Source: an uncultured Alphaproteobacteria bacterium
Lineage (GTDB): Bacteria > Pseudomonadota > Alphaproteobacteria > HIMB59
Assembly: GCA_902613185.1 (NCBI GenBank)
Contig: CACMGP010000002.1
Coordinates: 223,378-287,377, forward strand
Direction of reading: 5' to 3'
DNA: 64,000 nucleotides
How positions within the stretch are numbered: the first letter of the stretch is position 1; every line of letters starts with the position of its first letter. The translations under genes and the position numbers were made by a program. This document shows positions 1 through 64,000 of this stretch, piece after piece. A model generated the notes under the pieces. The model was not told the DNA's origin, did no database searches, and worked only from the letters and a program-made list of their open reading frames with translations.

Positions 1-485
1 TTAAGTCTTTTTACTAATTGTAGTTCTTTAATTTCACCAGTATTTTTTTTTATCTCACTCCAGGAATTAATATATAGATTAATCTCGCAAAATGCACATG
101 TTGGAAATTTTATTATTTTATCTTTTGCAATATAGTTAATTAAATCAATCAAAGCTGGATTGTGACCTACTATCATTAAATTTTTGTTAATTTTAATTTT
201 TTTTATCCATTTAATTAAATCGTTAAAGTTGAAAGTATATAGTTTACTTTCAAAATTAACTTTAATTGAGTTTTTAAATATTTTTTTGCAAGTCTCTTGT
301 GTTCTTTTTGAATTCGATGAAAAAATTGAGATATCTTTAAAATTTAGTTTTTTAAAAATATGCGTTGCCATTACTTTGCAACTAAAAATCCCCCTCTCAG
401 ATAATGGTCTTTCATGATCGTCTAATTCTAAATTTTTCCAAGAGGATTTAGCGTGACGTAATAAAAATAGTTTTTTTTCAATCAT
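1..485 (-). CDS. sixA: SixA-like phosphohistidine phosphatase (3' end cut by window)
   Basis: Histidine phosphatase (phosphoglycerate-mutase-like) fold. The N-terminus reads MIEKKLFLLRHAKSSW, with the catalytic RHA triplet at residues 10-12, and the second catalytic histidine lies in a VGHNPA motif at about residue 108. SixA family members remove phosphate from histidine phosphocarrier proteins such as PTS or phosphorelay components. About 161 codons are visible and the reading frame is still open at base 1, so only the last few residues are missing from this family of roughly 160 residues. The ATG at 485 faces the ppx/gppA start 11 bases away, so the two divergent genes share a tiny promoter region. 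The substrate is unknown. Confidence 0.85.
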   Translation of the reverse strand, partial: MIEKKLFLLRHAKSSWKNLELDDHERPLSERGIFSCKVMATHIFKKLNFKDISIFSSNSKRTQETCKKIFKNSIKVNFESKLYTFNFNDLIKWIKKIKINKNLMIVGHNPALIDLINYIAKDKIIKFPTCAFCEINLYINSWSEIKKNTGEIKELQLVKRL

Positions 486-496
486 CTGTTAAATAT

Positions 497-1957
497 ATGC
501 AATATAATATGCTTAATAAAAAAGATTCTATTGCAGTAATAGATATAGGGTCAAATTCAGTAAGATTGTGTGTATTTAGGGGCAATATGAGAAGCCCTGA
601 TGTGCTCTATAATAAAAAATTTTTTTGTGGGTTAGGTGAATACCTTCCAAAAACAAAATTGATCAGCAAAGAGGCTGAAAAAAAATGTATCAACTCAATA
701 ATTTTTTTTAACTCAATAATTGAAGAAATAAAACCTAACCACTCTGTCGCTTTGTGTACTGCAGCAATTCGAAATGCTTCTAACAAAAAACAAATTACAA
801 ATAAGATACAAAAAGTTTTTAAGGGAAAAGTTTTAACTTTATCTGGAAGACAAGAGGCCTCCTATGCCACACTAGGCGTTCGTTCTGCAATACCTAGGGC
901 CAATGGGACCATTATTGATATGGGAGGTGGCAGTCTTGAATTAGCACAAATAACACCACATAAAATTAAAAATATATCTTCTTTTCCTTTGGGTATATTA
1001 AACTTCACTAAAGAACATAAAGAGCATAAAAAAATTAACAAAGAAATAAATTCAAAACATAAAAATCAAAAAATCTTCTATTTAATTGGTGGAGCATTTA
1101 GGACAATTGCAAGATGTTATATTTATTTTAATAAATTGCCCTTTAATGAAATACACAACTTGAGTATCTCTCGGAAAAATTTTTATGAATTAAAATCAGA
1201 ATTACAAAAAATTGGGATTGACGACCTACAAAAAATTCCGAAAATTTCTGTCGACAGAATAAAACATATTCATATTGCAATAGAAGTATTGGACAAGGTG
1301 TTAAAATTATCAAACTGCGAGCAGTTTATTTATCCAAGATACGGGATTAGAGAGGGTTTCATTTACGAAAATCTTCCCAAAAAGCAAAGGCTTTTAGATC
1401 CAACTGAAATTTCTTTAGAATTAATAGCTAAAAGTAGATGTCGTTTTTTAATATTTAATAAAAAGACTTTTGCTTGGATTAAAAATGTTTATTTAAAATT
1501 TATAAATTTAAAAATGTCCCCTAACCAACTGAGAGTAATAAAACTCTCATGCATTATTTCAGATTTGGGATGGGAGCAAACAGCCAAAATTAGAGCTTCT
1601 TATGCATTCAACCTAATATTAAATAGTCCTCTAGTAGGAATAGAACAATCAGAAAAAGTATTTATTGCATATTTAGTGTATTTAAGGCACACGAAAAATA
1701 TCTTAGACCAAAGGGTTATTGAAAAAGAATTAAGTACCTATTTATCTTATTTATCAAGTGACGAAAAAAAGTTAGCTTATCAGATTGGGTGTGTATTAAA
1801 TTTTTTATACTCTATAACTAAGGGTTCTTCTTTTTTATTAAAACAGCTTGATCTTAAATCTTTAACATTGGCAGAGCAAAAAAAGGTTTCGTCTATTCAA
1901 AAAGTACCAAAATCAGGCAAAACTGAACAGCTTTATAACCTAATTAGAAAATTTTAA
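497..1957 (+). CDS. ppx: Ppx/GppA family exopolyphosphatase
   Basis: Actin-like ASKHA phosphatase of the Ppx/GppA family, which degrades polyphosphate or pppGpp. Phosphate-1 loop DIGSNSVRL at residues 16-24, SGRQEA at about 116-121 carrying the catalytic Glu, and a second glycine-rich loop DMGGGS at 141-146. The 486 residues include a C-terminal helical region, like the longer alphaproteobacterial Ppx. Start: ATG at 497, with an in-frame ATG at 509 as an equally good alternative because neither has a Shine-Dalgarno site. Sequence cannot separate exopolyphosphatase from guanosine pentaphosphatase activity. In many Alphaproteobacteria ppx precedes rlmE; here a secreted protein gene follows instead. 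Confidence 0.88.
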   Translation: MQYNMLNKKDSIAVIDIGSNSVRLCVFRGNMRSPDVLYNKKFFCGLGEYLPKTKLISKEAEKKCINSIIFFNSIIEEIKPNHSVALCTAAIRNASNKKQITNKIQKVFKGKVLTLSGRQEASYATLGVRSAIPRANGTIIDMGGGSLELAQITPHKIKNISSFPLGILNFTKEHKEHKKINKEINSKHKNQKIFYLIGGAFRTIARCYIYFNKLPFNEIHNLSISRKNFYELKSELQKIGIDDLQKIPKISVDRIKHIHIAIEVLDKVLKLSNCEQFIYPRYGIREGFIYENLPKKQRLLDPTEISLELIAKSRCRFLIFNKKTFAWIKNVYLKFINLKMSPNQLRVIKLSCIISDLGWEQTAKIRASYAFNLILNSPLVGIEQSEKVFIAYLVYLRHTKNILDQRVIEKELSTYLSYLSSDEKKLAYQIGCVLNFLYSITKGSSFLLKQLDLKSLTLAEQKKVSSIQKVPKSGKTEQLYNLIRKF

Positions 1958-2033
1958 TATTAGATTAATATTTTTTTAATTAAAATTACATAATCAATAA
2001 ATCTAATATTCTTTGGTATTTGGAGAAAAAATA

Positions 2034-3593
2034 ATGAAATTATTATTATCAATGCTTTTAAGCTTTGTTTTTTTCAATGTAAATGCATTGGAACTTAATA
2101 AAATCTCAGGCTATTCAACTTTTTCATGGGACGAAGGTGGATCAGAAATTTTAGCTTACGACTCTCAAAGAAACAGAATATTTGTAACAAACAATCTAAC
2201 AAAATCTATAGATGTTTTAGATATTACAAGATTACCATATACAGAAAAATTAATTTCAATCAAACCAAGAGCAGGTGTTGGTGGAATAAACAGTGTTGCT
2301 GTTTCAGAACAAGCAGGTTTGCTTGCTTTAGCAATCGAGGCAGAAGACAAACAAGACAATGGTGCTGTTTTGTTCTATAATCTTAATACATTAAAATTGG
2401 CTTTTGGGTACTCAGTAGGTGCGCTGCCTGATAATGTTGTATTTACTCCGGATGGGAAATATGCATTGGTCGCCAATGAGGGTGAGCCAAATGATGACTA
2501 CACTGTTGATCCCAAAGGATCTGTTTCAATTATTGATTTAAACAAATGGTTTGTTGGCCCTAGTGAAGATAAAATCAGAAATATAAACTTTTATTACAAT
2601 GGGGCTCCAGAGGGTGGCAGAATTGTAAAACCTGGATCATCTTTTTTGTATGATGCTGAACCAGAGTTTATAGCAGTTAGCGGTGACTCTAAAAGAGCTT
2701 ATGTAGCTCTTCAAGAAAATAACGTTATTGCAAAGATAGATATTAGTTTGGGCATAGTTACTGATTACTTTGGTTTAGGCTATAAAGATTGGTCTCAGTC
2801 CGCTCTTGATGCTTCGAATAAGGATAACAGAGTTAATATACAGCCTTGGCCGGTTAAAGGAATGTATCAACCAGACACCATGGTAGTTGTCAGTAAAGAG
2901 ATTAATGGTGAAATGTATGATTATGTTTTAATGGCTAATGAGGGAGATGCAAAAGATTACGATGGATTCTCAGAAGAGGTAAGGGTCGCTGATTTAACTT
3001 TAGACCCTTCAGTCTTTCCTAATGCCTCAGAGCTACAAAAAAAATCAAATCTCGGTAGGTTAAAAACAACTACTACTATGGGAGATGCTGATGGTGACGG
3101 TTTTTATGAAGAAATCTATACCTACGGCGGAAGATCTTTTTCAATTTTAGACGGTAATACCGGACAAATTATTTATGATAGCGGTAATGATATTGCTGTT
3201 AGAACAGCGTTTTCAGGTTTTTTTAACTGGAATGAGGATGCGGGATCTTTTGATGACAGAAGTGACGATAAAGGTGCAGAGCCAGAGGCTCTTACAGTTG
3301 GAGAAATTGATGGAAGAACAATAGCTTTTGTAGGTCTTGAAAGACAGGGCGGTATCATGATGTACGATATTACTGGTATGGTAAAACCAAAATTTCTTGG
3401 ATATTTTAATGGTAGAAACTTTTTTGGAGATGGTACAAAACAAACTGGTGGTGACATATCTCCTGAATCATTAGTTTTTATACCTGCCGACAAGACACCT
3501 CCACTTTATCATGTCAGAAAAGGAACTCCTTTATTGATTGGAGCCTATGAACTTTCGGGTTCAACTGCTATTTACGAAGTTATAATTGATTAG
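2034..3593 (+). CDS. Secreted choice-of-anchor I family beta-propeller-like protein
   Basis: A 519-residue exported protein. The start is ATG 2034, chosen over an upstream TTG at 2013 because GGAG sits 8 bases before it and the result is a clean signal peptide (MKLLLSMLLSFVFFNVNA, then LELNKIS). The body matches the choice-of-anchor I family: repeated propeller-type blades (IFVTNNLTKSIDVLDI; YALVANEGEPNDDY), an acidic DADGDGFYEE segment suggesting calcium binding, and a conserved ISPESLVFIP close to the end. Relatives are often annotated as alkaline-phosphatase-like, but no catalytic residue can be assigned with confidence. Probably periplasmic or secreted. No anchor is seen at the C-terminus. 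Confidence 0.75.
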   Translation: MKLLLSMLLSFVFFNVNALELNKISGYSTFSWDEGGSEILAYDSQRNRIFVTNNLTKSIDVLDITRLPYTEKLISIKPRAGVGGINSVAVSEQAGLLALAIEAEDKQDNGAVLFYNLNTLKLAFGYSVGALPDNVVFTPDGKYALVANEGEPNDDYTVDPKGSVSIIDLNKWFVGPSEDKIRNINFYYNGAPEGGRIVKPGSSFLYDAEPEFIAVSGDSKRAYVALQENNVIAKIDISLGIVTDYFGLGYKDWSQSALDASNKDNRVNIQPWPVKGMYQPDTMVVVSKEINGEMYDYVLMANEGDAKDYDGFSEEVRVADLTLDPSVFPNASELQKKSNLGRLKTTTTMGDADGDGFYEEIYTYGGRSFSILDGNTGQIIYDSGNDIAVRTAFSGFFNWNEDAGSFDDRSDDKGAEPEALTVGEIDGRTIAFVGLERQGGIMMYDITGMVKPKFLGYFNGRNFFGDGTKQTGGDISPESLVFIPADKTPPLYHVRKGTPLLIGAYELSGSTAIYEVIID

Positions 3594-3599
3594 TAATAT

Positions 3600-3640
3600 T
3601 TATTTTACCCTCTCTAAATTAATAGGGAGGGTTAGATTAA
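3600..3640. terminator. Weak hairpin between convergent genes
   Basis: ACCCTCTC (3607-3614) can pair with GGGAGGGT (3625-3632), 8 pairs including one G-T wobble, around a 10-base loop. It lies exactly between two convergent genes, so it may end transcription from either side, but there is no clear T-run on either strand. Confidence 0.35.
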
Positions 3641-4486
3641 ATAGCTTTTTCTAAACTTGTCATTAATAAGTGCAATAGCTTTTTTTCCATCCTCAAGTGA
3701 AATCTTATCTGGCGGACCCCAAGCAGTTTTATTGACATCAACAATGTAAATTTTTTTCGTATCCCTATCTCTTAAAATGTCTAACTCCCCAAAATCTAGT
3801 TTAAATTTTTTACAAAATTCATTTATTAAACTAATCTCTTCATTTTCAAATAAAGAACAAATTGAGACTATTTTTGAATAAACAGTTTTAGATTTAAAGC
3901 GATATTCTTTTTGAGCAAATTTCACGTAAGCTAATACAATTTCATCTTTAACCCATACGACCCTATAATCGATAGCAAATTCGTTATAAATATTATTAAT
4001 TAATTTTTGGTAAACCTTATTTTTATAAATTTTAAATCCTAACGAAGAACTATTTATAATCTTCCCGTCATGTTTTGCATTTTGCTCTGATTTTTCTAAA
4101 ATTGAACCATGAAAGTTTTTTGGATCTAAGCTCAGAGAATAACCAAAAATCTCTAAGAAAACTTTATCAACATTAGATTTACTGATGTCAGTGCAATTTT
4201 TATTTATTACTATTTTTTTTGGATTTCCAGAGACTTGGTAGTTACTATTAGTTTTGTCATAAAAATATAATTCTATGTCAGCTAGTTCTGGGGAGGACGT
4301 AAACCTAACTGGCAAGCCCCATCTAACTTTAGCTAAAGTATAAAGTGGATTCAAAGGCCTTCTAGGGTAACAGATTATTTTTTTTTTATTTGATGAGGTA
4401 GATTCATATAAGCTAATCAAAAAATAAACATCTCTCAGCCCTCGAAGAATAGTACTAATTACGTCTGAAACAGTTATTGATGACAT
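3632..4486 (-). CDS. ATP-grasp-like protein of unknown function
   Basis: A 284-residue protein read from ATG 4486; the frame extends upstream to 4519, but that would overlap the glnD leader. The C-terminal third (FKLDFGELDILRDRDTKKIY, then IVDVNKTAWGPPD) looks like the metal-binding end of an ATP-grasp ligase, where acidic residues and an Asn coordinate Mg-ATP. The middle contains YRVVWVKDEIVLAYVKFA, resembling the strand region before the ATP site. No substrate domain is recognised; neither the N-terminal half nor the neighbours suggest a pathway. Convergent with the choice-of-anchor gene and divergent from glnD. The fold assignment is an inference from motifs. Confidence 0.6.
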   Translation of the reverse strand: MSSITVSDVISTILRGLRDVYFLISLYESTSSNKKKIICYPRRPLNPLYTLAKVRWGLPVRFTSSPELADIELYFYDKTNSNYQVSGNPKKIVINKNCTDISKSNVDKVFLEIFGYSLSLDPKNFHGSILEKSEQNAKHDGKIINSSSLGFKIYKNKVYQKLINNIYNEFAIDYRVVWVKDEIVLAYVKFAQKEYRFKSKTVYSKIVSICSLFENEEISLINEFCKKFKLDFGELDILRDRDTKKIYIVDVNKTAWGPPDKISLEDGKKAIALINDKFRKSYLI

Positions 4487-4535
4487 AAATTGATTCTTGA
4501 GACCATTACATATATACAATGTTAAAGTTTTATTA

Positions 4536-7088
4536 ATGAAAGATATCTCTCAAATAAAAAAGAAGTATCAATCAAATAAGGTTAAATTATTTCAAAAATT
4601 AGCATCAACTAATGATGGCTTCTATTTTAATAAAAATCATACAGATCTTGTGGATACAGTTGTAAAAGAAATAGTTAAAGGAATTTATAATATTTATCCA
4701 ATAGAAGATTTCTCTTTAATCGCTGTAGGTGGGTACGGCAGACATGACTTGTCACCAAAAAGTGATGTTGACTTACTATTTATTTATAAAAAATCTAATA
4801 AAAATATAAGAGATTTTATTACTCAATTAAATAATACACTGTGGGATATTGGATTAGAAGTTGGAATATCTTTCTTAACAATTAAACAGGCATTAATCGA
4901 CTCTAAGAAAGATATAAAAACAATTACAAAATTTGTTGAGAGTCGATTTATCATTGGTGATGAAATTCAATACGGTGAGTTTGTTCGGTCCATTAAGATT
5001 TTAATTGGAAAACAAAATCCCCTAAAGCTCAGCGAATTAAAGCTTATAGAGTTGGTTGAAAGACATGACTATCGAATAGGAATTAAAAGTAATTTAGAGC
5101 CGAATATCAAAGAGGGTATTGGGGGTCTTAGAGATATTCATACCATACTGTGGGTATCGATCTTTATGTTTAACATTTATAAATTAGAAGACTTAACGTC
5201 TGTTAATATCTATACCAAAGAGGAAATTAAAGAATTAAAGAATGCTTGGAAATTTCTCTTAACCATTCGAGCATTTATTCATTTATTTAACGAAAGCAAA
5301 GGTGATGTTCTATCTATCGAAAATCAATTAAAAGTTTCAAAAAAACTCTCTTACAAAGATAAAAAGAAGGAAAAAGGAGTGGAGATTTTTATGAAAGATT
5401 TGTTTGTGAATGTTGCAAAGATTAATTCTCTCTTAAGAGCCTTTTATTCAAAGCTTCCAGAGGATTTAATAATCAAAACAATTTATAAAAGAAAACCCAC
5501 TAAAACTAAATCATTAGAAAAAGAATTTATAATTGAAAAAGGTTTTCTGAATTTAAAAAATAATACCGCTAAAAACCTTCAACTAAAATGGGCAAACGTC
5601 TTTGAAAAATCCTTGGAACATAATTTACTCATTCATCCTCGCTTTTTAAAGACCGTCGAGGAAAAAAGAAAAGTTTTAAAAAAAACCACAAATAAACAGC
5701 ACCTCCAATCATTTTTAAATATTGTTGTCTCCAAAAAAAATCCTATACAAGCCCTTCATGATTTTAATGATACCCAGCTATTTAGCGAAATATTTCCTGA
5801 GTTTGGCAGAGTTTGGGGACAAGTGCAGTTTGATATTTATCATCACTACACCACCGACGAACACTTATTATTAACACTGCACAACCTAAATGAGCTAAGA
5901 CAAAAATCCTTTTATAATGAAATATATAGCAGGCTATCCTCAAGAGAAGCCCTTCACATTGCTTTACTATTTCATGACATTGGAAAGAAGGGGCCAAAAA
6001 ATCATTCTGTTTATGGAACAGAGTTAACCAACAAGATCCTAAAAAGACTTCCTGTATCAGAAGAAGTGAAAGAATTGACATTGTGGTTAGTTGAAAACCA
6101 TTTAGCAATGAGCGATACAGCTTTTAAAAATGACACTCAAAGTCCTGGGGCAATTGCTAAATTTACATCTATTGCAAACACAGAAGAAAAAATAAACTCA
6201 TTGTTTCTTTTTACCTTATGTGACATTGCCTCTGTCGGACCAAACGTTCTAAACGAATGGAGAATAAGCCTGCTTAGAAGTTTATTTTATAATGCAAGAG
6301 ATTTTCTGCAAAGAGGCCTAGATACAAAAACTTATTCTACTTCTGTTCAAGAATCTTTGAAGAGATCAGTATTACAAAAATCTGATGTTAATTTAAAAAA
6401 GTTTATAAAAAATTCGATAAATGAGTTTCCAAATCAATTCTGGGAGGCTTTTTCGTCAAGAATGATCGTCGATATCTTTAAAATTTACCAAAGAAATAAA
6501 AAAGCAAAGGTTATTAACTCTGTAAATTTTCTTAATTATGAAAATAAAGAATATAGTGCTGTTGTTGTCACAAGTAAAAATAGACCAGGAATTTTAAAAG
6601 ATATTGTTTCGGGGTTTACACACTCTCAATCGAATATTCTTAGTTCTAGAATAATATCTTTAAATAACAATCAAGTAATTGATGTGTTTTGGGTAACCAA
6701 TTTTTTGAATAAAGGTGTTTTAGATTTAAGCGAACAAAAAAAAATAGCTAAACATGTAATGAGTGCTCTTGATCAAAAAGATTTTAAACCCTTACGGTCA
6801 TTTACCAAAGGTCTACAAAAACTTACTGTAAATCCTCAAATTACAATTGATAACGATATGAGTAAGCAAGTCACTACTTTTCAAATATTATCTGGCGATA
6901 GGCCTGGATTATTAATGGATATTTTAGGAGTTTTTCATGACAAACAAATAAGTGTCCAATCAGCAAAAATTTCCACATACGGGGAAAAGGTTTTCGATAT
7001 TTTTCAATTAACGAATAGCAATAACCAAAAAATCAAAGATGAAAAATTACTCAAATCAATTGAAAAGGATTTGATGTCTATTTTTTAG
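4536..7088 (+). CDS. glnD: [Protein-PII] uridylyltransferase / uridylyl-removing enzyme
   Basis: Bifunctional nitrogen sensor that uridylylates PII when nitrogen is short and removes UMP when glutamine is plentiful. An 850-residue protein from ATG 4536; upstream in-frame TTG 4497 would overlap the divergent gene. Domains in order: nucleotidyltransferase with GGYGR (65-69) and DVD metal ligands (77-79); PII-uridylyltransferase linker domain; HD hydrolase domain with FHDIGKKG (His480-Asp481); two C-terminal ACT domains, starting near 670 (SKNRPGILKDI) and 780 (SGDRPGLLMDI), which bind glutamine. Length is close to the family norm. In related genomes murJ usually separates glnD and trpS; here only 69-75 bases do. 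Confidence 0.96.
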   Translation: MKDISQIKKKYQSNKVKLFQKLASTNDGFYFNKNHTDLVDTVVKEIVKGIYNIYPIEDFSLIAVGGYGRHDLSPKSDVDLLFIYKKSNKNIRDFITQLNNTLWDIGLEVGISFLTIKQALIDSKKDIKTITKFVESRFIIGDEIQYGEFVRSIKILIGKQNPLKLSELKLIELVERHDYRIGIKSNLEPNIKEGIGGLRDIHTILWVSIFMFNIYKLEDLTSVNIYTKEEIKELKNAWKFLLTIRAFIHLFNESKGDVLSIENQLKVSKKLSYKDKKKEKGVEIFMKDLFVNVAKINSLLRAFYSKLPEDLIIKTIYKRKPTKTKSLEKEFIIEKGFLNLKNNTAKNLQLKWANVFEKSLEHNLLIHPRFLKTVEEKRKVLKKTTNKQHLQSFLNIVVSKKNPIQALHDFNDTQLFSEIFPEFGRVWGQVQFDIYHHYTTDEHLLLTLHNLNELRQKSFYNEIYSRLSSREALHIALLFHDIGKKGPKNHSVYGTELTNKILKRLPVSEEVKELTLWLVENHLAMSDTAFKNDTQSPGAIAKFTSIANTEEKINSLFLFTLCDIASVGPNVLNEWRISLLRSLFYNARDFLQRGLDTKTYSTSVQESLKRSVLQKSDVNLKKFIKNSINEFPNQFWEAFSSRMIVDIFKIYQRNKKAKVINSVNFLNYENKEYSAVVVTSKNRPGILKDIVSGFTHSQSNILSSRIISLNNNQVIDVFWVTNFLNKGVLDLSEQKKIAKHVMSALDQKDFKPLRSFTKGLQKLTVNPQITIDNDMSKQVTTFQILSGDRPGLLMDILGVFHDKQISVQSAKISTYGEKVFDIFQLTNSNNQKIKDEKLLKSIEKDLMSIF

Positions 7089-7163
7089 GTTTTTTATGTT
7101 AGTCAATTTTAGTCCCTCGATATTATTAGATAATTCTGATATCAATTTTAATAGTATTTGAAT

Positions 7164-8168
7164 ATGAGCAGTTTCCAAAAAAGAGTTTTTTCTGGTGTTC
7201 AACCAACAGGAACCCTGCATTTAGGTAACTATCTTGGTGCGATAAAAAACTTTGTAGAGCTTCAAAAAGAATTTGAATGTATTTATTGTGTTGTAGATCA
7301 ACACGCTATTACTGTTGAGCAAAATCCAGCTGAGCTTCGCTCAAACACACTTGAGGTTCTAGCATCATTTATTGCAGCAGGAGTGGACTATAAAAAACAA
7401 ATTATATTTCAACAATCAAGTGTAGCAGAACACTCTCAACTTGCTTGGGTATTTAATTGTGTCAGTCGTATTGGTTGGCTTAATAGAATGACACAATTTA
7501 AAGATAAAGCTGGAAAGAATAAAGAAAACGTAAGTGTTGGCTTAATGGTTTACCCAAACTTAATGGCTGCAGATATTCTTGCTTACCTTGCAACGCATGT
7601 TCCCGTGGGTGATGATCAAAAACAACATTTAGAATTATCAAGAGACATTGCACAAAAATTTAATAATGATTTTAAAGTAGACTTCTTTCCGCTGCCAGAA
7701 CCACTTATTTATGGAAATGCGACAAGAGTAATGAGCCTTCGAGATGGAACTAAAAAGATGTCAAAATCTGATGCATCTGAATTTTCTAGAATCTTATTAA
7801 CTGATAGTGATGATGATGTAAGTTCTAAAATAAAAAAGGCAAAGTCTGACTCAGACCTTATTCCTGATGACAAGAATCAATTACAAAATAAACCTGAATG
7901 CTTAAATTTAATCAATATTTTGTCTGCTTGTTCAAACGAAAGTATTGAAAAAACTCTGGTAAGTTATGCTGGCAAAGAATATTCAAAATTAAAAAATGAC
8001 CTTGCAGACAAATTAATTCAAGTCATAGGACCAATTAGAACCGAGATATTAAATCTTCTCAATAATAAAGATGAATTAAATAAAGTCCTAGATATGGGCA
8101 GTGAAAAAGCATCCACAATTGCAGGCCCTATTCTCAAAGAAGTCTATAAGATAGTCGGTTTTAGATAG
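7164..8168 (+). CDS. trpS: Tryptophanyl-tRNA synthetase
   Basis: Class I aminoacyl-tRNA synthetase charging tRNA-Trp. A 334-residue protein, the usual size for the bacterial enzyme. The ATP-binding HIGH-like motif is HLGN at 19-22 (GTLHLGNYLGA) and the second signature KMSKS is at 198-202. The start is taken at ATG 7164; TTG 7158 two codons upstream is possible, and neither has a good ribosome binding site. It lies between glnD and the nfuA-like gene, a common alphaproteobacterial neighbourhood. Confidence 0.96.
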   Translation: MSSFQKRVFSGVQPTGTLHLGNYLGAIKNFVELQKEFECIYCVVDQHAITVEQNPAELRSNTLEVLASFIAAGVDYKKQIIFQQSSVAEHSQLAWVFNCVSRIGWLNRMTQFKDKAGKNKENVSVGLMVYPNLMAADILAYLATHVPVGDDQKQHLELSRDIAQKFNNDFKVDFFPLPEPLIYGNATRVMSLRDGTKKMSKSDASEFSRILLTDSDDDVSSKIKKAKSDSDLIPDDKNQLQNKPECLNLINILSACSNESIEKTLVSYAGKEYSKLKNDLADKLIQVIGPIRTEILNLLNNKDELNKVLDMGSEKASTIAGPILKEVYKIVGFR

Positions 8169-8213
8169 ACACTTTGGCTTGAAATTTCTAATTTTATAGA
8201 CATATTATTAGCA

Positions 8214-8771
8214 ATGTTCGTACAAACTGAACCAACGCCAAACCCTGCAACCTTAAAGTTTTTGCCAGGTAAAGAGGTTATGAAAGACGGAACTATGTTC
8301 TATCAAAACCAAGAGTCTGCCTCAAATTCACCTTTGGCAATGAACTTGTTCAATATTAAAGGTGTTGAGGGTGTTTTTTTTGGGTCTGACTTTATCACTA
8401 TAACCAAAGGCAAAGATAATGATTGGACGCTTATGAAACCTGCAATTTTGGGTTGTATCATTGAGCACTTTACAATGAACAAACCTATTATCTCAGAGCA
8501 ATCTGCATCAACTGGACATACAATTGATGAGAACGATAGTGATGTTGTAAAAAAGATCAAAGAACTTCTAGATAGTAAAGTGAGACCAGCTGTTGCTATG
8601 GACGGTGGAGATATCATATTTGACAAATATAATGAGGGAATTGTATTTCTACAAATGCAAGGGGCCTGTCAGGGATGTCCGAGTTCAACGGCAACTTTAA
8701 AAATGGGAATTGAGAATATGCTAAAGCATTACATTCCTGAAGTCCGTGAAGTACGACCCGTTGAAGTCTAG
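8214..8771 (+). CDS. nfuA: NfuA-type iron-sulfur cluster carrier (Nfu N-terminal + NifU C-terminal)
   Basis: Carries and delivers Fe-S clusters to apo-proteins. A 185-residue protein: the N-terminal Nfu scaffold domain starts with the hallmark QTEPTPNPATLKFLPG at residues 4-19, and the C-terminal NifU-like domain has VRPAVAMDGGDI followed by the cluster-binding C152-x2-C155 (GACQGCPSS). This is the alphaproteobacterial and mitochondrial NFU1 architecture rather than the A-type/NifU fusion of E. coli NfuA. The 3' end overlaps the next gene by up to 26 bases, implying translational coupling. Confidence 0.93.
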   Translation: MFVQTEPTPNPATLKFLPGKEVMKDGTMFYQNQESASNSPLAMNLFNIKGVEGVFFGSDFITITKGKDNDWTLMKPAILGCIIEHFTMNKPIISEQSASTGHTIDENDSDVVKKIKELLDSKVRPAVAMDGGDIIFDKYNEGIVFLQMQGACQGCPSSTATLKMGIENMLKHYIPEVREVRPVEV

Positions 8772-9597
8772 TCTTTTACTTTTTTTTTTTGGATTTTTAT
8801 TAAATTCATCTCTTAATGCAGGAGAATTTCATAATTGGGTTGATTTAAATAAATATTATAAAAAAAACAATTTTATTCCTGAAATTTTAACGCAAGAAAA
8901 TATTGGTCATCTACCTATAATATCAGAATTACCTGAAGATTTTTCAGAAATACAAGATGTTCCAACAAAGAAAAAACTATTTTACCTCGTAACACTTCCT
9001 TTGATTTACAATTCGAATAACTCAATTATGCAAGAACGAAGAATGGTAATTAATATAGAAAAAAAATTTGCTAGAAAAGAATTAAATAAAAACGAAACTG
9101 ACGAGATTATTAGGTTATCAAAAAAATATAAATTAGATTATAGCGAAATTAACACAAAACTTTTTAGAAAACTTAAACAACGTATTAATATTATTCCAGT
9201 GTCACTAGCTCTTGGACAAGCAATTATTGAAAGTGGTTGGGGACAGTCTAGATTTGCAACTGAGGGTAATGCTCTTTATGGTCAGTGGACTACAAGTGAA
9301 GACAAAGGAATCATTCCTCAAGACAGGGATGAGGATAAATCTCACGCAGTTTTAAAATTTAAAAATTTATCAGAGAGTGTTGAAGCGTATATGTTTAACA
9401 TCAATACTCATCAAGCTTATTATAATTTTCGTGTCATTAGACGAATTGATGAGCGCATAAAATACACTGACCCTATTAGTATGAAAGTGAAATATTTAGC
9501 AGCCTATGCTGAAATCGGCGATAAATATGTCGATAAATTAGAGCTGATCATTGCTTCAAATAATCTTCAAGAATTTGATCGATTTAAATTTAATTAA
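8746..9597 (+). CDS. Bax-like exported glucosaminidase-domain protein
   Basis: Peptidoglycan-directed glucosaminidase (Bax / FlgJ-type). Up to 283 residues from GTG 8746, or TTG 8761 five codons later; either start overlaps the nfuA stop and gives a signal peptide (LKSSLLLFFFGFLLNSSLNA). Catalytic region SLALGQAIIESGWGQSRF with candidate catalytic Glu162, followed by NALYGQW, as in the glucosaminidase family, and the C-terminal VEAYMFNINTHQAYYNFR pattern of Bax. It probably acts in the periplasm on cell-wall glycan. The 3' end overlaps the convergent deacetylase gene by 8 bases. Confidence 0.85.
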   Translation: MKYDPLKSSLLLFFFGFLLNSSLNAGEFHNWVDLNKYYKKNNFIPEILTQENIGHLPIISELPEDFSEIQDVPTKKKLFYLVTLPLIYNSNNSIMQERRMVINIEKKFARKELNKNETDEIIRLSKKYKLDYSEINTKLFRKLKQRINIIPVSLALGQAIIESGWGQSRFATEGNALYGQWTTSEDKGIIPQDRDEDKSHAVLKFKNLSESVEAYMFNINTHQAYYNFRVIRRIDERIKYTDPISMKVKYLAAYAEIGDKYVDKLELIIASNNLQEFDRFKFN

Positions 9598-10591
9598 CTA
9601 AATACTGATAACCAAACCAGAAAATACCATTATTAACTTTAGTGCAATTAAATCTTAGTCTACCTTTTACAGGTAAACGATTAAGTTCAACTAATAACTT
9701 ATTATTAAGATTTGTAATTGTTGGATTAAATGATCCTTGAAAATCACTTATAAAACAATTTATGTTGGAGGAGTCCTCGTTAAAATCTAAAGCATATCTA
9801 CTGATAGGCTCACTTTGATAAGGGTTACTAGGTTCAATAAGCACATTATTAAAAGGTAAAACACTTGATGCATCTTTTATTCGATTAATAGATCCGTAAT
9901 TCTCATTTAAGGGGAATCTTGGAATAAAATATTTTTGATTAATTGAAAAGGCACCTGAATGTTGTCCAAATGCTGCATCAAAATACTGAGAAACTACTTT
10001 TTGAGCCATAGAGCTATTTTCACCAAAAGGATAAGCAAATAAATTTGGAGTAATATTTAAATTTTCAAAAATAAGATCCTGAGATTTTTCTATTTCATTT
10101 ACAATTTCAATTTCACTAAGACTAGATAAACTTGAATGAGAGTGTGTGTGATTTTGAATATCTACACCACGACTTAGTACACTTTTAAGCTGAGTCCAAT
10201 TCATATAATTTTGTCCACCAACGTTTTCTGTATTTAAAAAAAGAGTGACTGGTATCTCATACTTTTCAAAAATAGGTAATCCCACCTCAAAAAATGATAA
10301 ATAAGCATCATCTACAGTTATTGAAATAGTTTTTTTTTGTAATTTATCTTCAAACAAAAGATCTCTAGCTAAAATAAAATTAAACCCCTGATCCTTTAAA
10401 TATTCTAGATGACTTACTAATTGCTCTTCTCGTATATTTGTTGAGGGATACTTATTTTCACCAAATCGATGATACATTAGAATATTATTTGGAATTGTAT
10501 CATTCACACTTGTTGCATAGGATGTACTAATTGGAAAAGTAAAATTTGACACAAAAATGATCAGTAAAGTAAAAAATTTTGAAATCGGCAT
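9590..10591 (-). CDS. Exported polysaccharide deacetylase (NodB-type)
   Basis: Carbohydrate esterase family 4-like metal-dependent deacetylase, likely acting on a cell-wall or surface polysaccharide. A 333-residue protein from ATG 10591, which gives the signal peptide MPISKFFTLLIIFVSNFTFP and following residues. Catalytic motifs: ITVDDAY with Asp94-Asp95 (the family has TFDDG), then His148-x3-His152 (NHTHSHSSL), together forming the metal triad; YPFGE matches motif 3. The C-terminal 90 residues form a beta-rich tail without recognised domain. Its 5' end overlaps the divergent tsaB by 35 bases if both starts are right. Confidence 0.85.
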   Translation of the reverse strand: MPISKFFTLLIIFVSNFTFPISTSYATSVNDTIPNNILMYHRFGENKYPSTNIREEQLVSHLEYLKDQGFNFILARDLLFEDKLQKKTISITVDDAYLSFFEVGLPIFEKYEIPVTLFLNTENVGGQNYMNWTQLKSVLSRGVDIQNHTHSHSSLSSLSEIEIVNEIEKSQDLIFENLNITPNLFAYPFGENSSMAQKVVSQYFDAAFGQHSGAFSINQKYFIPRFPLNENYGSINRIKDASSVLPFNNVLIEPSNPYQSEPISRYALDFNEDSSNINCFISDFQGSFNPTITNLNNKLLVELNRLPVKGRLRFNCTKVNNGIFWFGYQYLVN

Positions 10592-11210
10592 CGATAGCTC
10601 TTTATCATACTGTTCAATTACTTTATTTAAAAATGAAAAAATCATTTGGGATAAAACTGTAAAAAGTGAGTATGGACATGAAAAAATATTATCGGAATTA
10701 CTACAAAACTTAGTAACTAAAACAAAAATAAAGGCTGATCATATCAAAAAATTGCATCTAAATTATGGACCAGCACGCTTTACAGCAATAAGAAATTGTC
10801 ACTCACTTATGAAAGGCTTTTTTATAGATCATAAAGTAGAAATTGTGGGTTATTCTATCTTTGAGCATTTCTTTTTAGGTGTTAACAAAAAACTTACTAA
10901 AAATGTCTTGTGTGTGATTGACACAAATAGAAAAGATTTAGCTATTCAAAAGATTGATACATCAGGCAAGTTAATTGGAAAGACAAAAACTTTAAAAATT
11001 GACTCAGACCTTGAGGATATATTGAGTCAAAACTATTTTTTAATAGGAAACGGATTAGAAAAACTAAAAAAAATTTCTGAATTTGCCTTTATTAAAAATA
11101 AAATTATTTCGCCAACAAAATTGAAGTCAAATTATTTTATTAAAAAGCATTATAAGAAAAAATCTTATTATAAATTCCCAAAAATAATTTATCCCTACTC
11201 TCCGATTTAA
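10557..11210 (+). CDS. tsaB: TsaB, tRNA threonylcarbamoyladenosine biosynthesis partner protein
   Basis: ASKHA-fold pseudo-protease that pairs with TsaD in making t6A37 on tRNAs. A 217-residue protein from ATG 10557. The N-terminal IGIDSSLSYCSITLF matches the family's first strand (LxIDTS), followed by GHEKILSELL and GPARFTAIRNCHSLMKGF, the degenerate equivalent of GPGSFTGLRIG. The C-terminal part is short and very Lys-rich. Frequently rimI follows tsaB; here it is absent and msrA converges. The divergence from the family core lowers certainty a little, but motif order is right. Confidence 0.82.
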   Translation: MISKVKNFEIGIDSSLSYCSITLFKNEKIIWDKTVKSEYGHEKILSELLQNLVTKTKIKADHIKKLHLNYGPARFTAIRNCHSLMKGFFIDHKVEIVGYSIFEHFFLGVNKKLTKNVLCVIDTNRKDLAIQKIDTSGKLIGKTKTLKIDSDLEDILSQNYFLIGNGLEKLKKISEFAFIKNKIISPTKLKSNYFIKKHYKKKSYYKFPKIIYPYSPI

Positions 11211-11213
11211 AAA

Positions 11214-11678
11214 TTAAAAATTTAAAAAAGAGTATTTTTTTTCCATATACTTTTGATGATAATCCTCTGCGGGACAGTAATTCTTTACGGGTTCTATAAT
11301 CGTAGTAATTTTTTGATTGAATTGGCTTTCGTTCAATTTGTCTGTGATCTGCTTTGCTATTTCACATTGAGTTTCGTCATAATAGCCTATCAATGATCGG
11401 TATTGAGATCCTCGATCTGGGCCTTGTTGATTTAAAGTTGTCGGATCATGAATTTGATAAAAAAACTCCACAAGGCTGGTATATGAAACGAGATTTTCAT
11501 CAAATTTTAAGAAAACGACTTCAACATGGTTTGTATTACCTTTGCAAACTTCTTCGTAAGAAGTTTTATCAGTTAAGCCTTGAGAGTAGCCTACTTGGGT
11601 TTCAATCACACCTTTGATCTCAGAAAATTTTTTTTCAGGCCCCCAAAAACATCCTGCACCAAATAATGCTTTAGACAT
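11214..11678 (-). CDS. msrA: Peptide methionine-(S)-S-oxide reductase
   Basis: Repairs oxidised methionine in proteins with thioredoxin as reductant. A 154-residue protein with the signature GAGCFWGPEKKF, catalytic Cys10. The later VGYSQGLTDKTSYEEVCKG and DPTTLNQQGPDRGSQYRS are classic MsrA motifs; Cys at the C-terminal NYCPAEDYHQKY is the probable resolving residue. Third gene of a small operon with the SMP-30-like and DUF2805 genes; its start overlaps the DUF2805 stop by 8 bases. Useful to a phototroph exposed to oxidants. Confidence 0.96.
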   Translation of the reverse strand: MSKALFGAGCFWGPEKKFSEIKGVIETQVGYSQGLTDKTSYEEVCKGNTNHVEVVFLKFDENLVSYTSLVEFFYQIHDPTTLNQQGPDRGSQYRSLIGYYDETQCEIAKQITDKLNESQFNQKITTIIEPVKNYCPAEDYHQKYMEKKYSFLNF

Positions 11679-11889
11679 AATCTTTTCCTTTTAGTTGTGT
11701 CTTTTGGGCACTTCTTTGGTGAATTCTCTTTCTCCAAATTTCATAGCTTTTTTGTTTAATATTTTTTTTCATAATTTTTTTAACATCACCCTCATCAATT
11801 TCATAAATTTTTTTGATATGACTAAAATCTGTTTGATCGTCCCAAGCCATTTGAATTATTTCGCTAATCTGAGATTGATTAAATTTCAT
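11671..11889 (-). CDS. DUF2805 / TIGR03643 family small protein
   Basis: A 72-residue protein. The pattern ISEIIQMAWDDQTDFSHIKK, then YEIDEGDVKKIMKKN, SYEIWRKRIHQR matches the short DUF2805 (TIGR03643) family, which looks like a helix-turn-helix fold but has no established function. ATG start at 11889, two bases after the SMP-30-like gene and overlapping msrA by 8 bases, so the three are almost certainly one transcript. Confidence 0.85.
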   Translation of the reverse strand: MKFNQSQISEIIQMAWDDQTDFSHIKKIYEIDEGDVKKIMKKNIKQKSYEIWRKRIHQRSAQKTQLKGKDYV

Positions 11890-11891
11890 AC

Positions 11892-12803
11892 TTAATGATA
11901 CAAATCGGGGATATTTTCAGATCTATAACAATTTGAAGCATAACCTTGTTCTTGGGTAACAAACTTAAACAGTTTTCCTGCATGCGGTTGTCTTTCTGCT
12001 TCAATGTCGTTGAGACCAACAGATGCAGTTGTAATAAAAAGCTCATTGAGATTTTTCCCACCAAAAGTGCAACTTGTTACTTTTGAAACAGGAAGTTGTA
12101 AAATTAATTTAAGTGAACCTTTTTTATCAAAACAACAAACTTTGCCACTTCCCCACATTGCTACCCATAAGTTACCATTTTTATCAACTGTCATTCCATC
12201 TGGGTTTCCATCGATTTTGTTCATTGAAAGAAAAACTTTTTTATTTATTCCATTGCCTGACAAATCATTGATAGAAAAAATATAAATAATTCTTTTTATA
12301 GAGTCAGTTACATAACCTACATTTCTCTCATAGTCAAAAACTGGTCCATTTGAAATAATATAAGAGTTATCTGAGTATATTGGTTTTAAATTGGAGTCAT
12401 GACATATAACTTTTCCAGTCTGAGACTTTTGTTGAATATCCATTGTTGATATCCAAATTTGTCCATTTAAATCTATGTCTGCATCATTAATCCTATTATT
12501 TGGACTATCAAAATTGATCTTTGTTAGAAGCTGTTTTTTAGATAATGAGGGATGAATTGAATAAAGAGAATCGTATGAACTCATGATATAATTTTTATTG
12601 TCTTGTAAAAGAATATTGGTGACACCGTCTTGTACTGAATATTGTCGTTCTTCGTTATTATCTTGATCAGTTTCAATTATTTTATTTTCATAAATATCCA
12701 CCCATAACAGCTTATCGTGCCTCCAATCCCAAATTGGCCTTTGACCTAGAACACTTTTATATGATTGATGGCAAACAGATGGTTGCTCGTATTTAATTCT
12801 CAC
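11892..12803 (-). CDS. SMP-30/gluconolactonase/LRE family protein
   Basis: A six-bladed beta-propeller sugar lactonase-type protein of 303 residues. Seen: GQRPIWDWRHDKLLWVDIYE near the N-terminus (E/W metal pocket region), NDADIDLNGQIWISTM in the middle (Asn-Asp metal ligands), and GNPDGMTVDKNGNLWVAMWG (Asp active-site region). These match the SMP-30 family, which hydrolyses sugar lactones such as gluconolactone. The N-terminal Glu of the canonical GEGPxW is changed to GQRPIW, so activity or specificity may differ. First gene of the operon with DUF2805 and msrA. Confidence 0.85.
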   Translation of the reverse strand: MRIKYEQPSVCHQSYKSVLGQRPIWDWRHDKLLWVDIYENKIIETDQDNNEERQYSVQDGVTNILLQDNKNYIMSSYDSLYSIHPSLSKKQLLTKINFDSPNNRINDADIDLNGQIWISTMDIQQKSQTGKVICHDSNLKPIYSDNSYIISNGPVFDYERNVGYVTDSIKRIIYIFSINDLSGNGINKKVFLSMNKIDGNPDGMTVDKNGNLWVAMWGSGKVCCFDKKGSLKLILQLPVSKVTSCTFGGKNLNELFITTASVGLNDIEAERQPHAGKLFKFVTQEQGYASNCYRSENIPDLYH

Positions 12804-12929
12804 AAAGATGATTATAAACTAAATATTTAGATGAAAAAAGTATGTTGGAGATTTGTTTTGATTGTCTTATCGTGTTTTTAATATAGAAATTGCATGAGCA
12901 ATTTGTGTTCTTATTGATTTAAGAGTTTG
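12804..12929. other. Divergent intergenic region, 126 bases
   Basis: AT-rich spacer between the SMP-30-like operon (minus) and a lipoprotein gene (plus), so it must hold both promoters. No convincing -35/-10 pair, operator repeat or RNA was recognised. Confidence 0.5.
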
Positions 12930-13346
12930 ATGAATTTAGTTAAATTATCTAAATATTTTATTTTTATTTCTTTTCTGATTATAGCAACAGGCTGTGAAAC
13001 AACTGATGTAGAAGAGAAAGTAATAAAACCAGAGCCTGTACCTAAAATTATATATACCCCTGAAGTTGAGGAAACTGTTGAGGAAAGTGATGAAATTGTT
13101 GAGCATTTCAAAGGTGTAGAACTATTTTTAAATAGATCGCTAAATGATTTAATTTTAAAATATGGAAAAGTTGATTTTTCAAAAATTGAGAGTGTTTATG
13201 AATTCCACAGATATAACATTGATAATTGTAGAATCTTTATACAAAATAGATCTGTAGATGAAACAATAATAAACATTACGATTTACAATTATAAAAAGAA
13301 TTTGTTTATCGAAACATACTCAAAAGATTTGTGTACTGATATTTAA
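12930..13346 (+). CDS. Small lipoprotein, unknown function
   Basis: A 138-residue protein from ATG 12930 (an in-frame TTG lies directly upstream). N-terminal type II signal peptide ends in the lipobox IATGC with Cys22 as the lipidation site; a Pro/Glu-rich linker (KPEPVPKIIYTPEVEETVEE) follows. The C-terminal 75 residues contain FLNRSLNDLILKYGKVDFSK and two cysteines, resembling small alphaproteobacterial lipoproteins with a short beta-sheet domain, but no named family is assigned. Likely anchored in the outer or inner membrane, facing the periplasm. Confidence 0.7.
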   Translation: MNLVKLSKYFIFISFLIIATGCETTDVEEKVIKPEPVPKIIYTPEVEETVEESDEIVEHFKGVELFLNRSLNDLILKYGKVDFSKIESVYEFHRYNIDNCRIFIQNRSVDETIINITIYNYKKNLFIETYSKDLCTDI

Positions 13347-13387
13347 AATAGATAATTGTTTAATAACAAATAATATAATTCTTAATT

Positions 13388-13786
13388 ATGAAATTTAAGT
13401 ATGGGATATTTATTTTATTTTTCTCAATAAATTGTTTTGCTCATCATCCAGGAAATCAGATAGATGCTGATAAGCCTTACCCTTCAATTAATTTAACAGT
13501 CATCAAAGATAAAATTGATGGTTACAATATTTTTATAGATTTAAAAAATTTTAATCTAAACCCTTCAGAAATTGGAGGTGAAAATATTTCAAACTCTGGA
13601 TATTTACAGCTTTTTATAAATGATATAAGAATCACAAGAATTTATTCTGACTGGGTACACATACCTCAACGTTTTTTTAATCTTAAAGAAAACTTTATCA
13701 AAATTACAATTCATTCCTACCTCCATGATCAGTTTACTATTAAGGGGAAACCAATAGAACACATAGTAAAAGTTATCGATAATTAA
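13388..13786 (+). CDS. Small exported protein starting HHPG, unknown function
   Basis: A 132-residue protein with a clear signal peptide (MKFKYGIFILFFSINCFA). The mature protein begins HHPGNQIDADKPYPS, a His-rich start that could bind a metal, followed by an all-beta domain with GYLQLFINDIRITRIYSDWV, reminiscent of small periplasmic beta-sandwich proteins. No named family is assigned. It follows the lipoprotein gene by 41 bases in the same direction, but the two need not be functionally linked. Confidence 0.65.
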   Translation: MKFKYGIFILFFSINCFAHHPGNQIDADKPYPSINLTVIKDKIDGYNIFIDLKNFNLNPSEIGGENISNSGYLQLFINDIRITRIYSDWVHIPQRFFNLKENFIKITIHSYLHDQFTIKGKPIEHIVKVIDN

Positions 13787-13868
13787 ATTTAAATTAAAGA
13801 ATTTAAAAAAACTTACTCTATGTACAAAAGTTAAATGAATTTCGAATTTTCTAAAATTAAATAGTTAC

Positions 13869-14342
13869 TCAAGCTTTATAAGGAAGTGAAGAGTGATGCA
13901 AAACTATTTTTAATATATCGTTTTCAGTTTTTTTATATCCCCAGCTCTTATCAACTTTGACAGCGGTTCCTTCTTTGTTTATCAAAGTTACCCAACCCAT
14001 CCACATTGCTACATTTTGATCAATAAACACAGATGATGTTTCTGATTTGACTTCGAGCCAATCTTTAATTCCAAAACCACTATCTGTTGGGTACTTTGGG
14101 TTATTTCCAACAAAGTATGAAAGTGCTCCCTCTTTGTCTAATCGAAATGTTTGATTACCGCCACTAAGAGTTGGTTTAAATAATACTGATCCTAACTCAA
14201 ACCCATAAAGATTATCTAACATTTCGTTTGCAACTAAAGTAGCTTGATCAATACCTTTTTTTTCATAAGCCTGTGAAATTGCAATCATGCTCTCTCCCCA
14301 AGCAGTACGAGCATTCGTTAAATCATTTTCATTTATTGTCAT
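13869..14342 (-). CDS. NTF2/SnoaL-like protein
   Basis: A 157-residue cytosolic protein without a signal peptide. Motifs such as ARTAWGESMIAISQAYEKKG, VLFKPTLSGGNQTFRLDKEG, GNNPKYPTDSGFGIKDW, and a terminal LKIVLHHSSLPYKA are typical of a proteobacterial family with an NTF2-like alpha+beta cone, sometimes annotated as phosphoribosyl-AMP cyclohydrolase, apparently by mistake, since no cyclohydrolase zinc site is present. Function unknown; the buried pocket of NTF2-like proteins suggests small-molecule binding. It follows the prenyl synthase gene on the same strand. Confidence 0.7.
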   Translation of the reverse strand: MTINENDLTNARTAWGESMIAISQAYEKKGIDQATLVANEMLDNLYGFELGSVLFKPTLSGGNQTFRLDKEGALSYFVGNNPKYPTDSGFGIKDWLEVKSETSSVFIDQNVAMWMGWVTLINKEGTAVKVDKSWGYKKTENDILKIVLHHSSLPYKA

Positions 14343-14379
14343 TGGCTATGTGTTATTTCATATTTATAAAAATGATTAT

Positions 14380-15279
14380 TCATTTAATACGATTAACGAT
14401 AAAATTAACAAGACTCGACATATATAGCAAGGGTTCCCTCTTTTTATTAAAGAAATTTTGCATTGCTTTGTAATTTCTATCTTGAATCAGTTTTAAATAC
14501 TTAATACATTCAGTGCGATTAAGCTTATATGCAATATTTGCTTTTTGTGAGTCTTTTTTAATTTTCTTTCCAACTTTTTTCTCATTGCCCCATCTATCAA
14601 GCATATCATCAGTAACTTGAAAAATTTTTCCAATTGTATCTCCAATTTTTTTTAGCTCTCTTTTTTTATTTAAATTTAATTTTTTTACTGTTAGAAGAAG
14701 ATTGAAACATAAACTGAATAATGCACCTGTTTTTAAAAGATGCATTGTCTCTATATCCTTTATTGTTGAATTTTTTTTCATGTAGATATCCATTGATTGT
14801 CCAGCAATCAAACCCTCCAAACCGTTAGCTTTTGAAAGCATCTGTATTGATTTGATTTTCTGATTATCAGAGAGATTTTTTGACTCAGCTAGCGTTTTTA
14901 CTGATAAAACTTGAAACATATCTCCAGCTAAGACAGCAGTTGCCTCATCAAATTTTTTATGCACAGTTAATTTACCCCTTCTATAGTCATCGTTATCCAT
15001 AGACGGTAAATCATCGTGGATTAGTGAGTGCAGGTGAACACATTCTATCGAAAGGGCAAAGTCATCTAATATTTTCGGCTTAATATTTAAATATAAACCC
15101 ATTCGACAAAGCAAGAACGGTCTAATCCTCTTTCCACCAGTTTTGGCAAAATAAATCATTGCCTTCTTAATTCGTTTATCGGGTGACTTTAATTCTTGTA
15201 TGTGTCTAATAAGCTTTTTATCAAAATTCAGAGAAAATGATTTAATTTGCTTTTTCTCAAAGTTTTCACTTATTTTCAT
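14380..15279 (-). CDS. ispA: Polyprenyl diphosphate synthase (FPP/GGPP synthase, CrtE/IspA type)
   Basis: Head-to-tail isoprenyl diphosphate synthase condensing IPP with allylic diphosphates. A 299-residue protein with GGKRIRP (48-54), first aspartate-rich motif DDLPSMD (89-95), and second motif DDMLD (224-228). The fifth residue before the first motif is His84, where FPP synthases often have Tyr and GGPP synthases small residues, so product length (C15 or C20) is not fixed by the sequence. Its place beside the rhodopsin/carotenoid genes suggests a CrtE role supplying GGPP for phytoene. No xseB or dxs neighbour is present. Confidence 0.9.
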   Translation of the reverse strand: MKISENFEKKQIKSFSLNFDKKLIRHIQELKSPDKRIKKAMIYFAKTGGKRIRPFLLCRMGLYLNIKPKILDDFALSIECVHLHSLIHDDLPSMDNDDYRRGKLTVHKKFDEATAVLAGDMFQVLSVKTLAESKNLSDNQKIKSIQMLSKANGLEGLIAGQSMDIYMKKNSTIKDIETMHLLKTGALFSLCFNLLLTVKKLNLNKKRELKKIGDTIGKIFQVTDDMLDRWGNEKKVGKKIKKDSQKANIAYKLNRTECIKYLKLIQDRNYKAMQNFFNKKREPLLYMSSLVNFIVNRIK

Positions 15280-15283
15280 TTAA

Positions 15284-15493
15284 TTACAAGTTATCCAAGT
15301 AATGAGAGGTGTGATTATCGAAAATGAATATAATTACACCTATAAACACAAGGTAAACAAAGAAATTAATGATTTTCTTAGTTTTTTTGTTATTTATGTA
15401 GCTTTTATTGAATTTCAGTATTATCCATAGCAATAGTGTGGATAAAAAGAATAAAAACCCATTAAACAGTACACTATCTTGAAAAATAGCCAT
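15284..15493 (-). CDS. Small two-helix membrane protein next to proteorhodopsin
   Basis: A 69-residue protein from ATG 15493 (73 residues if GTG 15505 is used). Two hydrophobic segments: SVLFNGFLFFLSTLLLWIIL and IINFFVYLVFIGVIIFIF, joined by a basic loop (KFNKSYINNKKTKK), and a short tail with two His. Only 4 bases separate it from the prenyl synthase gene, implying one transcript divergent from proteorhodopsin. No family is recognised. Location suggests, but does not prove, a role with the rhodopsin or carotenoid system. Confidence 0.6.
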   Translation of the reverse strand: MAIFQDSVLFNGFLFFLSTLLLWIILKFNKSYINNKKTKKIINFFVYLVFIGVIIFIFDNHTSHYLDNL

Positions 15494-15505
15494 TTTTTTA
15501 CCCAC

Positions 15506-15644
15506 TATACTCCCAAAATATATTAATAAAAGTCATATTAGGTATTTTTTTTTTGCAATTTATACCTATAATCCCCTGAAATTAACAAATCCTTACATTT
15601 AGGATTCTGTTATAAGTTTTAGAACTTAAGAAAAGGAGTACTCA
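15506..15644 (+). promoter_or_regulatory. Divergent proteorhodopsin regulatory region with inverted repeat and strong RBS
   Basis: It contains TAGGTAT (15539-15545) and its exact complement ATACCTA (15562-15568) around a T-rich loop, overlapping a TATAAT at 15567-15572 that could be a -10 box. A second 6-base inverted repeat, AATCCT/AGGATT, lies at 15588-15606. AAAAGGAG at 15631-15638 is an unusually strong Shine-Dalgarno site for this window, 6 bases before the proteorhodopsin ATG. These fit a highly expressed, possibly regulated gene; the operator role is inferred. Confidence 0.5.
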
Positions 15645-16412
15645 ATGATTAAGTTTTTAAAATCTATGGCTATACCAACAGCTGCTCTAGTAGCACTGCC
15701 AGGAATAGCTTCTGCAAGCGTTGGCTTAGCGCCAGACGACTTTGTTGGGATATCTTTTTGGGTTATCTCAATGTGTATGGTTGCCGCTACTGCATTCTTT
15801 TTCCTAGAAACTAACAATGTATCAGGTAAGTGGAAGACATCTCTTGCACTTGGTGGTCTTGTTTGTCTAGTTGCCGCAGTACACTACTTCTATATGAGAG
15901 AAGTATGGGTAACAACAGGTGATACACCTACTGTTTATAGATATGTTGACTGGTTAATCACTGTTCCATTACAGATGATTGAATTCTACATTATCCTTGC
16001 TGCAGTTGCTGCAGTGTCAGCTGGTATTTTCTGGAGACTGTTAATCGGTACTTTAGTGATGCTTGTTGCTGGTTATGCTGGTGAAGCTGGCTTCATTAAC
16101 GCATGGGCAGGATTCATTGTAGGTCTAGCTGGTTGGGCATACATTTTATATGAAATTTTTGCTGGTGAAGCTGGTAAAGCTGCTGCTGACAAATGTCCTG
16201 CAGCTGTTCAAACAGCTTTCAACACAATGAGATGGATCGTTACAGTTGGTTGGGCAATTTATCCATTAGGATATTTCTTCGGTTACTTAACTGGAGGAGC
16301 TGATGCTGTAACTCTAAACGTTATCTATAACGTTGCTGACGTTGTGAATAAGATTGCTTTTGTCGCAGTTATTTGGGCTGCTGCTGTAGCATCTTCAGGC
16401 AAAAAAGCTTAA
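15645..16412 (+). CDS. pop: Proteorhodopsin, blue-absorbing light-driven proton pump
   Basis: Seven-helix retinal protein of 255 residues with a probable cleaved leader (MIKFLKSMAIPTAALVALPG). With numbering offset +5 from the reference green proteorhodopsin: His80 (H75), proton acceptor Asp102 (D97), spectral-tuning Gln110 (position 105, Gln means blue), proton donor Glu113 (E108), and retinal Schiff-base Lys236 (K231) in YNVADVVNKIAF. Motif RYVDWLITVPLQMIEF is diagnostic. Strong ribosome binding site upstream and a strong terminator downstream make it a self-contained transcription unit between divergent ispA-type and downstream crt genes. It should generate proton motive force in blue light. 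Confidence 0.98.
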   Translation: MIKFLKSMAIPTAALVALPGIASASVGLAPDDFVGISFWVISMCMVAATAFFFLETNNVSGKWKTSLALGGLVCLVAAVHYFYMREVWVTTGDTPTVYRYVDWLITVPLQMIEFYIILAAVAAVSAGIFWRLLIGTLVMLVAGYAGEAGFINAWAGFIVGLAGWAYILYEIFAGEAGKAAADKCPAAVQTAFNTMRWIVTVGWAIYPLGYFFGYLTGGADAVTLNVIYNVADVVNKIAFVAVIWAAAVASSGKKA

Positions 16413-16432
16413 TAAAGCTTTATAACCTATTT

Positions 16433-16468
16433 AAACCAGGCAAGGCTAACTTGCCTGGTTTTTTTTTG
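16433..16468 (+). terminator. Rho-independent terminator after proteorhodopsin
   Basis: A perfect 12-base stem, AAACCAGGCAAG (16433-16444) with CTTGCCTGGTTT (16450-16461), around loop GCTAA, followed by a run of T to 16468. It lies 20 bases after the proteorhodopsin stop and before crtI. It is the clearest terminator in the window and would let proteorhodopsin mRNA accumulate apart from the crt genes. Confidence 0.95.
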
Positions 16469-16494
16469 TCTAAATTTCATATACTTTAACTATC

Positions 16495-17982
16495 TTGAGT
16501 AAGAGAGTTGTAGTTATTGGTGGGGGTTTTGGAGGACTAGCTGCTGCCTTAAGGTGCAGAAAACTTGGTTTTGATGTCACGCTGCTTGAAAGACTTAACA
16601 TGCTTGGCGGAAGAGCAAGAGTTTTCGAAAAAGATGGTTATAAACATGATGCTGGACCAACTGTTATAACAGCGCCCTTTTTATTTGAAGAACTTTTTGA
16701 ATTATTTGGTGAAAACTTAAAAGATTACTTAAATTTTAAATCCTTAGACCCTTGGTACAGATTTTACTTTCACAATGGAAAAACTTTTGATTATCGACCA
16801 TCTATCGAAGATACAAATAATGAAATAAGAAAATTTGATGAAAATGATGTTGATGGTTATGACAAATTATTAAAAACTTCAAAAGATATTTTTGAGATAG
16901 GTTTCGAAAAGTTATCTGATAAGCCATTTATTTCCTTTTGGGAAATGGCAAAGCAAATACCGTCATTAATAAAACTCAAAAGTTATTTAACAGTCAGTCA
17001 ATTGGTAAATAGTAAATTAAAAAATAAGTATCTGCGGAAGGCATTTTCGATACATCCTTTATTAGTTGGGGGCAATCCGTTCACTACAACATCTATATAC
17101 GCATTAATACACTATCTTGAAAGAAAGTGGGGGGTGTACTTTTGCATGGGAGGCACAGGTAAAATTGTGAGAGAGTTAGAAAATTTAATGTTAAGACAGG
17201 GTATTACTATAAATAAAGAAACCGATGTAGAGCAAATATCCATTATAAATGGTAAAGCAGAAAACGTGGTGCTTAATAACGGAAAAAAAATACCTGCGGA
17301 TCTTGTGATTTGTAATGCAGATCCCCCTACAGTTTATAGTGAAATGTTACCGTCAGAATACTCCAGAGATAGCCTTCTCAAACCTAAGAGATTTACACAT
17401 TACTCTATGGGCCTTTATGTTCTTTTTTTTGGATCGAAGAAAAAATTCTCTGATGTCGCTCACCACACTATTTGGATGTCTGAAAGATATAAAGATCTCC
17501 TTCACGATATTTTTGAGAAAAAAATTTTGACTGAGGATTTTTCACTTTATCTTCATCGTCCAACAGCAACAGATGATACTTTTGCACCAGAAGGATGTGA
17601 TAGTTTTTATGTGCTATGCCCTGTTCCTAATCTTCAAGGAAATGTTCAATGGAATTTAGAGGGTCCGAAACTTAAGGATAGAATAGTTGAAGCACTGGAT
17701 AAAACTATTATGCCAGGACTAAAAGAAAACATTGAGGCAGAATTCTGGATGACTCCTGAGGATTTTAAAAATGATTATAGATCAAAATACGGAGCTGGGT
17801 TTTCCGTGGCACCAATTTTTTCTCAATCGGCATGGTTTCGTTATCACAACAAAGATAAAAAAATACCAAATTTATATTTTTCAGCTGCCGGATCACATCC
17901 AGGTGCCGGAATACCTGGCGTATTGTGCTCTGCAAAGGTAATAGAAAAGCTTATAATTAGGGATTTCAAAGTTAGTCATTAA
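16495..17982 (+). CDS. crtI: Phytoene desaturase
   Basis: FAD-dependent desaturase converting phytoene to lycopene. A 495-residue protein; dinucleotide-binding VVVIGGGFGGLAAA at about 5-18, then LLERLNMLGGRARVFEKDGY and DAGPTVIT, hallmarks of CrtI; the C-terminal HPGAGIPGVLCSAK closes the FAD site. The start is TTG at 16495; no ATG or GTG gives the intact Rossmann strand. First gene of the crtI-crtB-crtY-blh string, beginning 26 bases after the proteorhodopsin terminator, so expression comes from readthrough or a promoter hidden in the terminator region. Confidence 0.96.
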   Translation: MSKRVVVIGGGFGGLAAALRCRKLGFDVTLLERLNMLGGRARVFEKDGYKHDAGPTVITAPFLFEELFELFGENLKDYLNFKSLDPWYRFYFHNGKTFDYRPSIEDTNNEIRKFDENDVDGYDKLLKTSKDIFEIGFEKLSDKPFISFWEMAKQIPSLIKLKSYLTVSQLVNSKLKNKYLRKAFSIHPLLVGGNPFTTTSIYALIHYLERKWGVYFCMGGTGKIVRELENLMLRQGITINKETDVEQISIINGKAENVVLNNGKKIPADLVICNADPPTVYSEMLPSEYSRDSLLKPKRFTHYSMGLYVLFFGSKKKFSDVAHHTIWMSERYKDLLHDIFEKKILTEDFSLYLHRPTATDDTFAPEGCDSFYVLCPVPNLQGNVQWNLEGPKLKDRIVEALDKTIMPGLKENIEAEFWMTPEDFKNDYRSKYGAGFSVAPIFSQSAWFRYHNKDKKIPNLYFSAAGSHPGAGIPGVLCSAKVIEKLIIRDFKVSH

Positions 17983-17983
17983 G

Positions 17984-18859
17984 GTGACATCCTTTAAAAC
18001 AAATACCTATAGCATTAAATCGGAAGGTAAAAGTTTTTATTGGGCAAGTTTTTTTTTACCTAAAAAAAATAGAATTGCAGCTTCAAGGCTCTATAGCATA
18101 TGTCGATATCTAGATGATGTGGCAGATAATACGAAGTTAGATACCTCTTCTCAAATAAGAAATATATTTAATCAAATAAAAGAAAATGAAAGCTCTGAGA
18201 TAAATATCTTTTTTAAAAAAAATAATATTAACCTTGGTATTTTAAAGGATCTAATAGATGGTTTGATCAGCGATCAGCAGAACGTCAGAGTTACAGATGA
18301 AAAAGAATTAATAGATTACTCATACAAGGTTGCTGGAACAGTGGGTTTGATGATGTTACCAATAATTAATACCAAAGATGCTGAAGCAAGAAAGCATGCT
18401 ATTGATTTAGGAATTGCTATGCAACTAACAAATATTGCAAGAGATGTTTACGAGGACGCAAAAATGAATAGGTTATATCTACCAAAAGAATGGTTAGGAC
18501 AAGTCTCAGTAAGTGACCTGATAGATAATAAATTAGATGATCAAAAAAAAAGATTAATTGAATTGTCTATTAAAAATTTAATAGAACTCTCTGATAAATT
18601 CTATGCGAACGGATTTTCTGGTATGAAATTTATTCCTCTTAGAACCAGACTAGCAATATTTTTTGCAGCAAAAATTTACAAAGGGATTGGGGAAAAGATT
18701 AAAAGTGGTGGTTATGTTTACAAGCTTGAAAGAATTTATTTAAACAAATTAGAAAAATTATGGATTACAATAATTTCTATACCTGAATTTTTATTTTTAA
18801 AAAATATTTTTAAATCCTACAAGTCAATTAGGGGCTCTTTTAAAAATGAAAATATATGA
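17984..18859 (+). CDS. crtB: Phytoene synthase
   Basis: Squalene/phytoene synthase family: joins two GGPP molecules into phytoene. A 291-residue protein from GTG 17984, directly after the crtI stop. First Asp-rich motif YLDDVAD (Asp44, 45, 48) and second NIARDVYED (Asp154, 158) bind Mg-diphosphate; YCYYVAGTVG-like segment reads YSYKVAGTVGLM. Overlaps crtY by 14 bases. All residues needed for activity are present. Confidence 0.95.
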   Translation: MTSFKTNTYSIKSEGKSFYWASFFLPKKNRIAASRLYSICRYLDDVADNTKLDTSSQIRNIFNQIKENESSEINIFFKKNNINLGILKDLIDGLISDQQNVRVTDEKELIDYSYKVAGTVGLMMLPIINTKDAEARKHAIDLGIAMQLTNIARDVYEDAKMNRLYLPKEWLGQVSVSDLIDNKLDDQKKRLIELSIKNLIELSDKFYANGFSGMKFIPLRTRLAIFFAAKIYKGIGEKIKSGGYVYKLERIYLNKLEKLWITIISIPEFLFLKNIFKSYKSIRGSFKNENI

Positions 18860-19931
18860 TGTAGCATTTTTAGGCATGGGTGCCAGTGCCCTTGCTACTG
18901 CAAAATTAAAGTATAAAGGAACAAGTATTAGTTTAATTGGCATTGATAAAAATTATAATAGCAAAAGAAATAATTTTTTTGCATTTTGGCTGACAGATTG
19001 GATGAAAGATTTTGATAGTCTTGTACAAAAAAAATGGTTTTGCTGGAACTTTTACTTAACAAATAATCATATAAAACATGAAACTAAGGATTTACCTTAT
19101 TGCACTATAAGATACCAAGATTGGAAAAATTATTGCTTAAAAGGTTTAGAAAACTTATCAATTAAAGAGTTCAATGTTCAAAGTATTACGAATTTAAAAA
19201 AATACTATGGAATCAAGCTAGAGAATGGTGAGGAAATTTTTGCTAAGAAAATTTATGATTCTCGTACACCGAAATTAGAAAATGAAAAAGTAAAACAGCA
19301 TTTTTTTGGATACCTAATAGAAACTAAACAAATGATAAATAGTAATAGTGTGACCTTAATGGATTTTCGCGTTGAACAAAAAATGGGATTACATTTTATG
19401 TATTGTTTACCAATAGATGAAAATAAAATGTTAGTTGAGTCAACAGTTTTTTCTTCAGAAATCCAAGATGATGCTTGGTATCAAAAACAGATATTAGAAT
19501 ACATTGAGACAAAATTAAATTTATCTGAATATAAAATAGTTGATGAAGAAAAAGGGGCGTTACCAATGTATGATATTGAAAACAAATCAAGTGAAAATTA
19601 TATTAATATCGGTTCAAGAGGTGGTGCCACCAAAATATCAACAGGGTATGCTTTTTCCTTTTTTCTAAAAAACATAATGTTAAATTTTGAAAATATTAAT
19701 AAAGCTTATCACTCATATTTTGATAAATGGATGGATAAGGTATTTGTGAATTATCTGAAAAATAATATTGGAACAGAGAAGGTTTTTATTAATATGGCTT
19801 ACTCTTTAAATGGCAATGAATTTGCATCATTTATGATGGGTGTAGCTGATTTTCCGACAAAATTAAAGGTCATTATGTCAATGCCAAAAATTAAATTTAT
19901 AAAAAGTGCCTTAAGCACCATTCGTATTTAA
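18846..19931 (+). CDS. crtY: Lycopene beta-cyclase, CrtY type
   Basis: Flavoprotein cyclising lycopene to beta-carotene. A 361-residue protein starting MKIYDVAFLGMGASALATA, the degenerate FAD-binding strand of CrtY (GxGxA rather than GxGxxG). The middle has VTLMDFRVEQ, in the position of the conserved MDFRxxQ of CrtY, and the C-terminal part GSRGGATKISTGYAFSFFLK matches the family's GxxGGxxxPSTGY. Place between crtB and blh and the pathway gap it fills support the call. The gene is more diverged and more AT-rich than crtI. Confidence 0.9.
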   Translation: MKIYDVAFLGMGASALATAKLKYKGTSISLIGIDKNYNSKRNNFFAFWLTDWMKDFDSLVQKKWFCWNFYLTNNHIKHETKDLPYCTIRYQDWKNYCLKGLENLSIKEFNVQSITNLKKYYGIKLENGEEIFAKKIYDSRTPKLENEKVKQHFFGYLIETKQMINSNSVTLMDFRVEQKMGLHFMYCLPIDENKMLVESTVFSSEIQDDAWYQKQILEYIETKLNLSEYKIVDEEKGALPMYDIENKSSENYINIGSRGGATKISTGYAFSFFLKNIMLNFENINKAYHSYFDKWMDKVFVNYLKNNIGTEKVFINMAYSLNGNEFASFMMGVADFPTKLKVIMSMPKIKFIKSALSTIRI

Positions 19932-20747
19932 ATGTATGAATTAAGCTTTATATCTTTACTTGCTCTTTGCATGGTTTCATTCATAGGTGTGCCGCATGGT
20001 TCATTTGACGGAGCTGTAGCTGCACTGTTAGGGTATAAGACAAGAAAAGATTTTTTTATATTTGTATTCTTATATTTAATTATTTCTACCGCAGTGATTA
20101 TATTTTGGATTTACTTTTCCGTAATTGCTTTAATTTTATTCATTTTAATGAGTATCGTTCATTTTGGATTATGTGACTGGTCCTATCTAGGCTTGAAGAA
20201 ATATAAATGGTCTGTTTCTTTATCGCATGGTTTAAATATTGTATTTGGGATTATTTTTTTTCACACTAACGAAACATTTGAGATATTTACTTTTTTATCA
20301 AATCTATCTTTTAATCAATTTCAAGAGTATCTATATATTGTTTACATTTGTTACTTTTTTCTTTTGATTAGATATGCATATTTGGCAATTAAATTTACAA
20401 AATTAAGATGGGGAATTTTAGAGATGTCTATTATTTTATTGGTAATATTTTTAACAGAACCGCTCGTGGCATTTTCTATCTATTTTTGTTTCATTCATAC
20501 TTTTAAGCATGTTAAATCAATATTAAAAGATACATCAAAATATCTATCAAATAACAAATTTATAACTATAACTACCATCTCTTTTACTATCTTAACATGG
20601 GTCGGTGGCAGCTTAGCAATTATCTATCTTCATAAGAGTTTTTCTTTTGATGAGTCTTTTATAAAGACATTGTTTATTGGATTAGCGGCATTAACTCTTC
20701 CCCATATGACTTTAGTAGATATCTTTTATAGAAGAAAATTTAATTGA
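19932..20747 (+). CDS. blh: Beta-carotene 15,15'-dioxygenase, Brp/Blh family
   Basis: Membrane enzyme cleaving beta-carotene into two retinals, the chromophore of proteorhodopsin. A 271-residue polytopic protein with about seven hydrophobic segments. Conserved His motifs: GVPHGSFDG near residue 20, VHFGLCDW near 80, HTFKHV near 190, and LPHMTLVD near the end, which ligate iron. ATG 19932 follows the crtY stop immediately. The 3' end overlaps the convergent ispH by 8 bases, showing extreme packing. Confidence 0.95.
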   Translation: MYELSFISLLALCMVSFIGVPHGSFDGAVAALLGYKTRKDFFIFVFLYLIISTAVIIFWIYFSVIALILFILMSIVHFGLCDWSYLGLKKYKWSVSLSHGLNIVFGIIFFHTNETFEIFTFLSNLSFNQFQEYLYIVYICYFFLLIRYAYLAIKFTKLRWGILEMSIILLVIFLTEPLVAFSIYFCFIHTFKHVKSILKDTSKYLSNNKFITITTISFTILTWVGGSLAIIYLHKSFSFDESFIKTLFIGLAALTLPHMTLVDIFYRRKFN

Positions 20748-21678
20748 GAAAATTAGGTATTTTAAAGGTGATATTTTCGTCCTCTTTAAAATTTAAAACT
20801 TCGATTGCATAAACTTTTTTTATCTGATCAATGAATAAATTTAATTGCTCTTCAGGAGCAGATGCACTAGCTGTCAAACCTATTGTATTAAATTCTGATA
20901 AACTTGAATAATCAAAGTCATTTATATTTTCAACTAGTTCACTATGTTTACAACCAAATCTTTTAGCAGTTTCGACTAACCTTATTGAATTAGAACTATT
21001 GTGGGCACCAATCACATAAAAAGCATCAACATTTTTAGACATTTCTTGTACAGATAATTGTCTATTTGAAGTTGCATAGCAAATATCGGATTTTTTAGGA
21101 GCTAGAATTGAAGGAAATTTTTTTTCTAAAGCATCAACAATACTTTGTGTATCAAAAACCGATAAGGTTGTTTGTGTAATGTAGGCAAGTTTTTGATTTG
21201 ATGGGAAATATAATTTCTCAACATCTTCAATATTTTGAACTAAAGTTAAATTGCTAATATCCTTTAGTTGTCCGGCTGTCCCGTCAACTTCAGGGTGATG
21301 TTCATGGCCGATCATAATTATCTTATATTTGTTTTTTTCTAATTGAATTATTTCTTTATGAATCTTACTGACTAATGGGCAGATGGCATCATAAAATAAT
21401 AGATTATAATCTTTGGCTTTGTTAATTACTCTTTGTGCAACACCGTGCGCAGAAAAGATTACTGGTTGTTTTGTATTTTTAGGAATTTCTTCTAGCGAGT
21501 CTACGAATACAACGCCTTTTTCCCTCAAATTATTGACAACAAATTTATTATGAACAATCTCATGACGGACATAAACTGGAGCTCCATATTTCAAAAGGCT
21601 TTTTTCGACCATTTCAACGGCTCTCTCAACTCCAGCACAAAAACCTCTGTGTTTGGCAGTTATAATCTTTTTAACCAC
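20740..21678 (-). CDS. ispH: 4-hydroxy-3-methylbut-2-enyl diphosphate reductase
   Basis: Last step of the MEP pathway, producing IPP and DMAPP on a 4Fe-4S cluster. A 312-residue protein from GTG 21678. Cluster cysteines: Cys14 (HRGFCAGVERA), Cys100 (DAICPLVSKIH), Cys200 (SDICYATSNRQ); catalytic region HEHHPEVDGTAGQ with Glu130 is intact. Supplies C5 units to the neighbouring prenyl synthase and carotenoid genes, so its place next to blh is probably meaningful. Confidence 0.97.
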   Translation of the reverse strand: MVKKIITAKHRGFCAGVERAVEMVEKSLLKYGAPVYVRHEIVHNKFVVNNLREKGVVFVDSLEEIPKNTKQPVIFSAHGVAQRVINKAKDYNLLFYDAICPLVSKIHKEIIQLEKNKYKIIMIGHEHHPEVDGTAGQLKDISNLTLVQNIEDVEKLYFPSNQKLAYITQTTLSVFDTQSIVDALEKKFPSILAPKKSDICYATSNRQLSVQEMSKNVDAFYVIGAHNSSNSIRLVETAKRFGCKHSELVENINDFDYSSLSEFNTIGLTASASAPEEQLNLFIDQIKKVYAIEVLNFKEDENITFKIPNFLN

Positions 21679-21710
21679 GGTAAATTGTTATCATATTATT
21701 AAGAGAAAAA

Positions 21711-24700
21711 TTATTTTATAATTAATAAAAGTTGCTGAGCGTCAATATTTTCACCAGCTTTTACGCATAGTCTCTCAACTATTCCAGGTTGGTCTGCGTA
21801 AATAACCGTTTCCATTTTCATGGCTTCAATAGTGCATAATTTAGCACCCTTTGGCACTTTTATTCCCTCAGTAACGGCAACGTCTACAAGTAAACCAGGT
21901 ATTGGAGCCGCAACATGATCTTTGTTGCTGGGATCAGCAATTTCTTTAGCTAAATCGTCAACTGCAATGGAATTATCTTTAATGTCAACTGATCTGGCCT
22001 GGCCATTCAATTCAAAATATACTGTCCTGTAACCTTTTTCGTTTGGCTCACTTAAAGTGAAATATCTTATTATAAGTGTTTTACCAGGTTCTATAGAAAC
22101 ATATATCTCTTCCCCTGTATTCATCCCAAAGAAATAGTTTGATGTTGGGATAACACTAGTATTACCAAATTTCTTTTTGTGTTTTATATACTCATCAAAA
22201 ACCTCAGGAAAAAATATTTGTGAAATTGTATCTTTCTCTGAAATAGTCTCACTATACTTCTTTTGCAATTCCTTCGTTCTATTTTTAATTTTTAATGAGG
22301 GTAGCTTTGATCCAAATCTATAATTAATCGGTTTTTTTCCTTTTAAAATTTTCTTTTGGAGTGCTTTTGGGAAACCTTTATATGGTTGACCTAATCGGCC
22401 ACTAAAGAATTCGATGACTGATGCAGGAAATCCAACATCCTTTTTAGGATCTAAAACATCTTGAATTTTGATATTATTTGCCAACATATAAATTGCCATA
22501 TCACCAACAACCTTTGATATAGGTGTAACTTTAATTACATCACCAAATATTTTGTTCACTTCGGCATACATTGATGCAAGTTCTGGCCATCTCTCATCTG
22601 TAATACCCATTGACCTTGCTTGCTCTCTTAAATTAGTGTACTGGCCACCTGGCATCTGATGTAAATATACCTCTGACATACTAGTGCGAGTTTTGCTTTC
22701 GAAAGGCTGATATTGTTTTCTAACACCTTCCCAATAATTTGCAGCAGTTCTGACAACAGCAGAAGAAATTTTTGGATCTCTTTTATTGCCATCAAGAGAC
22801 TCTAAAACTGCACCAAAACTAGGTTGCGATGTGAAGCCAGACCAAGAGTCAATTGCTACATCAACAATATCTACCCCTGCTTCCGAGGCATTAAGCAATG
22901 TTGCAACACCATTTCCACTTGTATCGTGAGTATGGAAATGGATTGGAATTTTTATGCTTCTTTTTAATTCTTTGAATAAAATTTTTGCTGCCTTGGGTTT
23001 ACACAAACCTGCCATATCTTTAATTGCAAGAAAGTGAACTCCCATTTTCTCAAGCTTTTGCGCCATTTTTAAGTAATAATCGAGTGTATATTTTTTCTCT
23101 GCTGGAGACGATAAATCGCCAGAGTAACAAATAGAAGCTTCACAGATTTTTCCAGATTTTAATACTTCGTCAATAGAGACTCTCATATTTTCAATCCAGT
23201 TTAGTGCATCAAATATTCTAAAAATGTCAATCCCAGACTGAGCGGAAAGTTGTATAAACCTTCTTAAAACATTATCAGGATAGTTTGTATATCCAAGAGC
23301 ATTCGACCCTCTGAATAACATTTGTAATAAAGCTGAGGGCATTTGTTCACGTAACTTTTCTAGACGCTCCCATGGATCCTCTTTTAAAAATCTTAATGCA
23401 ACATCAAAAGTTGCCCCACCCCAACACTCAACTGAGAATAAATTTTTGAGTCTTTCTTCATATAAGTCAGTTATGCCTAACATATCTTGTGTTCTCATTC
23501 GAGTTGCAATCAAAGATTGATGAGCGTCTCTAAAAGTAGTGTCTGTAATCAATAATTGTTTTTCTTTTAACACAGTCTCAGCAACAGCAGATGGCCCATT
23601 AGTATCTAAAATTTGTTTATAAGTTTTATTGACAGTCTCTTGAGCTTTTTTTGATCTAGATATTCCATAGTCTGAGAGTTTTGCTGGTGTTGTCTCTCTT
23701 AATTTTGGTCTATTAGCGACTTCTGGGTTACCGTTGACAATAACTTCAGCTAAGAAGTTTAATGTTTTGGTTGCCCTATCTTTTCGACCAGAGAATTGAA
23801 ATAAACTTTTTTCACTATCTATAAATTTTGTATGGTATTTGAAAACATCAAAACCCTTGTGGTTAATTAACTTCAATAAAAAAGGTATATTTGTTTTTAC
23901 ACCTCTTACGCGGAATTCACTCAATGCTCTATTCATTCGTCTCTTTGCTTCAATAGGGGTTTGGCCTTTTGCAGTTACTTTAACTAAAAGAGAGTCATAA
24001 TAAGGAGTAATAACCGTACCAGTAGATGCAGTTCCAGCGTCTAATCTTATTCCCAAGCCACTTGCAGATCTATAAACATTAATTTTACCGTAATCTGGAG
24101 CAAAATCATTAGCGGCATCTTCTGTTGTAACCCTTGATTGGATAGCATGTCCTTTCATATGAATGTCTTTTTGAGTTGGCACACCACATTTATCATCTCC
24201 AATTTTAGCACCAGCTGCTAAGAGGAACTGTGCTTTTACTATATCAATACCAGTAATCTCTTCTGTTACAGTGTGTTCAACTTGAACTCTTGGATTAACT
24301 TCAATGAAGAAGAAATCTCTAGATTTAGCATCCATTAAGAACTCTACAGTTCCCGCACATGAATAATTAACTTGTTTTCCTATTCTAACACCTGCGTTAC
24401 AAATCTCATTTCTCTCTTTGTCAGATAGGTAGGCAGCAGGAGCTCTTTCTACTACCTTTTGATGTCGTCTTTGAAGAGAACAATCTCTTTCAAAAAGGTG
24501 AACTATATTTCCATGGGTATCGCCAATTATCTGAACTTCAACATGAAAAGCTTTTTCGATTAACTTTTCAAAAAATACGTCATCTTTTCCAAAAGCACTT
24601 TTAGCTTCTCTCCTAGCGGTGTTGATTTGATTTTCTAATTCTGTTTCTTTTCTGATCACTCGCATTCCACGACCGCCACCACCCCAGGATGCTTTGAGCA

Positions 24701-25175
24701 TAATTGGATAACCAATTTTTTTTGCAAGATCTTTACATTTTTTTAAATCTTTTGGTAAGGGTCCTGTGGAAGGTATGGTTGGTACTTTAGCTTTGCCTGC
24801 GGTTTTTTTAGCTTCTACTTTATTTCCAAGTGATCGCATAATCTTTGGAGAGGGTCCAACAAAAATAATATTATGTTTTGCACATTCATCAGCAAATTCT
24901 GGGTTTTCAGATAAGAAGCCATATCCTGGATGGATGGCATCACAACCTGAATTAACAGCAATTTGTACGATACCTTTGTAATCTAGGTAAGCCTGAATAG
25001 GACCTAATCCTGATCCAACAAGATAGCTTTCGTCTGTTTTGAAGCGGTGCAATGCAAAACGATCCTCGTACGAGTAAATGGATACAGTCCTAAAGCCCAA
25101 TTCAGTTGCTGCACGAGATATTCTAATTGCAATTTCACTTCTGTTAGCAATTAATATTTTCTTAATTTGTTTCAT
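21711..25175 (-). CDS. pyc: Pyruvate carboxylase
   Basis: Biotin enzyme making oxaloacetate from pyruvate and bicarbonate (anaplerosis). A 1154-residue single chain. Order: biotin carboxylase domain (about 1-450; KASWGGGGRGMRVI ATP loop, FFIEVNPRVQVEHTVTE), carboxyltransferase TIM barrel (about 530-800; DTTFRDAHQSLIATRMR, WGGATFDVA, GLCKP), allosteric/PC tetramerisation region, and the biotin carrier domain with EAMKME, biotinyl Lys1120. Full length and intact. Together with light-driven ATP, anaplerotic CO2 fixation is a known correlate of proteorhodopsin in some marine bacteria; the link here is inferred. Confidence 0.97.
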   Translation of the reverse strand: MKQIKKILIANRSEIAIRISRAATELGFRTVSIYSYEDRFALHRFKTDESYLVGSGLGPIQAYLDYKGIVQIAVNSGCDAIHPGYGFLSENPEFADECAKHNIIFVGPSPKIMRSLGNKVEAKKTAGKAKVPTIPSTGPLPKDLKKCKDLAKKIGYPIMLKASWGGGGRGMRVIRKETELENQINTARREAKSAFGKDDVFFEKLIEKAFHVEVQIIGDTHGNIVHLFERDCSLQRRHQKVVERAPAAYLSDKERNEICNAGVRIGKQVNYSCAGTVEFLMDAKSRDFFFIEVNPRVQVEHTVTEEITGIDIVKAQFLLAAGAKIGDDKCGVPTQKDIHMKGHAIQSRVTTEDAANDFAPDYGKINVYRSASGLGIRLDAGTASTGTVITPYYDSLLVKVTAKGQTPIEAKRRMNRALSEFRVRGVKTNIPFLLKLINHKGFDVFKYHTKFIDSEKSLFQFSGRKDRATKTLNFLAEVIVNGNPEVANRPKLRETTPAKLSDYGISRSKKAQETVNKTYKQILDTNGPSAVAETVLKEKQLLITDTTFRDAHQSLIATRMRTQDMLGITDLYEERLKNLFSVECWGGATFDVALRFLKEDPWERLEKLREQMPSALLQMLFRGSNALGYTNYPDNVLRRFIQLSAQSGIDIFRIFDALNWIENMRVSIDEVLKSGKICEASICYSGDLSSPAEKKYTLDYYLKMAQKLEKMGVHFLAIKDMAGLCKPKAAKILFKELKRSIKIPIHFHTHDTSGNGVATLLNASEAGVDIVDVAIDSWSGFTSQPSFGAVLESLDGNKRDPKISSAVVRTAANYWEGVRKQYQPFESKTRTSMSEVYLHQMPGGQYTNLREQARSMGITDERWPELASMYAEVNKIFGDVIKVTPISKVVGDMAIYMLANNIKIQDVLDPKKDVGFPASVIEFFSGRLGQPYKGFPKALQKKILKGKKPINYRFGSKLPSLKIKNRTKELQKKYSETISEKDTISQIFFPEVFDEYIKHKKKFGNTSVIPTSNYFFGMNTGEEIYVSIEPGKTLIIRYFTLSEPNEKGYRTVYFELNGQARSVDIKDNSIAVDDLAKEIADPSNKDHVAAPIPGLLVDVAVTEGIKVPKGAKLCTIEAMKMETVIYADQPGIVERLCVKAGENIDAQQLLLIIK

Positions 25176-25238
25176 AATGCTAAATAAGTTTATTTTTATA
25201 CATTATTCTGTTTTTTTTCATAGACAATCTATAGAAAA

Positions 25239-25892
25239 TTAGGGTTTTTTTACTTTTATAGCCTTTCTTCTGTTTGGATAACAGTCTGTGCAAATTTTGC
25301 ATTCAACACCAAAGCAGCTTCTAGCTTTGCAATATTCTCTTCCATAAAAAATCATTTGTAAATGAAGTCTGTTCCAAGTTGCTTCAGGAAATAATTTTTT
25401 AATATCTAATTCAGTTTGAACTACATTTTTACCATTTGTCAGACCCCACCTTTGTGCTAGACGATGAATATGTGTATCTACAGGGAATGCGGGGTGACCA
25501 AAACCTTGGGACATTACTACACTCGCTGTTTTATGGCCAACTCCAGGTAAATTTTCAAGATCTTCAAAATTCTCTGGGACTCTACCATTGTATTTTTTAA
25601 TTAATATTTTTGATAGTTTAGAAATAGCTTTTGATTTTTTAGGTGCAAGTCCACATGGTTTAATGATTTTATAAATTTTATTAACAGGCACCTTTGCCAT
25701 ATCATGGGGATTATTTGCCGTTTTAAATAGTAAAGGTGTAATCTTATTCACACGTTCGTCTGTGCATTGAGCACTTAATAAAACTGCTATTAAAAGCTCA
25801 TATACATTTTTATGTTTAAGAGGGATAGGGATATTTGGATAAAATTTGTTTAAATTATCTAATACTACGTTTGCTCTTTCTTGTTTTTTCAT
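25239..25892 (-). CDS. nth: Endonuclease III
   Basis: DNA glycosylase/AP lyase for oxidised pyrimidines. A 217-residue protein with helix-hairpin-helix LPGVGHKTASVVM, catalytic Lys121, and Asp139 in VDTHIHRLAQRWG. C-terminal cysteines at 188, 193, 198, 201, and 204 form the iron-sulfur cluster loop, but the spacing differs from the C-x6-C-x2-C-x5-C of E. coli Nth; four of the five may ligate the cluster. Single gene between pyc and a divergent DUF2244 gene. Confidence 0.95.
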   Translation of the reverse strand: MKKQERANVVLDNLNKFYPNIPIPLKHKNVYELLIAVLLSAQCTDERVNKITPLLFKTANNPHDMAKVPVNKIYKIIKPCGLAPKKSKAISKLSKILIKKYNGRVPENFEDLENLPGVGHKTASVVMSQGFGHPAFPVDTHIHRLAQRWGLTNGKNVVQTELDIKKLFPEATWNRLHLQMIFYGREYCKARSCFGVECKICTDCYPNRRKAIKVKKP

Positions 25893-25955
25893 ATTATTAT
25901 TGGTGTGCTATTAAATCTATTATAAATATAAATATAATTTTATAAACTTATAGAA

Positions 25956-26390
25956 ATGACAAGAAAGCTTCATATTAAACCAAATAGGAGTCTGACAAAT
26001 CTTCAAATTCTATTTTTTTTATTCATTACAGGTTTCTTGATCATTTTTATTGGTGGAAGATTTTTATTAGTCGGTGCTTGGCCGATAATTATATTTGGTA
26101 TTGTTGAATTTTCTATTTTGGTCGTATGTACTTATTTTTTTGTAAAGAGTTTAAAAAAAACAGAAAAAATTTCATTAGAATCCAAATCTATGCAATTAGA
26201 GCGGCTTGATGGAGATGAAGTTATTGAACAAAACAGTTATAATTTAAATTGGTTGAAGATAAAGAATGAAAAAAATTCATTAAGTGTAAATTATGCTGGA
26301 AAGAAAAAATTCTTCGCCAGTTTTTTGAGTGAGGATAGAAGGAAAAAATTAAAAAGAATTATTGAGAAGTACAGCTCCTCGTCTAGCTAA
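25956..26390 (+). CDS. DUF2244 family membrane protein
   Basis: A 144-residue protein with two transmembrane helices near the N-terminus (ILFFLFITGFLIIFIGGRFL and WPIIIFGIVEFSILVVCTYF) and a cytosolic C-terminal domain. The GAWPI segment and overall layout match DUF2244, common in Alphaproteobacteria, often near nth or cytochrome oxidase genes, with no known function. ATG at 25956; the 3' end overlaps dapB by 8 bases. Confidence 0.8.
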   Translation: MTRKLHIKPNRSLTNLQILFFLFITGFLIIFIGGRFLLVGAWPIIIFGIVEFSILVVCTYFFVKSLKKTEKISLESKSMQLERLDGDEVIEQNSYNLNWLKIKNEKNSLSVNYAGKKKFFASFLSEDRRKKLKRIIEKYSSSSS

Positions 26391-27162
26391 TCATATCTTT
26401 GAAGGTGTAAAAGCCTTTTTCCTTTGATGATAACCATAATGCTGCTTGAATAGCGCCATCAGAAAAAATTTTTCTGTTGTGGGCCTTGTGTGTTAATTCT
26501 ATAGACTCATTGTCTCCGTGAAATATGACCGTATGTTCACCTGGAATATTTCCACCTCTAATAGATGAGAAACCAATTTCATTTTCTTTTCTTTGGCCTT
26601 CTTGATCCTGACGTTTAAAATTAAAATTTGATTTGGATAGCCCAAGCTCTTTTACAATTTCTTCTCCAAGCTTTAAAGCTGTTCCACTAGGTGCATCCTT
26701 TTTGTGTCGGTGGTGTGTTTCAATTATTTCTATATCGAAATCTTTTAAGTGTTTTGCGGCTTTTCTTGCTATTTCAAAAAATGTATTAACTCCATAACTC
26801 ATATTCGGTGCGTAAAATACTTTTGTTGAATTACTTGTTTGCTTTAAAAGGTTAAAATGGCTCTCATCTAGTCCGGTCGTTCCTATAACTAAACCAGTAT
26901 TATTAGAAACGGCAGTTTCCGTGAAATTAAATAAGGCCTTAGGTGTTGTAAAATCTATAACTATATCTGCTTTTTCAAATGATTCTTTCATAGTGGTAAA
27001 AACATTTTCTTGAATTTGATTTTTATTAATAAAGCTAGGGTCAATATCGTTAACATCAAATACTCCAACGAGCTCAACGTTATTATTCGATAGAGCGGAA
27101 TTTATGAGATTATTTCCCATTCTTCCTAATGCCCCTGCGATAGCTATTTTTGTTCTAGACAT
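26383..27162 (-). CDS. dapB: 4-hydroxy-tetrahydrodipicolinate reductase
   Basis: NAD(P)H-dependent step of lysine and diaminopimelate synthesis. A 259-residue protein: nucleotide-binding IAGALGRMG near residue 8, VIGTTG, APNMSYGVN, and the catalytic ETHHRHKKDAPSGTAL (His-His and Lys). Single gene with ATG at 27162. All family residues are visible. Confidence 0.97.
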   Translation of the reverse strand: MSRTKIAIAGALGRMGNNLINSALSNNNVELVGVFDVNDIDPSFINKNQIQENVFTTMKESFEKADIVIDFTTPKALFNFTETAVSNNTGLVIGTTGLDESHFNLLKQTSNSTKVFYAPNMSYGVNTFFEIARKAAKHLKDFDIEIIETHHRHKKDAPSGTALKLGEEIVKELGLSKSNFNFKRQDQEGQRKENEIGFSSIRGGNIPGEHTVIFHGDNESIELTHKAHNRKIFSDGAIQAALWLSSKEKGFYTFKDMIS

Positions 27163-27236
27163 GATTAAGACTTGTTATACATAAATTAGCAGATATGGAA
27201 TAGCAAAATTATTAAATTTTATGCTAAAATTAACTT

Positions 27237-27407
27237 ATGATTAGACTTGCACTTATTCTTCTTATTTTATTACTAGCTAGTTTATTAATATTTAATAAGA
27301 AATTTAGGGAGGCTTTTACAATATCAGTGATACCTCTTGTCTTAATAGTTGTAGGGCTTATCGGATATATGATTTACTATATGTTCAGCACCAACTATTT
27401 TTCTTAG
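27237..27407 (+). CDS. Small two-helix membrane protein
   Basis: A 56-residue open frame read directly from the sequence: MIRLALILLILLLASLLIFN, a short basic loop (KKFREAF), a second helix TISVIPLVLIVVGLIGYMIY, and a short tail. No family recognised. ATG at 27237 lies 74 bases from divergent dapB; the size and the two clean hydrophobic segments favour a real small gene. There is no clear ribosome binding site. Confidence 0.55.
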   Translation: MIRLALILLILLLASLLIFNKKFREAFTISVIPLVLIVVGLIGYMIYYMFSTNYFS

Positions 27408-27425
27408 AGGTTTTAGAATTATGAA

Positions 27426-27824
27426 CTATAAACCTTGCTCGGTTTTAAAACCTAAATTAATCCAATCAATTAAACCTTTGTCCATTTCATAAATAGTACC
27501 CTGATAACCTTCAGAAACTAGATTATCTGCAACTTTTTTAGAGGTAATACCTGCAGTACAGTGAATAATAATATCCTTATTATCGGGGTTTATGGAGTTG
27601 ATTTTTTCAACAGTTATTTCTTTAAAAGGAATATTATGTGAGTTCTCAATTCGAATCATATTATGTTCTTTTGGATATCTAACATCGATCACAATTGCAC
27701 CCTCTTGAATTCTTTTAAACGACTCTTCGGTATCTATAGGTGTATATTTCATTGTATTACTCTGAGCAAATAATAAATTAGTTAACAGAAAAAAAAATAG
27801 AAAAAAATTTTTTAGTAAATTCAT
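27426..27824 (-). CDS. Exported rhodanese-domain protein
   Basis: A 132-residue single-domain rhodanese with a signal peptide (MNLLKNFFLFFFLLTNLLFA). Catalytic Cys89 in IIIHCTAGITSKK, preceded by the DVRYPKEH motif. Periplasmic rhodaneses carry sulfane sulfur or serve in redox stress; the substrate cannot be assigned. Next to a cytochrome c'-like gene (5 bases apart, same strand), probably co-transcribed. Confidence 0.88.
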   Translation of the reverse strand: MNLLKNFFLFFFLLTNLLFAQSNTMKYTPIDTEESFKRIQEGAIVIDVRYPKEHNMIRIENSHNIPFKEITVEKINSINPDNKDIIIHCTAGITSKKVADNLVSEGYQGTIYEMDKGLIDWINLGFKTEQGL

Positions 27825-27829
27825 TTTAA

Positions 27830-28243
27830 TTAATTTTTAAAGCGAGAATGGCAACTCTTACAGCTTCCAAAAAGATTTTGGTGGAATTGCATAACATTTT
27901 CAAATTCTCCTTCTTGAGCAGAAAGTTTGGCAAGCGCTGCACTGTTCTTGGTCTCTTTTGCAATTTGATTAAATAATTCCCTATTGTCAATTATGTCAGT
28001 ACTAGCTTTTGACTTACCACCAAAAGAGTCATCTGGAAATAAAGTCGGATATACTCTCATAATCTCTTCGATTTCTTCATAAATTGATGCTAAGTCATCA
28101 TTTATTTCATTTTCTCTGATCAAGTTATTTGCTGCCCTCATGAGTTTGTTATAATCTCTCATTAATTCTTGTCTATCAGATATTGGGTTTGCATAGAGTA
28201 ATGACTGTGCAAGAAGAAAAAAAATTAAAATTAATTTAAACAT
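27830..28243 (-). CDS. Cytochrome c'/c-556-like protein
   Basis: A 137-residue exported protein with a signal peptide (MFKLILIFFLLAQSLLYA). Four-helix-bundle type sequence and a single C-terminal heme motif C128-KS-C131-H132 at the extreme end, as in cytochromes c' and c-556. Function in the periplasm unknown; the group includes NO-binding and electron-carrier members. First gene of the pair with the rhodanese. Confidence 0.85.
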   Translation of the reverse strand: MFKLILIFFLLAQSLLYANPISDRQELMRDYNKLMRAANNLIRENEINDDLASIYEEIEEIMRVYPTLFPDDSFGGKSKASTDIIDNRELFNQIAKETKNSAALAKLSAQEGEFENVMQFHQNLFGSCKSCHSRFKN

Positions 28244-28275
28244 AACTTATTAACGTAACATAAAAAATTATAGAC

Positions 28276-28887
28276 TTATTTTTTTGTAAATTTTTCAATA
28301 GTGTCATTAAATATTATCTTTCCTGAGTCCAAAATTACTAAATAATCTGCAAAATCTTTTATATAGGTTAAATTATGCAAAGTTAATACGATAGTTTTAT
28401 TTTTCATTTTAGACAAAGATGAAAAAAAAGATTTTTCACTCTCAAGGTCTAGATTTTGATTAGGTTCGTCAAGTATAATTAAATCTTGTTCGAAACTCAT
28501 AAATCTAGATATAAACACTTTCTGCTTTTCCCCTTCCGATAAATTTTGAAACTTACGTTTTTTTAATTTATTTAAATTGAAAAGATTAAAATAAGATTTA
28601 TTAACCTTGGATTTCTTAATATTGCTTAATAATAAAAAATTATCCTCTAGACTTTTATTTAAAGAAATAGGTTTTTGAAAAAGCATCGGAACAGGTTCAG
28701 AGTAGTCAGATTTAATTGATCCTTTACTAGGAAAAATAATTTTATTTATAACTTTTATTAAAGAACTTTTACCAGAACCATTTTTTCCAGTGATTACTGT
28801 AATTTTGTTCCTTCTAATATTTAGATTGATATTTGAAAGTATATTCTTTCCATTAATTGCATAAGAAATATTATTAATTTTAATCAT
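28276..28887 (-). CDS. tupC: Tungstate-type ABC transporter, ATP-binding protein
   Basis: ATPase of an importer with the next two genes. A 203-residue protein with Walker A GKNGSGKS (34-41), signature NLSEGEKQK, Walker B LIILDEPNQNLD, and His switch LTLHN. Its start overlaps the permease stop by 4 bases. Assigned to tungstate (or molybdate) uptake by the permease and binding-protein partners. Confidence 0.88.
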   Translation of the reverse strand: MIKINNISYAINGKNILSNINLNIRRNKITVITGKNGSGKSSLIKVINKIIFPSKGSIKSDYSEPVPMLFQKPISLNKSLEDNFLLLSNIKKSKVNKSYFNLFNLNKLKKRKFQNLSEGEKQKVFISRFMSFEQDLIILDEPNQNLDLESEKSFFSSLSKMKNKTIVLTLHNLTYIKDFADYLVILDSGKIIFNDTIEKFTKK

Positions 28888-29525
28888 TTTTTATTTAAAA
28901 AGTTAAGAGATATTGAAATTAAAAGTGTCAGAGAGATAAGAATAAGTCCTAAAATAATACCTAATGAGACATTGCCTTTTGATGTTTCTAATGCAATTGT
29001 AGCTGTCATGTTTCTTGTGAAGTGATCAATTGAACCTCCTACTATTGCAGCCGCACCGTACTCACTAATAGCTCGGCCAAAACCTAATAAAAGAACTGTT
29101 ATGTAGATATTTGTTTTATTTGAAAAGAGTATGAAAATTATATCTTTTTTGGACGCTCCATAAGACATTAATTCATCTCTATAAATTGGGTAATCCTCTT
29201 CAATGTTTTTAATTATTAAAGTAATCATAATTGGGAAGATAATTACGATCTGGGCAATGATCATTGCTATAGGTGAGTATAAAATTTCCATCCAACCTAA
29301 GGGGCCAGATCTACTAATGAGTATATAGACTAATAGCCCTGCGCATACGGGAGGGATAGAGGTAAGAGAGCTTAAGAAAATTACAATTAGTTTTTTTAAT
29401 TGGAATTGATAAATAGCAATTAAATAGCCAAAAATCATTGATAAAAAAAATGCAATTAATGTTGAAAAAATACTTACATAAATTGTAATAAAAACTGCGG
29501 ATTGTATTTTTTCAAAAGTTAGCAT
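28884..29525 (-). CDS. tupB: Tungstate-type ABC transporter, permease
   Basis: A 213-residue inner-membrane protein with five or six hydrophobic segments, and the permease EAA-like loop YRDELMSYGASKKDIIFILF, followed by GFGRAISEYGAAAIVGGSI, typical of TupB/ModB-like permeases. Lies between the ATPase (4-base overlap) and the binding protein (10 bases), so the three form an operon tupA-tupB-tupC. Confidence 0.9.
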   Translation of the reverse strand: MLTFEKIQSAVFITIYVSIFSTLIAFFLSMIFGYLIAIYQFQLKKLIVIFLSSLTSIPPVCAGLLVYILISRSGPLGWMEILYSPIAMIIAQIVIIFPIMITLIIKNIEEDYPIYRDELMSYGASKKDIIFILFSNKTNIYITVLLLGFGRAISEYGAAAIVGGSIDHFTRNMTATIALETSKGNVSLGIILGLILISLTLLISISLNFLNKK

Positions 29526-29535
29526 TTAGGTAATA

Positions 29536-30330
29536 TTAATTGGTATGAAACAACTTTTCACCGTTATATGTAAACCTATTAATAACATCTTTGCCCTCAC
29601 CTGCAATCAACCATTCAATGAACTTCTGAGATTTATTATACTCAACATGAGGAAATTTTTCAGGATTGACTGCAATAATTCCATAAGGATTATGTAATTC
29701 ATCACCACCTTCAAAAAGAATTTTTAAATTATTTTTATTTTTAAAAGATAGCCAGGTGCCTTTGTCACTTATCGTATAGGCATCAATTTCAGAGGCAATA
29801 TTTAATGTATTGGCCATGCTTGTTCCAGTTTTTATATATTTATCAGAGTCAAATTTTTTGATATTTGCCAAACTCCATAAATCTTGTTCTTTTTTATGAG
29901 TTCCAGAATTATCATCTCTTGAAATAAATTTGTATTCTGAGTTATATATTTTTTTTAATGCGGATAAAATATCTTCCTCTTGTGATATTTTCAGTGGGTC
30001 AGATTTTGGACCAACTAAAATAAACTTATTGTACATAACCTCATATCTTTTTACACCGTAGCCCTCATCTATAAATTCTAATTCATCTTTTTTTGAATGA
30101 ACAAATAATAAATCTCCATCGCCCCTTTTTGCGTTTGCAATAGCATTGCCGGTTCCAACTGCAATAGGTCTTATACTTATTCCAGTTGTATTTTTAAATT
30201 CTGATGCTAAGAGATCAAGCAAACCCGTATTAGCAATGCTTGTTGTAGACTGAATGATTATAAAATCTTTAGAATAAACACTTATGGAAAAAAATAAAAA
30301 TAACGATAAAAATAAATTTTTTAATTTCAT
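29536..30330 (-). CDS. tupA: Tungstate-type ABC transporter, periplasmic binding protein
   Basis: A 264-residue periplasmic protein with a signal peptide (MKLKNLFLSLFLFFSISVYS). The oxyanion-binding STTSIANTGLLD at the mature N-terminus and VGTGNAIANAKRGDGDLLFV match TupA, which binds tungstate with high affinity. Tungsten or molybdenum would serve a pterin cofactor enzyme, none of which is in this window. The substrate is inferred by family. Confidence 0.88.
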   Translation of the reverse strand: MKLKNLFLSLFLFFSISVYSKDFIIIQSTTSIANTGLLDLLASEFKNTTGISIRPIAVGTGNAIANAKRGDGDLLFVHSKKDELEFIDEGYGVKRYEVMYNKFILVGPKSDPLKISQEEDILSALKKIYNSEYKFISRDDNSGTHKKEQDLWSLANIKKFDSDKYIKTGTSMANTLNIASEIDAYTISDKGTWLSFKNKNNLKILFEGGDELHNPYGIIAVNPEKFPHVEYNKSQKFIEWLIAGEGKDVINRFTYNGEKLFHTN

Positions 30331-30367
30331 TTATAATCAACAATATTAACATACATAATTGAAGATA

Positions 30368-30904
30368 ATGAAGTTAGCAAACAGCGCAGATAATTACGGT
30401 TTAATTAGCAAGTTATTTCATTGGATTATGGCTGCTCTTATAATTGCAACATACTTACTAGGCAAAAATTTAGAGAATAATTTCGAGTATTACTATGAGA
30501 TATTGATGATACACAACACACTAGGCCTTTCAATTCTTGTCCTAGCCATTTTTAGATTAAGTTGGAAATTTATCAATATTAGGCCCAAACCCATCTTAAA
30601 AAATAAAATATTAATTTATGTTGCAAAAACTAACTATTTTTTATTTTACTCAATATTTTTTTTACAACCAATATCTGGATACATCCTTACAAACTTGCAA
30701 GGTGACACGGTAATGTTTTTAAATTTTGAATTAGTAAATTTATTAGATCACAACAGTGATTTAAGGTACTTATTCAAAAGTTTCCATGAATATTCTAGTA
30801 ATGTTTTATTAGTTTTATTTTTTATACATTCAGGAGCCGCACTTATGCACCATTTTGTATTTAAAGATAGAACTTTAAAAAGAATGACTTTTGATAGTGA
30901 TTAA
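30368..30904 (+). CDS. Cytochrome b561 family protein
   Basis: A 178-residue membrane protein with four helices and heme-ligating His in the expected places: His18 (LFHWIMAAL), His49 (IHNTLGL), and the last helices FHEYSSNVLL and HSGAALMHHF. Matches the CybB-type cytochrome b561 (quinol-oxidising or superoxide-oxidising). ATG 30368 is preferred to TTG 30359. Divergent from tupA. Confidence 0.88.
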   Translation: MKLANSADNYGLISKLFHWIMAALIIATYLLGKNLENNFEYYYEILMIHNTLGLSILVLAIFRLSWKFINIRPKPILKNKILIYVAKTNYFLFYSIFFLQPISGYILTNLQGDTVMFLNFELVNLLDHNSDLRYLFKSFHEYSSNVLLVLFFIHSGAALMHHFVFKDRTLKRMTFDSD

Positions 30905-30908
30905 TATT

Positions 30909-31901
30909 TTAAAGCCACTCGGGTACGGGAAGTTTTTTTGATATCAGATATTCTTTGTTATATAACTTACTAAAATACTTGTTAGCATCATCACACAGAA
31001 TTGTAACAATGTTTTTACCTGGTCCCATTTCTTTAGCCATTTCGATAGCCCCTGCTACGTTTACTCCAGAACTAGAGCCAAGAAATAAGCCTTCTGTTTT
31101 GACCATTTTATATAAAAGTTCAAACGCTTCATAATCAGTAATATGGTATGAGAAATCAATAAGGGAAGGTTCAACATTTTTTGTCACTCTATACTGGCCT
31201 ATTCCCTCAGTTTCTGATGGATCGCCTTTAACTTCCAATTTAGAATATTTAAAATAATTATACATTTGAGCACCTTGTGGATCTGTGCAAGCTATTTTTA
31301 TATTTGAATTTAATTCTTTGAGTCCAATAGATGTACCTGCTAATGTTCCACCCGACCCAATTGCACAAGTAAAACCATCTACTTTTCCTTCAAGCTGATT
31401 AAATATTTCTTTAGCTGTGGTTTTTGCGTGAAATTTGTAATTTGCTGTGTTGTCAAATTGGTTTGCCCACATAACTGAAGTCTCTCCTTTTAATTGTAGA
31501 TCTTCAACTAACCTCTTTGATACATGCTGATAATTACCCGGATCAGAATAAGGTTTAGTTGGCACAACTTTGAGCTTTGCCCCCATATTCCTTAAAATGC
31601 TTTGCTTCTCCTCTGATGCACCGTCAGGCATTACAATTATAGTTTTGTATCCTCTAGCATTGTTAATCATTGTTAGAGCAATACCTGTGTTTCCAAAGGT
31701 ACCCTCAACGACAGTGCCGCCTGGTTCAATTAAATTATTCTCTTCAGCATCAAGGATTATACCCAATGCCGTTCTATCTTTGATAGAACCAGCTGGATTC
31801 ATAAATTCTGCTTTACCATAAATATTACAACCCGTAATTTCAGATGGATATTTGAGTTTAATAAGTGGCGTATTGCCAATAAAATCAACTATGTCTCTCA
31901 T
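30909..31901 (-). CDS. cysK: Cysteine synthase family PLP enzyme
   Basis: Fold-type II PLP enzyme of the cysteine synthase / cystathionine beta-synthase family. A 330-residue protein with PLP Lys41 in NPAGSIKDRT, substrate loop EGTFGNTGIAL, and the phosphate-binding GSGGTLAG. The EGTxGNTG loop and the KPYSDPGNY segment are typical of alphaproteobacterial cysteine synthases that may also act on homocysteine. It lies immediately downstream of a trans-sulfuration enzyme (stop/start 1 base apart), so the pair may run either cysteine synthesis or trans-sulfuration; which is not decided by the sequence. Confidence 0.9.
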   Translation of the reverse strand: MRDIVDFIGNTPLIKLKYPSEITGCNIYGKAEFMNPAGSIKDRTALGIILDAEENNLIEPGGTVVEGTFGNTGIALTMINNARGYKTIIVMPDGASEEKQSILRNMGAKLKVVPTKPYSDPGNYQHVSKRLVEDLQLKGETSVMWANQFDNTANYKFHAKTTAKEIFNQLEGKVDGFTCAIGSGGTLAGTSIGLKELNSNIKIACTDPQGAQMYNYFKYSKLEVKGDPSETEGIGQYRVTKNVEPSLIDFSYHITDYEAFELLYKMVKTEGLFLGSSSGVNVAGAIEMAKEMGPGKNIVTILCDDANKYFSKLYNKEYLISKKLPVPEWL

Positions 31902-31902
31902 T

Positions 31903-33042
31903 TTAAATCTTTGATAGGGCTTGGTCTAAATCTGAGATCAAATCATCTACATCTTCAATACCCACAGATATTCTTAGTAATGTTTCTGATATGCCTAATT
32001 TTTCTCTAATTGATGAGTCTATAGAAGCATGGGTCATGATGGCTGGATGCTCGATCAAACTTTCGACCCCTCCTAGGCTTTCCGCGAGTGTAAATAAATT
32101 TAAATTTTTTAGAAAAGTTTTTACCCCATTAATATCTGAGTCAATTACAAAAGACATCATTCCACCAAAGCCATCCATTTGTTTTTCTGCAATTTCCTTG
32201 TGCCTTTTATCAGTACCCGGAAAAAAAACTTTTTCTATCTTAGGATGATTGGATAAATAATTAGACACAGAAATAGCATTTTCATTATGTTGCTTCATTC
32301 TTACAGAGAGTGTTTTAATACTTCTTGTTAATAAATAACAATCAAAGGGAGAGGGGACAGCCCCAACTGCATTTTGAATAAAAGAAATTTTTTCAGCGTA
32401 CTCCTTATTTTCTTTAATAACAATAGAACCGCCAACAATATCTGAGTGGCCTCCTAAATATTTTGTTGAAGAACTCACTACCATATCTGCACCTAATTCA
32501 AGTGGTCTCTGATTATATGGAGAGGCAAATGTGTTGTCACAAATCACCGGTAATTTAAACTCACTTGCAATATTAACAGTGTTTTTAATATCAATAATTT
32601 TCATTAAAGGATTTGAAGGTGTTTCAATCCATATAAATTTTGTGTTTTCTTTTATTTCATCATTCCAGTTTATATTTTTATCAAAGTCGACATAAGTTAC
32701 GTCAATGTTTGATTTAACTTTATCGAATAACCTACGAGTACCCCCATATACATCATCAGAACAAACTATATGGTAGTTTGTGCCAAATAGGTCACAAACT
32801 GTATTTATTGCTGACATGCCAGATGCAAATGCAAAAGCTTTATCTCCAGACTCAATTTGCGCCAGTAATTTTTCTAATATATCTCTAGAAGGATTTTTGG
32901 TTCTAGCATATTCATACTCAAAATTTCCGGGTTCCATTTGTTTGAAGGTTGATGAAAGATGTATTGGTGGCATAACGGCTCCCGTTTCTTTATCTGGGTC
33001 ATGCCCAGAATGAATTACTTTTGTGTTAAATTTTTTTTTCAC
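31903..33042 (-). CDS. Cystathionine gamma-synthase / gamma-lyase family enzyme
   Basis: PLP trans-sulfuration enzyme of 379 residues from GTG 33042. The PLP Lys194 sits in SSSTKYLGGHSD; YEYARTKNPSRD and FASGMSAIN are family hallmarks. Synthase (MetB), lyase (CGL) and beta-lyase forms cannot be told apart safely. Co-transcribed with the downstream cysteine synthase-like gene, which argues for a cystathionine-centred sulfur route. Its 223-base leader contains an unexplained GC-rich hairpin. Confidence 0.9.
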   Translation of the reverse strand: MKKKFNTKVIHSGHDPDKETGAVMPPIHLSSTFKQMEPGNFEYEYARTKNPSRDILEKLLAQIESGDKAFAFASGMSAINTVCDLFGTNYHIVCSDDVYGGTRRLFDKVKSNIDVTYVDFDKNINWNDEIKENTKFIWIETPSNPLMKIIDIKNTVNIASEFKLPVICDNTFASPYNQRPLELGADMVVSSSTKYLGGHSDIVGGSIVIKENKEYAEKISFIQNAVGAVPSPFDCYLLTRSIKTLSVRMKQHNENAISVSNYLSNHPKIEKVFFPGTDKRHKEIAEKQMDGFGGMMSFVIDSDINGVKTFLKNLNLFTLAESLGGVESLIEHPAIMTHASIDSSIREKLGISETLLRISVGIEDVDDLISDLDQALSKI

Positions 33043-33265
33043 AGCTCAATTTATAACTAATTAATTTTTAAATAACATCTATAACGATATTTTTCTTATT
33101 TGATAGGCTTTTTAAATTATAAAAAATCTGTTTCATATCAACTAAAATTCGAATATTATACTCGTCCCCTAGCCGCTTGGGTTGAGACATTGTCGAGGAG
33201 GAAGGTGGCGAGGGGCAATAAATTTCATTATTTCGTTAATCTATTTTCTTAACAAATTGATTAAT
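33043..33265 (-). other. Leader region of the trans-sulfuration operon
   Basis: A 223-base gap between the TPR gene stop and the GTG start of the trans-sulfuration gene. It contains GC-rich element A and, downstream of it, AT-rich sequence without recognised regulatory motif. No match to the cores of SAM-II or SAM-V riboswitches was seen by eye. Confidence 0.45.
33161..33220. repeat. GC-rich hairpin element A, function unknown
   Basis: In an otherwise very AT-rich leader, CCCCTAGCCGCTT (33166-33178) pairs with 33203-33215, 12 base pairs including two wobbles, with one mismatch. The loop holds GACATTGTC, itself a tiny hairpin. The plus strand contains GAGGAGGAAGGTG (33195-33207), almost identical to a 13-mer in element B. 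It stands between -10-like boxes in both directions (TATACT at 33157-33162 on plus, TATAAT at 33155-33160 on minus). It could be a small RNA, an operator or a dispersed repeat. Confidence 0.55.
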
Positions 33266-33808
33266 TTAAGTTTCCTTTGACGCCATTTGACTAAGATTTT
33301 CAATTTTCATATCAACAGACAAATCATTTGGCATTAATTTTTTCATTTCTTGATAAACCTTAAGTGCTCCATCATAATTTTTGTAGCTTATAAGAATTCT
33401 ACTCAAACCATCTAATGCACCAAAATGTCTTGGTTCAAGATACAATGTAGCTTCAATATCTCTCATAGAGTTTTCATAGTCTCCCATCATAAAATAAAAA
33501 GTTGCCCTTTTGTTGTATGCCTCCGCGTAATTTGGCTCTAACTCAATAGCAAGAGTCAAAGCTGATATCGCAGATTGATAGTTTTTGGATTCAAAAAAAT
33601 CTGAAATATTATCCATTACTATTTTTACATCTGGATTTTCAATTTTCATCCATTCTCCCCATATTTTTGATATAATTAGACTTTGTTCTTTTGAGTCCTT
33701 TACCTCGGAGAGCTGACTGAATAAATCATCAAGCTTTGGGCTATTTTGATCTGCGTAACTATAGGATATGTTCAAAAATAAGGCGAATATAATTAAAATG
33801 ATTTTCAT
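33266..33808 (-). CDS. Exported TPR-repeat protein
   Basis: A 180-residue protein with a signal peptide (MKIILIIFALFLNISYSYA). Two to three tetratricopeptide repeats: YQSAISALTLAIELEPNYAE, AYNKRATFYFMMGDYENSMR followed by DIEATLYLEPRHFGAL, and ISYKNYDGALKVYQEMKKLM. Such small periplasmic TPR proteins act as interaction scaffolds; partner unknown. Divergent from a DUF4864 gene 30 bases away. Confidence 0.85.
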   Translation of the reverse strand: MKIILIIFALFLNISYSYADQNSPKLDDLFSQLSEVKDSKEQSLIISKIWGEWMKIENPDVKIVMDNISDFFESKNYQSAISALTLAIELEPNYAEAYNKRATFYFMMGDYENSMRDIEATLYLEPRHFGALDGLSRILISYKNYDGALKVYQEMKKLMPNDLSVDMKIENLSQMASKET

Positions 33809-33838
33809 CTATATTGTTTAATTACGCATATAAATATT

Positions 33839-34264
33839 ATGCGGTTTAAAAAATTAATTTACACAAGTTTATGCCTTTTACTTTTTAACACTATATCGAT
33901 TGCAGAAACTATTGATAAAATTGAGTTTAGTGAAACACAAGCAGTGATTGAAAGTCAACTAAAGGCCTTCATTAACAAAGATGCTGAAGGGGCTTTCTTC
34001 CATGCCTCACCTTACATCAAAATGAGGTTCAATAATCCTCAAGATTTTATGAGTATGGTGAAAAACTATTATGAGCCTGTTTATAACCCTAAAAATTACT
34101 ATTTTATGGAATCAAAGTTTTTTGAAGGATCAGTATATCATCAACTACAAATCGTCTCACAAGATAATGTTTCTTATTTAGCAATGTACTCACTCATTAA
34201 AGACAAGGGAGAGTGGAAAATTTCAGGTTGCTCCATTTACCCAATGGAAAAGCAATCAATTTAG
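33839..34264 (+). CDS. DUF4864 family exported protein
   Basis: A 141-residue protein with a signal peptide (MRFKKLIYTSLCLLLFNTISIA). The pattern VIESQLKAFINKDAEGAFFHASPYI, then KMRFNNPQDFMSMVK matches DUF4864, an NTF2-like periplasmic domain of unknown role in Alphaproteobacteria. It ends with WKISGCSIYP. The 3' end overlaps the convergent EamA gene by 9 bases. Confidence 0.82.
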   Translation: MRFKKLIYTSLCLLLFNTISIAETIDKIEFSETQAVIESQLKAFINKDAEGAFFHASPYIKMRFNNPQDFMSMVKNYYEPVYNPKNYYFMESKFFEGSVYHQLQIVSQDNVSYLAMYSLIKDKGEWKISGCSIYPMEKQSI

Positions 34265-35128
34265 CTTTTTTAATTTAGAATAAACAAGATATCCAGAAAT
34301 TATTATTAAAATAGCACCGCATAATTCTATAATTGAGGGATAGTGATTGAAAACAACAATACTAATTACTATTCCAAAAATGATCTGTGAATAATGTGTG
34401 ATGCTAAAAAATGAAGCTTCTATTCTCCTAAGAGAATAAATTAAGATCATCATGGCCACACCATCAATAAGCCCTGCGCCTACCATTATTAAAAAATCGT
34501 ACAAAGCGATATCTTTGTAATGGTTAATTGAAAATACTGTGAAAATTATGCCAGTAACTCCCATACTATAAAAAGTCAAAGCCATAGTTCTTTCAGATTT
34601 TCCATAAACTCGCACTGTAAAATCTAGACACGCCAATGAAATTACCCCTAATATAAGAAATATTACTCCCAAAGCATTAAAACCTGCTTTTAAACTAAAA
34701 CCTGAGACCATAAAAACAGCAATCATAGCAAGTATTAAAGATATTATTTTGGATAGGTAAATCGACTCCTTTAAAATTAATATTCCCATAATTGAGAGTA
34801 ATACAGGAGCTGACAAAATTATTGGATAAGCAATAGATAAAGGTAATAAAATGATACCTTTTACAACAAAATAATAGGTCAAAGTCATTAAAATACCTCT
34901 TATAAAATGAAGTTTATAATTGCTTGTTTTTATTTCTTCTAAGCTCTTTCTGTACAATAAATAAAAGAGCACTGGGATTATTGCGGAGAAACTCGCTATG
35001 GAAAATATAACTGTGTCTTTGTATAAATCTCCAATTAACTTTATAATAGTGTCTGCAATTGAAAATAAGAAAAAGGCAACAGTGCCTAGTATGTAAATTA
35101 CGTGTTTTTTACTCTCTAATTGAGACAT
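34256..35128 (-). CDS. EamA/DMT family transporter
   Basis: A 290-residue inner-membrane protein with about ten hydrophobic helices in two EamA repeats; the first repeat ends PLSIAYPIILSAPVLLSIMG and ILILKESIYLSKIISLILAM, typical of drug/metabolite exporters. Substrate unknown. Its start overlaps the MFS transporter stop by 20 bases, so the two transporters are co-transcribed. Confidence 0.88.
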   Translation of the reverse strand: MSQLESKKHVIYILGTVAFFLFSIADTIIKLIGDLYKDTVIFSIASFSAIIPVLFYLLYRKSLEEIKTSNYKLHFIRGILMTLTYYFVVKGIILLPLSIAYPIILSAPVLLSIMGILILKESIYLSKIISLILAMIAVFMVSGFSLKAGFNALGVIFLILGVISLACLDFTVRVYGKSERTMALTFYSMGVTGIIFTVFSINHYKDIALYDFLIMVGAGLIDGVAMMILIYSLRRIEASFFSITHYSQIIFGIVISIVVFNHYPSIIELCGAILIIISGYLVYSKLKKLN

Positions 35129-36380
35129 TGAATTTACTTCTATATCTCATTACTAAGATTAATACGAACAATTTAATAGTAAGCGGTATAAAAAAATAAA
35201 ATATCATAATATTTGGAATATTTGGGTGAATTGTAAAATTTATTGATTGTAAGTAGCCATATCCCGTTAGTGCTATACCAGCAGCAATTCCTATAGCAGC
35301 TTTTCTTATAATTGAGAAAAATGAGGTAAAAAACTGTGACAAACGATTTTCATTATCTACATCTAATATATCAGCTAACTCAATCTGGGGTATTATAAGA
35401 TCAATTCCAATTCCAATTCCTGTAATAAGTATGACAAATATATATATTTGCCAATAGTCACTGCTAGTGAAAATAACAAATAAAAAGCCAAAAATAGTTA
35501 TACTGGTTCCAATCTGTAATAAAAACATATTTGAAAATTTTTTTCCAAAAAAATACCAAAATGGTGTAGAAATTAATGTTATAAGAAAATACAAAATTAA
35601 TAAATGGCCTGCATAATCACTAAGACCCAAATATTCAGATACAAATATAATAAATAAATTGGCAGTAAAATTATTAGCAAGTAAATTAAAAAATGTAATG
35701 TAAGAAAAAGGTAGGATTTTTTTATTTTTTTTAATGAAAGTTTTTAATTTTATCCAAGAAATTTCATTTGGCTTGTAATTCAGTTCATCATCATAGAAAA
35801 AATAAAAAATTAATCCCCCTATAATTGCAAGAGAAATAAAAATAAAACCACTTGTTTTTATAACGTCTGGGTTTAATAGCTCAACATTATTTAAATTTGA
35901 AATAGTCGTTGGAATAATAAGAGCTGCAAGAACACCTAAAATTGCAAATACTTCTTTGACTGCTGCCAAACGAAATCTTATTTTTAAAATTTTTTTTTGA
36001 TCGATAACTATAGAGTCGTAAGGAATGATTGCAATTGAGTAACTTATCAATGCTAAGTTATAAAAAAAAATAAAATAATAAATATTAGAAGATTGGAAAA
36101 CGTAAAGGCCAAATAAGGAGAAAATAAATATTATTATTCCTAGAAGAATTTGATTTTTTCTTGATCGACCTGAAATAATTCTTTTTTCTGTTAAAAAACC
36201 AATTAAAAAGTCTGAGAAGACATCAAAAAATCTAGATATCAGTATTACTAGACCGATAACACTTAAAGAGATACCAATTGATAAATTGTAAAATGTAGGC
36301 AAAAAAATAAATAATAACAAAAAACTCCCAGCAAGGTAAAATGACTGAAAACTATAGGATAAAATCGATTTTAAATTCAT
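35109..36380 (-). CDS. MFS transporter, GPH (glycoside-pentoside-hexuronide) type
   Basis: A 423-residue protein with about twelve helices. The loop ISRFFDVFSDFLIGFLTEKR, then IISGRSRKNQIL matches the GPH symporter motif (DAxxDPxxGxxxDRxxxxxGRRRP), and residues NRLSQFFTSFFSIIRKAAIG resemble its second-half loop. Such carriers import sugars or related solutes with H+ or Na+; substrate unknown. First gene of the pair with EamA; element B lies in its leader. Confidence 0.85.
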   Translation of the reverse strand: MNLKSILSYSFQSFYLAGSFLLLFIFLPTFYNLSIGISLSVIGLVILISRFFDVFSDFLIGFLTEKRIISGRSRKNQILLGIIIFIFSLFGLYVFQSSNIYYFIFFYNLALISYSIAIIPYDSIVIDQKKILKIRFRLAAVKEVFAILGVLAALIIPTTISNLNNVELLNPDVIKTSGFIFISLAIIGGLIFYFFYDDELNYKPNEISWIKLKTFIKKNKKILPFSYITFFNLLANNFTANLFIIFVSEYLGLSDYAGHLLILYFLITLISTPFWYFFGKKFSNMFLLQIGTSITIFGFLFVIFTSSDYWQIYIFVILITGIGIGIDLIIPQIELADILDVDNENRLSQFFTSFFSIIRKAAIGIAAGIALTGYGYLQSINFTIHPNIPNIMIFYFFIPLTIKLFVLILVMRYRSKFNVSIRE

Positions 36381-36470
36381 TTTTGGATATTTAATACTTG
36401 AACAACTTTGACTATATCAAAATATTTATTAGTGTTCAGTTAGCATTCATGCGGGGGCTGATTCGGTATC
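36381..36470. other. Leader of the MFS gene containing part of element B
   Basis: A 90-base gap between the MFS start and the ogt stop. AT-rich apart from its ogt-proximal end, which is the descending arm of GC-rich element B. No clear promoter boxes were recognised. Confidence 0.4.
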
Positions 36471-36506
36471 TCACTTTCCTCCTCTATATGTCGAGTCAGC
36501 CGTTCC
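36451..36506. repeat. GC-rich hairpin element B overlapping the ogt 3' end
   Basis: GGCTGATTCG (36456-36465) pairs with CGAGTCAGCC (36492-36501), ten positions with one mismatch, around a 26-base loop. On the minus strand the loop contains GAGGAGGAAAGTG (complement of 36472-36484), sharing 12 of 13 bases with element A on the plus strand. The ogt stop codon is in the loop, so the hairpin encodes the last ten residues of Ogt. It looks like an inserted or mobile short element, or an RNA structure at the operon end. Confidence 0.5.
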
Positions 36507-36992
36507 TCTACCCTCTATATCTAGTATTTTTCTCTTAATTTTATCACCCCACATATACCTTCCAAGATCTCCATTTTTTTTTACTACTCTGTGACAAGGA
36601 ACCAATAATCCAACAGGATTTTTACCAACCGCTGAAGCTATGGCTCTTACTGCATCTGGTCTCTTTATTTTTTTAGCAAGCTCGCTGTAGGAAATTGTTT
36701 GACCATAAGGAATTTTAGTAATTTCTGTCCAAACTTTTTTTTGTAATGTAGTTCCATCGAGGTATTTTATTTTTATATTTTTTTGTTTAGAAATCTTACC
36801 TTTCAATAGATTGTTTATTAATTTTTTTGCTTTTTTTAATTTTAATCCTTTAGTAGGATTATATAGGTTAAGTATGTTTTTAATTCTTTTATTATTATCT
36901 TTTACTTTTATAAGGAAGTGAACTCCCTCTGAACTATCTAGGACAAAAAGTTTAATTATTGGTGTTTCGATAAAATCAAAACAATAATTCAT
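36471..36992 (-). CDS. ogt: Methylated-DNA-[protein]-cysteine S-methyltransferase
   Basis: Suicide repair protein removing alkyl groups from O6-alkylguanine. A 173-residue protein with DNA-binding RAIASAVGKNPVGLLVPCHRV, acceptor Cys133 in PCHRV, and the following GRYMWG loop that shapes the active site. The usual end would be near KRKILDIEG; here ten extra residues (TADSTYRGGK) come from GC-rich element B, an odd tail. Start ATG overlaps the dnaJ stop as TAATG. Confidence 0.94.
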   Translation of the reverse strand: MNYCFDFIETPIIKLFVLDSSEGVHFLIKVKDNNKRIKNILNLYNPTKGLKLKKAKKLINNLLKGKISKQKNIKIKYLDGTTLQKKVWTEITKIPYGQTISYSELAKKIKRPDAVRAIASAVGKNPVGLLVPCHRVVKKNGDLGRYMWGDKIKRKILDIEGRGTADSTYRGGK

Positions 36993-38071
36993 TAATTAAA
37001 CATTTTTTTTACTTTATCAAAAAACCCTTCCGTCATTTTAGAGTTTTTCTTAGTAAGGGTTTCATTAAATTGATTTAAAAGTTTCTCTTGATCTGAAGAT
37101 AAGTTTACTGGTGTTTCAGCATGTACTTTAACAATCATATCCCCTCTTGTGTTTGTTCTCAGAATACTCATTCCCTTGCCTTTGATTCTAAGTTTATGAC
37201 CTGACTGCATTCCCTTTGGTATGGAAACATTAACCATTTTTTTTTCTATAGTAGGAACTTCTATATTTCCGCCCAAAGTTGCTGTAGTAAAAGGTATAGC
37301 AATATCACAAATAATGTTATCTCGTTCTCTCTGGAAAAGTTTGTGGTTATTTATATTTATAAAAACGTAAAGGTCTCCATAGGAGCCCCCCCTTTCTCCA
37401 GCCTCTCCTTCTCCGCTCATTCTAATCCTGTTACCCGTTTCAACTCCAGCAGGTATTTTGATTTGAATTTTTTTATTTTGTTTAATTCTTCCGGTATTGC
37501 TGCATTTTGAGCATCGTCCCTTCATTTCTTGCCCTGTTCCGCCACATCTACCACAGGTCCTCTCCATAGAAAAAAACCCGCTCTGAGTCCTAACTTTTCC
37601 GTAACCTTGGCAAGTAGAACAACTTTTATAACTATGCTGTTCAGGGCAATTAATCATTTTGGGTATCGTTACTTCTAGTGATTTTCCATTAAAAGCATCT
37701 TCTAGGTCAATAGTAACATCGTAGCGTAAATCATCGCCTCTACTTTCGCGCTGACCACCCTCACCAAACGCACCAAAAATATCTTCAAATATATCTGAAA
37801 AACCTCCAAAGCCCTGTTGACCAAATCCGCCGGCTCCACCACCGCCTTGTTCAAAAGCAGCATGACCAAATTGATCATAAGTTTGTCTTTTTTTTGGATC
37901 TTTTAAAATTTCATATGCTTGGCTCACATCTTTAAATTTTTGTTCAGCGGCAGAGTCACCCTGATTTCGATCAGGATGATATTTCATTGCTAATTTTCGG
38001 TAAGCACTTTTTATTTCAGAGTCACTAGCTTCACGGGATATACCAAGAGTGTCATAAAAATCCTCAGCCAT
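36992..38071 (-). CDS. dnaJ: Chaperone DnaJ with degenerate first zinc repeat
   Basis: Hsp40 co-chaperone stimulating DnaK ATPase. A 359-residue protein: J domain with HPD at 32-34, Gly-rich linker (75-107), zinc region, and C-terminal substrate domains. Only three full CxxCxGxG-like repeats are present (C151/C154, C173/C176, C187/C190). The first repeat has collapsed to NCPEQHSYKSC, keeping Cys142 and perhaps His146 but losing the second Cys and eight residues compared with E. coli. Zinc site I (repeats 1 and 4) may therefore be C-H-C-C or absent. Downstream of dnaK by 23 bases. Confidence 0.96.
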   Translation of the reverse strand: MAEDFYDTLGISREASDSEIKSAYRKLAMKYHPDRNQGDSAAEQKFKDVSQAYEILKDPKKRQTYDQFGHAAFEQGGGGAGGFGQQGFGGFSDIFEDIFGAFGEGGQRESRGDDLRYDVTIDLEDAFNGKSLEVTIPKMINCPEQHSYKSCSTCQGYGKVRTQSGFFSMERTCGRCGGTGQEMKGRCSKCSNTGRIKQNKKIQIKIPAGVETGNRIRMSGEGEAGERGGSYGDLYVFININNHKLFQRERDNIICDIAIPFTTATLGGNIEVPTIEKKMVNVSIPKGMQSGHKLRIKGKGMSILRTNTRGDMIVKVHAETPVNLSSDQEKLLNQFNETLTKKNSKMTEGFFDKVKKMFN

Positions 38072-38094
38072 AATACTTTAAACCAAGCTAAGAG

Positions 38095-40026
38095 TTATTG
38101 CCCGCTTGCTTTTTTATCGTCGTCTACTTCTTCGTAGTCTGCGTCTATAACGTCATCATCACTTTTAGTTTCACTGGTGTTGTCTTCTTGCTTAGGTTGT
38201 TCTCCACCAGGCGTCTCAGATGATTGTTGATCTTTGTACATTGCTTCACCCATTTTCATAGATGATTGAGTTAGGTCTTGTGTTTTTTGTTTTATGGTCT
38301 CAATTTCATTTTTTTCGAGCGCATCTTTTAAATCTTTTAAGTCTGCTTCTATTTTAGACTTATCTTCGGGGCTAATTTTATCGCCATGCTCTTTTATATT
38401 TTTTTCCACTTGGAAGACAAGACTGTCGGCTTGGTTTTTAACATCAACTTCTTCTCTTTTCTTCTTATCTGTTTCAGCATTGGCTTCAGCATCTTTAACC
38501 ATTTTGTCAATCTCTTCATCTGATAGACCGCCAGATGCTTGGATTTTAATTTGTTGCTCTTTTCCTGTAGATTTATCTTTTGCAGATACATTGACAATAC
38601 CGTTAGCGTCAATGTCAAAAGTCACCTCAATTTGTGGTGTTCCTCTTGGAGCAGGAGGTATGCCAACTAAATCAAATTGTCCTAAAAGCTTGTTATCAGC
38701 GGCCATTTCTCTTTCACCCTGAAAGACCCTGATGGTAACGGCATTTTGATTGTCCTCAGCTGTTGAAAATACTTGGCTTTTTTTTGTAGGAACAGTCGTA
38801 TTTCTTTCAATTAACTTAGTAAACACTCCACCTAGCGTTTCTATACCCAGAGAAAGTGGGGTCACGTCCAAAAGTAAGACATCTTTTACATCACCTTGCA
38901 ATACACCTGCCTGAATAGCTGCTCCCATAGCCACAACTTCATCAGGGTTAACGCCTTTACTGGGGTCTTTCCCAAAAAAGTTTTTAACAATTTCTGTTAC
39001 TTTTGGCATTCTTGTCATTCCACCAACTAAAATAACATCATTTATGTCGCTTGCTGAAAGACCGGCGTCACTTAAAGCTTTTTTACAGGGTTCAATGGTA
39101 TTTTGAAGCAAGTCATCAACCAACTCTTCAAGCTTAGCTCTTGTAAGTTTTACATTTAAGTGTTTAGGCCCAGATTGATCAGCTGTAATAAAAGGTAAAT
39201 TTACATCTGTTTGTGTTGAACTTGACAGTTCTATTTTTGCTTTTTCAGCAGCTTCTTTTAAACGTTGTAATGCTAATTTGTCATTTTTTAAATCTATACC
39301 TTGCTCTTTTTTAAATTCGCTAGCTAAAAAATCAATAATTCTTAAATCAAAGTCTTCTCCACCCAAGTGTGTGTCACCATTTGTAGACTTAACTTCGAAT
39401 ACACCATCTCCAACTTCTAAAATTGATACATCAAATGTACCACCGCCTAAATCGTAGACAACTACAGTACCTGATTGTTTTTTATCTAATCCATATGCTA
39501 ATGAAGCAGCAGTTGGTTCATTGATAATTCTTAAAACTTCTAAGCCAGCAATTTTGCCAGCATCTTTAGTTGCTTGCCTTTGTGCATCATTGAAATAAGC
39601 AGGAACAGTTATCACTGCTTGTGTAATAGTTTCTCCTGTATAAGACTCAGCTGTCTCTTTCATTTTTTGAAGAATAAAAGCAGAGATTTGACTAGGGCTA
39701 TATTTTTCACCCTGAGCTTCAACCCATGCATCACCGTTATTGCCTTTAATAATTTTAAATGGAGATAAGCCTACATCCTTTTGCACAGTGTCATCTTCAA
39801 AACTTCTACCAATAAATCTTTTTACCGCATAAAGTGTATTTTCAGGGTTTGTAACTGCTTGTCTTTTTGCAGATTGACCGATTAGTTTTTCGCTTTCAGT
39901 AAAAGCTACAACAGAAGGTGTTGTTCTAGCACCCTCAGAATTCTCAATTACTTTTGGATTCTTTCCATCCATTATTGCCACACAAGAGTTTGTGGTACCT
40001 AAATCAATTCCAATTACTTTAGCCAT
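38095..40026 (-). CDS. dnaK: Chaperone DnaK (Hsp70)
   Basis: ATP-dependent folding chaperone of 643 residues. Starts [20 protein letters not shown]; phosphate-2 loop [13 protein letters not shown]; adenosine motif [12 protein letters not shown]; linker [20 protein letters not shown]-terminal acidic tail ending [13 protein letters not shown], all standard. Preceded by a sigma-32-like promoter and followed by dnaJ, so dnaK-dnaJ form one heat-shock operon. Confidence 0.98.
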
Positions 40027-40064
40027 TTTGTTTTTCCTACTTTAAAATATAAATAATCTTATAT

Positions 40065-40094
40065 TTATATGGGTTGATACTTACTTAATTCAAG
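40065..40094 (-). promoter_or_regulatory. Sigma-32 (RpoH) type heat-shock promoter of dnaK
   Basis: On the minus strand CTTGAAT (40094-40088) and CCCATATAA (40073-40065) are separated by 14 bases, close to the RpoH consensus CTTGAAA-N11-16-CCCCATnT. The predicted start is about 30-35 bases before the dnaK ATG. An 8-base inverted repeat AAATATAA/TTATATTT (40045-40066) lies just downstream and overlaps the -10 edge. Confidence 0.75.
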
Positions 40095-40117
40095 AGCGTT
40101 AAAACTATTGAATTTTC

Positions 40118-40744
40118 TTACTTTTCTAATTTCTCTTCTTCTTTGATGGCTTTATTGTCTTGATTTTCTTGAGATTTTTTTGATACCCCTACCATTGCTG
40201 GTCTTAGCAACCTATCATGTAAAGTGTAGCCTGGAATTAGTTCTTGAACGATAGTTCCGGGCTCACAGTCATTTTTTTCAATTTCCATCATAGCTTGGTG
40301 TAAATTATGATCAAATTTTTGATTTATACTTTCAATTTTTTTGATGCCAATTTTTTCGAAAGTGGCCATTGTAGATTGTGCAATTAGATCTAAGCCATCC
40401 ACAACAGACTTAATGCTTTCATTAGATCTCACTTCCTCTGAAATACTTGATTTTGCTCTTTCGATATTATCACCGATATTAATGATTTCTTTTGCAAAAT
40501 TAGCTATACCGTATTTTAGTGCATCTGATTGATCTTTTTCTGCCCTTTTTCTGAAGTTTTCTAGTTCAGCAACAGCTCTTAACCTTTGATCTTTTAAACT
40601 CTCAATTTCCTCTTTGAGTTTTTGGATTTCATCATCATTTGTATCTGAATTTTCACCTACATCAGTCTCAGTGGTTTCTTGATTTTCCTTAACATCTTCA
40701 TCTTGGTGTTGCGCTTGACCTTCGTATTTCTTATCTTCTTCCAT
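40118..40744 (-). CDS. grpE: Nucleotide exchange factor GrpE
   Basis: Releases ADP from DnaK. A 208-residue protein with an acidic, disordered N-terminus, a long coiled coil (EIQKLKEEIESLKDQRLRAV, then AELENFRKRAEKD), and the beta domain ending in GYTLHDRLLRPAMVGVSK, the family signature. It starts 10 bases after hrcA, so hrcA-grpE is an operon upstream of dnaK. Confidence 0.97.
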   Translation of the reverse strand: MEEDKKYEGQAQHQDEDVKENQETTETDVGENSDTNDDEIQKLKEEIESLKDQRLRAVAELENFRKRAEKDQSDALKYGIANFAKEIINIGDNIERAKSSISEEVRSNESIKSVVDGLDLIAQSTMATFEKIGIKKIESINQKFDHNLHQAMMEIEKNDCEPGTIVQELIPGYTLHDRLLRPAMVGVSKKSQENQDNKAIKEEEKLEK

Positions 40745-40754
40745 AATAATTCCT

Positions 40755-41777
40755 TTATTTTTTTGATATTGTTTCAGACATATAACTCACAATAGGAACA
40801 ATTCGCTGATAATCAATTCTTTTTGGACCTATGACACCAATAGCACCAGTGAGTCCATTTTTAGTTTTATAATTTGATAAAATCATAGATAAATTTGTAT
40901 TTTTAAAAAAATTTGTATTACTTCCAATAAATATTTGCACTCCTTTTGATTTTTTCAAGGCCTTAATCATTTTGTTTGCCATTTTACCTGTTTCAATGTC
41001 ACTCAAAAGCTCATTTATGCTGTCTAAATCTGTTTCTAAATTATTCTTAATTAAATTTGGCAGGCCTCTAACAAAAAAAGTTTCTGTATTTTGAGACTTT
41101 TCAATTTTTATTCCTTTCAGCAATAGTTTTTTTGAGGTGTTGGTTATTTGATTTCTTGCTGATTTTATAAAAATTTTTATATTATTTTGAATTTCTGTAG
41201 GCGTCATAGATTTTGAAAACTTATTTATAAAGTTGCCAATGCTATTTAAATCTTCAGTCAGAATATTTTCATCAATTTCTACTATTCTATTTGATGTATA
41301 CCCATCTTCATGCTCAATAATGAATATTACCTTATGATTATCAATTTTGTGAAAGTCGATTTTTTTTATTTTTGTTATTTTTTCATTATTAATAACAAGA
41401 CTCGCTTGTTTAGATAGGCCATTTAAAGTGTTAGTGATTATTTCTTGTTCATTTAAAACATTATTCATTTTAGATGACTTCTCAATAATCTCTTTTTCAC
41501 TTTTACTAATTGATCCTGGCTCTAAAAGTGCATGAGTATAAAATTGTAAACCTAAATCAGTTGGTATACTGCCTGCAGAGAAGTGACCTTTTTGTATGAG
41601 CCCCTGAAAATTTATTTCGTTTAAAACATTCCTTATTGTGGCTGGTGAGAGTTTATAAGCAATTTTTGAACTAAGTGCTTTGGAGCCCATAGGCTCGCCT
41701 GTTTTCAAGTAACTTTCAACAAGTGACTTGAATATTAGTTTTGATCTTGCTCCAATATCAGTAATTTTTTTATTCAT
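40755..41777 (-). CDS. hrcA: Heat-inducible transcription repressor HrcA
   Basis: Represses groESL/dnaK-type genes by binding CIRCE operators. A 340-residue protein with N-terminal winged helix (ARSKLIFKSLVESYLKTGEP, then SSKIAYKLSPATIRNVLNEI), GAF-like middle, and C-terminal IGVIGPKRIDYQRIVPIVSY signature. No CIRCE sequence (TTAGCACTC-N9-GAGTGCTAA) is seen before hrcA, grpE or dnaK; its target is probably elsewhere. Divergent from rph, 41 bases apart. Confidence 0.96.
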   Translation of the reverse strand: MNKKITDIGARSKLIFKSLVESYLKTGEPMGSKALSSKIAYKLSPATIRNVLNEINFQGLIQKGHFSAGSIPTDLGLQFYTHALLEPGSISKSEKEIIEKSSKMNNVLNEQEIITNTLNGLSKQASLVINNEKITKIKKIDFHKIDNHKVIFIIEHEDGYTSNRIVEIDENILTEDLNSIGNFINKFSKSMTPTEIQNNIKIFIKSARNQITNTSKKLLLKGIKIEKSQNTETFFVRGLPNLIKNNLETDLDSINELLSDIETGKMANKMIKALKKSKGVQIFIGSNTNFFKNTNLSMILSNYKTKNGLTGAIGVIGPKRIDYQRIVPIVSYMSETISKK

Positions 41778-41818
41778 TAATCTTAATTAATCTTATAATT
41801 TAAAATAATAAAACATAA

Positions 41819-42544
41819 ATGTCTGGATATACAAGAAATGATAGAGAGCTCTCTAAAATTAGAAATTTAGAAATAATTTCAGGCTTTCAACCAAATAATC
41901 AATCATCATGTTTAGTTAAATTAGGAAATACTCATGTTTGTTGCTCAGCAATTATTGAAGATAGAGTTCCTGGTTTTTTAAGAAATTCTGGAAAAGGTTG
42001 GTTAACTGCAGAATATGGTATGTTACCTTCTTCTACATCTGAAAGAATGGACAGAGAGGCAGCCAAAGGTAGGCAATCTGGAAGAACACAAGAAATTCAG
42101 AGACTTATTGGAAGAAGTTTAAGGTGTGCTGTTAATTTAGATATACTTGGCGAAAAAACTATCAAGATTGATTGTGATGTGATTAGTGCTGATGGAGGAA
42201 CAAGGACAGCATCTATCATTGGCGGATACGTTAGTCTTGTTCGATCAATTAATGAGTTCAAAAATAAATTTAATTTATCAAAGGCAATTATAGTAAATCA
42301 GGTTGCAGCAATATCGGTTGGTGTTGTTAAAGGAACATCATGCATAGATTTAAATTATATTGAAGACTCGAGTGCTGAAGTAGATTGCAATGTGGTAATG
42401 GCAAATGATGGTCAATTTATTGAGTTTCAATCTACTGGTGAAGAGGCTAAATTTAGCAAGAAAACTATTATGGGTTTTTTAGAACTAGTTGAGGGATCGA
42501 TGCCAGAAATTTTCAATATTCAAAACTTGGCAATTGAAAAATAA
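41819..42544 (+). CDS. rph: Ribonuclease PH
   Basis: Phosphorolytic 3' exoribonuclease trimming tRNA ends. A 241-residue protein with RNDRELSKIRN, GWLTAEYGMLPSSTSER, GRQSGRTQEIQRLIGRSLR and CDVISADGGTRTASI, all conserved. Position beside hrcA and before rdgB is the usual alphaproteobacterial order. Its 3' end overlaps the rdgB start by 11 bases. Confidence 0.97.
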   Translation: MSGYTRNDRELSKIRNLEIISGFQPNNQSSCLVKLGNTHVCCSAIIEDRVPGFLRNSGKGWLTAEYGMLPSSTSERMDREAAKGRQSGRTQEIQRLIGRSLRCAVNLDILGEKTIKIDCDVISADGGTRTASIIGGYVSLVRSINEFKNKFNLSKAIIVNQVAAISVGVVKGTSCIDLNYIEDSSAEVDCNVVMANDGQFIEFQSTGEEAKFSKKTIMGFLELVEGSMPEIFNIQNLAIEK

Positions 42545-43133
42545 TTTATTACTTGGCACTAGTAATACTGGAAAATTAAAAGAATTTATTTTTTATATAA
42601 AGCACTTCGGTCTATTTAGTGAATATGAAGTTATAAATCTAAATGAATTTATTAATATTGGTGAACCTGCTGAAAATGGTGAAACTTTTGAAGAAAATTG
42701 TGAAATTAAATCGAAATATTTTTTAGATAAAACAAATACACTTGTACTATGTGATGATAGTGGTTTTGTTGTAAATAAATTAAATAACTACCCAGGAATA
42801 AAAACTGCAAGAGAGGCAAAAAAATTAGGTGGGGAGCAAAAGGTTATAGATTTTATTTTTAGCAAATTTGAGAATTTAAGTTATGTTGATGCGACTTTTA
42901 TTTGTTCTATTTGCATTTTAGGAAAAAACCAAAGATATAAGGCATCAGGATCCATACATGGCTTTATAATAAAAGATAAGAGAGGCAACGGTGGTTTTGG
43001 TTATGATCCATATTTTATTCCTACAGATAACAATAAGACATTCGCTGAAATGAATGAGAGGCAAAAATTATTAAACTCTCACAGGTATAAAGCTTTTAAA
43101 AAATTATCTAATCAAATATTACAGGATAATTAA
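42534..43133 (+). CDS. rdgB: XTP/dITP pyrophosphatase
   Basis: HAM1/RdgB house-cleaning enzyme hydrolysing deaminated purine triphosphates. A 199-residue protein read from TTG 42534, because the family begins close to LLLGTSNTGKLKEF (substrate loop) and an earlier TTG at 42489 would add 15 residues inside rph. Motifs GETFEENCEIKSKYF, LCDDSGFVVNKLNNYPGI and GNGGFGYDPYF are complete. hemW, often next, is absent. The 3' end overlaps the convergent lipoprotein by 26 bases. Confidence 0.94.
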   Translation: MKNNLLLGTSNTGKLKEFIFYIKHFGLFSEYEVINLNEFINIGEPAENGETFEENCEIKSKYFLDKTNTLVLCDDSGFVVNKLNNYPGIKTAREAKKLGGEQKVIDFIFSKFENLSYVDATFICSICILGKNQRYKASGSIHGFIIKDKRGNGGFGYDPYFIPTDNNKTFAEMNERQKLLNSHRYKAFKKLSNQILQDN

Positions 43134-44184
43134 TCATCATATTTTCTAACGGCAATCTTCCAAAATCCTCATGATCAATAGCGCTTGGTAAAAAATTGTT
43201 TCTTAGAATTTGATTAGCAATTGTAAGTGATATCTTTACTGAGATCTTGAAGAAGAATTCCCGATGTGGTTCATCCATGGAAGTCAAATCGATATTTTTC
43301 AAGAAAGTCCGATTAATAGGCTTATAATAATTTTCTAAATTCTTTCTTTGCTCTAAAAAATTGTCAATTAGGAATGTTCTATCAAGAGGATAGGTTCCGT
43401 CCTCTGTTGCCAAATATCCCACTAAATCTTTATAGCTAAATGTATCATCAAAAATAATTATGTTGTCATATGTATTTAAGTTTCCCATCAACTTCACAGA
43501 TAATTCCAAATCTACTGCGCTGTCTCCAAATGGAGATGATTTAATATATTTTAATGGGTAGGTATCTTTAAAATATTCAAATAATTTTAATCCATATTCG
43601 TTTTGTTTGTATAATACACCAAGTGAGTTTGATGAATTGATATAATCCCCTAGTATTTCAACGTGTTGGTAAGGGCTGCTAAATACGAAAATAATTTCAT
43701 TATCTGCATACTTATTCATAACAGAGAAGTCATTTGATAAAGAAATTGTGAATGTATTTTCACCAAGTTTATTTGGCAAGTCGAACAAATCTTTTGAATT
43801 GGTGGGGCCTATAATGAGAGAATTGTTGATTGAGTTTTGTATTTCATCAATTGAATAGATAAATTCTATTTTTTTGATATCAGGAAAGTTATCGATTTCT
43901 TTTATAAAAACATCATAAAACAAGGATGTTAAAATTTCATCGTCTGATAAAAAAACAATTATTTTATCGATATTATTAAAATCAATTATTTTATCTTCGG
44001 GTTTTGATGGCTTCTTTGTAGTAACAACTTTCTCTATTTCCTCCTCTTTCTCTTCAACAATTTCAATCTCTTCAAATTTTTCTGGTGCTTTTTCAATCGG
44101 CTTTGTTTTCTCGATTGTTGTTGGGGCACAACTAAAAAATGATATTAATGTAAGTAATATAATTATATTTTTAAATAAACTCAT
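43108..44184 (-). CDS. LpoA/LppC-like lipoprotein (penicillin-binding protein activator-like)
   Basis: A 358-residue lipoprotein with lipobox SFFSC (Cys19), an acidic Pro/Glu/Lys spacer (about 25-65), and a type I periplasmic-binding-protein-like domain (IIVFLSDDEILTSLFYDVF; LIIGPTNSKDLFDLP; LGVLYKQNEYGLKLFEYF). Being head-to-head with rsmI, and followed there by a BON lipoprotein, mirrors the lpoA-rsmI-yraP neighbourhood, so a role in activating cell-wall synthases is likely. LpoA activity is unproven, and yraN is missing. Confidence 0.75.
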   Translation of the reverse strand: MSLFKNIIILLTLISFFSCAPTTIEKTKPIEKAPEKFEEIEIVEEKEEEIEKVVTTKKPSKPEDKIIDFNNIDKIIVFLSDDEILTSLFYDVFIKEIDNFPDIKKIEFIYSIDEIQNSINNSLIIGPTNSKDLFDLPNKLGENTFTISLSNDFSVMNKYADNEIIFVFSSPYQHVEILGDYINSSNSLGVLYKQNEYGLKLFEYFKDTYPLKYIKSSPFGDSAVDLELSVKLMGNLNTYDNIIIFDDTFSYKDLVGYLATEDGTYPLDRTFLIDNFLEQRKNLENYYKPINRTFLKNIDLTSMDEPHREFFFKISVKISLTIANQILRNNFLPSAIDHEDFGRLPLENMMINYPVIFD

Positions 44185-44185
44185 A

Positions 44186-45004
44186 ATGAACCCGGGTCTC
44201 TATTTAGTTTCAACTCCCATAGGAAATTTAGATGATATCACATTAAGAGCTATAAATATTTTAAAAAATTCTAATTTAATTTTATGTGAGAACACCACTA
44301 ATAGTAAAAAGCTTTTGAAAAGATATGATATCAAAACATCATTGTCTAAGTACACTGATCACGACTTTAACAAAAAGAAAGATTACATATATAAATTATT
44401 AAAATCTAATCAAGTGATATCATTGATATCAGACTCTGGTTCTCCACTTATATCCGATCCTGGAAACCAATTAATAAATTTTTTGTTTGAAAATCAGGTA
44501 AACGTATATTCAATACCTGGTGCTAGCGCCTTAATCTCAGGTATTCAACTGAGTGGTTTTTTAAATAAAAAAAAATTTACCTTTATTGGTTTTCTTCCCA
44601 AAAAAAAAGAACATAAAGAAAAAACTCTCTTAGAGAATAAAATTAATAATTTAATTATTTACTCAACTAAACAACAATTACGTAAGGACGTTTATGCTAT
44701 TGCCTCTATTTCGGAAACATTTGAAATTGTAATACTTAAAGAACTGACAAAATTATATGAGGAGAGAATTTATATAGATTACAAAAATTATGAAGATTTT
44801 AATTATTCTGGAATTAAAGGTGAGTTAGTTTTAGCAGTTAGCATTGAAAAAGAGACTGACAAGATTAAAGATTTCGATTTTAAAGAGATTAAAAAGATAA
44901 TTAGAGAGGTAGGTGTAAAAAAGGCTTATCAACAGCTTAAAAGTAAGTATAAAATATCAAGAAATGATTTTTATAAATTATCAATCGATTTAAAAGATGA
45001 CTAG
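44186..45004 (+). CDS. rsmI: 16S rRNA (cytidine1402-2'-O)-methyltransferase
   Basis: SAM-dependent tetrapyrrole-methylase-fold enzyme modifying C1402 of 16S rRNA. A 272-residue protein beginning GLYLVSTPIGNLDDITLRAI, with SDSGSPLISDPG, IPGASALISGI and FIGFLPKKKEHKE, all family motifs. One base separates its start from the divergent lpoA-like gene, so the promoters overlap the coding regions. Overlaps the BON lipoprotein by 8 bases. Confidence 0.96.
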   Translation: MNPGLYLVSTPIGNLDDITLRAINILKNSNLILCENTTNSKKLLKRYDIKTSLSKYTDHDFNKKKDYIYKLLKSNQVISLISDSGSPLISDPGNQLINFLFENQVNVYSIPGASALISGIQLSGFLNKKKFTFIGFLPKKKEHKEKTLLENKINNLIIYSTKQQLRKDVYAIASISETFEIVILKELTKLYEERIYIDYKNYEDFNYSGIKGELVLAVSIEKETDKIKDFDFKEIKKIIREVGVKKAYQQLKSKYKISRNDFYKLSIDLKDD

Positions 45005-45560
45005 GTATTTAATAATTCTACTATCAGTATTTTTTATTGGCTGTGGTCCGTCACTTGTATCTACAGGCGCAAAAACTGTCATTAAGGAAAACGAAGATGA
45101 AAAAACATTTAGTGAAAGTTGGGACGATGCCACAATTAAACTAGGTATTAAAGAAAAATACTTTTCATATGATGCAACTCTATTTACAAGGATTGATGTT
45201 GAAGTTGAATTGGGTAAGGTTCTTTTAACAGGCGTAGTTCCCTACGGCGACATGCGCTTAGAAGCAGTAAGATTAGCCTGGCAACAAGATGGTGTAAATG
45301 AAGTTTTAAATGAAATTTCAATTGATACTGGATATGGACTTGATGATATAGCCAAAGACAAATTCATAAGCACGCAACTTTTTACAAAGATTTTCACGGA
45401 CTCGAATATAAAGAAATTTAAATACGACTTTGAGGTACAAAAACAAATTGTATATCTGTTTGGTGTTTCAAGTGATCAAAAAGAAATAGATATGGTAATT
45501 GAACATGCTAAAAGCATAAAGGGTGTGTTAGATATAATTAATTATATTCAAGCCAGGTAG
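44997..45560 (+). CDS. BON-domain lipoprotein (YraP/OsmY-like)
   Basis: A 187-residue lipoprotein with lipobox FFIGC (Cys16) and two BON repeats (about 45-105 and 115-185; VEVELGKVLLTGVVPYGDMR and VQKQIVYLFGVSSDQKEIDM). BON proteins bind phospholipid and maintain the outer membrane. Overlaps rsmI, as yraP lies near rsmI in gammaproteobacteria. The gene ends one base before the convergent hinT-like gene. Confidence 0.88.
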   Translation: MTRYLIILLSVFFIGCGPSLVSTGAKTVIKENEDEKTFSESWDDATIKLGIKEKYFSYDATLFTRIDVEVELGKVLLTGVVPYGDMRLEAVRLAWQQDGVNEVLNEISIDTGYGLDDIAKDKFISTQLFTKIFTDSNIKKFKYDFEVQKQIVYLFGVSSDQKEIDMVIEHAKSIKGVLDIINYIQAR

Positions 45561-45561
45561 A

Positions 45562-45897
45562 CTAAACATTTGCCAACAAATGTAGATGAAAATGAAATAC
45601 TTCTTGGCCGCCATCTTTGCCTTTATGTGTCTTAATTTGAAAACCCTTATCTCTTAGACCTAAAATATTTATAATTTCATCGACAGATTTCCAAAAATTG
45701 GTTTGATATAAGTTGTCTGCATTTTGTAAAAAATCAGAAATATCAAGTAGGGGTTTCTTAGGTATAATTAAGATATGTGTTTTTGCTTTTGGGCTAATAT
45801 CTTTAAATGAAAGCACATGCTCATTTTCAAAAATCTTATCACAAGGAATTTCACCTTTTAAAATTTTTGCAAAAATGTTTTCTTTATCATAACTCAT
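45562..45897 (-). CDS. hinT: HIT family protein (HinT-like)
   Basis: A 111-residue nucleotidyl hydrolase with an HxHxH triad at 102-106 (VFHFHLHLLA) and an N-terminal ENIFAKILKGEIPCDKIFEN segment typical of HinT. It hydrolyses AMP-lysine or nucleoside phosphoramidates. Last gene of the his operon, overlapping hisF by 4 bases; hisE usually sits between hisF and hinT in relatives but is missing here. Confidence 0.93.
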   Translation of the reverse strand: MSYDKENIFAKILKGEIPCDKIFENEHVLSFKDISPKAKTHILIIPKKPLLDISDFLQNADNLYQTNFWKSVDEIINILGLRDKGFQIKTHKGKDGGQEVFHFHLHLLANV

Positions 45898-46646
45898 AAT
45901 CTAACAGGAACACCTTTACTACTAAGATATTTTTTTACAGTCTTTATTTTATATTTTCTAGAGTGAAATACGCTCGCAGCTAACAAACCAGTGGATTTTG
46001 TCAAATAACCTAAATAAAAATGTTCAAGACTTCCAACACCACCACTAGCAATTACAGGAATACCAACATTACTAGTTACTTTTTTTAGCATATTGCAATC
46101 GAAACCATTTTGGACACCATCAGTATCCATTGAGGTCATTAATATTTCTCCAGCACCAAGAGATTGTGCTTGTTTTGCCCAAGTAATAAGTTCATTTTTG
46201 GTAATTTCTCTTCCACCTTTGATTACGACTTTCATTTTATTTTTATGCCTTTTTCCATCAATTGCTACGACTATGCATTGAGAGCCATGTCTCAATGAGG
46301 CTTGTCTTATTAATTTTGGATTTTTTACTGCTGCGGAATTAATTGACACTTTATCTGCTCCTGCATTAAGCAAATCTGTTATATCTCTCAAATCTGAAAC
46401 TCCTCCACCTACAGTTAAAGGGATATTTATAACCTTAGCTATTGATTCAACAGTTTTAATAAATGTTTTTCTATTTTGATATGATGCATTTATATCAAGC
46501 ATACAAAGCTCGTCAGCCCCTGATAAAGAATAATATTTTGCCATTTCAACTGCGTTACCCATGACTCTTATGTTTTTAAAATTAACACCCTTAACAACTT
46601 TATTTTTAATAACATCAAGGCATGGAATTATTCTTGTCTTAAGCAT
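45894..46646 (-). CDS. hisF: Imidazole glycerol phosphate synthase, cyclase subunit
   Basis: Beta-alpha barrel partner of HisH making IGP and AICAR. A 250-residue protein starting KTRIIPCLDV with the catalytic Asp; LTVGGGVSDLRDI, VVAIDGKR, MTSMDTDGVQNGFDCN and IPVIASGGVGSLEH are all present. Overlaps hisA by 8 bases and hinT by 4 bases. Confidence 0.97.
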   Translation of the reverse strand: MLKTRIIPCLDVIKNKVVKGVNFKNIRVMGNAVEMAKYYSLSGADELCMLDINASYQNRKTFIKTVESIAKVINIPLTVGGGVSDLRDITDLLNAGADKVSINSAAVKNPKLIRQASLRHGSQCIVVAIDGKRHKNKMKVVIKGGREITKNELITWAKQAQSLGAGEILMTSMDTDGVQNGFDCNMLKKVTSNVGIPVIASGGVGSLEHFYLGYLTKSTGLLAASVFHSRKYKIKTVKKYLSSKGVPVRL

Positions 46647-47349
46647 TAAACTGGACCAAACTATTTAAAGATATTTTATTTTCGTATATAGCTTTACCTA
46701 CAACAACATTATTGAAACCATTAGATCTACTCAACTCAATATCGTTAAGGTCCTTAACCCCTCCTCCGATAGTAATATGTTTGTCAGTTAATTTTTTTAT
46801 AGAATTAAACGTTTCCATATTTAAGCCAGAGAGCATTCCATCATTAGCAACATCTGTGACAAAGTAGGAATGAATGGGACGGTTGTTATATTTATCTATG
46901 ATATGCTTTAAAGATTGATTAGTTGTTTCTTGCCAGCCATGAGAAGCAATTTGATTATCTTTTATATCCAAAGCAATGGATAGTTTTTCAATCAAAGAGT
47001 CGTCAAAATTTAAAACGTCATCAATATTCTTTATTGCAAAGGTTCCAATTACAATTGTATTAAAACCCTCATTAATTTTATCAATAATAGCATCTTTACT
47101 TCTTATGCCGCCAGCAACTTCAATATTAATATCAATTTTTCTTCTAATCTGACTCAGAACCTGATTGTTATTGCCTTTGCCTAATGTAGCATCTAAGTCT
47201 ACAACGTGGATAGTATTGAAACCTACATCTTGATATGTTTTAGCCATATCAAGGGGGGAATACTGATAGGTTGTTTTATCATCGACGATACCTTTGGTTA
47301 ATCGCACACATTTTCCGTCTATTATGTCAATTGCTGGGAATATATTCAT
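46639..47349 (-). CDS. hisA: ProFAR isomerase
   Basis: 1-(5-phosphoribosyl)-5-[(5-phosphoribosylamino)methylideneamino]imidazole-4-carboxamide isomerase. A 236-residue barrel: NIFPAIDIIDGKCVRL with catalytic Asp8, IEVAGGIRSKD, YFVTDVANDGMLSG with the second Asp, and ITIGGGVKDL. Overlaps hisH by 4 bases. Confidence 0.97.
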   Translation of the reverse strand: MNIFPAIDIIDGKCVRLTKGIVDDKTTYQYSPLDMAKTYQDVGFNTIHVVDLDATLGKGNNNQVLSQIRRKIDINIEVAGGIRSKDAIIDKINEGFNTIVIGTFAIKNIDDVLNFDDSLIEKLSIALDIKDNQIASHGWQETTNQSLKHIIDKYNNRPIHSYFVTDVANDGMLSGLNMETFNSIKKLTDKHITIGGGVKDLNDIELSRSNGFNNVVVGKAIYENKISLNSLVQFNA

Positions 47350-47975
47350 GATTTCAAAATATAATTTTTTATCAAATTTAGGCCGTGTTTGTGGCTTTTT
47401 TCAGGATGAAATTGCACTCCGTAAATGTTGCCTTTCTTTACAATAGAGGGAAATTTTTGACCATAAAGAGTGAAAGCTAAAACATCCGATTTTTTAATGT
47501 TTTGGAAAATGTAACTATGAACAAAGTAAAAATCCTTCTTATCGAAACTATTTGTAATAATAGTGTCATCATTGTTTAAGTTAATTGTGTTCCATCCCAT
47601 ATGGGGAATTATAAGTTTTTTATTTCTAAATTTTTTTATGTCTCCGCTAATAACTCCTAAACCTCTTGTAATTTTATCTTCATATCCCCAATCAGATAGA
47701 ATTTGCATCCCGACGCAAATACCTAAGTATGATGAGTTATTTTCTAAGTATTCTTTTAATGGTTTAATAATTTTTAATTTTTTTAAATTTGACATAAGAG
47801 TGGCATAAGCACCTTGTCCAGGCAAAATAATTTTATCAAACGAAGAATAGTTGAAATGACCTTTAATAATCTTTAATCGATATGGCCTTCCTTTTATAAT
47901 ATCTTTGATTGCTTTATTAATCGATCCAATATTCCCAGATTGCCCGTCAATAAGTCCTATGACTTTTTTTTTCAA
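47346..47975 (-). CDS. hisH: Imidazole glycerol phosphate synthase, glutamine amidotransferase subunit
   Basis: Class I glutaminase feeding ammonia to HisF. A 209-residue protein with IIDGQSGN-like start (LIDGQSGNIGSINKA), nucleophile Cys87 in LGICVGMQ, and C-terminal VQFHPEKSHKHG with the His-Glu of the triad. Overlaps hisB by 4 bases and hisA by 4 bases. Confidence 0.97.
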   Translation of the reverse strand: MKKKVIGLIDGQSGNIGSINKAIKDIIKGRPYRLKIIKGHFNYSSFDKIILPGQGAYATLMSNLKKLKIIKPLKEYLENNSSYLGICVGMQILSDWGYEDKITRGLGVISGDIKKFRNKKLIIPHMGWNTINLNNDDTIITNSFDKKDFYFVHSYIFQNIKKSDVLAFTLYGQKFPSIVKKGNIYGVQFHPEKSHKHGLNLIKNYILKS

Positions 47976-48556
47976 AGTTTCCCTTTAGAACTAGGAATAC
48001 TTGTTTTTCTGGGGTCAACAGATATTGCTTTTTTCAAGGATAACGCAAATGATTTAAAACAGCTCTCAATGATATGGTGATTGTTTTTTCCATATAACGT
48101 TTCGATATGGCAATTCATTCTTGACTCAGTAACTATAGATTTAAAAAATTCCGAAAATAACTCTTGGTCCATTTCACCAACTTTTTCTAATGATGTTTTA
48201 ACATTCCAAATAAAATACGGGCGATTACAAAGATCAATGACTGATCTTGTTAATGTTTCATCAAAAGAAACATAAGAATATGCAAATCGTGTTATACCTT
48301 TTTTATCACCAAGTGCGTTTTTTATACTCTCGCCAAAAGCAATGCCAACATCTTCAACAGTATGGTGCATATCAACTTTTAGATCTCCATCACATTTTAA
48401 CTCTAAGTCTATCAAGCTGTGAGTACTTATTTGTTGAAGCATATGATCAAAAAAAGCAATCCCAGTATCAATTTTATTTACTCCTGAGCCGTCAAGGTTA
48501 ATTTTTATTGATATTTTTGTTTCTTTTGTGTCTCTATTAAATGTAAATTCACGCAT
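47972..48556 (-). CDS. hisB: Imidazoleglycerol-phosphate dehydratase
   Basis: Manganese enzyme of histidine synthesis. A 194-residue monofunctional HisB (no N-terminal phosphatase) with FDHMLQQISTHSLIDLEL and DMHHTVEDVGIAFG as the metal sites, NHHIIESCFKSFALSL at the C-terminal repeat. First gene of hisB-hisH-hisA-hisF-hinT; divergent from hslV, 38 bases apart, where the operon promoter must lie. Confidence 0.97.
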   Translation of the reverse strand: MREFTFNRDTKETKISIKINLDGSGVNKIDTGIAFFDHMLQQISTHSLIDLELKCDGDLKVDMHHTVEDVGIAFGESIKNALGDKKGITRFAYSYVSFDETLTRSVIDLCNRPYFIWNVKTSLEKVGEMDQELFSEFFKSIVTESRMNCHIETLYGKNNHHIIESCFKSFALSLKKAISVDPRKTSIPSSKGKL

Positions 48557-48594
48557 TTGTAATCAGCTATTTAGTACCTATATTTATAGGAATA

Positions 48595-49146
48595 ATGGAT
48601 AAAAATAAAACAATAATACGCTCGACAACTGTTGTTTGCGTTCGTGATAGTGAGAGTGTTGTTATAGCATCTGATGGACAAGTAACTTTGGGGACATCAG
48701 TAATTAAGTCAAACGCCAATAAAATTAGAACATTTCATAATGATCAAATTATTGTTGGGTTTGCTGGGTCAACCGCCGATGCATTAACTCTTTTTGATAG
48801 ACTGGAGAAAAAGTGCGAAGAATTTTCATATAATCTAAAAAGAGCTTGTGTAGAACTAGCTAAAGATTGGAGAACCGATAGGTATCTAAGAAGATTAGAG
48901 TCGATGATTATTGCAGCTGATAAAAGTGAAACATATCTTATTAGCGGAACCGGTGACGTTCTGGAACCTCAAGAAGGTATAGTTGCAATTGGATCAGGTG
49001 GCAACTTTGCTTTAAGCGCAGCAAGGGCTCTAAAAAGAAAATCTAATTTGTCTGCAAAAGAAATTGCAGCAGAATCGCTTAAAGTTGCAGCTGAGCTTTG
49101 TATTTATACAAATGATACTCTAAACATCTCAGAAATTAAAATTTAA
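48595..49146 (+). CDS. hslV: ATP-dependent protease peptidase subunit HslV
   Basis: Proteasome-like peptidase of the HslUV complex. A 183-residue protein; the mature enzyme should begin at Thr11 (TTVVCVRDSE) after removal of a 10-residue propeptide, giving the catalytic N-terminal threonine. VVIASDGQVTLG, GFAGSTADALTLFDRLEKK and LAKDWRTDRYLRRLE are conserved. Its last base is the first base of hslU. Confidence 0.97.
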   Translation: MDKNKTIIRSTTVVCVRDSESVVIASDGQVTLGTSVIKSNANKIRTFHNDQIIVGFAGSTADALTLFDRLEKKCEEFSYNLKRACVELAKDWRTDRYLRRLESMIIAADKSETYLISGTGDVLEPQEGIVAIGSGGNFALSAARALKRKSNLSAKEIAAESLKVAAELCIYTNDTLNISEIKI

Positions 49147-50459
49147 TGGATAGCCAATCACTTACTCCAAAAGTTATTAAAGAAGAGCTTGACCGCTATG
49201 TGATTGGTCAGGATGATGCAAAAAAAGCAGTCGCCATAGCCCTTCGAAATAGGTGGAGAAGATTAAATGTAAAAGATGAGACGCTTAGAGATGATATCAT
49301 CCCAAAAAATATATTAATGATTGGGCCAACGGGTTGCGGTAAAACTGAGATTGCAAGAAAATTAGCTAAACTTACACAATCACCGTTTATAAAAGTGGAA
49401 GCAACTAAATTTACAGAAATTGGATACGTAGGAAGAGATGTTGAACAAATAATTAGAGATTTAATTGAAGTTGCAATTAATTTAGAAAAGAAAAAGATAA
49501 GAGATCGTTTCATAGATGAAGCCAAAACAAATGCAGAAGAAATTGTTTTAAAGGCATTGCTTGGTGACAATCCAAGTGAAGAAACCAAGGAAAAATTTCG
49601 GTTGATGCTAAGAGATAATCAACTTAATGATAAAGAGATCGAAATAGCACTAGATCAAAAATCCAATCCTTTCCAATCATTGGACATACCAGGAATGCCT
49701 GGTGCTCAAATGGGAATGATAAATATGAATGATATATTTGGTAAAGGTTTAAAAAATAAAAAGAAAACAAAACTTAAAATAGGTGAAGCTTATGAGCCGC
49801 TTATCCAAGAAGAAATTGAGAAAATCGCTGAAAAACAAAATGTTGTTCAAAATGCTATTAAAAGTGTTCAGGAAAGTGGAATAGTTTTTATTGACGAAAT
49901 TGACAAAATCGCACCCAATAGTGAAAGAAGAGGCGGGGATGTTTCAAGAGAAGGAGTGCAAAGAGATTTACTCCCACTTATTGAGGGTACAGTTGTCAGC
50001 ACAAAATATGGAACAATCGAAACAAATCATATTTTATTTATTGCTTCTGGTGCTTTTCATCAATCCAAACCAAGTGATTTACTACCAGAACTTCAAGGAA
50101 GGTTGCCTGTAAGAGTAAGATTAAATGCTCTTAAAAAAGATGATTTTATTAGAATTTTAAAAGAAACTGATAATAGCTTAACCAAACAATATAAGTCACT
50201 ATTTGCAACAGAAAATATTGAATTAGAGTTTGAGGATGAGGCTTTAGAAGAAATAGCAACTCTTACTGAACAAATAAATACTGAGGTAGAAAATATTGGC
50301 GCACGACGATTACAAACAATGTTTGAAAAAATTCTTGAGAGAATTAGTTTTGATGCAAACCTCAGTGATCAAAAAACTGAAGTAGTAAATAAAGCTTGGG
50401 TTACGGATGCTGTTAAGTCAGAAATCAAACCTACTGATGAAAAGAAGTTTATTCTTTAG
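49146..50459 (+). CDS. hslU: HslU ATPase
   Basis: AAA+ unfoldase subunit partnered with HslV. A 437-residue protein: LTPKVIKEELDRYVIGQDDA at the start, Walker A GPTGCGKTE, FTEIGYVGRDVEQI pore loop, Walker B SGIVFIDEIDK, sensor GARRLQTMFEKILE, and the C-terminal end (KKFIL) that inserts into HslV. The I domain is shorter than in E. coli but present. Overlaps the convergent smr gene by 11 bases. Confidence 0.98.
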   Translation: MDSQSLTPKVIKEELDRYVIGQDDAKKAVAIALRNRWRRLNVKDETLRDDIIPKNILMIGPTGCGKTEIARKLAKLTQSPFIKVEATKFTEIGYVGRDVEQIIRDLIEVAINLEKKKIRDRFIDEAKTNAEEIVLKALLGDNPSEETKEKFRLMLRDNQLNDKEIEIALDQKSNPFQSLDIPGMPGAQMGMINMNDIFGKGLKNKKKTKLKIGEAYEPLIQEEIEKIAEKQNVVQNAIKSVQESGIVFIDEIDKIAPNSERRGGDVSREGVQRDLLPLIEGTVVSTKYGTIETNHILFIASGAFHQSKPSDLLPELQGRLPVRVRLNALKKDDFIRILKETDNSLTKQYKSLFATENIELEFEDEALEEIATLTEQINTEVENIGARRLQTMFEKILERISFDANLSDQKTEVVNKAWVTDAVKSEIKPTDEKKFIL

Positions 50460-50949
50460 ATCTTAACTTAATATAAAAAGCACCTAAACCTCCATGTTGT
50501 ATTTTGCAAGGCGAATACGATTTTATCATAAATTGAAATTTTTCTGTGTCTAACCAAAAAGGAAATTGTCTTCTTATTTTTCCTGTAAAAAATTCCTCTC
50601 CGTTAGTTTTATTGCCAAGGCCTGTTATCACAATATGGAATAAGTTCTTCCTCTTATAGTTGATTGAAAAATATTCGATTAATTTTTGGTGTGCTTGGTC
50701 AACTGTTAGTCCATGTAAATCAATTTTGCTAAAATGATGATTTTTAAATTGTTTATGAAGATTGGCATCTAAAAGAACTGGTTTAGAAAAAATTTTTTTT
50801 ACTTTTGTATTTTTTTTATCTAAATTTTCTCTCTTTTTTTTGTTCTCACTAGAGCCACCGATTGAAATACTAATTTTTTCATTAGGTTGCTCTTCTAATG
50901 GTTTTTTATTTTGTAGTTTATTTAGATTAAATTTAATTTTATGAGACAA
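50449..50949 (-). CDS. Smr-domain protein
   Basis: A 166-residue DNA- or RNA-binding/nuclease-like protein with a C-terminal Smr domain: IDLHGLTVDQAHQKLIEYF and HIVITGLGNKTNGEEFFTGK, close to the family consensus (DLHGxTxxEA; GKG). TTG 50949 is chosen as start because it overlaps the upstream stop (TTGTCTCATAA), giving LSHKIKFNLN; an earlier start at 51024 would add 25 residues inside tim44-like coding. The alphaproteobacterial smr usually follows mltA, which is missing. Confidence 0.85.
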   Translation of the reverse strand: MSHKIKFNLNKLQNKKPLEEQPNEKISISIGGSSENKKKRENLDKKNTKVKKIFSKPVLLDANLHKQFKNHHFSKIDLHGLTVDQAHQKLIEYFSINYKRKNLFHIVITGLGNKTNGEEFFTGKIRRQFPFWLDTEKFQFMIKSYSPCKIQHGGLGAFYIKLRSKE

Positions 50950-51451
50950 GTTTAATAGAAAAAAGCTTCCAATTAGGATCTGAGGATTTCTTATCTTTTT
51001 CAAAGCCCCATTCTTCGACAACATTCAGTATTTCGTTGTTTGCAACATTGTAATGTTCGGTTTCAAACTTGACAGACTTAACTAATCTTAAGTCATCAGA
51101 TTTATCATCTAAAATAGAACTATTCTTTACTTCTGAAAATTTAATTTCTTTGGGTGCTTTTGCTTGTTCCATTGCTTGCATTGCCTCAGGTGTAAGCAAA
51201 TCTTTTACTTTTTCAATACTGTTACTCTGATAGGCCTGAACAATCATTTCATATGCTTTGTTAGCGCCTTCTAAAAATTCGTTATTATCATTTTTTGGAA
51301 CTACTTTAGGTTTAAACTTCGATTGAGGATTTTTTTTTGTTCTAATATTCACAATTTTTCCATCAGAAGATCCAAGAATACTCCTTAGGCGATAAACTAA
51401 AAATATCGCAATTGCTCCAAAAAGCACAATATCTATAAATTCACTACTCAT
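50939..51451 (-). CDS. Tim44-like domain protein
   Basis: A 170-residue inner-membrane-anchored protein: one N-terminal helix (IDIVLFGAIAIFLVYRLRSI), a charged linker, then a Tim44-like domain (FLEGANKAYEMIVQAYQSNS; LLTPEAMQAMEQAK; VEEWGFEKD). Bacterial relatives (TimA) are ancestral to the mitochondrial import subunit. Lies in the conserved alphaproteobacterial order tim44-like-(mltA)-smr, here without mltA, and overlaps dnaQ by 8 bases. Confidence 0.9.
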   Translation of the reverse strand: MSSEFIDIVLFGAIAIFLVYRLRSILGSSDGKIVNIRTKKNPQSKFKPKVVPKNDNNEFLEGANKAYEMIVQAYQSNSIEKVKDLLTPEAMQAMEQAKAPKEIKFSEVKNSSILDDKSDDLRLVKSVKFETEHYNVANNEILNVVEEWGFEKDKKSSDPNWKLFSIKLVS

Positions 51452-52124
51452 AATTTTTCAACATCTTGGCCCAATTTGAATTAGGTATTTTATTTTTTAT
51501 AAACTCTTTATGGGCTTCTGTCTCTTCTTTTGTTATTACGATGGATGTGTAATTCGGCTCACTAGCTAGATTAATTTTTTCTGATTTAGTCTCACTTAAT
51601 TCTAATCCGATTTGGTTTATACCTTGTAGCTCCAAATATACATCAGTTAGGATTTTAGCGTCTTTTAACGCACCATGTTGATCTCTATTTATAAGTGTAT
51701 TGATTTTTAATTTCTTTATAAGTGCGTCTAATGATACTTGCTGCCCTGGAAACCGTTGTCTTGCAATTTTAATTGTATCTATAACTCTCTCCTTCAATAT
51801 TTGTGGTTTAGATAGTTTCTTAAGCTCAAAGTTTAAGAAACCTATGTCAAAAGATGCATTATGAGCGACAATGAAACTATCTTGAATAAATTCTAGGAAG
51901 CCGTCTGCAATCTCTTCAAAAATTGGCTTATCTGTCAAATATTCATTAGTTATACCGTGTATTTTAATATTGTCCTCGGTAAGAGTTTTAGAAGGGTTTA
52001 TATATTCATGATAGCTTGCCCCGACCTCTTTTTTGTTAAGTTCGATACAGCCAATTTCAATAATTCGATGTCCCTCTTTAAACTCTAAGCCTGTAGTTTC
52101 AATATCAAGTATAATTTCTCTCAT
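51444..52124 (-). CDS. dnaQ: DNA polymerase III epsilon subunit
   Basis: Proofreading 3'-5' exonuclease, DEDDh type. A 226-residue protein: EIILDIETTGLEF (ExoI, Asp and Glu), FIVAHNASFDIGFLN (ExoII), and NRDQHGALKDAKIL (ExoIII, His and Asp). The C-terminal tail would bind the polymerase. Overlaps coaE by 4 bases; usual neighbour secB is missing. Confidence 0.97.
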   Translation of the reverse strand: MREIILDIETTGLEFKEGHRIIEIGCIELNKKEVGASYHEYINPSKTLTEDNIKIHGITNEYLTDKPIFEEIADGFLEFIQDSFIVAHNASFDIGFLNFELKKLSKPQILKERVIDTIKIARQRFPGQQVSLDALIKKLKINTLINRDQHGALKDAKILTDVYLELQGINQIGLELSETKSEKINLASEPNYTSIVITKEETEAHKEFIKNKIPNSNWAKMLKNYE

Positions 52125-52678
52125 AACTTATTTAATAATTTAATTATATTTAAACGTAAGTTCAAGATTGAACCATTATTGTTTATCGTAAAGGTTGATT
52201 TATTTTTTTTTATATTTTCTTTAATCTGCTTATTATTCATTAATTTAAAATAATTTTCGGAGACACCTCTTTTTAAAACCCTATGTTTTCTCTTTGTAGT
52301 GTCCGAGTTTACGAATACAGTGACATTAAAATTATTGAACAAATTTTCTTCGTAAAGTAATGGAATTTCATAAAATACTGGCTGATAAGACTGATGTTTC
52401 TGGGCTGCTAATTTTTTTTTGGAGTATAGAAGTGGATATATTGTTCTCTTAAGTTTCCTGTTGAACTCTTCATTCTGTAACATTTTAATTATTTCTTGTT
52501 TATAATTATGATCATTAAGTTTTAATTTTTCTAAAATTATTTTTCTAGTGCGATCATCTTTATATAATTTTGAAATTATAGCATCAGATGATACACAAGA
52601 AAAACCCAGCTTTGAGATAAATTTAATAAATTCAGTTTTACCTGATCCTATATTTCCTGTAACTGCAACTTTAATCAT
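52121..52678 (-). CDS. coaE: Dephospho-CoA kinase
   Basis: Last step of coenzyme A synthesis. A 185-residue P-loop kinase with GNIGSGKTEF at 8-17, SDAIISKLY (DxD-like substrate motif), and the LYEENLFNNFNVTVFV segment. The N-terminal half is conserved; the C-terminal half is more divergent. Overlaps aroE by 4 bases and dnaQ by 4 bases. Confidence 0.93.
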   Translation of the reverse strand: MIKVAVTGNIGSGKTEFIKFISKLGFSCVSSDAIISKLYKDDRTRKIILEKLKLNDHNYKQEIIKMLQNEEFNRKLKRTIYPLLYSKKKLAAQKHQSYQPVFYEIPLLYEENLFNNFNVTVFVNSDTTKRKHRVLKRGVSENYFKLMNNKQIKENIKKNKSTFTINNNGSILNLRLNIIKLLNKL

Positions 52679-53490
52679 ATTTTATTTATAAGCATTTGAT
52701 AAATTTTTTTGTCTATTTCTATTTTATTGCCTGACCATATTTCGTAAGATGGTTTTGCTTGTTCTACAAGCATCTTCAATCCACCTGAGTATTTAATGTC
52801 GTGTTTTTTTGCTTTTTTTAACAGATCTGTATCAATTGGGTTATAAACAATGTCAATTACTCCTCTAGCGTTCTTAACTAAATTTAAAATGTTTCTGTTG
52901 ATTTTATTTTTTTTAGTCATCCCTGCACTAGATGCATTGATAATCAAATCATATCTCTTCCTGAGACGAGTTGATCTAATTAGGAAACGATTAAATTTAA
53001 ATTTTTTTTTAAGATTTTCTTCCCTTCTCATTGATGTTGCAAAAATATCAATATTTTTAATACTTTTTTTATTTAGAAAATATAAAATTGCTCTTGCGGC
53101 GCCCCCCGCACCAACTAATAATACAGATTTTGTATTTTTAATTTTTAAGGTATTAAAAGTCTTACTGAAACCAATAGCATCTGTGTTATCTCCAAAAATT
53201 GTTTTATTTTTTTTATAAATTAAATTAACAGAGCCTATTTTATTTGCTCTTGTTGTGACTTTATCACAAAAATTAATAAAAATTTCTTTATAAGGTATAG
53301 TAATATTAAACCCAACAAATTGTTTATCTCTTCTATAATTATTAAAAAATTTATCTATTTTTTTTTCCTGTACCTCGTATTTTCTATAAATAAATTTATT
53401 ATTATTTTTTTTTGCCCAATGATTATGTATGAATGGGGATAATGAATGATTCAGTTTTTTTGCTACAATTCCTATTTTTTTTTTATTCAT
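52675..53490 (-). CDS. aroE: Shikimate dehydrogenase
   Basis: NADPH-dependent step of aromatic amino acid synthesis. A 271-residue protein: KLNHSLSPFIHNHW for shikimate binding, FNITIPYKE with the catalytic Lys, NTDAIGF, the NADP motif VGAGGAARAILYFL, and GLKMLVEQAKPSYEIWSG near the C-terminus. Starts immediately after maf in the block maf-aroE-coaE-dnaQ. Confidence 0.96.
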   Translation of the reverse strand: MNKKKIGIVAKKLNHSLSPFIHNHWAKKNNNKFIYRKYEVQEKKIDKFFNNYRRDKQFVGFNITIPYKEIFINFCDKVTTRANKIGSVNLIYKKNKTIFGDNTDAIGFSKTFNTLKIKNTKSVLLVGAGGAARAILYFLNKKSIKNIDIFATSMRREENLKKKFKFNRFLIRSTRLRKRYDLIINASSAGMTKKNKINRNILNLVKNARGVIDIVYNPIDTDLLKKAKKHDIKYSGGLKMLVEQAKPSYEIWSGNKIEIDKKIYQMLINKI

Positions 53491-54084
53491 TTAGATACTT
53501 CTTAGTGTCTTTAAAAAATTAATAACATCTATTCCAATAATATTGAAATAACTGCCGTATATATCTTTAAAAAAAAAATTTCCTTTTCCTTCTATGTTAT
53601 AACAACCTACGGCCTTCGATACTTGTTTAAAGTTCTTATCAACGTAATTATTGATATCTTTTACTTTAGTATTTTTAAAAGTTATTTTTGTTTTTGTCAG
53701 AGTGCTTTTTATAAGATTGTTATTTATCATAAAAATCATGGCTGTGTAAAGATTGTGAGATTTATCATTAAATGCTTTTAAAGTTCTTTTACAACACTCG
53801 GGACTGGCACATTTATAAATGGTTTTTTTTTTAAATAAGATTGTTGTATCAAAAGTTACAATAATTTTATTACTATATTTTTTAGAAAGATATTCAGCTT
53901 TAGCTTTTGCAATTTTTAAAGCATCATATTTATCATTATTTAAATCTTTTACCTTTTTTTCATTTATGTTGGGCGATCTATACTGAAATTTTAGGTTCAT
54001 TAATTTAAAAATTTTTCTCCTAGATTGGCTTTTTGTGCCAATAATAACCTGTTTAGTTAATTGTGGATTAAGTGACTTATTCAT
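53491..54084 (-). CDS. maf: Maf family nucleotide pyrophosphatase
   Basis: House-cleaning nucleotide pyrophosphatase (septum formation inhibitor family). A 197-residue protein: IGTKSQSRRKIFKLM at the N-terminus (family SxSxxR), VTFDTTILFKKKTIYKC (Asp of the QTD/DT motif), and GCYNIEGKGNFFFKDIYGSY, then FNIIGI. First gene of the left operon; its 5' flank is the candidate origin region. Confidence 0.93.
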   Translation of the reverse strand: MNKSLNPQLTKQVIIGTKSQSRRKIFKLMNLKFQYRSPNINEKKVKDLNNDKYDALKIAKAKAEYLSKKYSNKIIVTFDTTILFKKKTIYKCASPECCKRTLKAFNDKSHNLYTAMIFMINNNLIKSTLTKTKITFKNTKVKDINNYVDKNFKQVSKAVGCYNIEGKGNFFFKDIYGSYFNIIGIDVINFLKTLRSI

Positions 54085-54319
54085 AAAATTTGTGAGTTTT
54101 AAACAACGAAATTACCATTAATTTATAAATATTAAGTTATCAACATTTGTTATTAAATAACTAAAAAAGTACTTAAATATGGGTTTTTTTAAATAAGAAG
54201 TTGTTAATCCCCATCATTCGACATACAACAACATACCTAATATATAAATATATATATTTTCTCTTTATTTTTTGTTATATACCTTATCAACATATCTAAC
54301 TATCTAGGTAATCTCCAAT
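54085..54319. other. oriC: Candidate chromosomal origin of replication
   Basis: 235-base divergent gap between maf and rho, in the same gene context as the Caulobacter origin (maf-aroE-coaE-dnaQ on one side, rho/mnm/par genes on the other). Two identical TTATCAACA boxes (54137-54145, 54284-54292), each one base from the TTATCCACA DnaA consensus, flank an AT tract of about 40 bases at 54239-54281 suited to melting. A third box TGTGGATTA (54062-54070), one mismatch in inverse orientation, lies in the maf start region. No gene is seen. Gene direction diverges from this point. Inference, not proof. Confidence 0.7.
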
Positions 54320-55576
54320 ATGCATTTAAACGAACTAAAAGATAAAAAACCTCAAGAACTATTAGACTATGCTGAGTCTTTAGGGATAGAAAATGCCTCT
54401 GGTTTAAAGAAGCAAGACATATATTTTTCTGTTTTGAAGAAATTCGCAGAAAAAAATGAAGAAATAATAGGTGAAGGTGTCTTAGAAACAATGCAAGATG
54501 GTTTTGGATTCTTAAGATCAGCAAATTCTAATTATCTTCCAGGACCAGATGATATATATGTTAGTCCAAATCAGATAAAGAAATATGGTCTCAGGAAAGG
54601 TGATACTCTTGAGGGACCTATCCGACCTCCTAAAGATGGTGAAAGATACTTTGCACTAGTGGAAACAAATAAAGTCAACTTTATAGAAATTGCTAAAAAT
54701 AATAAATTTAAAACAAATTTTGATAATTTAACACCTCTTTATCCAGAAAAAAAATTTAATCTAGAAACTGAAAAACCAGATATAGATTTATCATCCAGAA
54801 TTATAGACATTATTGCACCGGTTGGTGCTGGTCAAAGATCTTTAATTGTTGCACCACCAAGATCAGGTAAAACAGTAATTTTACAAAAAATAGCGAAGTC
54901 AATTGCTGAAAATTTTCCTGAAGTTTATCTAATGGTTCTTTTAATAGACGAAAGACCAGAGGAAGTTACAGACATGCAAAGATCTGTTAAAGGTGAGGTA
55001 ATTAGCTCAACATTTGACGAACCAGCTGCAAGACACGTTCAAGTTGCTGAAATGGTTATTGAAAAAGCCAAAAGACTAGCTGAGAATAAATATGATGTTG
55101 TAATTCTTTTAGACTCTATTACTAGATTAGGTAGAGCATATAACACTGTTGTACCATCAAGTGGTAAAGTCTTAACAGGTGGTGTGGATGCCAACGCACT
55201 TCAAAGACCAAAAAGATTTTTTGGTGCAGCTAGAAATATAGAAGAAGGTGGTTCATTAACCATTATTGCAACTGCACTAATAGAAACAGGCAGTAGAATG
55301 GACGAAGTAATTTTTGAAGAATTTAAGGGAACTGGTAATTCAGAAATTGTTCTCGACAGAAAATTATCTGATAAAAGAACATATCCTGCTATTGACGTTC
55401 AAAAGTCAGGCACCAGAAAAGAAGATTTACTCTTAGATGCTGGAGATCTCCAAAAAGTCTTTATTTTAAGGAAAATTCTATCATCCATGGGCACTGTAGA
55501 TGCTATGGAATTCCTTCTAGATAAGATGAAAGACTGTAAAACTAATGAAGAGTTTTTCAGCAGTATGAATCAGTAG
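54320..55576 (+). CDS. rho: Transcription termination factor Rho
   Basis: Hexameric RNA helicase that ends transcription. A 418-residue protein: N-terminal Rho helix domain (1-45), cold-shock-like RNA-binding domain with [17 protein letters not shown] (51-67), and ATPase with [17 protein letters not shown] (Walker A 178-185), [13 protein letters not shown], and [13 protein letters not shown] loops. Complete. First gene right of the candidate origin; the rho leader may extend into the origin. Confidence 0.98.
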
Positions 55577-55578
55577 TT

Positions 55579-57732
55579 TTATTTCCAACCCTTTACGATT
55601 TTATTTTGACTTTCGTCTAATATCGAGAAATTCCTTAATATTTTAGGCCAGTTTTTTTCTATTTCCTTTAAAAAAGGGAATAATTCAGTTTCAGTTTTTA
55701 TTGTTTCATCTCCATCCCAATGTCCAACAAAGCCAATCGTATTTCCACACCAACCTATTCCATATTTTTTTAACTTTTCGATATTACCAAAACCATTCGC
55801 ATAATTAAAACCAACAAGATTACCAAGAAACTTATGTTCTTCCCAGTATTGTGCACAAAGTGTTATGGAAAATTCAATCTCTTTATAATTGAATAATCCT
55901 TCATACATTACATAATCTTTCTCAAAAGTAATTAGCTTCGCCCCTGTTAAATTAATACCAAGTGAGTCAAAATAAACTGGCTTTAACATGGGTTTAAATG
56001 AATTAACCCCTGTTTTATTTAATGGATTAACATTATTTAAAATACTAACTATTGATAAAAATTCCTCAGAAATATTTTTTTCATCATTTACTTTATTGTT
56101 AGTATCTTGCCGTTTAATATTTACGATATCTGTTTTATTAGATAAAAATTTACCTGTATAATTTTCTATGCCAATATAAGCGACATCAGCCTTTTCATTA
56201 GGGGTTGTCAAAAATAAACGGTAATATTGTCCGTCTTTCTCAAAAAAACTGGAAGCTCTTTCGCAACCATAAAGACCAAAATTTTCTTCAATTAATTTAC
56301 TTGAAGCATGAACAAAATACTCATTATTTTTATTTAAGTAAATTGAATTTAATTGTGGTCTACTACAAACACTCCATGGATTAAAATAACCTTCTCTAAA
56401 TCCATACAAATCAACCGTTCCATCTTTGTTTATATCAGCTTTCTCTATTCTAAATGCATCGTTAATTGTTGTTGGAATAATTTGATGTTTCTCGAAATTA
56501 CTATTATCCTTATTCTCAAAAATATATAAGAATGCTTCCTCTTTGCAATCACCACCACTTCGGTTAAAAGGCTTAGTCGAGTCTTTTCTTTTACAGACAA
56601 CCTCTTTTTCAATACCAATACTATCCATAAAACCATCATCATTAAAATCTATTGTGGTAGACATCCATGCTCTATCTGCCTGTTTAAATTCTTTTTTATC
56701 TGAACCCTTAACCCAGTAACCAGGCTTTTTAGTAACATCCCCTGTCCATATTAAGAACTGAGCCTCATCCTGAGGCTTAGGCTTTAGTTCATAACTATCA
56801 AGTTTTTGAAAACTAATTTTATTATTTTTGTAATTGATTTTTGACCAACAAAATGATGTATCACCTAAATTTGGACATCCACCAAAAATAATTGCCCCAT
56901 CTTTTGATGGCAAAATATGATTAAAGCCAATTTCGATAAATTGATTTGAATTTTTAGCTTTTGTGCATTTACTATTTTTTAAATCACAAATCTCAATCTG
57001 CCCACCTGGATCGTAGAAATAATCAATCACTTCAAGAAATCCGTCATTATTAAAGTCAGTGTACATTAAGTCATGAGAAAAATGGGAAGACCCAAATTTA
57101 CTTAAGCTATTGTCATTTAAGTCAAATATGTAGTTAACGTCTTTCCAGCTACTATTTCTATTTCTGCCATCTTCTTTGTTAGATAAATAAATTATTTCTT
57201 TGTTACCATCATTATCTGTATCAATTGTGTCAACTCTCCGTGCTGTTAATGGAAGAGTATAGTGGTAAGAGTCTATCTGATTTATTTTTTTTTCGAAAAT
57301 CATGCTTAGGTTCGGGATATCTATAATTGCTAAATGTGAAAATGGTTGTTTGTTTGAGCTTTGCCCCCATTCAACTACATTATTCCAAGTATGAGCTAAA
57401 ATTTTTACTTCGCCATTAATATCAATATATCTTAAAAGAAGTGGACTGTTCCACGTGTTGGTATCAAAATCCTGTGATTTCACCTGGTATTTATTAGAAA
57501 GTTCTTGAACAATTAGGCAATTATTAAGATTGTTTATTCTTAAGTGTTCAGTATCTAATTTACTACATTCAAATGGCTTGAATGATTTATTTTCACTTTT
57601 CAAGGTTTCTATATTAGTTGAATTTTGAGATGTTTTATTAGACTGAGAATTATCCACTTCTTCACCGTCTTTAAAAGTCAATCCATTAGAAATGCAGGGA
57701 AGTAGGAATAATAAGATTAATATTATTTTCAT
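55579..57732 (-). CDS. Large exported FG-GAP/VCBS-like repeat protein
   Basis: A 717-residue exported protein from ATG 57732 (TTG 57735 precedes it). Signal peptide MKIILILLFLLPCISNGLT. Calcium-binding beta-propeller blades of FG-GAP type: DTDNDGNKEIIYL, DFNNDGFLEVIDY, DFNDDGFMDSIGI, and DINKDGTVDLYGF. The C-terminal 180 residues form a separate domain with several Cys and Trp. Function unknown; possibly adhesion or substrate binding. It sits with a phosphodiesterase gene inside the otherwise conserved rho-mnmE stretch, so it may be an insertion. Confidence 0.78.
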   Translation of the reverse strand: MKIILILLFLLPCISNGLTFKDGEEVDNSQSNKTSQNSTNIETLKSENKSFKPFECSKLDTEHLRINNLNNCLIVQELSNKYQVKSQDFDTNTWNSPLLLRYIDINGEVKILAHTWNNVVEWGQSSNKQPFSHLAIIDIPNLSMIFEKKINQIDSYHYTLPLTARRVDTIDTDNDGNKEIIYLSNKEDGRNRNSSWKDVNYIFDLNDNSLSKFGSSHFSHDLMYTDFNNDGFLEVIDYFYDPGGQIEICDLKNSKCTKAKNSNQFIEIGFNHILPSKDGAIIFGGCPNLGDTSFCWSKINYKNNKISFQKLDSYELKPKPQDEAQFLIWTGDVTKKPGYWVKGSDKKEFKQADRAWMSTTIDFNDDGFMDSIGIEKEVVCKRKDSTKPFNRSGGDCKEEAFLYIFENKDNSNFEKHQIIPTTINDAFRIEKADINKDGTVDLYGFREGYFNPWSVCSRPQLNSIYLNKNNEYFVHASSKLIEENFGLYGCERASSFFEKDGQYYRLFLTTPNEKADVAYIGIENYTGKFLSNKTDIVNIKRQDTNNKVNDEKNISEEFLSIVSILNNVNPLNKTGVNSFKPMLKPVYFDSLGINLTGAKLITFEKDYVMYEGLFNYKEIEFSITLCAQYWEEHKFLGNLVGFNYANGFGNIEKLKKYGIGWCGNTIGFVGHWDGDETIKTETELFPFLKEIEKNWPKILRNFSILDESQNKIVKGWK

Positions 57733-57835
57733 CAATTTTTATAAAAAATAAATTAACTTTCTATTAACTATTTTGTTGTCCAATTTATTTTCTTCGTCAT
57801 ATCTTTACAATTCATAAATAATATAATTTCAAAAA

Positions 57836-58747
57836 TTAAAACCAATTCACACCTTCTTTCTCACATAGCTCTTTTAACCTCAAAGGATAATCTGTTATAA
57901 TTCCATCAACACCGTATTCTATCATTCTCAACATTTCATATTTTTCATTAACAGTCCAAACGTTCACAGGAAGACCTTCCTCATGAGAAATTCTAACCAT
58001 CTCTTTATCTATATCTTTACGTTTAGGATGCCATGCCTCACCGCCTAATGTTTTGATCAGCCTAGGTAACTCTCTGCTATCGCTATCGTATAAAGGCATG
58101 AAGTCTAACCAAGGAGATTTATCATAGATTTTTCCTTTAAGCTCAGATGTTAAATAGCTTCTTGAGATTTTGGAGTCAATGTTTTTTATTTCTCTTAAAA
58201 TTCTCCAATCAAAAGACGAGTAGATTACTTTATCTTTTAATTTTGTTTTATTGACCTCATCAATTATTAAACTTGCCATAACATCTGGAGGGGGTGTTAA
58301 GTTGTCTTCAACAGGTGTTGATTTAATTTCTAAATTAATTATCAAATAATCTGAAATATAATTTGATGTTAATTCAAGTAGATCAGACAATTTAGGGATT
58401 TTTATTTTACCTAAACTTTTTTGATTATCAAATCTCCTTCCATATTTAGATTTTTTATCAATTTCTCCAATTTTAAATTTAGACAATTCTTCATAAGTTA
58501 AATCGAAAATTTTAATATCATTATCTTCAATCCAATTACCTTGAGCATCCTTTGTAAGGGCTGGATTTAACCTAAAATCATGATAAACGACCGGAATTAA
58601 GTCCTTGGTAAGTAAGATGTCTGTTTCGTAAGCGCTAATTTTATTTTCAAACAAATACTTAAAACTCTCTAAAGTATTTTCTGGTAGGTCTCCCCTAGCC
58701 CCTCTATGACCATAAATTTTAATGTGATTTGGTTTTGTTAATATCAA
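57836..58747 (-). CDS. Glycerophosphodiester phosphodiesterase
   Basis: Hydrolyses glycerophosphodiesters to glycerol-3-phosphate, allowing phosphate recycling from lipids. A 303-residue protein from TTG 58747; motif IYGHRGARGDLPENTLESF with the catalytic His and metal Glu, VYHDFRLNP with the second His, and VNVWTVNEKYEMLRMIEYG and GIITDYPLRL at the C-terminus. No signal peptide, so cytosolic. Transcribed toward the FG-GAP protein gene, 103 bases away. Confidence 0.92.
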   Translation of the reverse strand: MILTKPNHIKIYGHRGARGDLPENTLESFKYLFENKISAYETDILLTKDLIPVVYHDFRLNPALTKDAQGNWIEDNDIKIFDLTYEELSKFKIGEIDKKSKYGRRFDNQKSLGKIKIPKLSDLLELTSNYISDYLIINLEIKSTPVEDNLTPPPDVMASLIIDEVNKTKLKDKVIYSSFDWRILREIKNIDSKISRSYLTSELKGKIYDKSPWLDFMPLYDSDSRELPRLIKTLGGEAWHPKRKDIDKEMVRISHEEGLPVNVWTVNEKYEMLRMIEYGVDGIITDYPLRLKELCEKEGVNWF

Positions 58748-58812
58748 TTGATTATTTTTTTGCTCTTTTCATAGGTGGACTAGAATAATTATAAACCTAT
58801 AATAACCAAGTT

Positions 58813-60138
58813 TTGTTTAATTCAGGAACAATATATTCAAACTTTACTCCTTTAGTGAAGGCCCCAGTTATTGGTTATAGAATTTCCGGAGATGATGTTT
58901 TGAAAATCCTAAAGAAAATTACAAAAAAAAATTTTTCTAAAGATCACTCTCTAATCCGAATAGTTAAAATTTATCAAAAAGATGAGTCCATATTGGATGA
59001 GTGTAGTGTGGTATATTTTAAATCTCCCAAATCCTTTACTGGAGAGGATGTCTGTGAAATTTTTTTACACGGATCACCACTAATAGCTAGTCAATTTGAG
59101 CAGTTATTAAAGGATCTAAAAGTTCCTGGCTTACGATTGGCAAAAAATGGAGAGTTCACTTACAGGTCTGTTCTAAATAGCAAGAATTCTCTAAAACAAG
59201 CTAAGGCTATTAATGGAATAATTTCCAATGAAAGCTTTTCAGGCTTAGAATATAACAAAAAACTACTTTTTGAGGGAGATATTGTTAGCGGTCTAATCCC
59301 TCTGAGGGAGGAAGTTATAAATTTATTCTCAGAAATTACTGCATCGATTGACTTCGTTGACGACGAGGACTTTAATTTTAATCAAATAAAGAAAAAGATA
59401 AGAAAATTTTTCACTAATTGTAATAATTTATTACATAAAAATAGAACAAATATAGAACAAAAAAATATATTTAGAATTATGCTAGTAGGCCCTGTAAATG
59501 TTGGTAAATCAACTCTATTTAATAAAATAATTGACAAAGATAGAGCAATTGTCACAAATATCAAAGGCACTACAAGGGATATTCTCTCAAATGAATTTAT
59601 AATTAACAGTAATCGGTTTGAAATCTTCGATACTGCAGGGCAAAGATATAAACAAGGTAAAATAGAAAAATATGGCTATAAAAAAGCACAGAAAATATCA
59701 AGGGAAATTGACCATTTTTTTGTTCTAATCGATCAAAATACTAAAAAATCCCATATATCAACACTTCTAAAGGATTTCATGATACATAAAAATTACAGCT
59801 TGATTGAGACAAAATCTGATATCTATAAATATAAAACAAAGAATATTAAAATAAATCATAGTTTAGAAAGAGATAAAATATATCAGAAATTAAAATTGAC
59901 TTCGCTTCATAGAAAATATGTCAAAAATAATGATAAAATGATCGATCTTAATCTGGAAGAAATCAACTTTTTGGCAAGAATTTTAGAATATGATCACGAT
60001 ATTGCTAATGAAAAGGATATTTTGATTATTGCACAGCTAATGAGAAATATATTAGATGATTTTTCTTTTGAATTTGGTTATATTAACAATGAAGATGTTT
60101 ATGATAGAGTTTTTAGCAAATTTTGCATAGGTAAGTAG
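58813..60138 (+). CDS. mnmE: tRNA modification GTPase MnmE
   Basis: GTPase working with MnmG in wobble-uridine modification (cmnm5U34). A 441-residue protein from TTG 58813: N-terminal formyl-THF-binding domain (GYRISGDDVL; FLHGSPLIASQFEQLL), G domain with GPVNVGKST (226-234), GTTRD and DTAGQR, helical domain, and the hallmark C-terminal CIGK (Cys438) needed for modification. The NKxD base motif is altered (ETKSD), a small oddity. Ends one base before mnmG. Confidence 0.97.
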   Translation: MFNSGTIYSNFTPLVKAPVIGYRISGDDVLKILKKITKKNFSKDHSLIRIVKIYQKDESILDECSVVYFKSPKSFTGEDVCEIFLHGSPLIASQFEQLLKDLKVPGLRLAKNGEFTYRSVLNSKNSLKQAKAINGIISNESFSGLEYNKKLLFEGDIVSGLIPLREEVINLFSEITASIDFVDDEDFNFNQIKKKIRKFFTNCNNLLHKNRTNIEQKNIFRIMLVGPVNVGKSTLFNKIIDKDRAIVTNIKGTTRDILSNEFIINSNRFEIFDTAGQRYKQGKIEKYGYKKAQKISREIDHFFVLIDQNTKKSHISTLLKDFMIHKNYSLIETKSDIYKYKTKNIKINHSLERDKIYQKLKLTSLHRKYVKNNDKMIDLNLEEINFLARILEYDHDIANEKDILIIAQLMRNILDDFSFEFGYINNEDVYDRVFSKFCIGK

Positions 60139-60139
60139 A

Positions 60140-61996
60140 TTGTTTCACGTGGAACATTATGATGTTGTAGTTATAGGAGCCGGTCATGCTGGAATAGAAG
60201 CTGCCAATATTTCTGATAAGTATGGCCTTAAAACAGCACTTATAACTAAAAATTACTCAGATTTGGGCAAATTATCATGCAATCCTAGTATTGGAGGCGT
60301 TGGTAAAACACACATAGCTAGTGAAGTTGATATTTTAGGAGGTGTAATTTGTAAAATTGGTGACAAATCAGCAATACATTACAGAGTATTAAATCTTTCT
60401 AAAGGGCCGGCAGTATGGGGCGTAAGAGCTCAAATTGATAGAGATTTATACTCTCTAAATATGAAAAAATTTATTAAGTCTTCTAAAATTGACCTTATTG
60501 AAGATGAAGCTACTAATATATTAGAAAAAAATAATAAAATTATAGGTGTTGAGTTGTCCAATATCGGAAAAATAAAATCAAAGGCGGTTATTCTCACAAC
60601 AGGAACCTTTCTTAATGGGAGAATTTATTTTGGTAATGAATCTCAAGAGGCAGGAAGAATAGGAAATAGCTCTTCAAAAGTTCTTGCAAAGTTTATTAAC
60701 AAGAATTTTAAGACAATGAGGTTGAAAACAGGAACGCCACCTAGAATATATGCAAAATCAATTAACTATGATGTTTTAGAACCCCAGATATCAGAGAATA
60801 ATGGTATATTTTTATCATATTTTACAAAACAAAATACGAACAAAAAGATTAATTGTTTCATTACCAAAACTAATAATAAGACACATAAAATAATTAGAGA
60901 TAACCTTGATAAATCTGCAATGTACTCGGGCATAATTAAATCGAAAGGTGTAAGGTATTGTCCTTCGATTGAAGATAAAATAACCAAGTTTGGAGATAGA
61001 AACGGTCATAATATTTTTTTAGAACCAGAGGGTTTAAACTCTGATCTTGTCTATCCTAACGGCATTTCAAATTCTCTAGATAAAAAGATCCAACTTAAAT
61101 TTTTAAAATCAATAAAAGGTTTAGAAGAATGTAAGGTAGATCAATTTGGATACGCAGTGGAGTATGATTCCGTTGACCCTAGAGAATTAAAAAATAATTT
61201 TGAAACAAAAAAAATAGAAAACTTTTTCTTAGCAGGGCAAATAAATGGAACTACAGGTTATGAAGAAGCAGCAGGGCAGGGTATCTTTGCTGCTATTAAT
61301 GCTGCAATAAAAATAAAAAAAATAAAATTTAGTAAAGAAGTTTTTGAAAGAGATAACAGTTATATCGGTGTCTTGGTTGATGACCTAACAAAATTAGGAG
61401 TTACTGAGCCGTATCGTATGTTCACATCTAGAGCAGAGAATAGGTTAAAGCTAAGAACAGATAATTCTTATGAACGATTTTCAAAAATTATCAATTCTAA
61501 AATTTTTAATAAAATTGAGTACACTTTGATTTCTAAAAATATCAATGAAGAAAGAAAGATATTAGATAAGTTAAAATTACTTAAATATTCACCCAATGAC
61601 CTGATGAAAAAAAATATAAAAGTAAAAAAAGATGGTAAGGTAAGAAATGGTTTTGAGATTTTAAAATTCTTAGACCCCTCTCCAAAAAAATTCAAAAAAT
61701 TTTTCAATCTCACTATAAGCCAAAAATTATTAACTAAATTATATTTTGACTCAAAGTATGACGTTTTTTATGAGAGAGAAAAAAAATCGTTTGATCAACT
61801 CAATAAGAATAAAAATATGAAATTAACTAATATTGATTTCAATAAGATCCCTTCTTTATCTAAAGAAATTCTTGAAAAATTAAATAAACATAAACCTGAA
61901 AATTTATATGATGCTGGTAAAATTTCAGGTATAACACCTAGCGCACTCTTTCAAATAGTCAAACACAAAAAAGTCAAGGGAACTAAAGTTGCTTAA
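60140..61996 (+). CDS. mnmG: tRNA uridine-5-carboxymethylaminomethyl(34) synthesis enzyme MnmG
   Basis: FAD enzyme partner of MnmE. A 618-residue protein: VVVIGAGHAGIEAA FAD site, NPSIGGVGKTHIASEVDILG, and YRVLNLSKGPAVWGVRAQID, RLKTGTPPR, LAGQINGTTGYEEAAGQG. TTG 60140 is chosen; GTG 60149 is an alternative. The first codons (FHVEH) coincide with a parS-like palindrome, so the sequence serves both a coding and a centromere-like role. Overlaps rsmG by 8 bases. Confidence 0.97.
   Translation: MFHVEHYDVVVIGAGHAGIEAANISDKYGLKTALITKNYSDLGKLSCNPSIGGVGKTHIASEVDILGGVICKIGDKSAIHYRVLNLSKGPAVWGVRAQIDRDLYSLNMKKFIKSSKIDLIEDEATNILEKNNKIIGVELSNIGKIKSKAVILTTGTFLNGRIYFGNESQEAGRIGNSSSKVLAKFINKNFKTMRLKTGTPPRIYAKSINYDVLEPQISENNGIFLSYFTKQNTNKKINCFITKTNNKTHKIIRDNLDKSAMYSGIIKSKGVRYCPSIEDKITKFGDRNGHNIFLEPEGLNSDLVYPNGISNSLDKKIQLKFLKSIKGLEECKVDQFGYAVEYDSVDPRELKNNFETKKIENFFLAGQINGTTGYEEAAGQGIFAAINAAIKIKKIKFSKEVFERDNSYIGVLVDDLTKLGVTEPYRMFTSRAENRLKLRTDNSYERFSKIINSKIFNKIEYTLISKNINEERKILDKLKLLKYSPNDLMKKNIKVKKDGKVRNGFEILKFLDPSPKKFKKFFNLTISQKLLTKLYFDSKYDVFYEREKKSFDQLNKNKNMKLTNIDFNKIPSLSKEILEKLNKHKPENLYDAGKISGITPSALFQIVKHKKVKGTKVA
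60141..60156. promoter_or_regulatory. parS: parS-like ParB-binding site
   Basis: TGTTTCACGTGGAACA differs from the universal parS consensus TGTTTCACGTGAAACA at one base; its core is palindromic. ParB spreads from such sites to segregate the chromosome. It covers the mnmG start codon and sits about 3.2 kb from parB and 6 kb from the candidate origin, as expected for an origin-proximal centromere. Confidence 0.85.
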
Positions 61997-62594
61997 TGAC
62001 AAGTTAGTGAAATTTTGTGATGATAATTTTGATGATGGAAAATTAATTTTAACCAAACTTTCTGAGTATAAAAAAATATTACTCAAAGAAAATGAGACCA
62101 TGAACTTAATAGGCAAAAGCACAATAATCGATTTAGACGAACGACACTTTTTAGATTGTATACAACTTGTCAAATATCTGCCTCGCCATGAAAAGTCCGT
62201 AATGGATATCGGAACAGGTGCAGGGCTACCAGGGATTATTTTGTCAATAATAGGCTTTAAAAACCTTCATTTAGTTGAAAAATCGCCAAAGAAATCATCT
62301 TTTTTAGAAAATTGCAAATTAAGACTAGGACTAAACTATGTTGTACATAATAAATCGATATCAGAAATATCAAACCTTAACATTGACTATGTAACAGCAC
62401 GCGCCTTTGCTTCAATTGAAAAAATTATATCTATGACTAAAAAAATAATTAACAAACAAACAAAGTTTATATTGCTTAAAGGAAAAACCTATCTAACAGA
62501 GCTTGAAACAATTAATCCACAAAAGTATTTTTGGGAGACACATTCAAGCATTACTTCAAGTGAATCAAAAATAATAATCATGACTGCAAAATGA
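61989..62594 (+). CDS. rsmG: 16S rRNA (guanine527-N7)-methyltransferase
   Basis: SAM-dependent enzyme (GidB). A 201-residue protein from TTG 61989, overlapping the mnmG stop by 8 bases. Motifs: ETMNLIGKSTIIDLDERHFLD at the front, SAM loop VMDIGTGAGLPGI, LVEKSPKKSSFLENC, and VTARAFASIEKI. Overlaps parA by 4 bases in the operon mnmE-mnmG-rsmG-parA-parB. Confidence 0.96.
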   Translation: MLNDKLVKFCDDNFDDGKLILTKLSEYKKILLKENETMNLIGKSTIIDLDERHFLDCIQLVKYLPRHEKSVMDIGTGAGLPGIILSIIGFKNLHLVEKSPKKSSFLENCKLRLGLNYVVHNKSISEISNLNIDYVTARAFASIEKIISMTKKIINKQTKFILLKGKTYLTELETINPQKYFWETHSSITSSESKIIIMTAK

Positions 62595-63358
62595 TTATTA
62601 CTATAGCTAATCAAAAAGGAGGAGTTGGGAAAACAACAACTGTTGTCAATCTGGCAACTGCTTTGGCCTCAATCGATAAAAAAGTTTTAGTTATTGATAT
62701 GGATCCACAATATAACTCATCAATGTCATTTAATGCTTACAACGCTAAATTATCTATATATAGAGTCTTTAGTAACGAGGTAAACATTGAAGATACTATA
62801 CAAAAGTCTCAAATACCAAATTTAAACGTTATTTCTGCTTGTGAGGACCTCGCAGCCGCAGAGTACGAGTTAGCTGATGATGAAAATAGGAATTTTCTAT
62901 TAAAAAATTACATAAATAAAATTAAAAATAATTATGAATATATTTTTATTGATACACCGCCTACATTAGGCTTATTAACAGTGAGTTCTTTAACCGCTAG
63001 TGGAGAGGTATTAATACCAGTCCAGTGTGAATTTTTTGCCTTAGAGGGATTATCTAAATTAATCAAAACAATAGAATTAGTAAAAAAAAATTTAAATATA
63101 AACCTTAAACTAAACGGTATAATTTTAACAATGTATGATAAAAGAAATTCTTTATCATCATTAATTGAAAAAGAAGCTAGAGAATATTTTGATACAAGTG
63201 TATATAAATTCAATGTTCCTAGAAATGTAACTTTGTCTGAAGCACCGAGTCACGGACTTCCGGCAATTATTTATGATTTAAAGTGTAGTGGGTCTCAAGC
63301 ATATATAGCTTTGGCGAAAGAATTTTTAGAAAGGAGTAAATTTAATGGCAGTCAATAA
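62591..63358 (+). CDS. parA: Chromosome-partitioning ATPase ParA
   Basis: Walker-type ATPase driving ParB-parS segregation. A 255-residue protein: deviant Walker A KGGVGKTT (9-16), VIDMDPQYNSS (Walker A' Asp), YIFIDTPPTLGLLT, and C-terminal EAPSHGLPAIIYD. Typical chromosomal ParA/Soj length with no N-terminal DNA-binding domain. Overlaps parB by 14 bases. Confidence 0.97.
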   Translation: MIITIANQKGGVGKTTTVVNLATALASIDKKVLVIDMDPQYNSSMSFNAYNAKLSIYRVFSNEVNIEDTIQKSQIPNLNVISACEDLAAAEYELADDENRNFLLKNYINKIKNNYEYIFIDTPPTLGLLTVSSLTASGEVLIPVQCEFFALEGLSKLIKTIELVKKNLNINLKLNGIILTMYDKRNSLSSLIEKEAREYFDTSVYKFNVPRNVTLSEAPSHGLPAIIYDLKCSGSQAYIALAKEFLERSKFNGSQ

Positions 63359-64000
63359 AAAATTAGGAAAGGGTTTATCCTCTCTATTAGGAAATAAAGA
63401 TATTGCTAAAATTGATAATCCTGAAAATAAAGGCTTACTACTAATACCTATTGAAAAAATATTTAGAGATGAAACACAGCCAAGAAAAGAATTTAATAAA
63501 GAAAAAATAGATGAATTAGCTCAATCAATTAAAAAAAATGGACTAATTCAGCCACTGGTTGTTATAAAAAAAGACCTAGACAATTATCTTTTGGTGGCAG
63601 GAGAAAGAAGGTGGAGAGCAGCCCAAAGCACTGAAATTAAGGTTTTACCTGCTTTACTACTACCAGACGATCTTGATAAAGATGAAATTTCTTTAATTGA
63701 AAATATCCAAAGAGAGGATTTAAAAGTTTCAGAAGAGGCCAAAGCATATCAACGATTAATTGAAAAAAACAACTATACTCATGAAACATTGTCCAACATA
63801 GTTGGTAAGAGCAGGTCTCATGTTTCAAACCTGCTTAGAATATTAGATTTAAATGAATTTTTCTTAGATTTACTAAATAAAGGGAAAATATCTATGGGGC
63901 ATGCTAGAGCTTTAATTGGTAAAACACCAAGAGATTTTGATGATTACACGCTAAACAAAATTATAAATGGTAAAACATCAGTCAGAGACTTAGAAAGAAA
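63345..64000 (+). CDS. parB: Chromosome-partitioning protein ParB (3' end beyond window)
   Basis: CTP-dependent clamp that binds parS. ATG 63345 is preceded by the strong ribosome binding site AAGGAG at 63330-63335. N-terminal LGKGLSSLLG tag (ParA-stimulating), ParB/Srx domain with GERRWR (86-91) and ENIQRED of the CTP site, then helix-turn-helix (NIVGKSRSHVSNLLRILDL). About 218 codons are visible of roughly 280 expected. No defect seen. Confidence 0.97.
   Translation, partial: MAVNKKLGKGLSSLLGNKDIAKIDNPENKGLLLIPIEKIFRDETQPRKEFNKEKIDELAQSIKKNGLIQPLVVIKKDLDNYLLVAGERRWRAAQSTEIKVLPALLLPDDLDKDEISLIENIQREDLKVSEEAKAYQRLIEKNNYTHETLSNIVGKSRSHVSNLLRILDLNEFFLDLLNKGKISMGHARALIGKTPRDFDDYTLNKIINGKTSVRDLER

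Follow-up and report, generated by a model that had tools for sequence, protein, structure and literature searches.

A probable replication origin between maf and rho in an HIMB59 genome, with hemE displaced and strand asymmetry apparently inverted

The maf–rho gap and its sequence elements

The window, by which we mean the whole 64,000-nucleotide stretch of DNA analysed here, covers bases 223,378-287,377 of contig C2 in an incomplete assembly (1.35 Mb, 11 contigs; genome G000) of an uncultured HIMB59 alphaproteobacterium. A first-pass annotation had noted that gene direction diverges between maf and rho and that partition genes lie within 10 kb, and it had proposed that the space between the two genes is the chromosomal replication origin. 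Both points are borne out by the frames: a maf-aroE-coaE-dnaQ block runs leftward on the minus strand, with rho on the plus strand, and among the open reading frames of the window none lies between maf and rho. The best-named NCBIfam models score above their cut-offs for dnaQ, aroE, rho, mnmG and rsmG and below them for coaE, maf, mnmE and parA; mnmG, rsmG and parA are located within 60140-63358. The main features are as follows.

51444..52124, minus: dnaQ (frame list, NCBIfam model above cut-off)
52121..52678, minus: coaE (59.9 bits, cut-off 65.55)
52675..53490, minus: aroE (frame list, NCBIfam model above cut-off)
53491..54084, minus: maf (Maf family), left flank of the gap, 5' end at 54084 (102.2 bits, cut-off 117.15)
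54085..54319, no strand: maf–rho intergenic gap, proposed oriC, 235 bases (C2:277,462-277,696)
54320..55576, plus: rho, right flank of the gap (frame list, NCBIfam model above cut-off)
60141..60156, plus: parS-like 16-mer TGTTTCACGTGGAACA where mnmG begins, one mismatch from the consensus used
62591..63358, plus: parA-type partition ATPase (ParA/MinD matches below cut-offs; position also used for naming)
63345..64000, plus: ParB-like frame, open at the window end, named by eye

The parS-like site, 6 kb from the gap, is the single exact match to the pattern GTTTCACGTGRAAC in the assembly. The gap has an A+T content of 79% (0.791) against 69.5% (0.695) for the window, our yardstick, and such an excess of AT over the surroundings is a property of Cori-type origins.

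Short elements in and beside the gap were compared across 22 related gaps, namely those of 21 same-genus loci reaching maf and that of L002, a near relative (uncultured Alphaproteobacteria) whose Rho is 98% identical to the Rho of the window; locus L102 begins at rho.

54062..54070, minus: near-box TAATCCACA at the start of maf (exact in 15 of 22 related gaps)
54137..54145, plus: DnaA-box-like TTATCAACA, which forms the left half of an inverted but imperfect pair (exact in 10 of 22, changed in 12)
54148..54156, minus: inverted partner TGTTATTAA (on the minus strand TTAATAACA), 2 bases past the left half (exact in 18 of 22)
54202..54235, plus: core, TGTTAATCCCCATCATTCGACATACAACAACATA, best-conserved part of the gap
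54242..54281, no strand: AT tract, candidate unwinding region, most AT-rich 40-mer of the gap
54284..54292, plus: TTATCAACA box (exact in 1 of 22, the window's own)

The two identical TTATCAACA boxes reported at 54137 and 54284 are present on the plus strand, each one mismatch away from TTATCCACA. The inverted near-box also exists, but it sits inside the maf coding frame and not in the gap, and coding constraint can account for its retention. The 40-base AT tract was correctly located, except that 37 of its 40 bases are A or T; as many as 240 of the 63,961 40-mers of the window are at least as AT-rich. As grounds for oriC, the boxes are partly weak: of the three, maf contains one, another lacks conservation and the third is degenerate in related gaps. 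We dropped box clustering as the main argument because only one of the two TTATCAACA boxes shows any conservation. The box at 54284 is probably incidental; the inverted partner at 54148-54156 is a candidate for a DnaA role. Boxes with at most one mismatch number 24 in the window, with 21.4 expected by chance. Three boxes within 54062-54319 were reached in 0 of 2,000 shuffles of that segment's own composition (mean 0.129), and some 250-base cluster of three occurs in 10% of 60 locally shuffled windows. A larger cluster, of four boxes within 500 bases at 14957-15445, was matched in 0 of the 60.

The maf–rho gap contains no TTATNCACA, only degenerate boxes, and neither a strict CtrA site (TTAA-N7-TTAA) nor an IHF-type site, so that in these respects it departs from Cori-type origins; GANTC is likewise absent from it, and the loose pattern TTWW-N7-TTWW has three matches there. 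Lacking TTATNCACA as well as strict CtrA and IHF-type sites, the gap may be a stripped-down origin. SAR11 is similar in part, as TTATNCACA is missing from the 300 bases before hemE in 8 of 11 loci and present in the other 3.

Conservation of the gap and of the gene order around it

The search for Rho covered 40 genomes: 25 belong to the genus, that of the window among them, and 15 to another family in the same order. A match at threshold was obtained in 38 of the 40, and a convincing Rho in 22 of the 25 genus genomes (two have none and one a weak match). Within the genus the non-coding gap is conserved, measuring 233-246 bases in the 22 related gaps. In the other family, maf precedes rho in all 8 fetched loci (of 15 genomes), with gaps of 396-398 bases. 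Among 12 representatives, the top two 20-base conservation windows start at 54202 and 54203, and the AT tract follows; the tract is well kept in close relatives and changed in the three most divergent gaps (L105-L107). In one locus, L108, rho (G007 C4:111581-112835) is broken into two parts that differ in reading frame, which probably reflects an error of assembly or sequencing.

A profile of the core retrieved the gap on C2 with E 2.2e-18, a value due in part to construction, the profile having been built from these gaps, and the next match had E 4.2. On G019 the gap was again matched, partly by construction, with the next match at E 3.2. The same profile search found neither the gap of the other family nor that of SAR11. 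By eye, an element of DnaA-trios and AT common to the gap, the other family and SAR11 had looked convincing. The published BUS rule specifies at least three tandem DnaA-trios within 16 bases of a DnaA-box (PMC8287927); our looser proxy, two trios (CTA with NTA), occurs on the plus strand of 150-base stretches from the related gaps (5 of 22), the other family (7 of 8) and SAR11 (8 of 11), and in 54, 60 and 49%, respectively, of their shuffles, so that this trio test is not significant. We withdrew the shared element because the profile searches do not carry over and the motif count is not above shuffles.

Named genomes yielded 80 rho loci, 64 of them with at least 6 kb upstream, and in 57 of these 64 at least two of dnaQ, coaE, aroE and maf lie on the opposite strand before rho, the block being missing in seven. 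In 35 of the 57 block-bearing loci hemE stands in between; in 22, L002 included, it was undetected by this query. In SAR11, hemE and hemH precede rho in 11 of 11 loci, and the block is visible before them in 10 of 11 (L042 is cut). The hemE of the window genome is on another contig (C1:419661-420635), away from the origin block, with a hemB-like frame before it and a hemH-like frame after it on C1 (also in L117), both named by eye; the locus was set aside as an origin candidate.

In Caulobacter, Cori lies between hemE and COG1806, and this pair has been used to locate other origins (PMC1914354). By that rule the gap studied here has the wrong boundary genes, as neither hemE nor COG1806 (ppsR) flanks it: maf adjoins it and hemE is on C1. 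By the broader description, in which an intergenic gap has maf/aroE/coaE/dnaQ to one side and hemE or rho/mnm/par to the other, it occupies the right place with hemE displaced. Since hemE/COG1806 is a published location criterion and not a mechanism, the locus is better described as an origin at this junction whose flanks have been displaced than as a textbook member. Block and rho synteny, the position of hemE elsewhere and the published placing together lead us to read the maf–rho gap as the ancestral origin gap whose old neighbours are gone.

Like the Caulobacter crescentus Cori and Rickettsia-type hemE/COG1806 origins, the gap is AT-rich, intergenic and at the same conserved-gene junction (PMC1914354), and parS is nearby in both. 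In a Phenylobacterium locus (L048) and many other alphaproteobacterial loci, as in the window, rho-mnm-rsmG-parA lies across the junction from the block. Unlike in Caulobacter/Rickettsia-type origins, however, hemE is elsewhere, no frame parts maf from the gap, the gap measures 235 bases where the origins printed in PMC1914354 exceed 400, the TTATNCACA, strict CtrA and IHF-type motifs are missing, and skew polarity is inverted. The gap also resembles the origins of Wolbachia and Neorickettsia, which are reported to have been kept though one boundary gene was lost, the preferred region of Neorickettsia being described as free of DnaA and CtrA sites (PMC1914354). In these two genera hemE is still beside the origin, whereas in the window genome hemE has left and maf and rho are now the boundary genes. 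The SAR11 gap before hemE (11 loci) occupies the same place in the block, and the asymmetry sign there is inverted as in the window genome in 2 of 2 sampled genomes (z -3.0 and -2.1); SAR11 differs in having kept hemE-hemH before rho and in a sequence not recognisably common by profile search.

Strand asymmetry: location and polarity

In raw all-base cumulative GC skew, contig C2 has its minimum at 323.7 kb and none at the maf–rho gap. The first-pass annotation had stated that a GC-skew minimum elsewhere would refute the origin, and such a minimum does occur, but the test is invalid here. Raw skew is uninformative as an origin locator on C2 because coding strand dominates it; with inverted polarity the corrected signal has a maximum at the gap, and asking for a minimum would wrongly reject the site.

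We therefore express coding-corrected skew as GC skew at fourfold-degenerate sites per coding strand, fitted by a one-switch model on a 500-base grid. The switch is best placed at C2:277,500-278,001 (support interval 270.5-280 kb), 16.6 log units above no switch, and a gene bootstrap gives a 2.5-97.5% range of 250-288 kb with a median of 278 kb. Within the support interval, the maf–rho gap is the only space between frames longer than 38 bases, the length of the next-largest. A switch of replication-strand asymmetry, as expected of oriC, is thus present at the site with inverted polarity. In four two-arm genomes from two families, the switch is offset from the respective gap by +421 bases (G000), -5,756 (G019; 480,001 against 485,757), -1,182 (G025; 230,001 against 231,183) and -629 (G035; 484,001 against 484,630). 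G017, almost one arm, gave a switch without usable location; moreover, G000, G017 and G019 are close relatives and so are not independent replicates. For SAR11, the switch of G041 is at 51,001 with the gap at 47,300, only 5.4 units above no switch, and that of G042 (mostly one arm) is 38 kb off its gap. The controls, Novosphingobium and Methylocystis, are off by 43 and 51 kb. The switch is well located only under strong asymmetry, as these three displacements of 38-51 kb illustrate.

With the gap taken as origin, the lead-minus-lag fourfold GC skew is -0.145 in G000 (z -5.9), -0.220 in G019 (z -7.6), -0.250 in G017 (z -7.0), -0.153 in G025 (z -5.1) and -0.150 in G035 (z -3.9). In SAR11 it is -0.110 (G041, z -3.0) and -0.085 (G042, z -2.1), and in the controls +0.071 (z 3.4) and +0.023 (z 1.4, not significant). 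In all seven genomes from the order and SAR11, the strand inferred to be leading is therefore the C-richer one, and the G-enrichment that is usual for, though not definitive of, a leading strand is lacking. For the window genome, the largest of 5,000 gene-label permutations was 0.092, compared with the observed -0.145.

The left arm of C2 carries 154 kb of coding sequence on the minus strand and 105 kb on the plus strand; the short right arm has 37 kb plus and 35 kb minus, no real excess. On C1, of which about 339 of 642 kb were sampled, the majority strand is plus in the first 40 kb (27.6 against 7.3 kb) and minus beyond 60 kb (183 against 69 kb). The fourfold skew of C1 switches back, best at 45 kb (support 40-57.5 kb; 9.7 units above no switch). 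Coding strands thus diverge at the maf–rho gap and converge near C1:45 kb, and since skew and majority strand both flip there, we take C1 at about 40-57 kb to be the terminus region. The 16S rRNA gene is on the minus strand at C1:340 kb, that is, on the inferred leading strand. A dif consensus had no match at 3 mismatches in the genome and no standout in the stretches examined, a family search for rpoB returned nothing in this incomplete assembly, and rplB, on contig C7, is useless for orientation.

Weighing the readings

The claim that oriC lies between maf and rho with hemE not adjacent is upheld by synteny, by the switch in four two-arm genomes, by the diverging strands and by parS. We consider that the maf–rho gap is very probably oriC, and we give a probability of about 0.87 to the full reading, in which this chromosomal origin would be opened by DnaA, would send out forks bidirectionally, would be segregated through parS and would have a C-richer leading strand. 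DnaA (encoded at C2:189,072-190,385 by a frame of 455 residues, above the family cut-off) would bind degenerate box-like sequences, either the inverted pair at 54137-54156 or the core at 54202-54235 or both; judged from its conservation, the core is a candidate DnaA or duplex-opening site and possibly also the rho -35 region. The AT tract at 54242-54281 would be opened and helicase loaded, forks would leave the gap both ways, and ParB acting on parS, 6 kb to the right, would segregate the new origins. At synonymous sites the leading strand from the gap would be richer in C than the lagging strand, contrary to what is usual.

Several results speak against an origin here: the missing TTATNCACA, strict CtrA and IHF-type motifs, the raw skew without a minimum at the gap, the short and nearly balanced right arm of C2, the core profiles that do not reach the other family or SAR11, the non-significant trio test, the dif search without a match, the displaced switches of G042 and the controls, and the reversed polarity, which alone would mark a terminus. 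The polarity leaves two readings, an origin whose skew is inverted or a terminus whose skew is normal, and under normal polarity, with a G-rich leading strand, the C-richness of the strand we call leading in all seven genomes is indeed the pattern of a terminus. A terminus would, however, leave most coding sequence on the lagging strand (191 against 140 kb on C2, besides the excess in sampled C1 beyond 60 kb) together with 16S rRNA, and it would place parS and the alphaproteobacterial origin block at a terminus; Novosphingobium, furthermore, carries the same block with normal polarity. Diverging genes, 16S and parS make the origin reading much the better one, and we regard a terminus as very unlikely. 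It is unlikely, too, that the gap holds merely the divergent maf and rho promoters and a rho leader, with oriC a few kb away. A -35/-10-like pair is readable by eye in 54217-54248, the switch support spans several kb, and moving the switch to parS or to a box at C2:268.3 kb costs just 3.5 and 2.6 log units. Yet the support interval offers no other space above 38 bases, the junction is that of the ancestral origin gap, and the two other-family offsets are only -629 and -1,182 bases. Origins adjacent to dnaA are common, and in the window genome dnaA (C2:189-190 kb) is 87 kb from the gap; the cluster upstream of proteorhodopsin (14957-15445) has the densest boxes in the window, and at C2:331.2 kb two exact boxes stand 130 bases from each other. 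An origin at any of these three places is nevertheless highly improbable, as the switch fits worse there by 16.3, 10.4 and 13.4 log units, respectively; the pair at C2:331.2 kb, one box of which is within a coding frame, was rejected.

If the gap is the origin, its polarity still calls for an explanation. On balance we lean towards a C-rich leading strand in the order and, more weakly, in SAR11, with oriC at the maximum of corrected skew, so that skew tools may mislabel origin and terminus. Somewhat less probable, though to be taken seriously, is that the gap is oriC while the inverted skew is not driven by replication, leading-strand genes being more expressed and preferring C-ending codons. 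As this would predict, G000, G019 and the two SAR11 samples show null skew in their intergenic sequence. On the other hand, the sign is the same in 12 of 12 tertiles of a C-ending-codon proxy (G000, G019, G025, G035), and the leading strand of G025 (z -2.3) and G035 (z -3.8) is rich in C in the spaces that separate oppositely directed genes, while the skew of such spaces is not significant in G000, G019, G041, G042 and the controls. A candidate cause of a replicative inversion is loss of mismatch repair, with raw polymerase errors outweighing cytosine deamination, as suggested by the reported lack of mutS and mutL in two SAR11 subclades (PMC12374537). Published skews bear on the SAR11 part of the proposal. 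Pelagibacter ubique is listed among six chromosomes whose replication-associated G skew is high by alphaproteobacterial standards, in a study assigning the origin at dnaA where skew and dnaA agree (PMC2031905); our negative sign, with oriC before hemE, conflicts with what is given there unless the origin was placed differently. For a Fonsibacter genome the reported skew has the expected form, from which polarity does not follow (PMC6811365). Among the matches listed from open-licence PMC papers, none concerned an oriC or inverted skew in HIMB59, which is weak evidence of absence.

In the gap a streamlined marine lineage thus has an oriC candidate of 235 bases; a reconstructed HIMB59 genome in the literature was started at dnaA (PMC10734472). 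The gap would also be an origin that stayed in place while its textbook neighbour hemE left. Were the inversion true, a per-lineage sign would be needed wherever a G-rich leading strand is assumed, as in origin finders, assembly checks and growth estimates from peak-to-trough ratios; for some bacteria that are among the most abundant in the sea, skew-based tools for origins and growth rates may confuse origin with terminus, and the lineage would offer a natural test of the cause of GC skew.

Several box-like sequences elsewhere in the genome deserve mention. At C2:331140-331278 (L084 3763-3901), the two exact TTATCCACA boxes, one inside a coding frame, lie between two divergent frames, one of 815 residues and the other, a repetitive one, of 2,274. 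Two other close TTATCAACA pairs, at C1 536.9 and 599.5 kb, were discarded, every box being within a coding frame. In the window, an exact DnaA box (TGTGGATAA on the plus strand) is found at 15437-15445 on the minus strand, upstream of a proteorhodopsin-like gene at 15645. The neighbouring TTATCCATA at 15421 is not kept in relatives; the exact box is preserved in all 18 genus loci examined (L202-L219; the short matches L220-L224 are outside this count), down to about 71-77% local identity, and DnaA control of this light-pump gene is possible.
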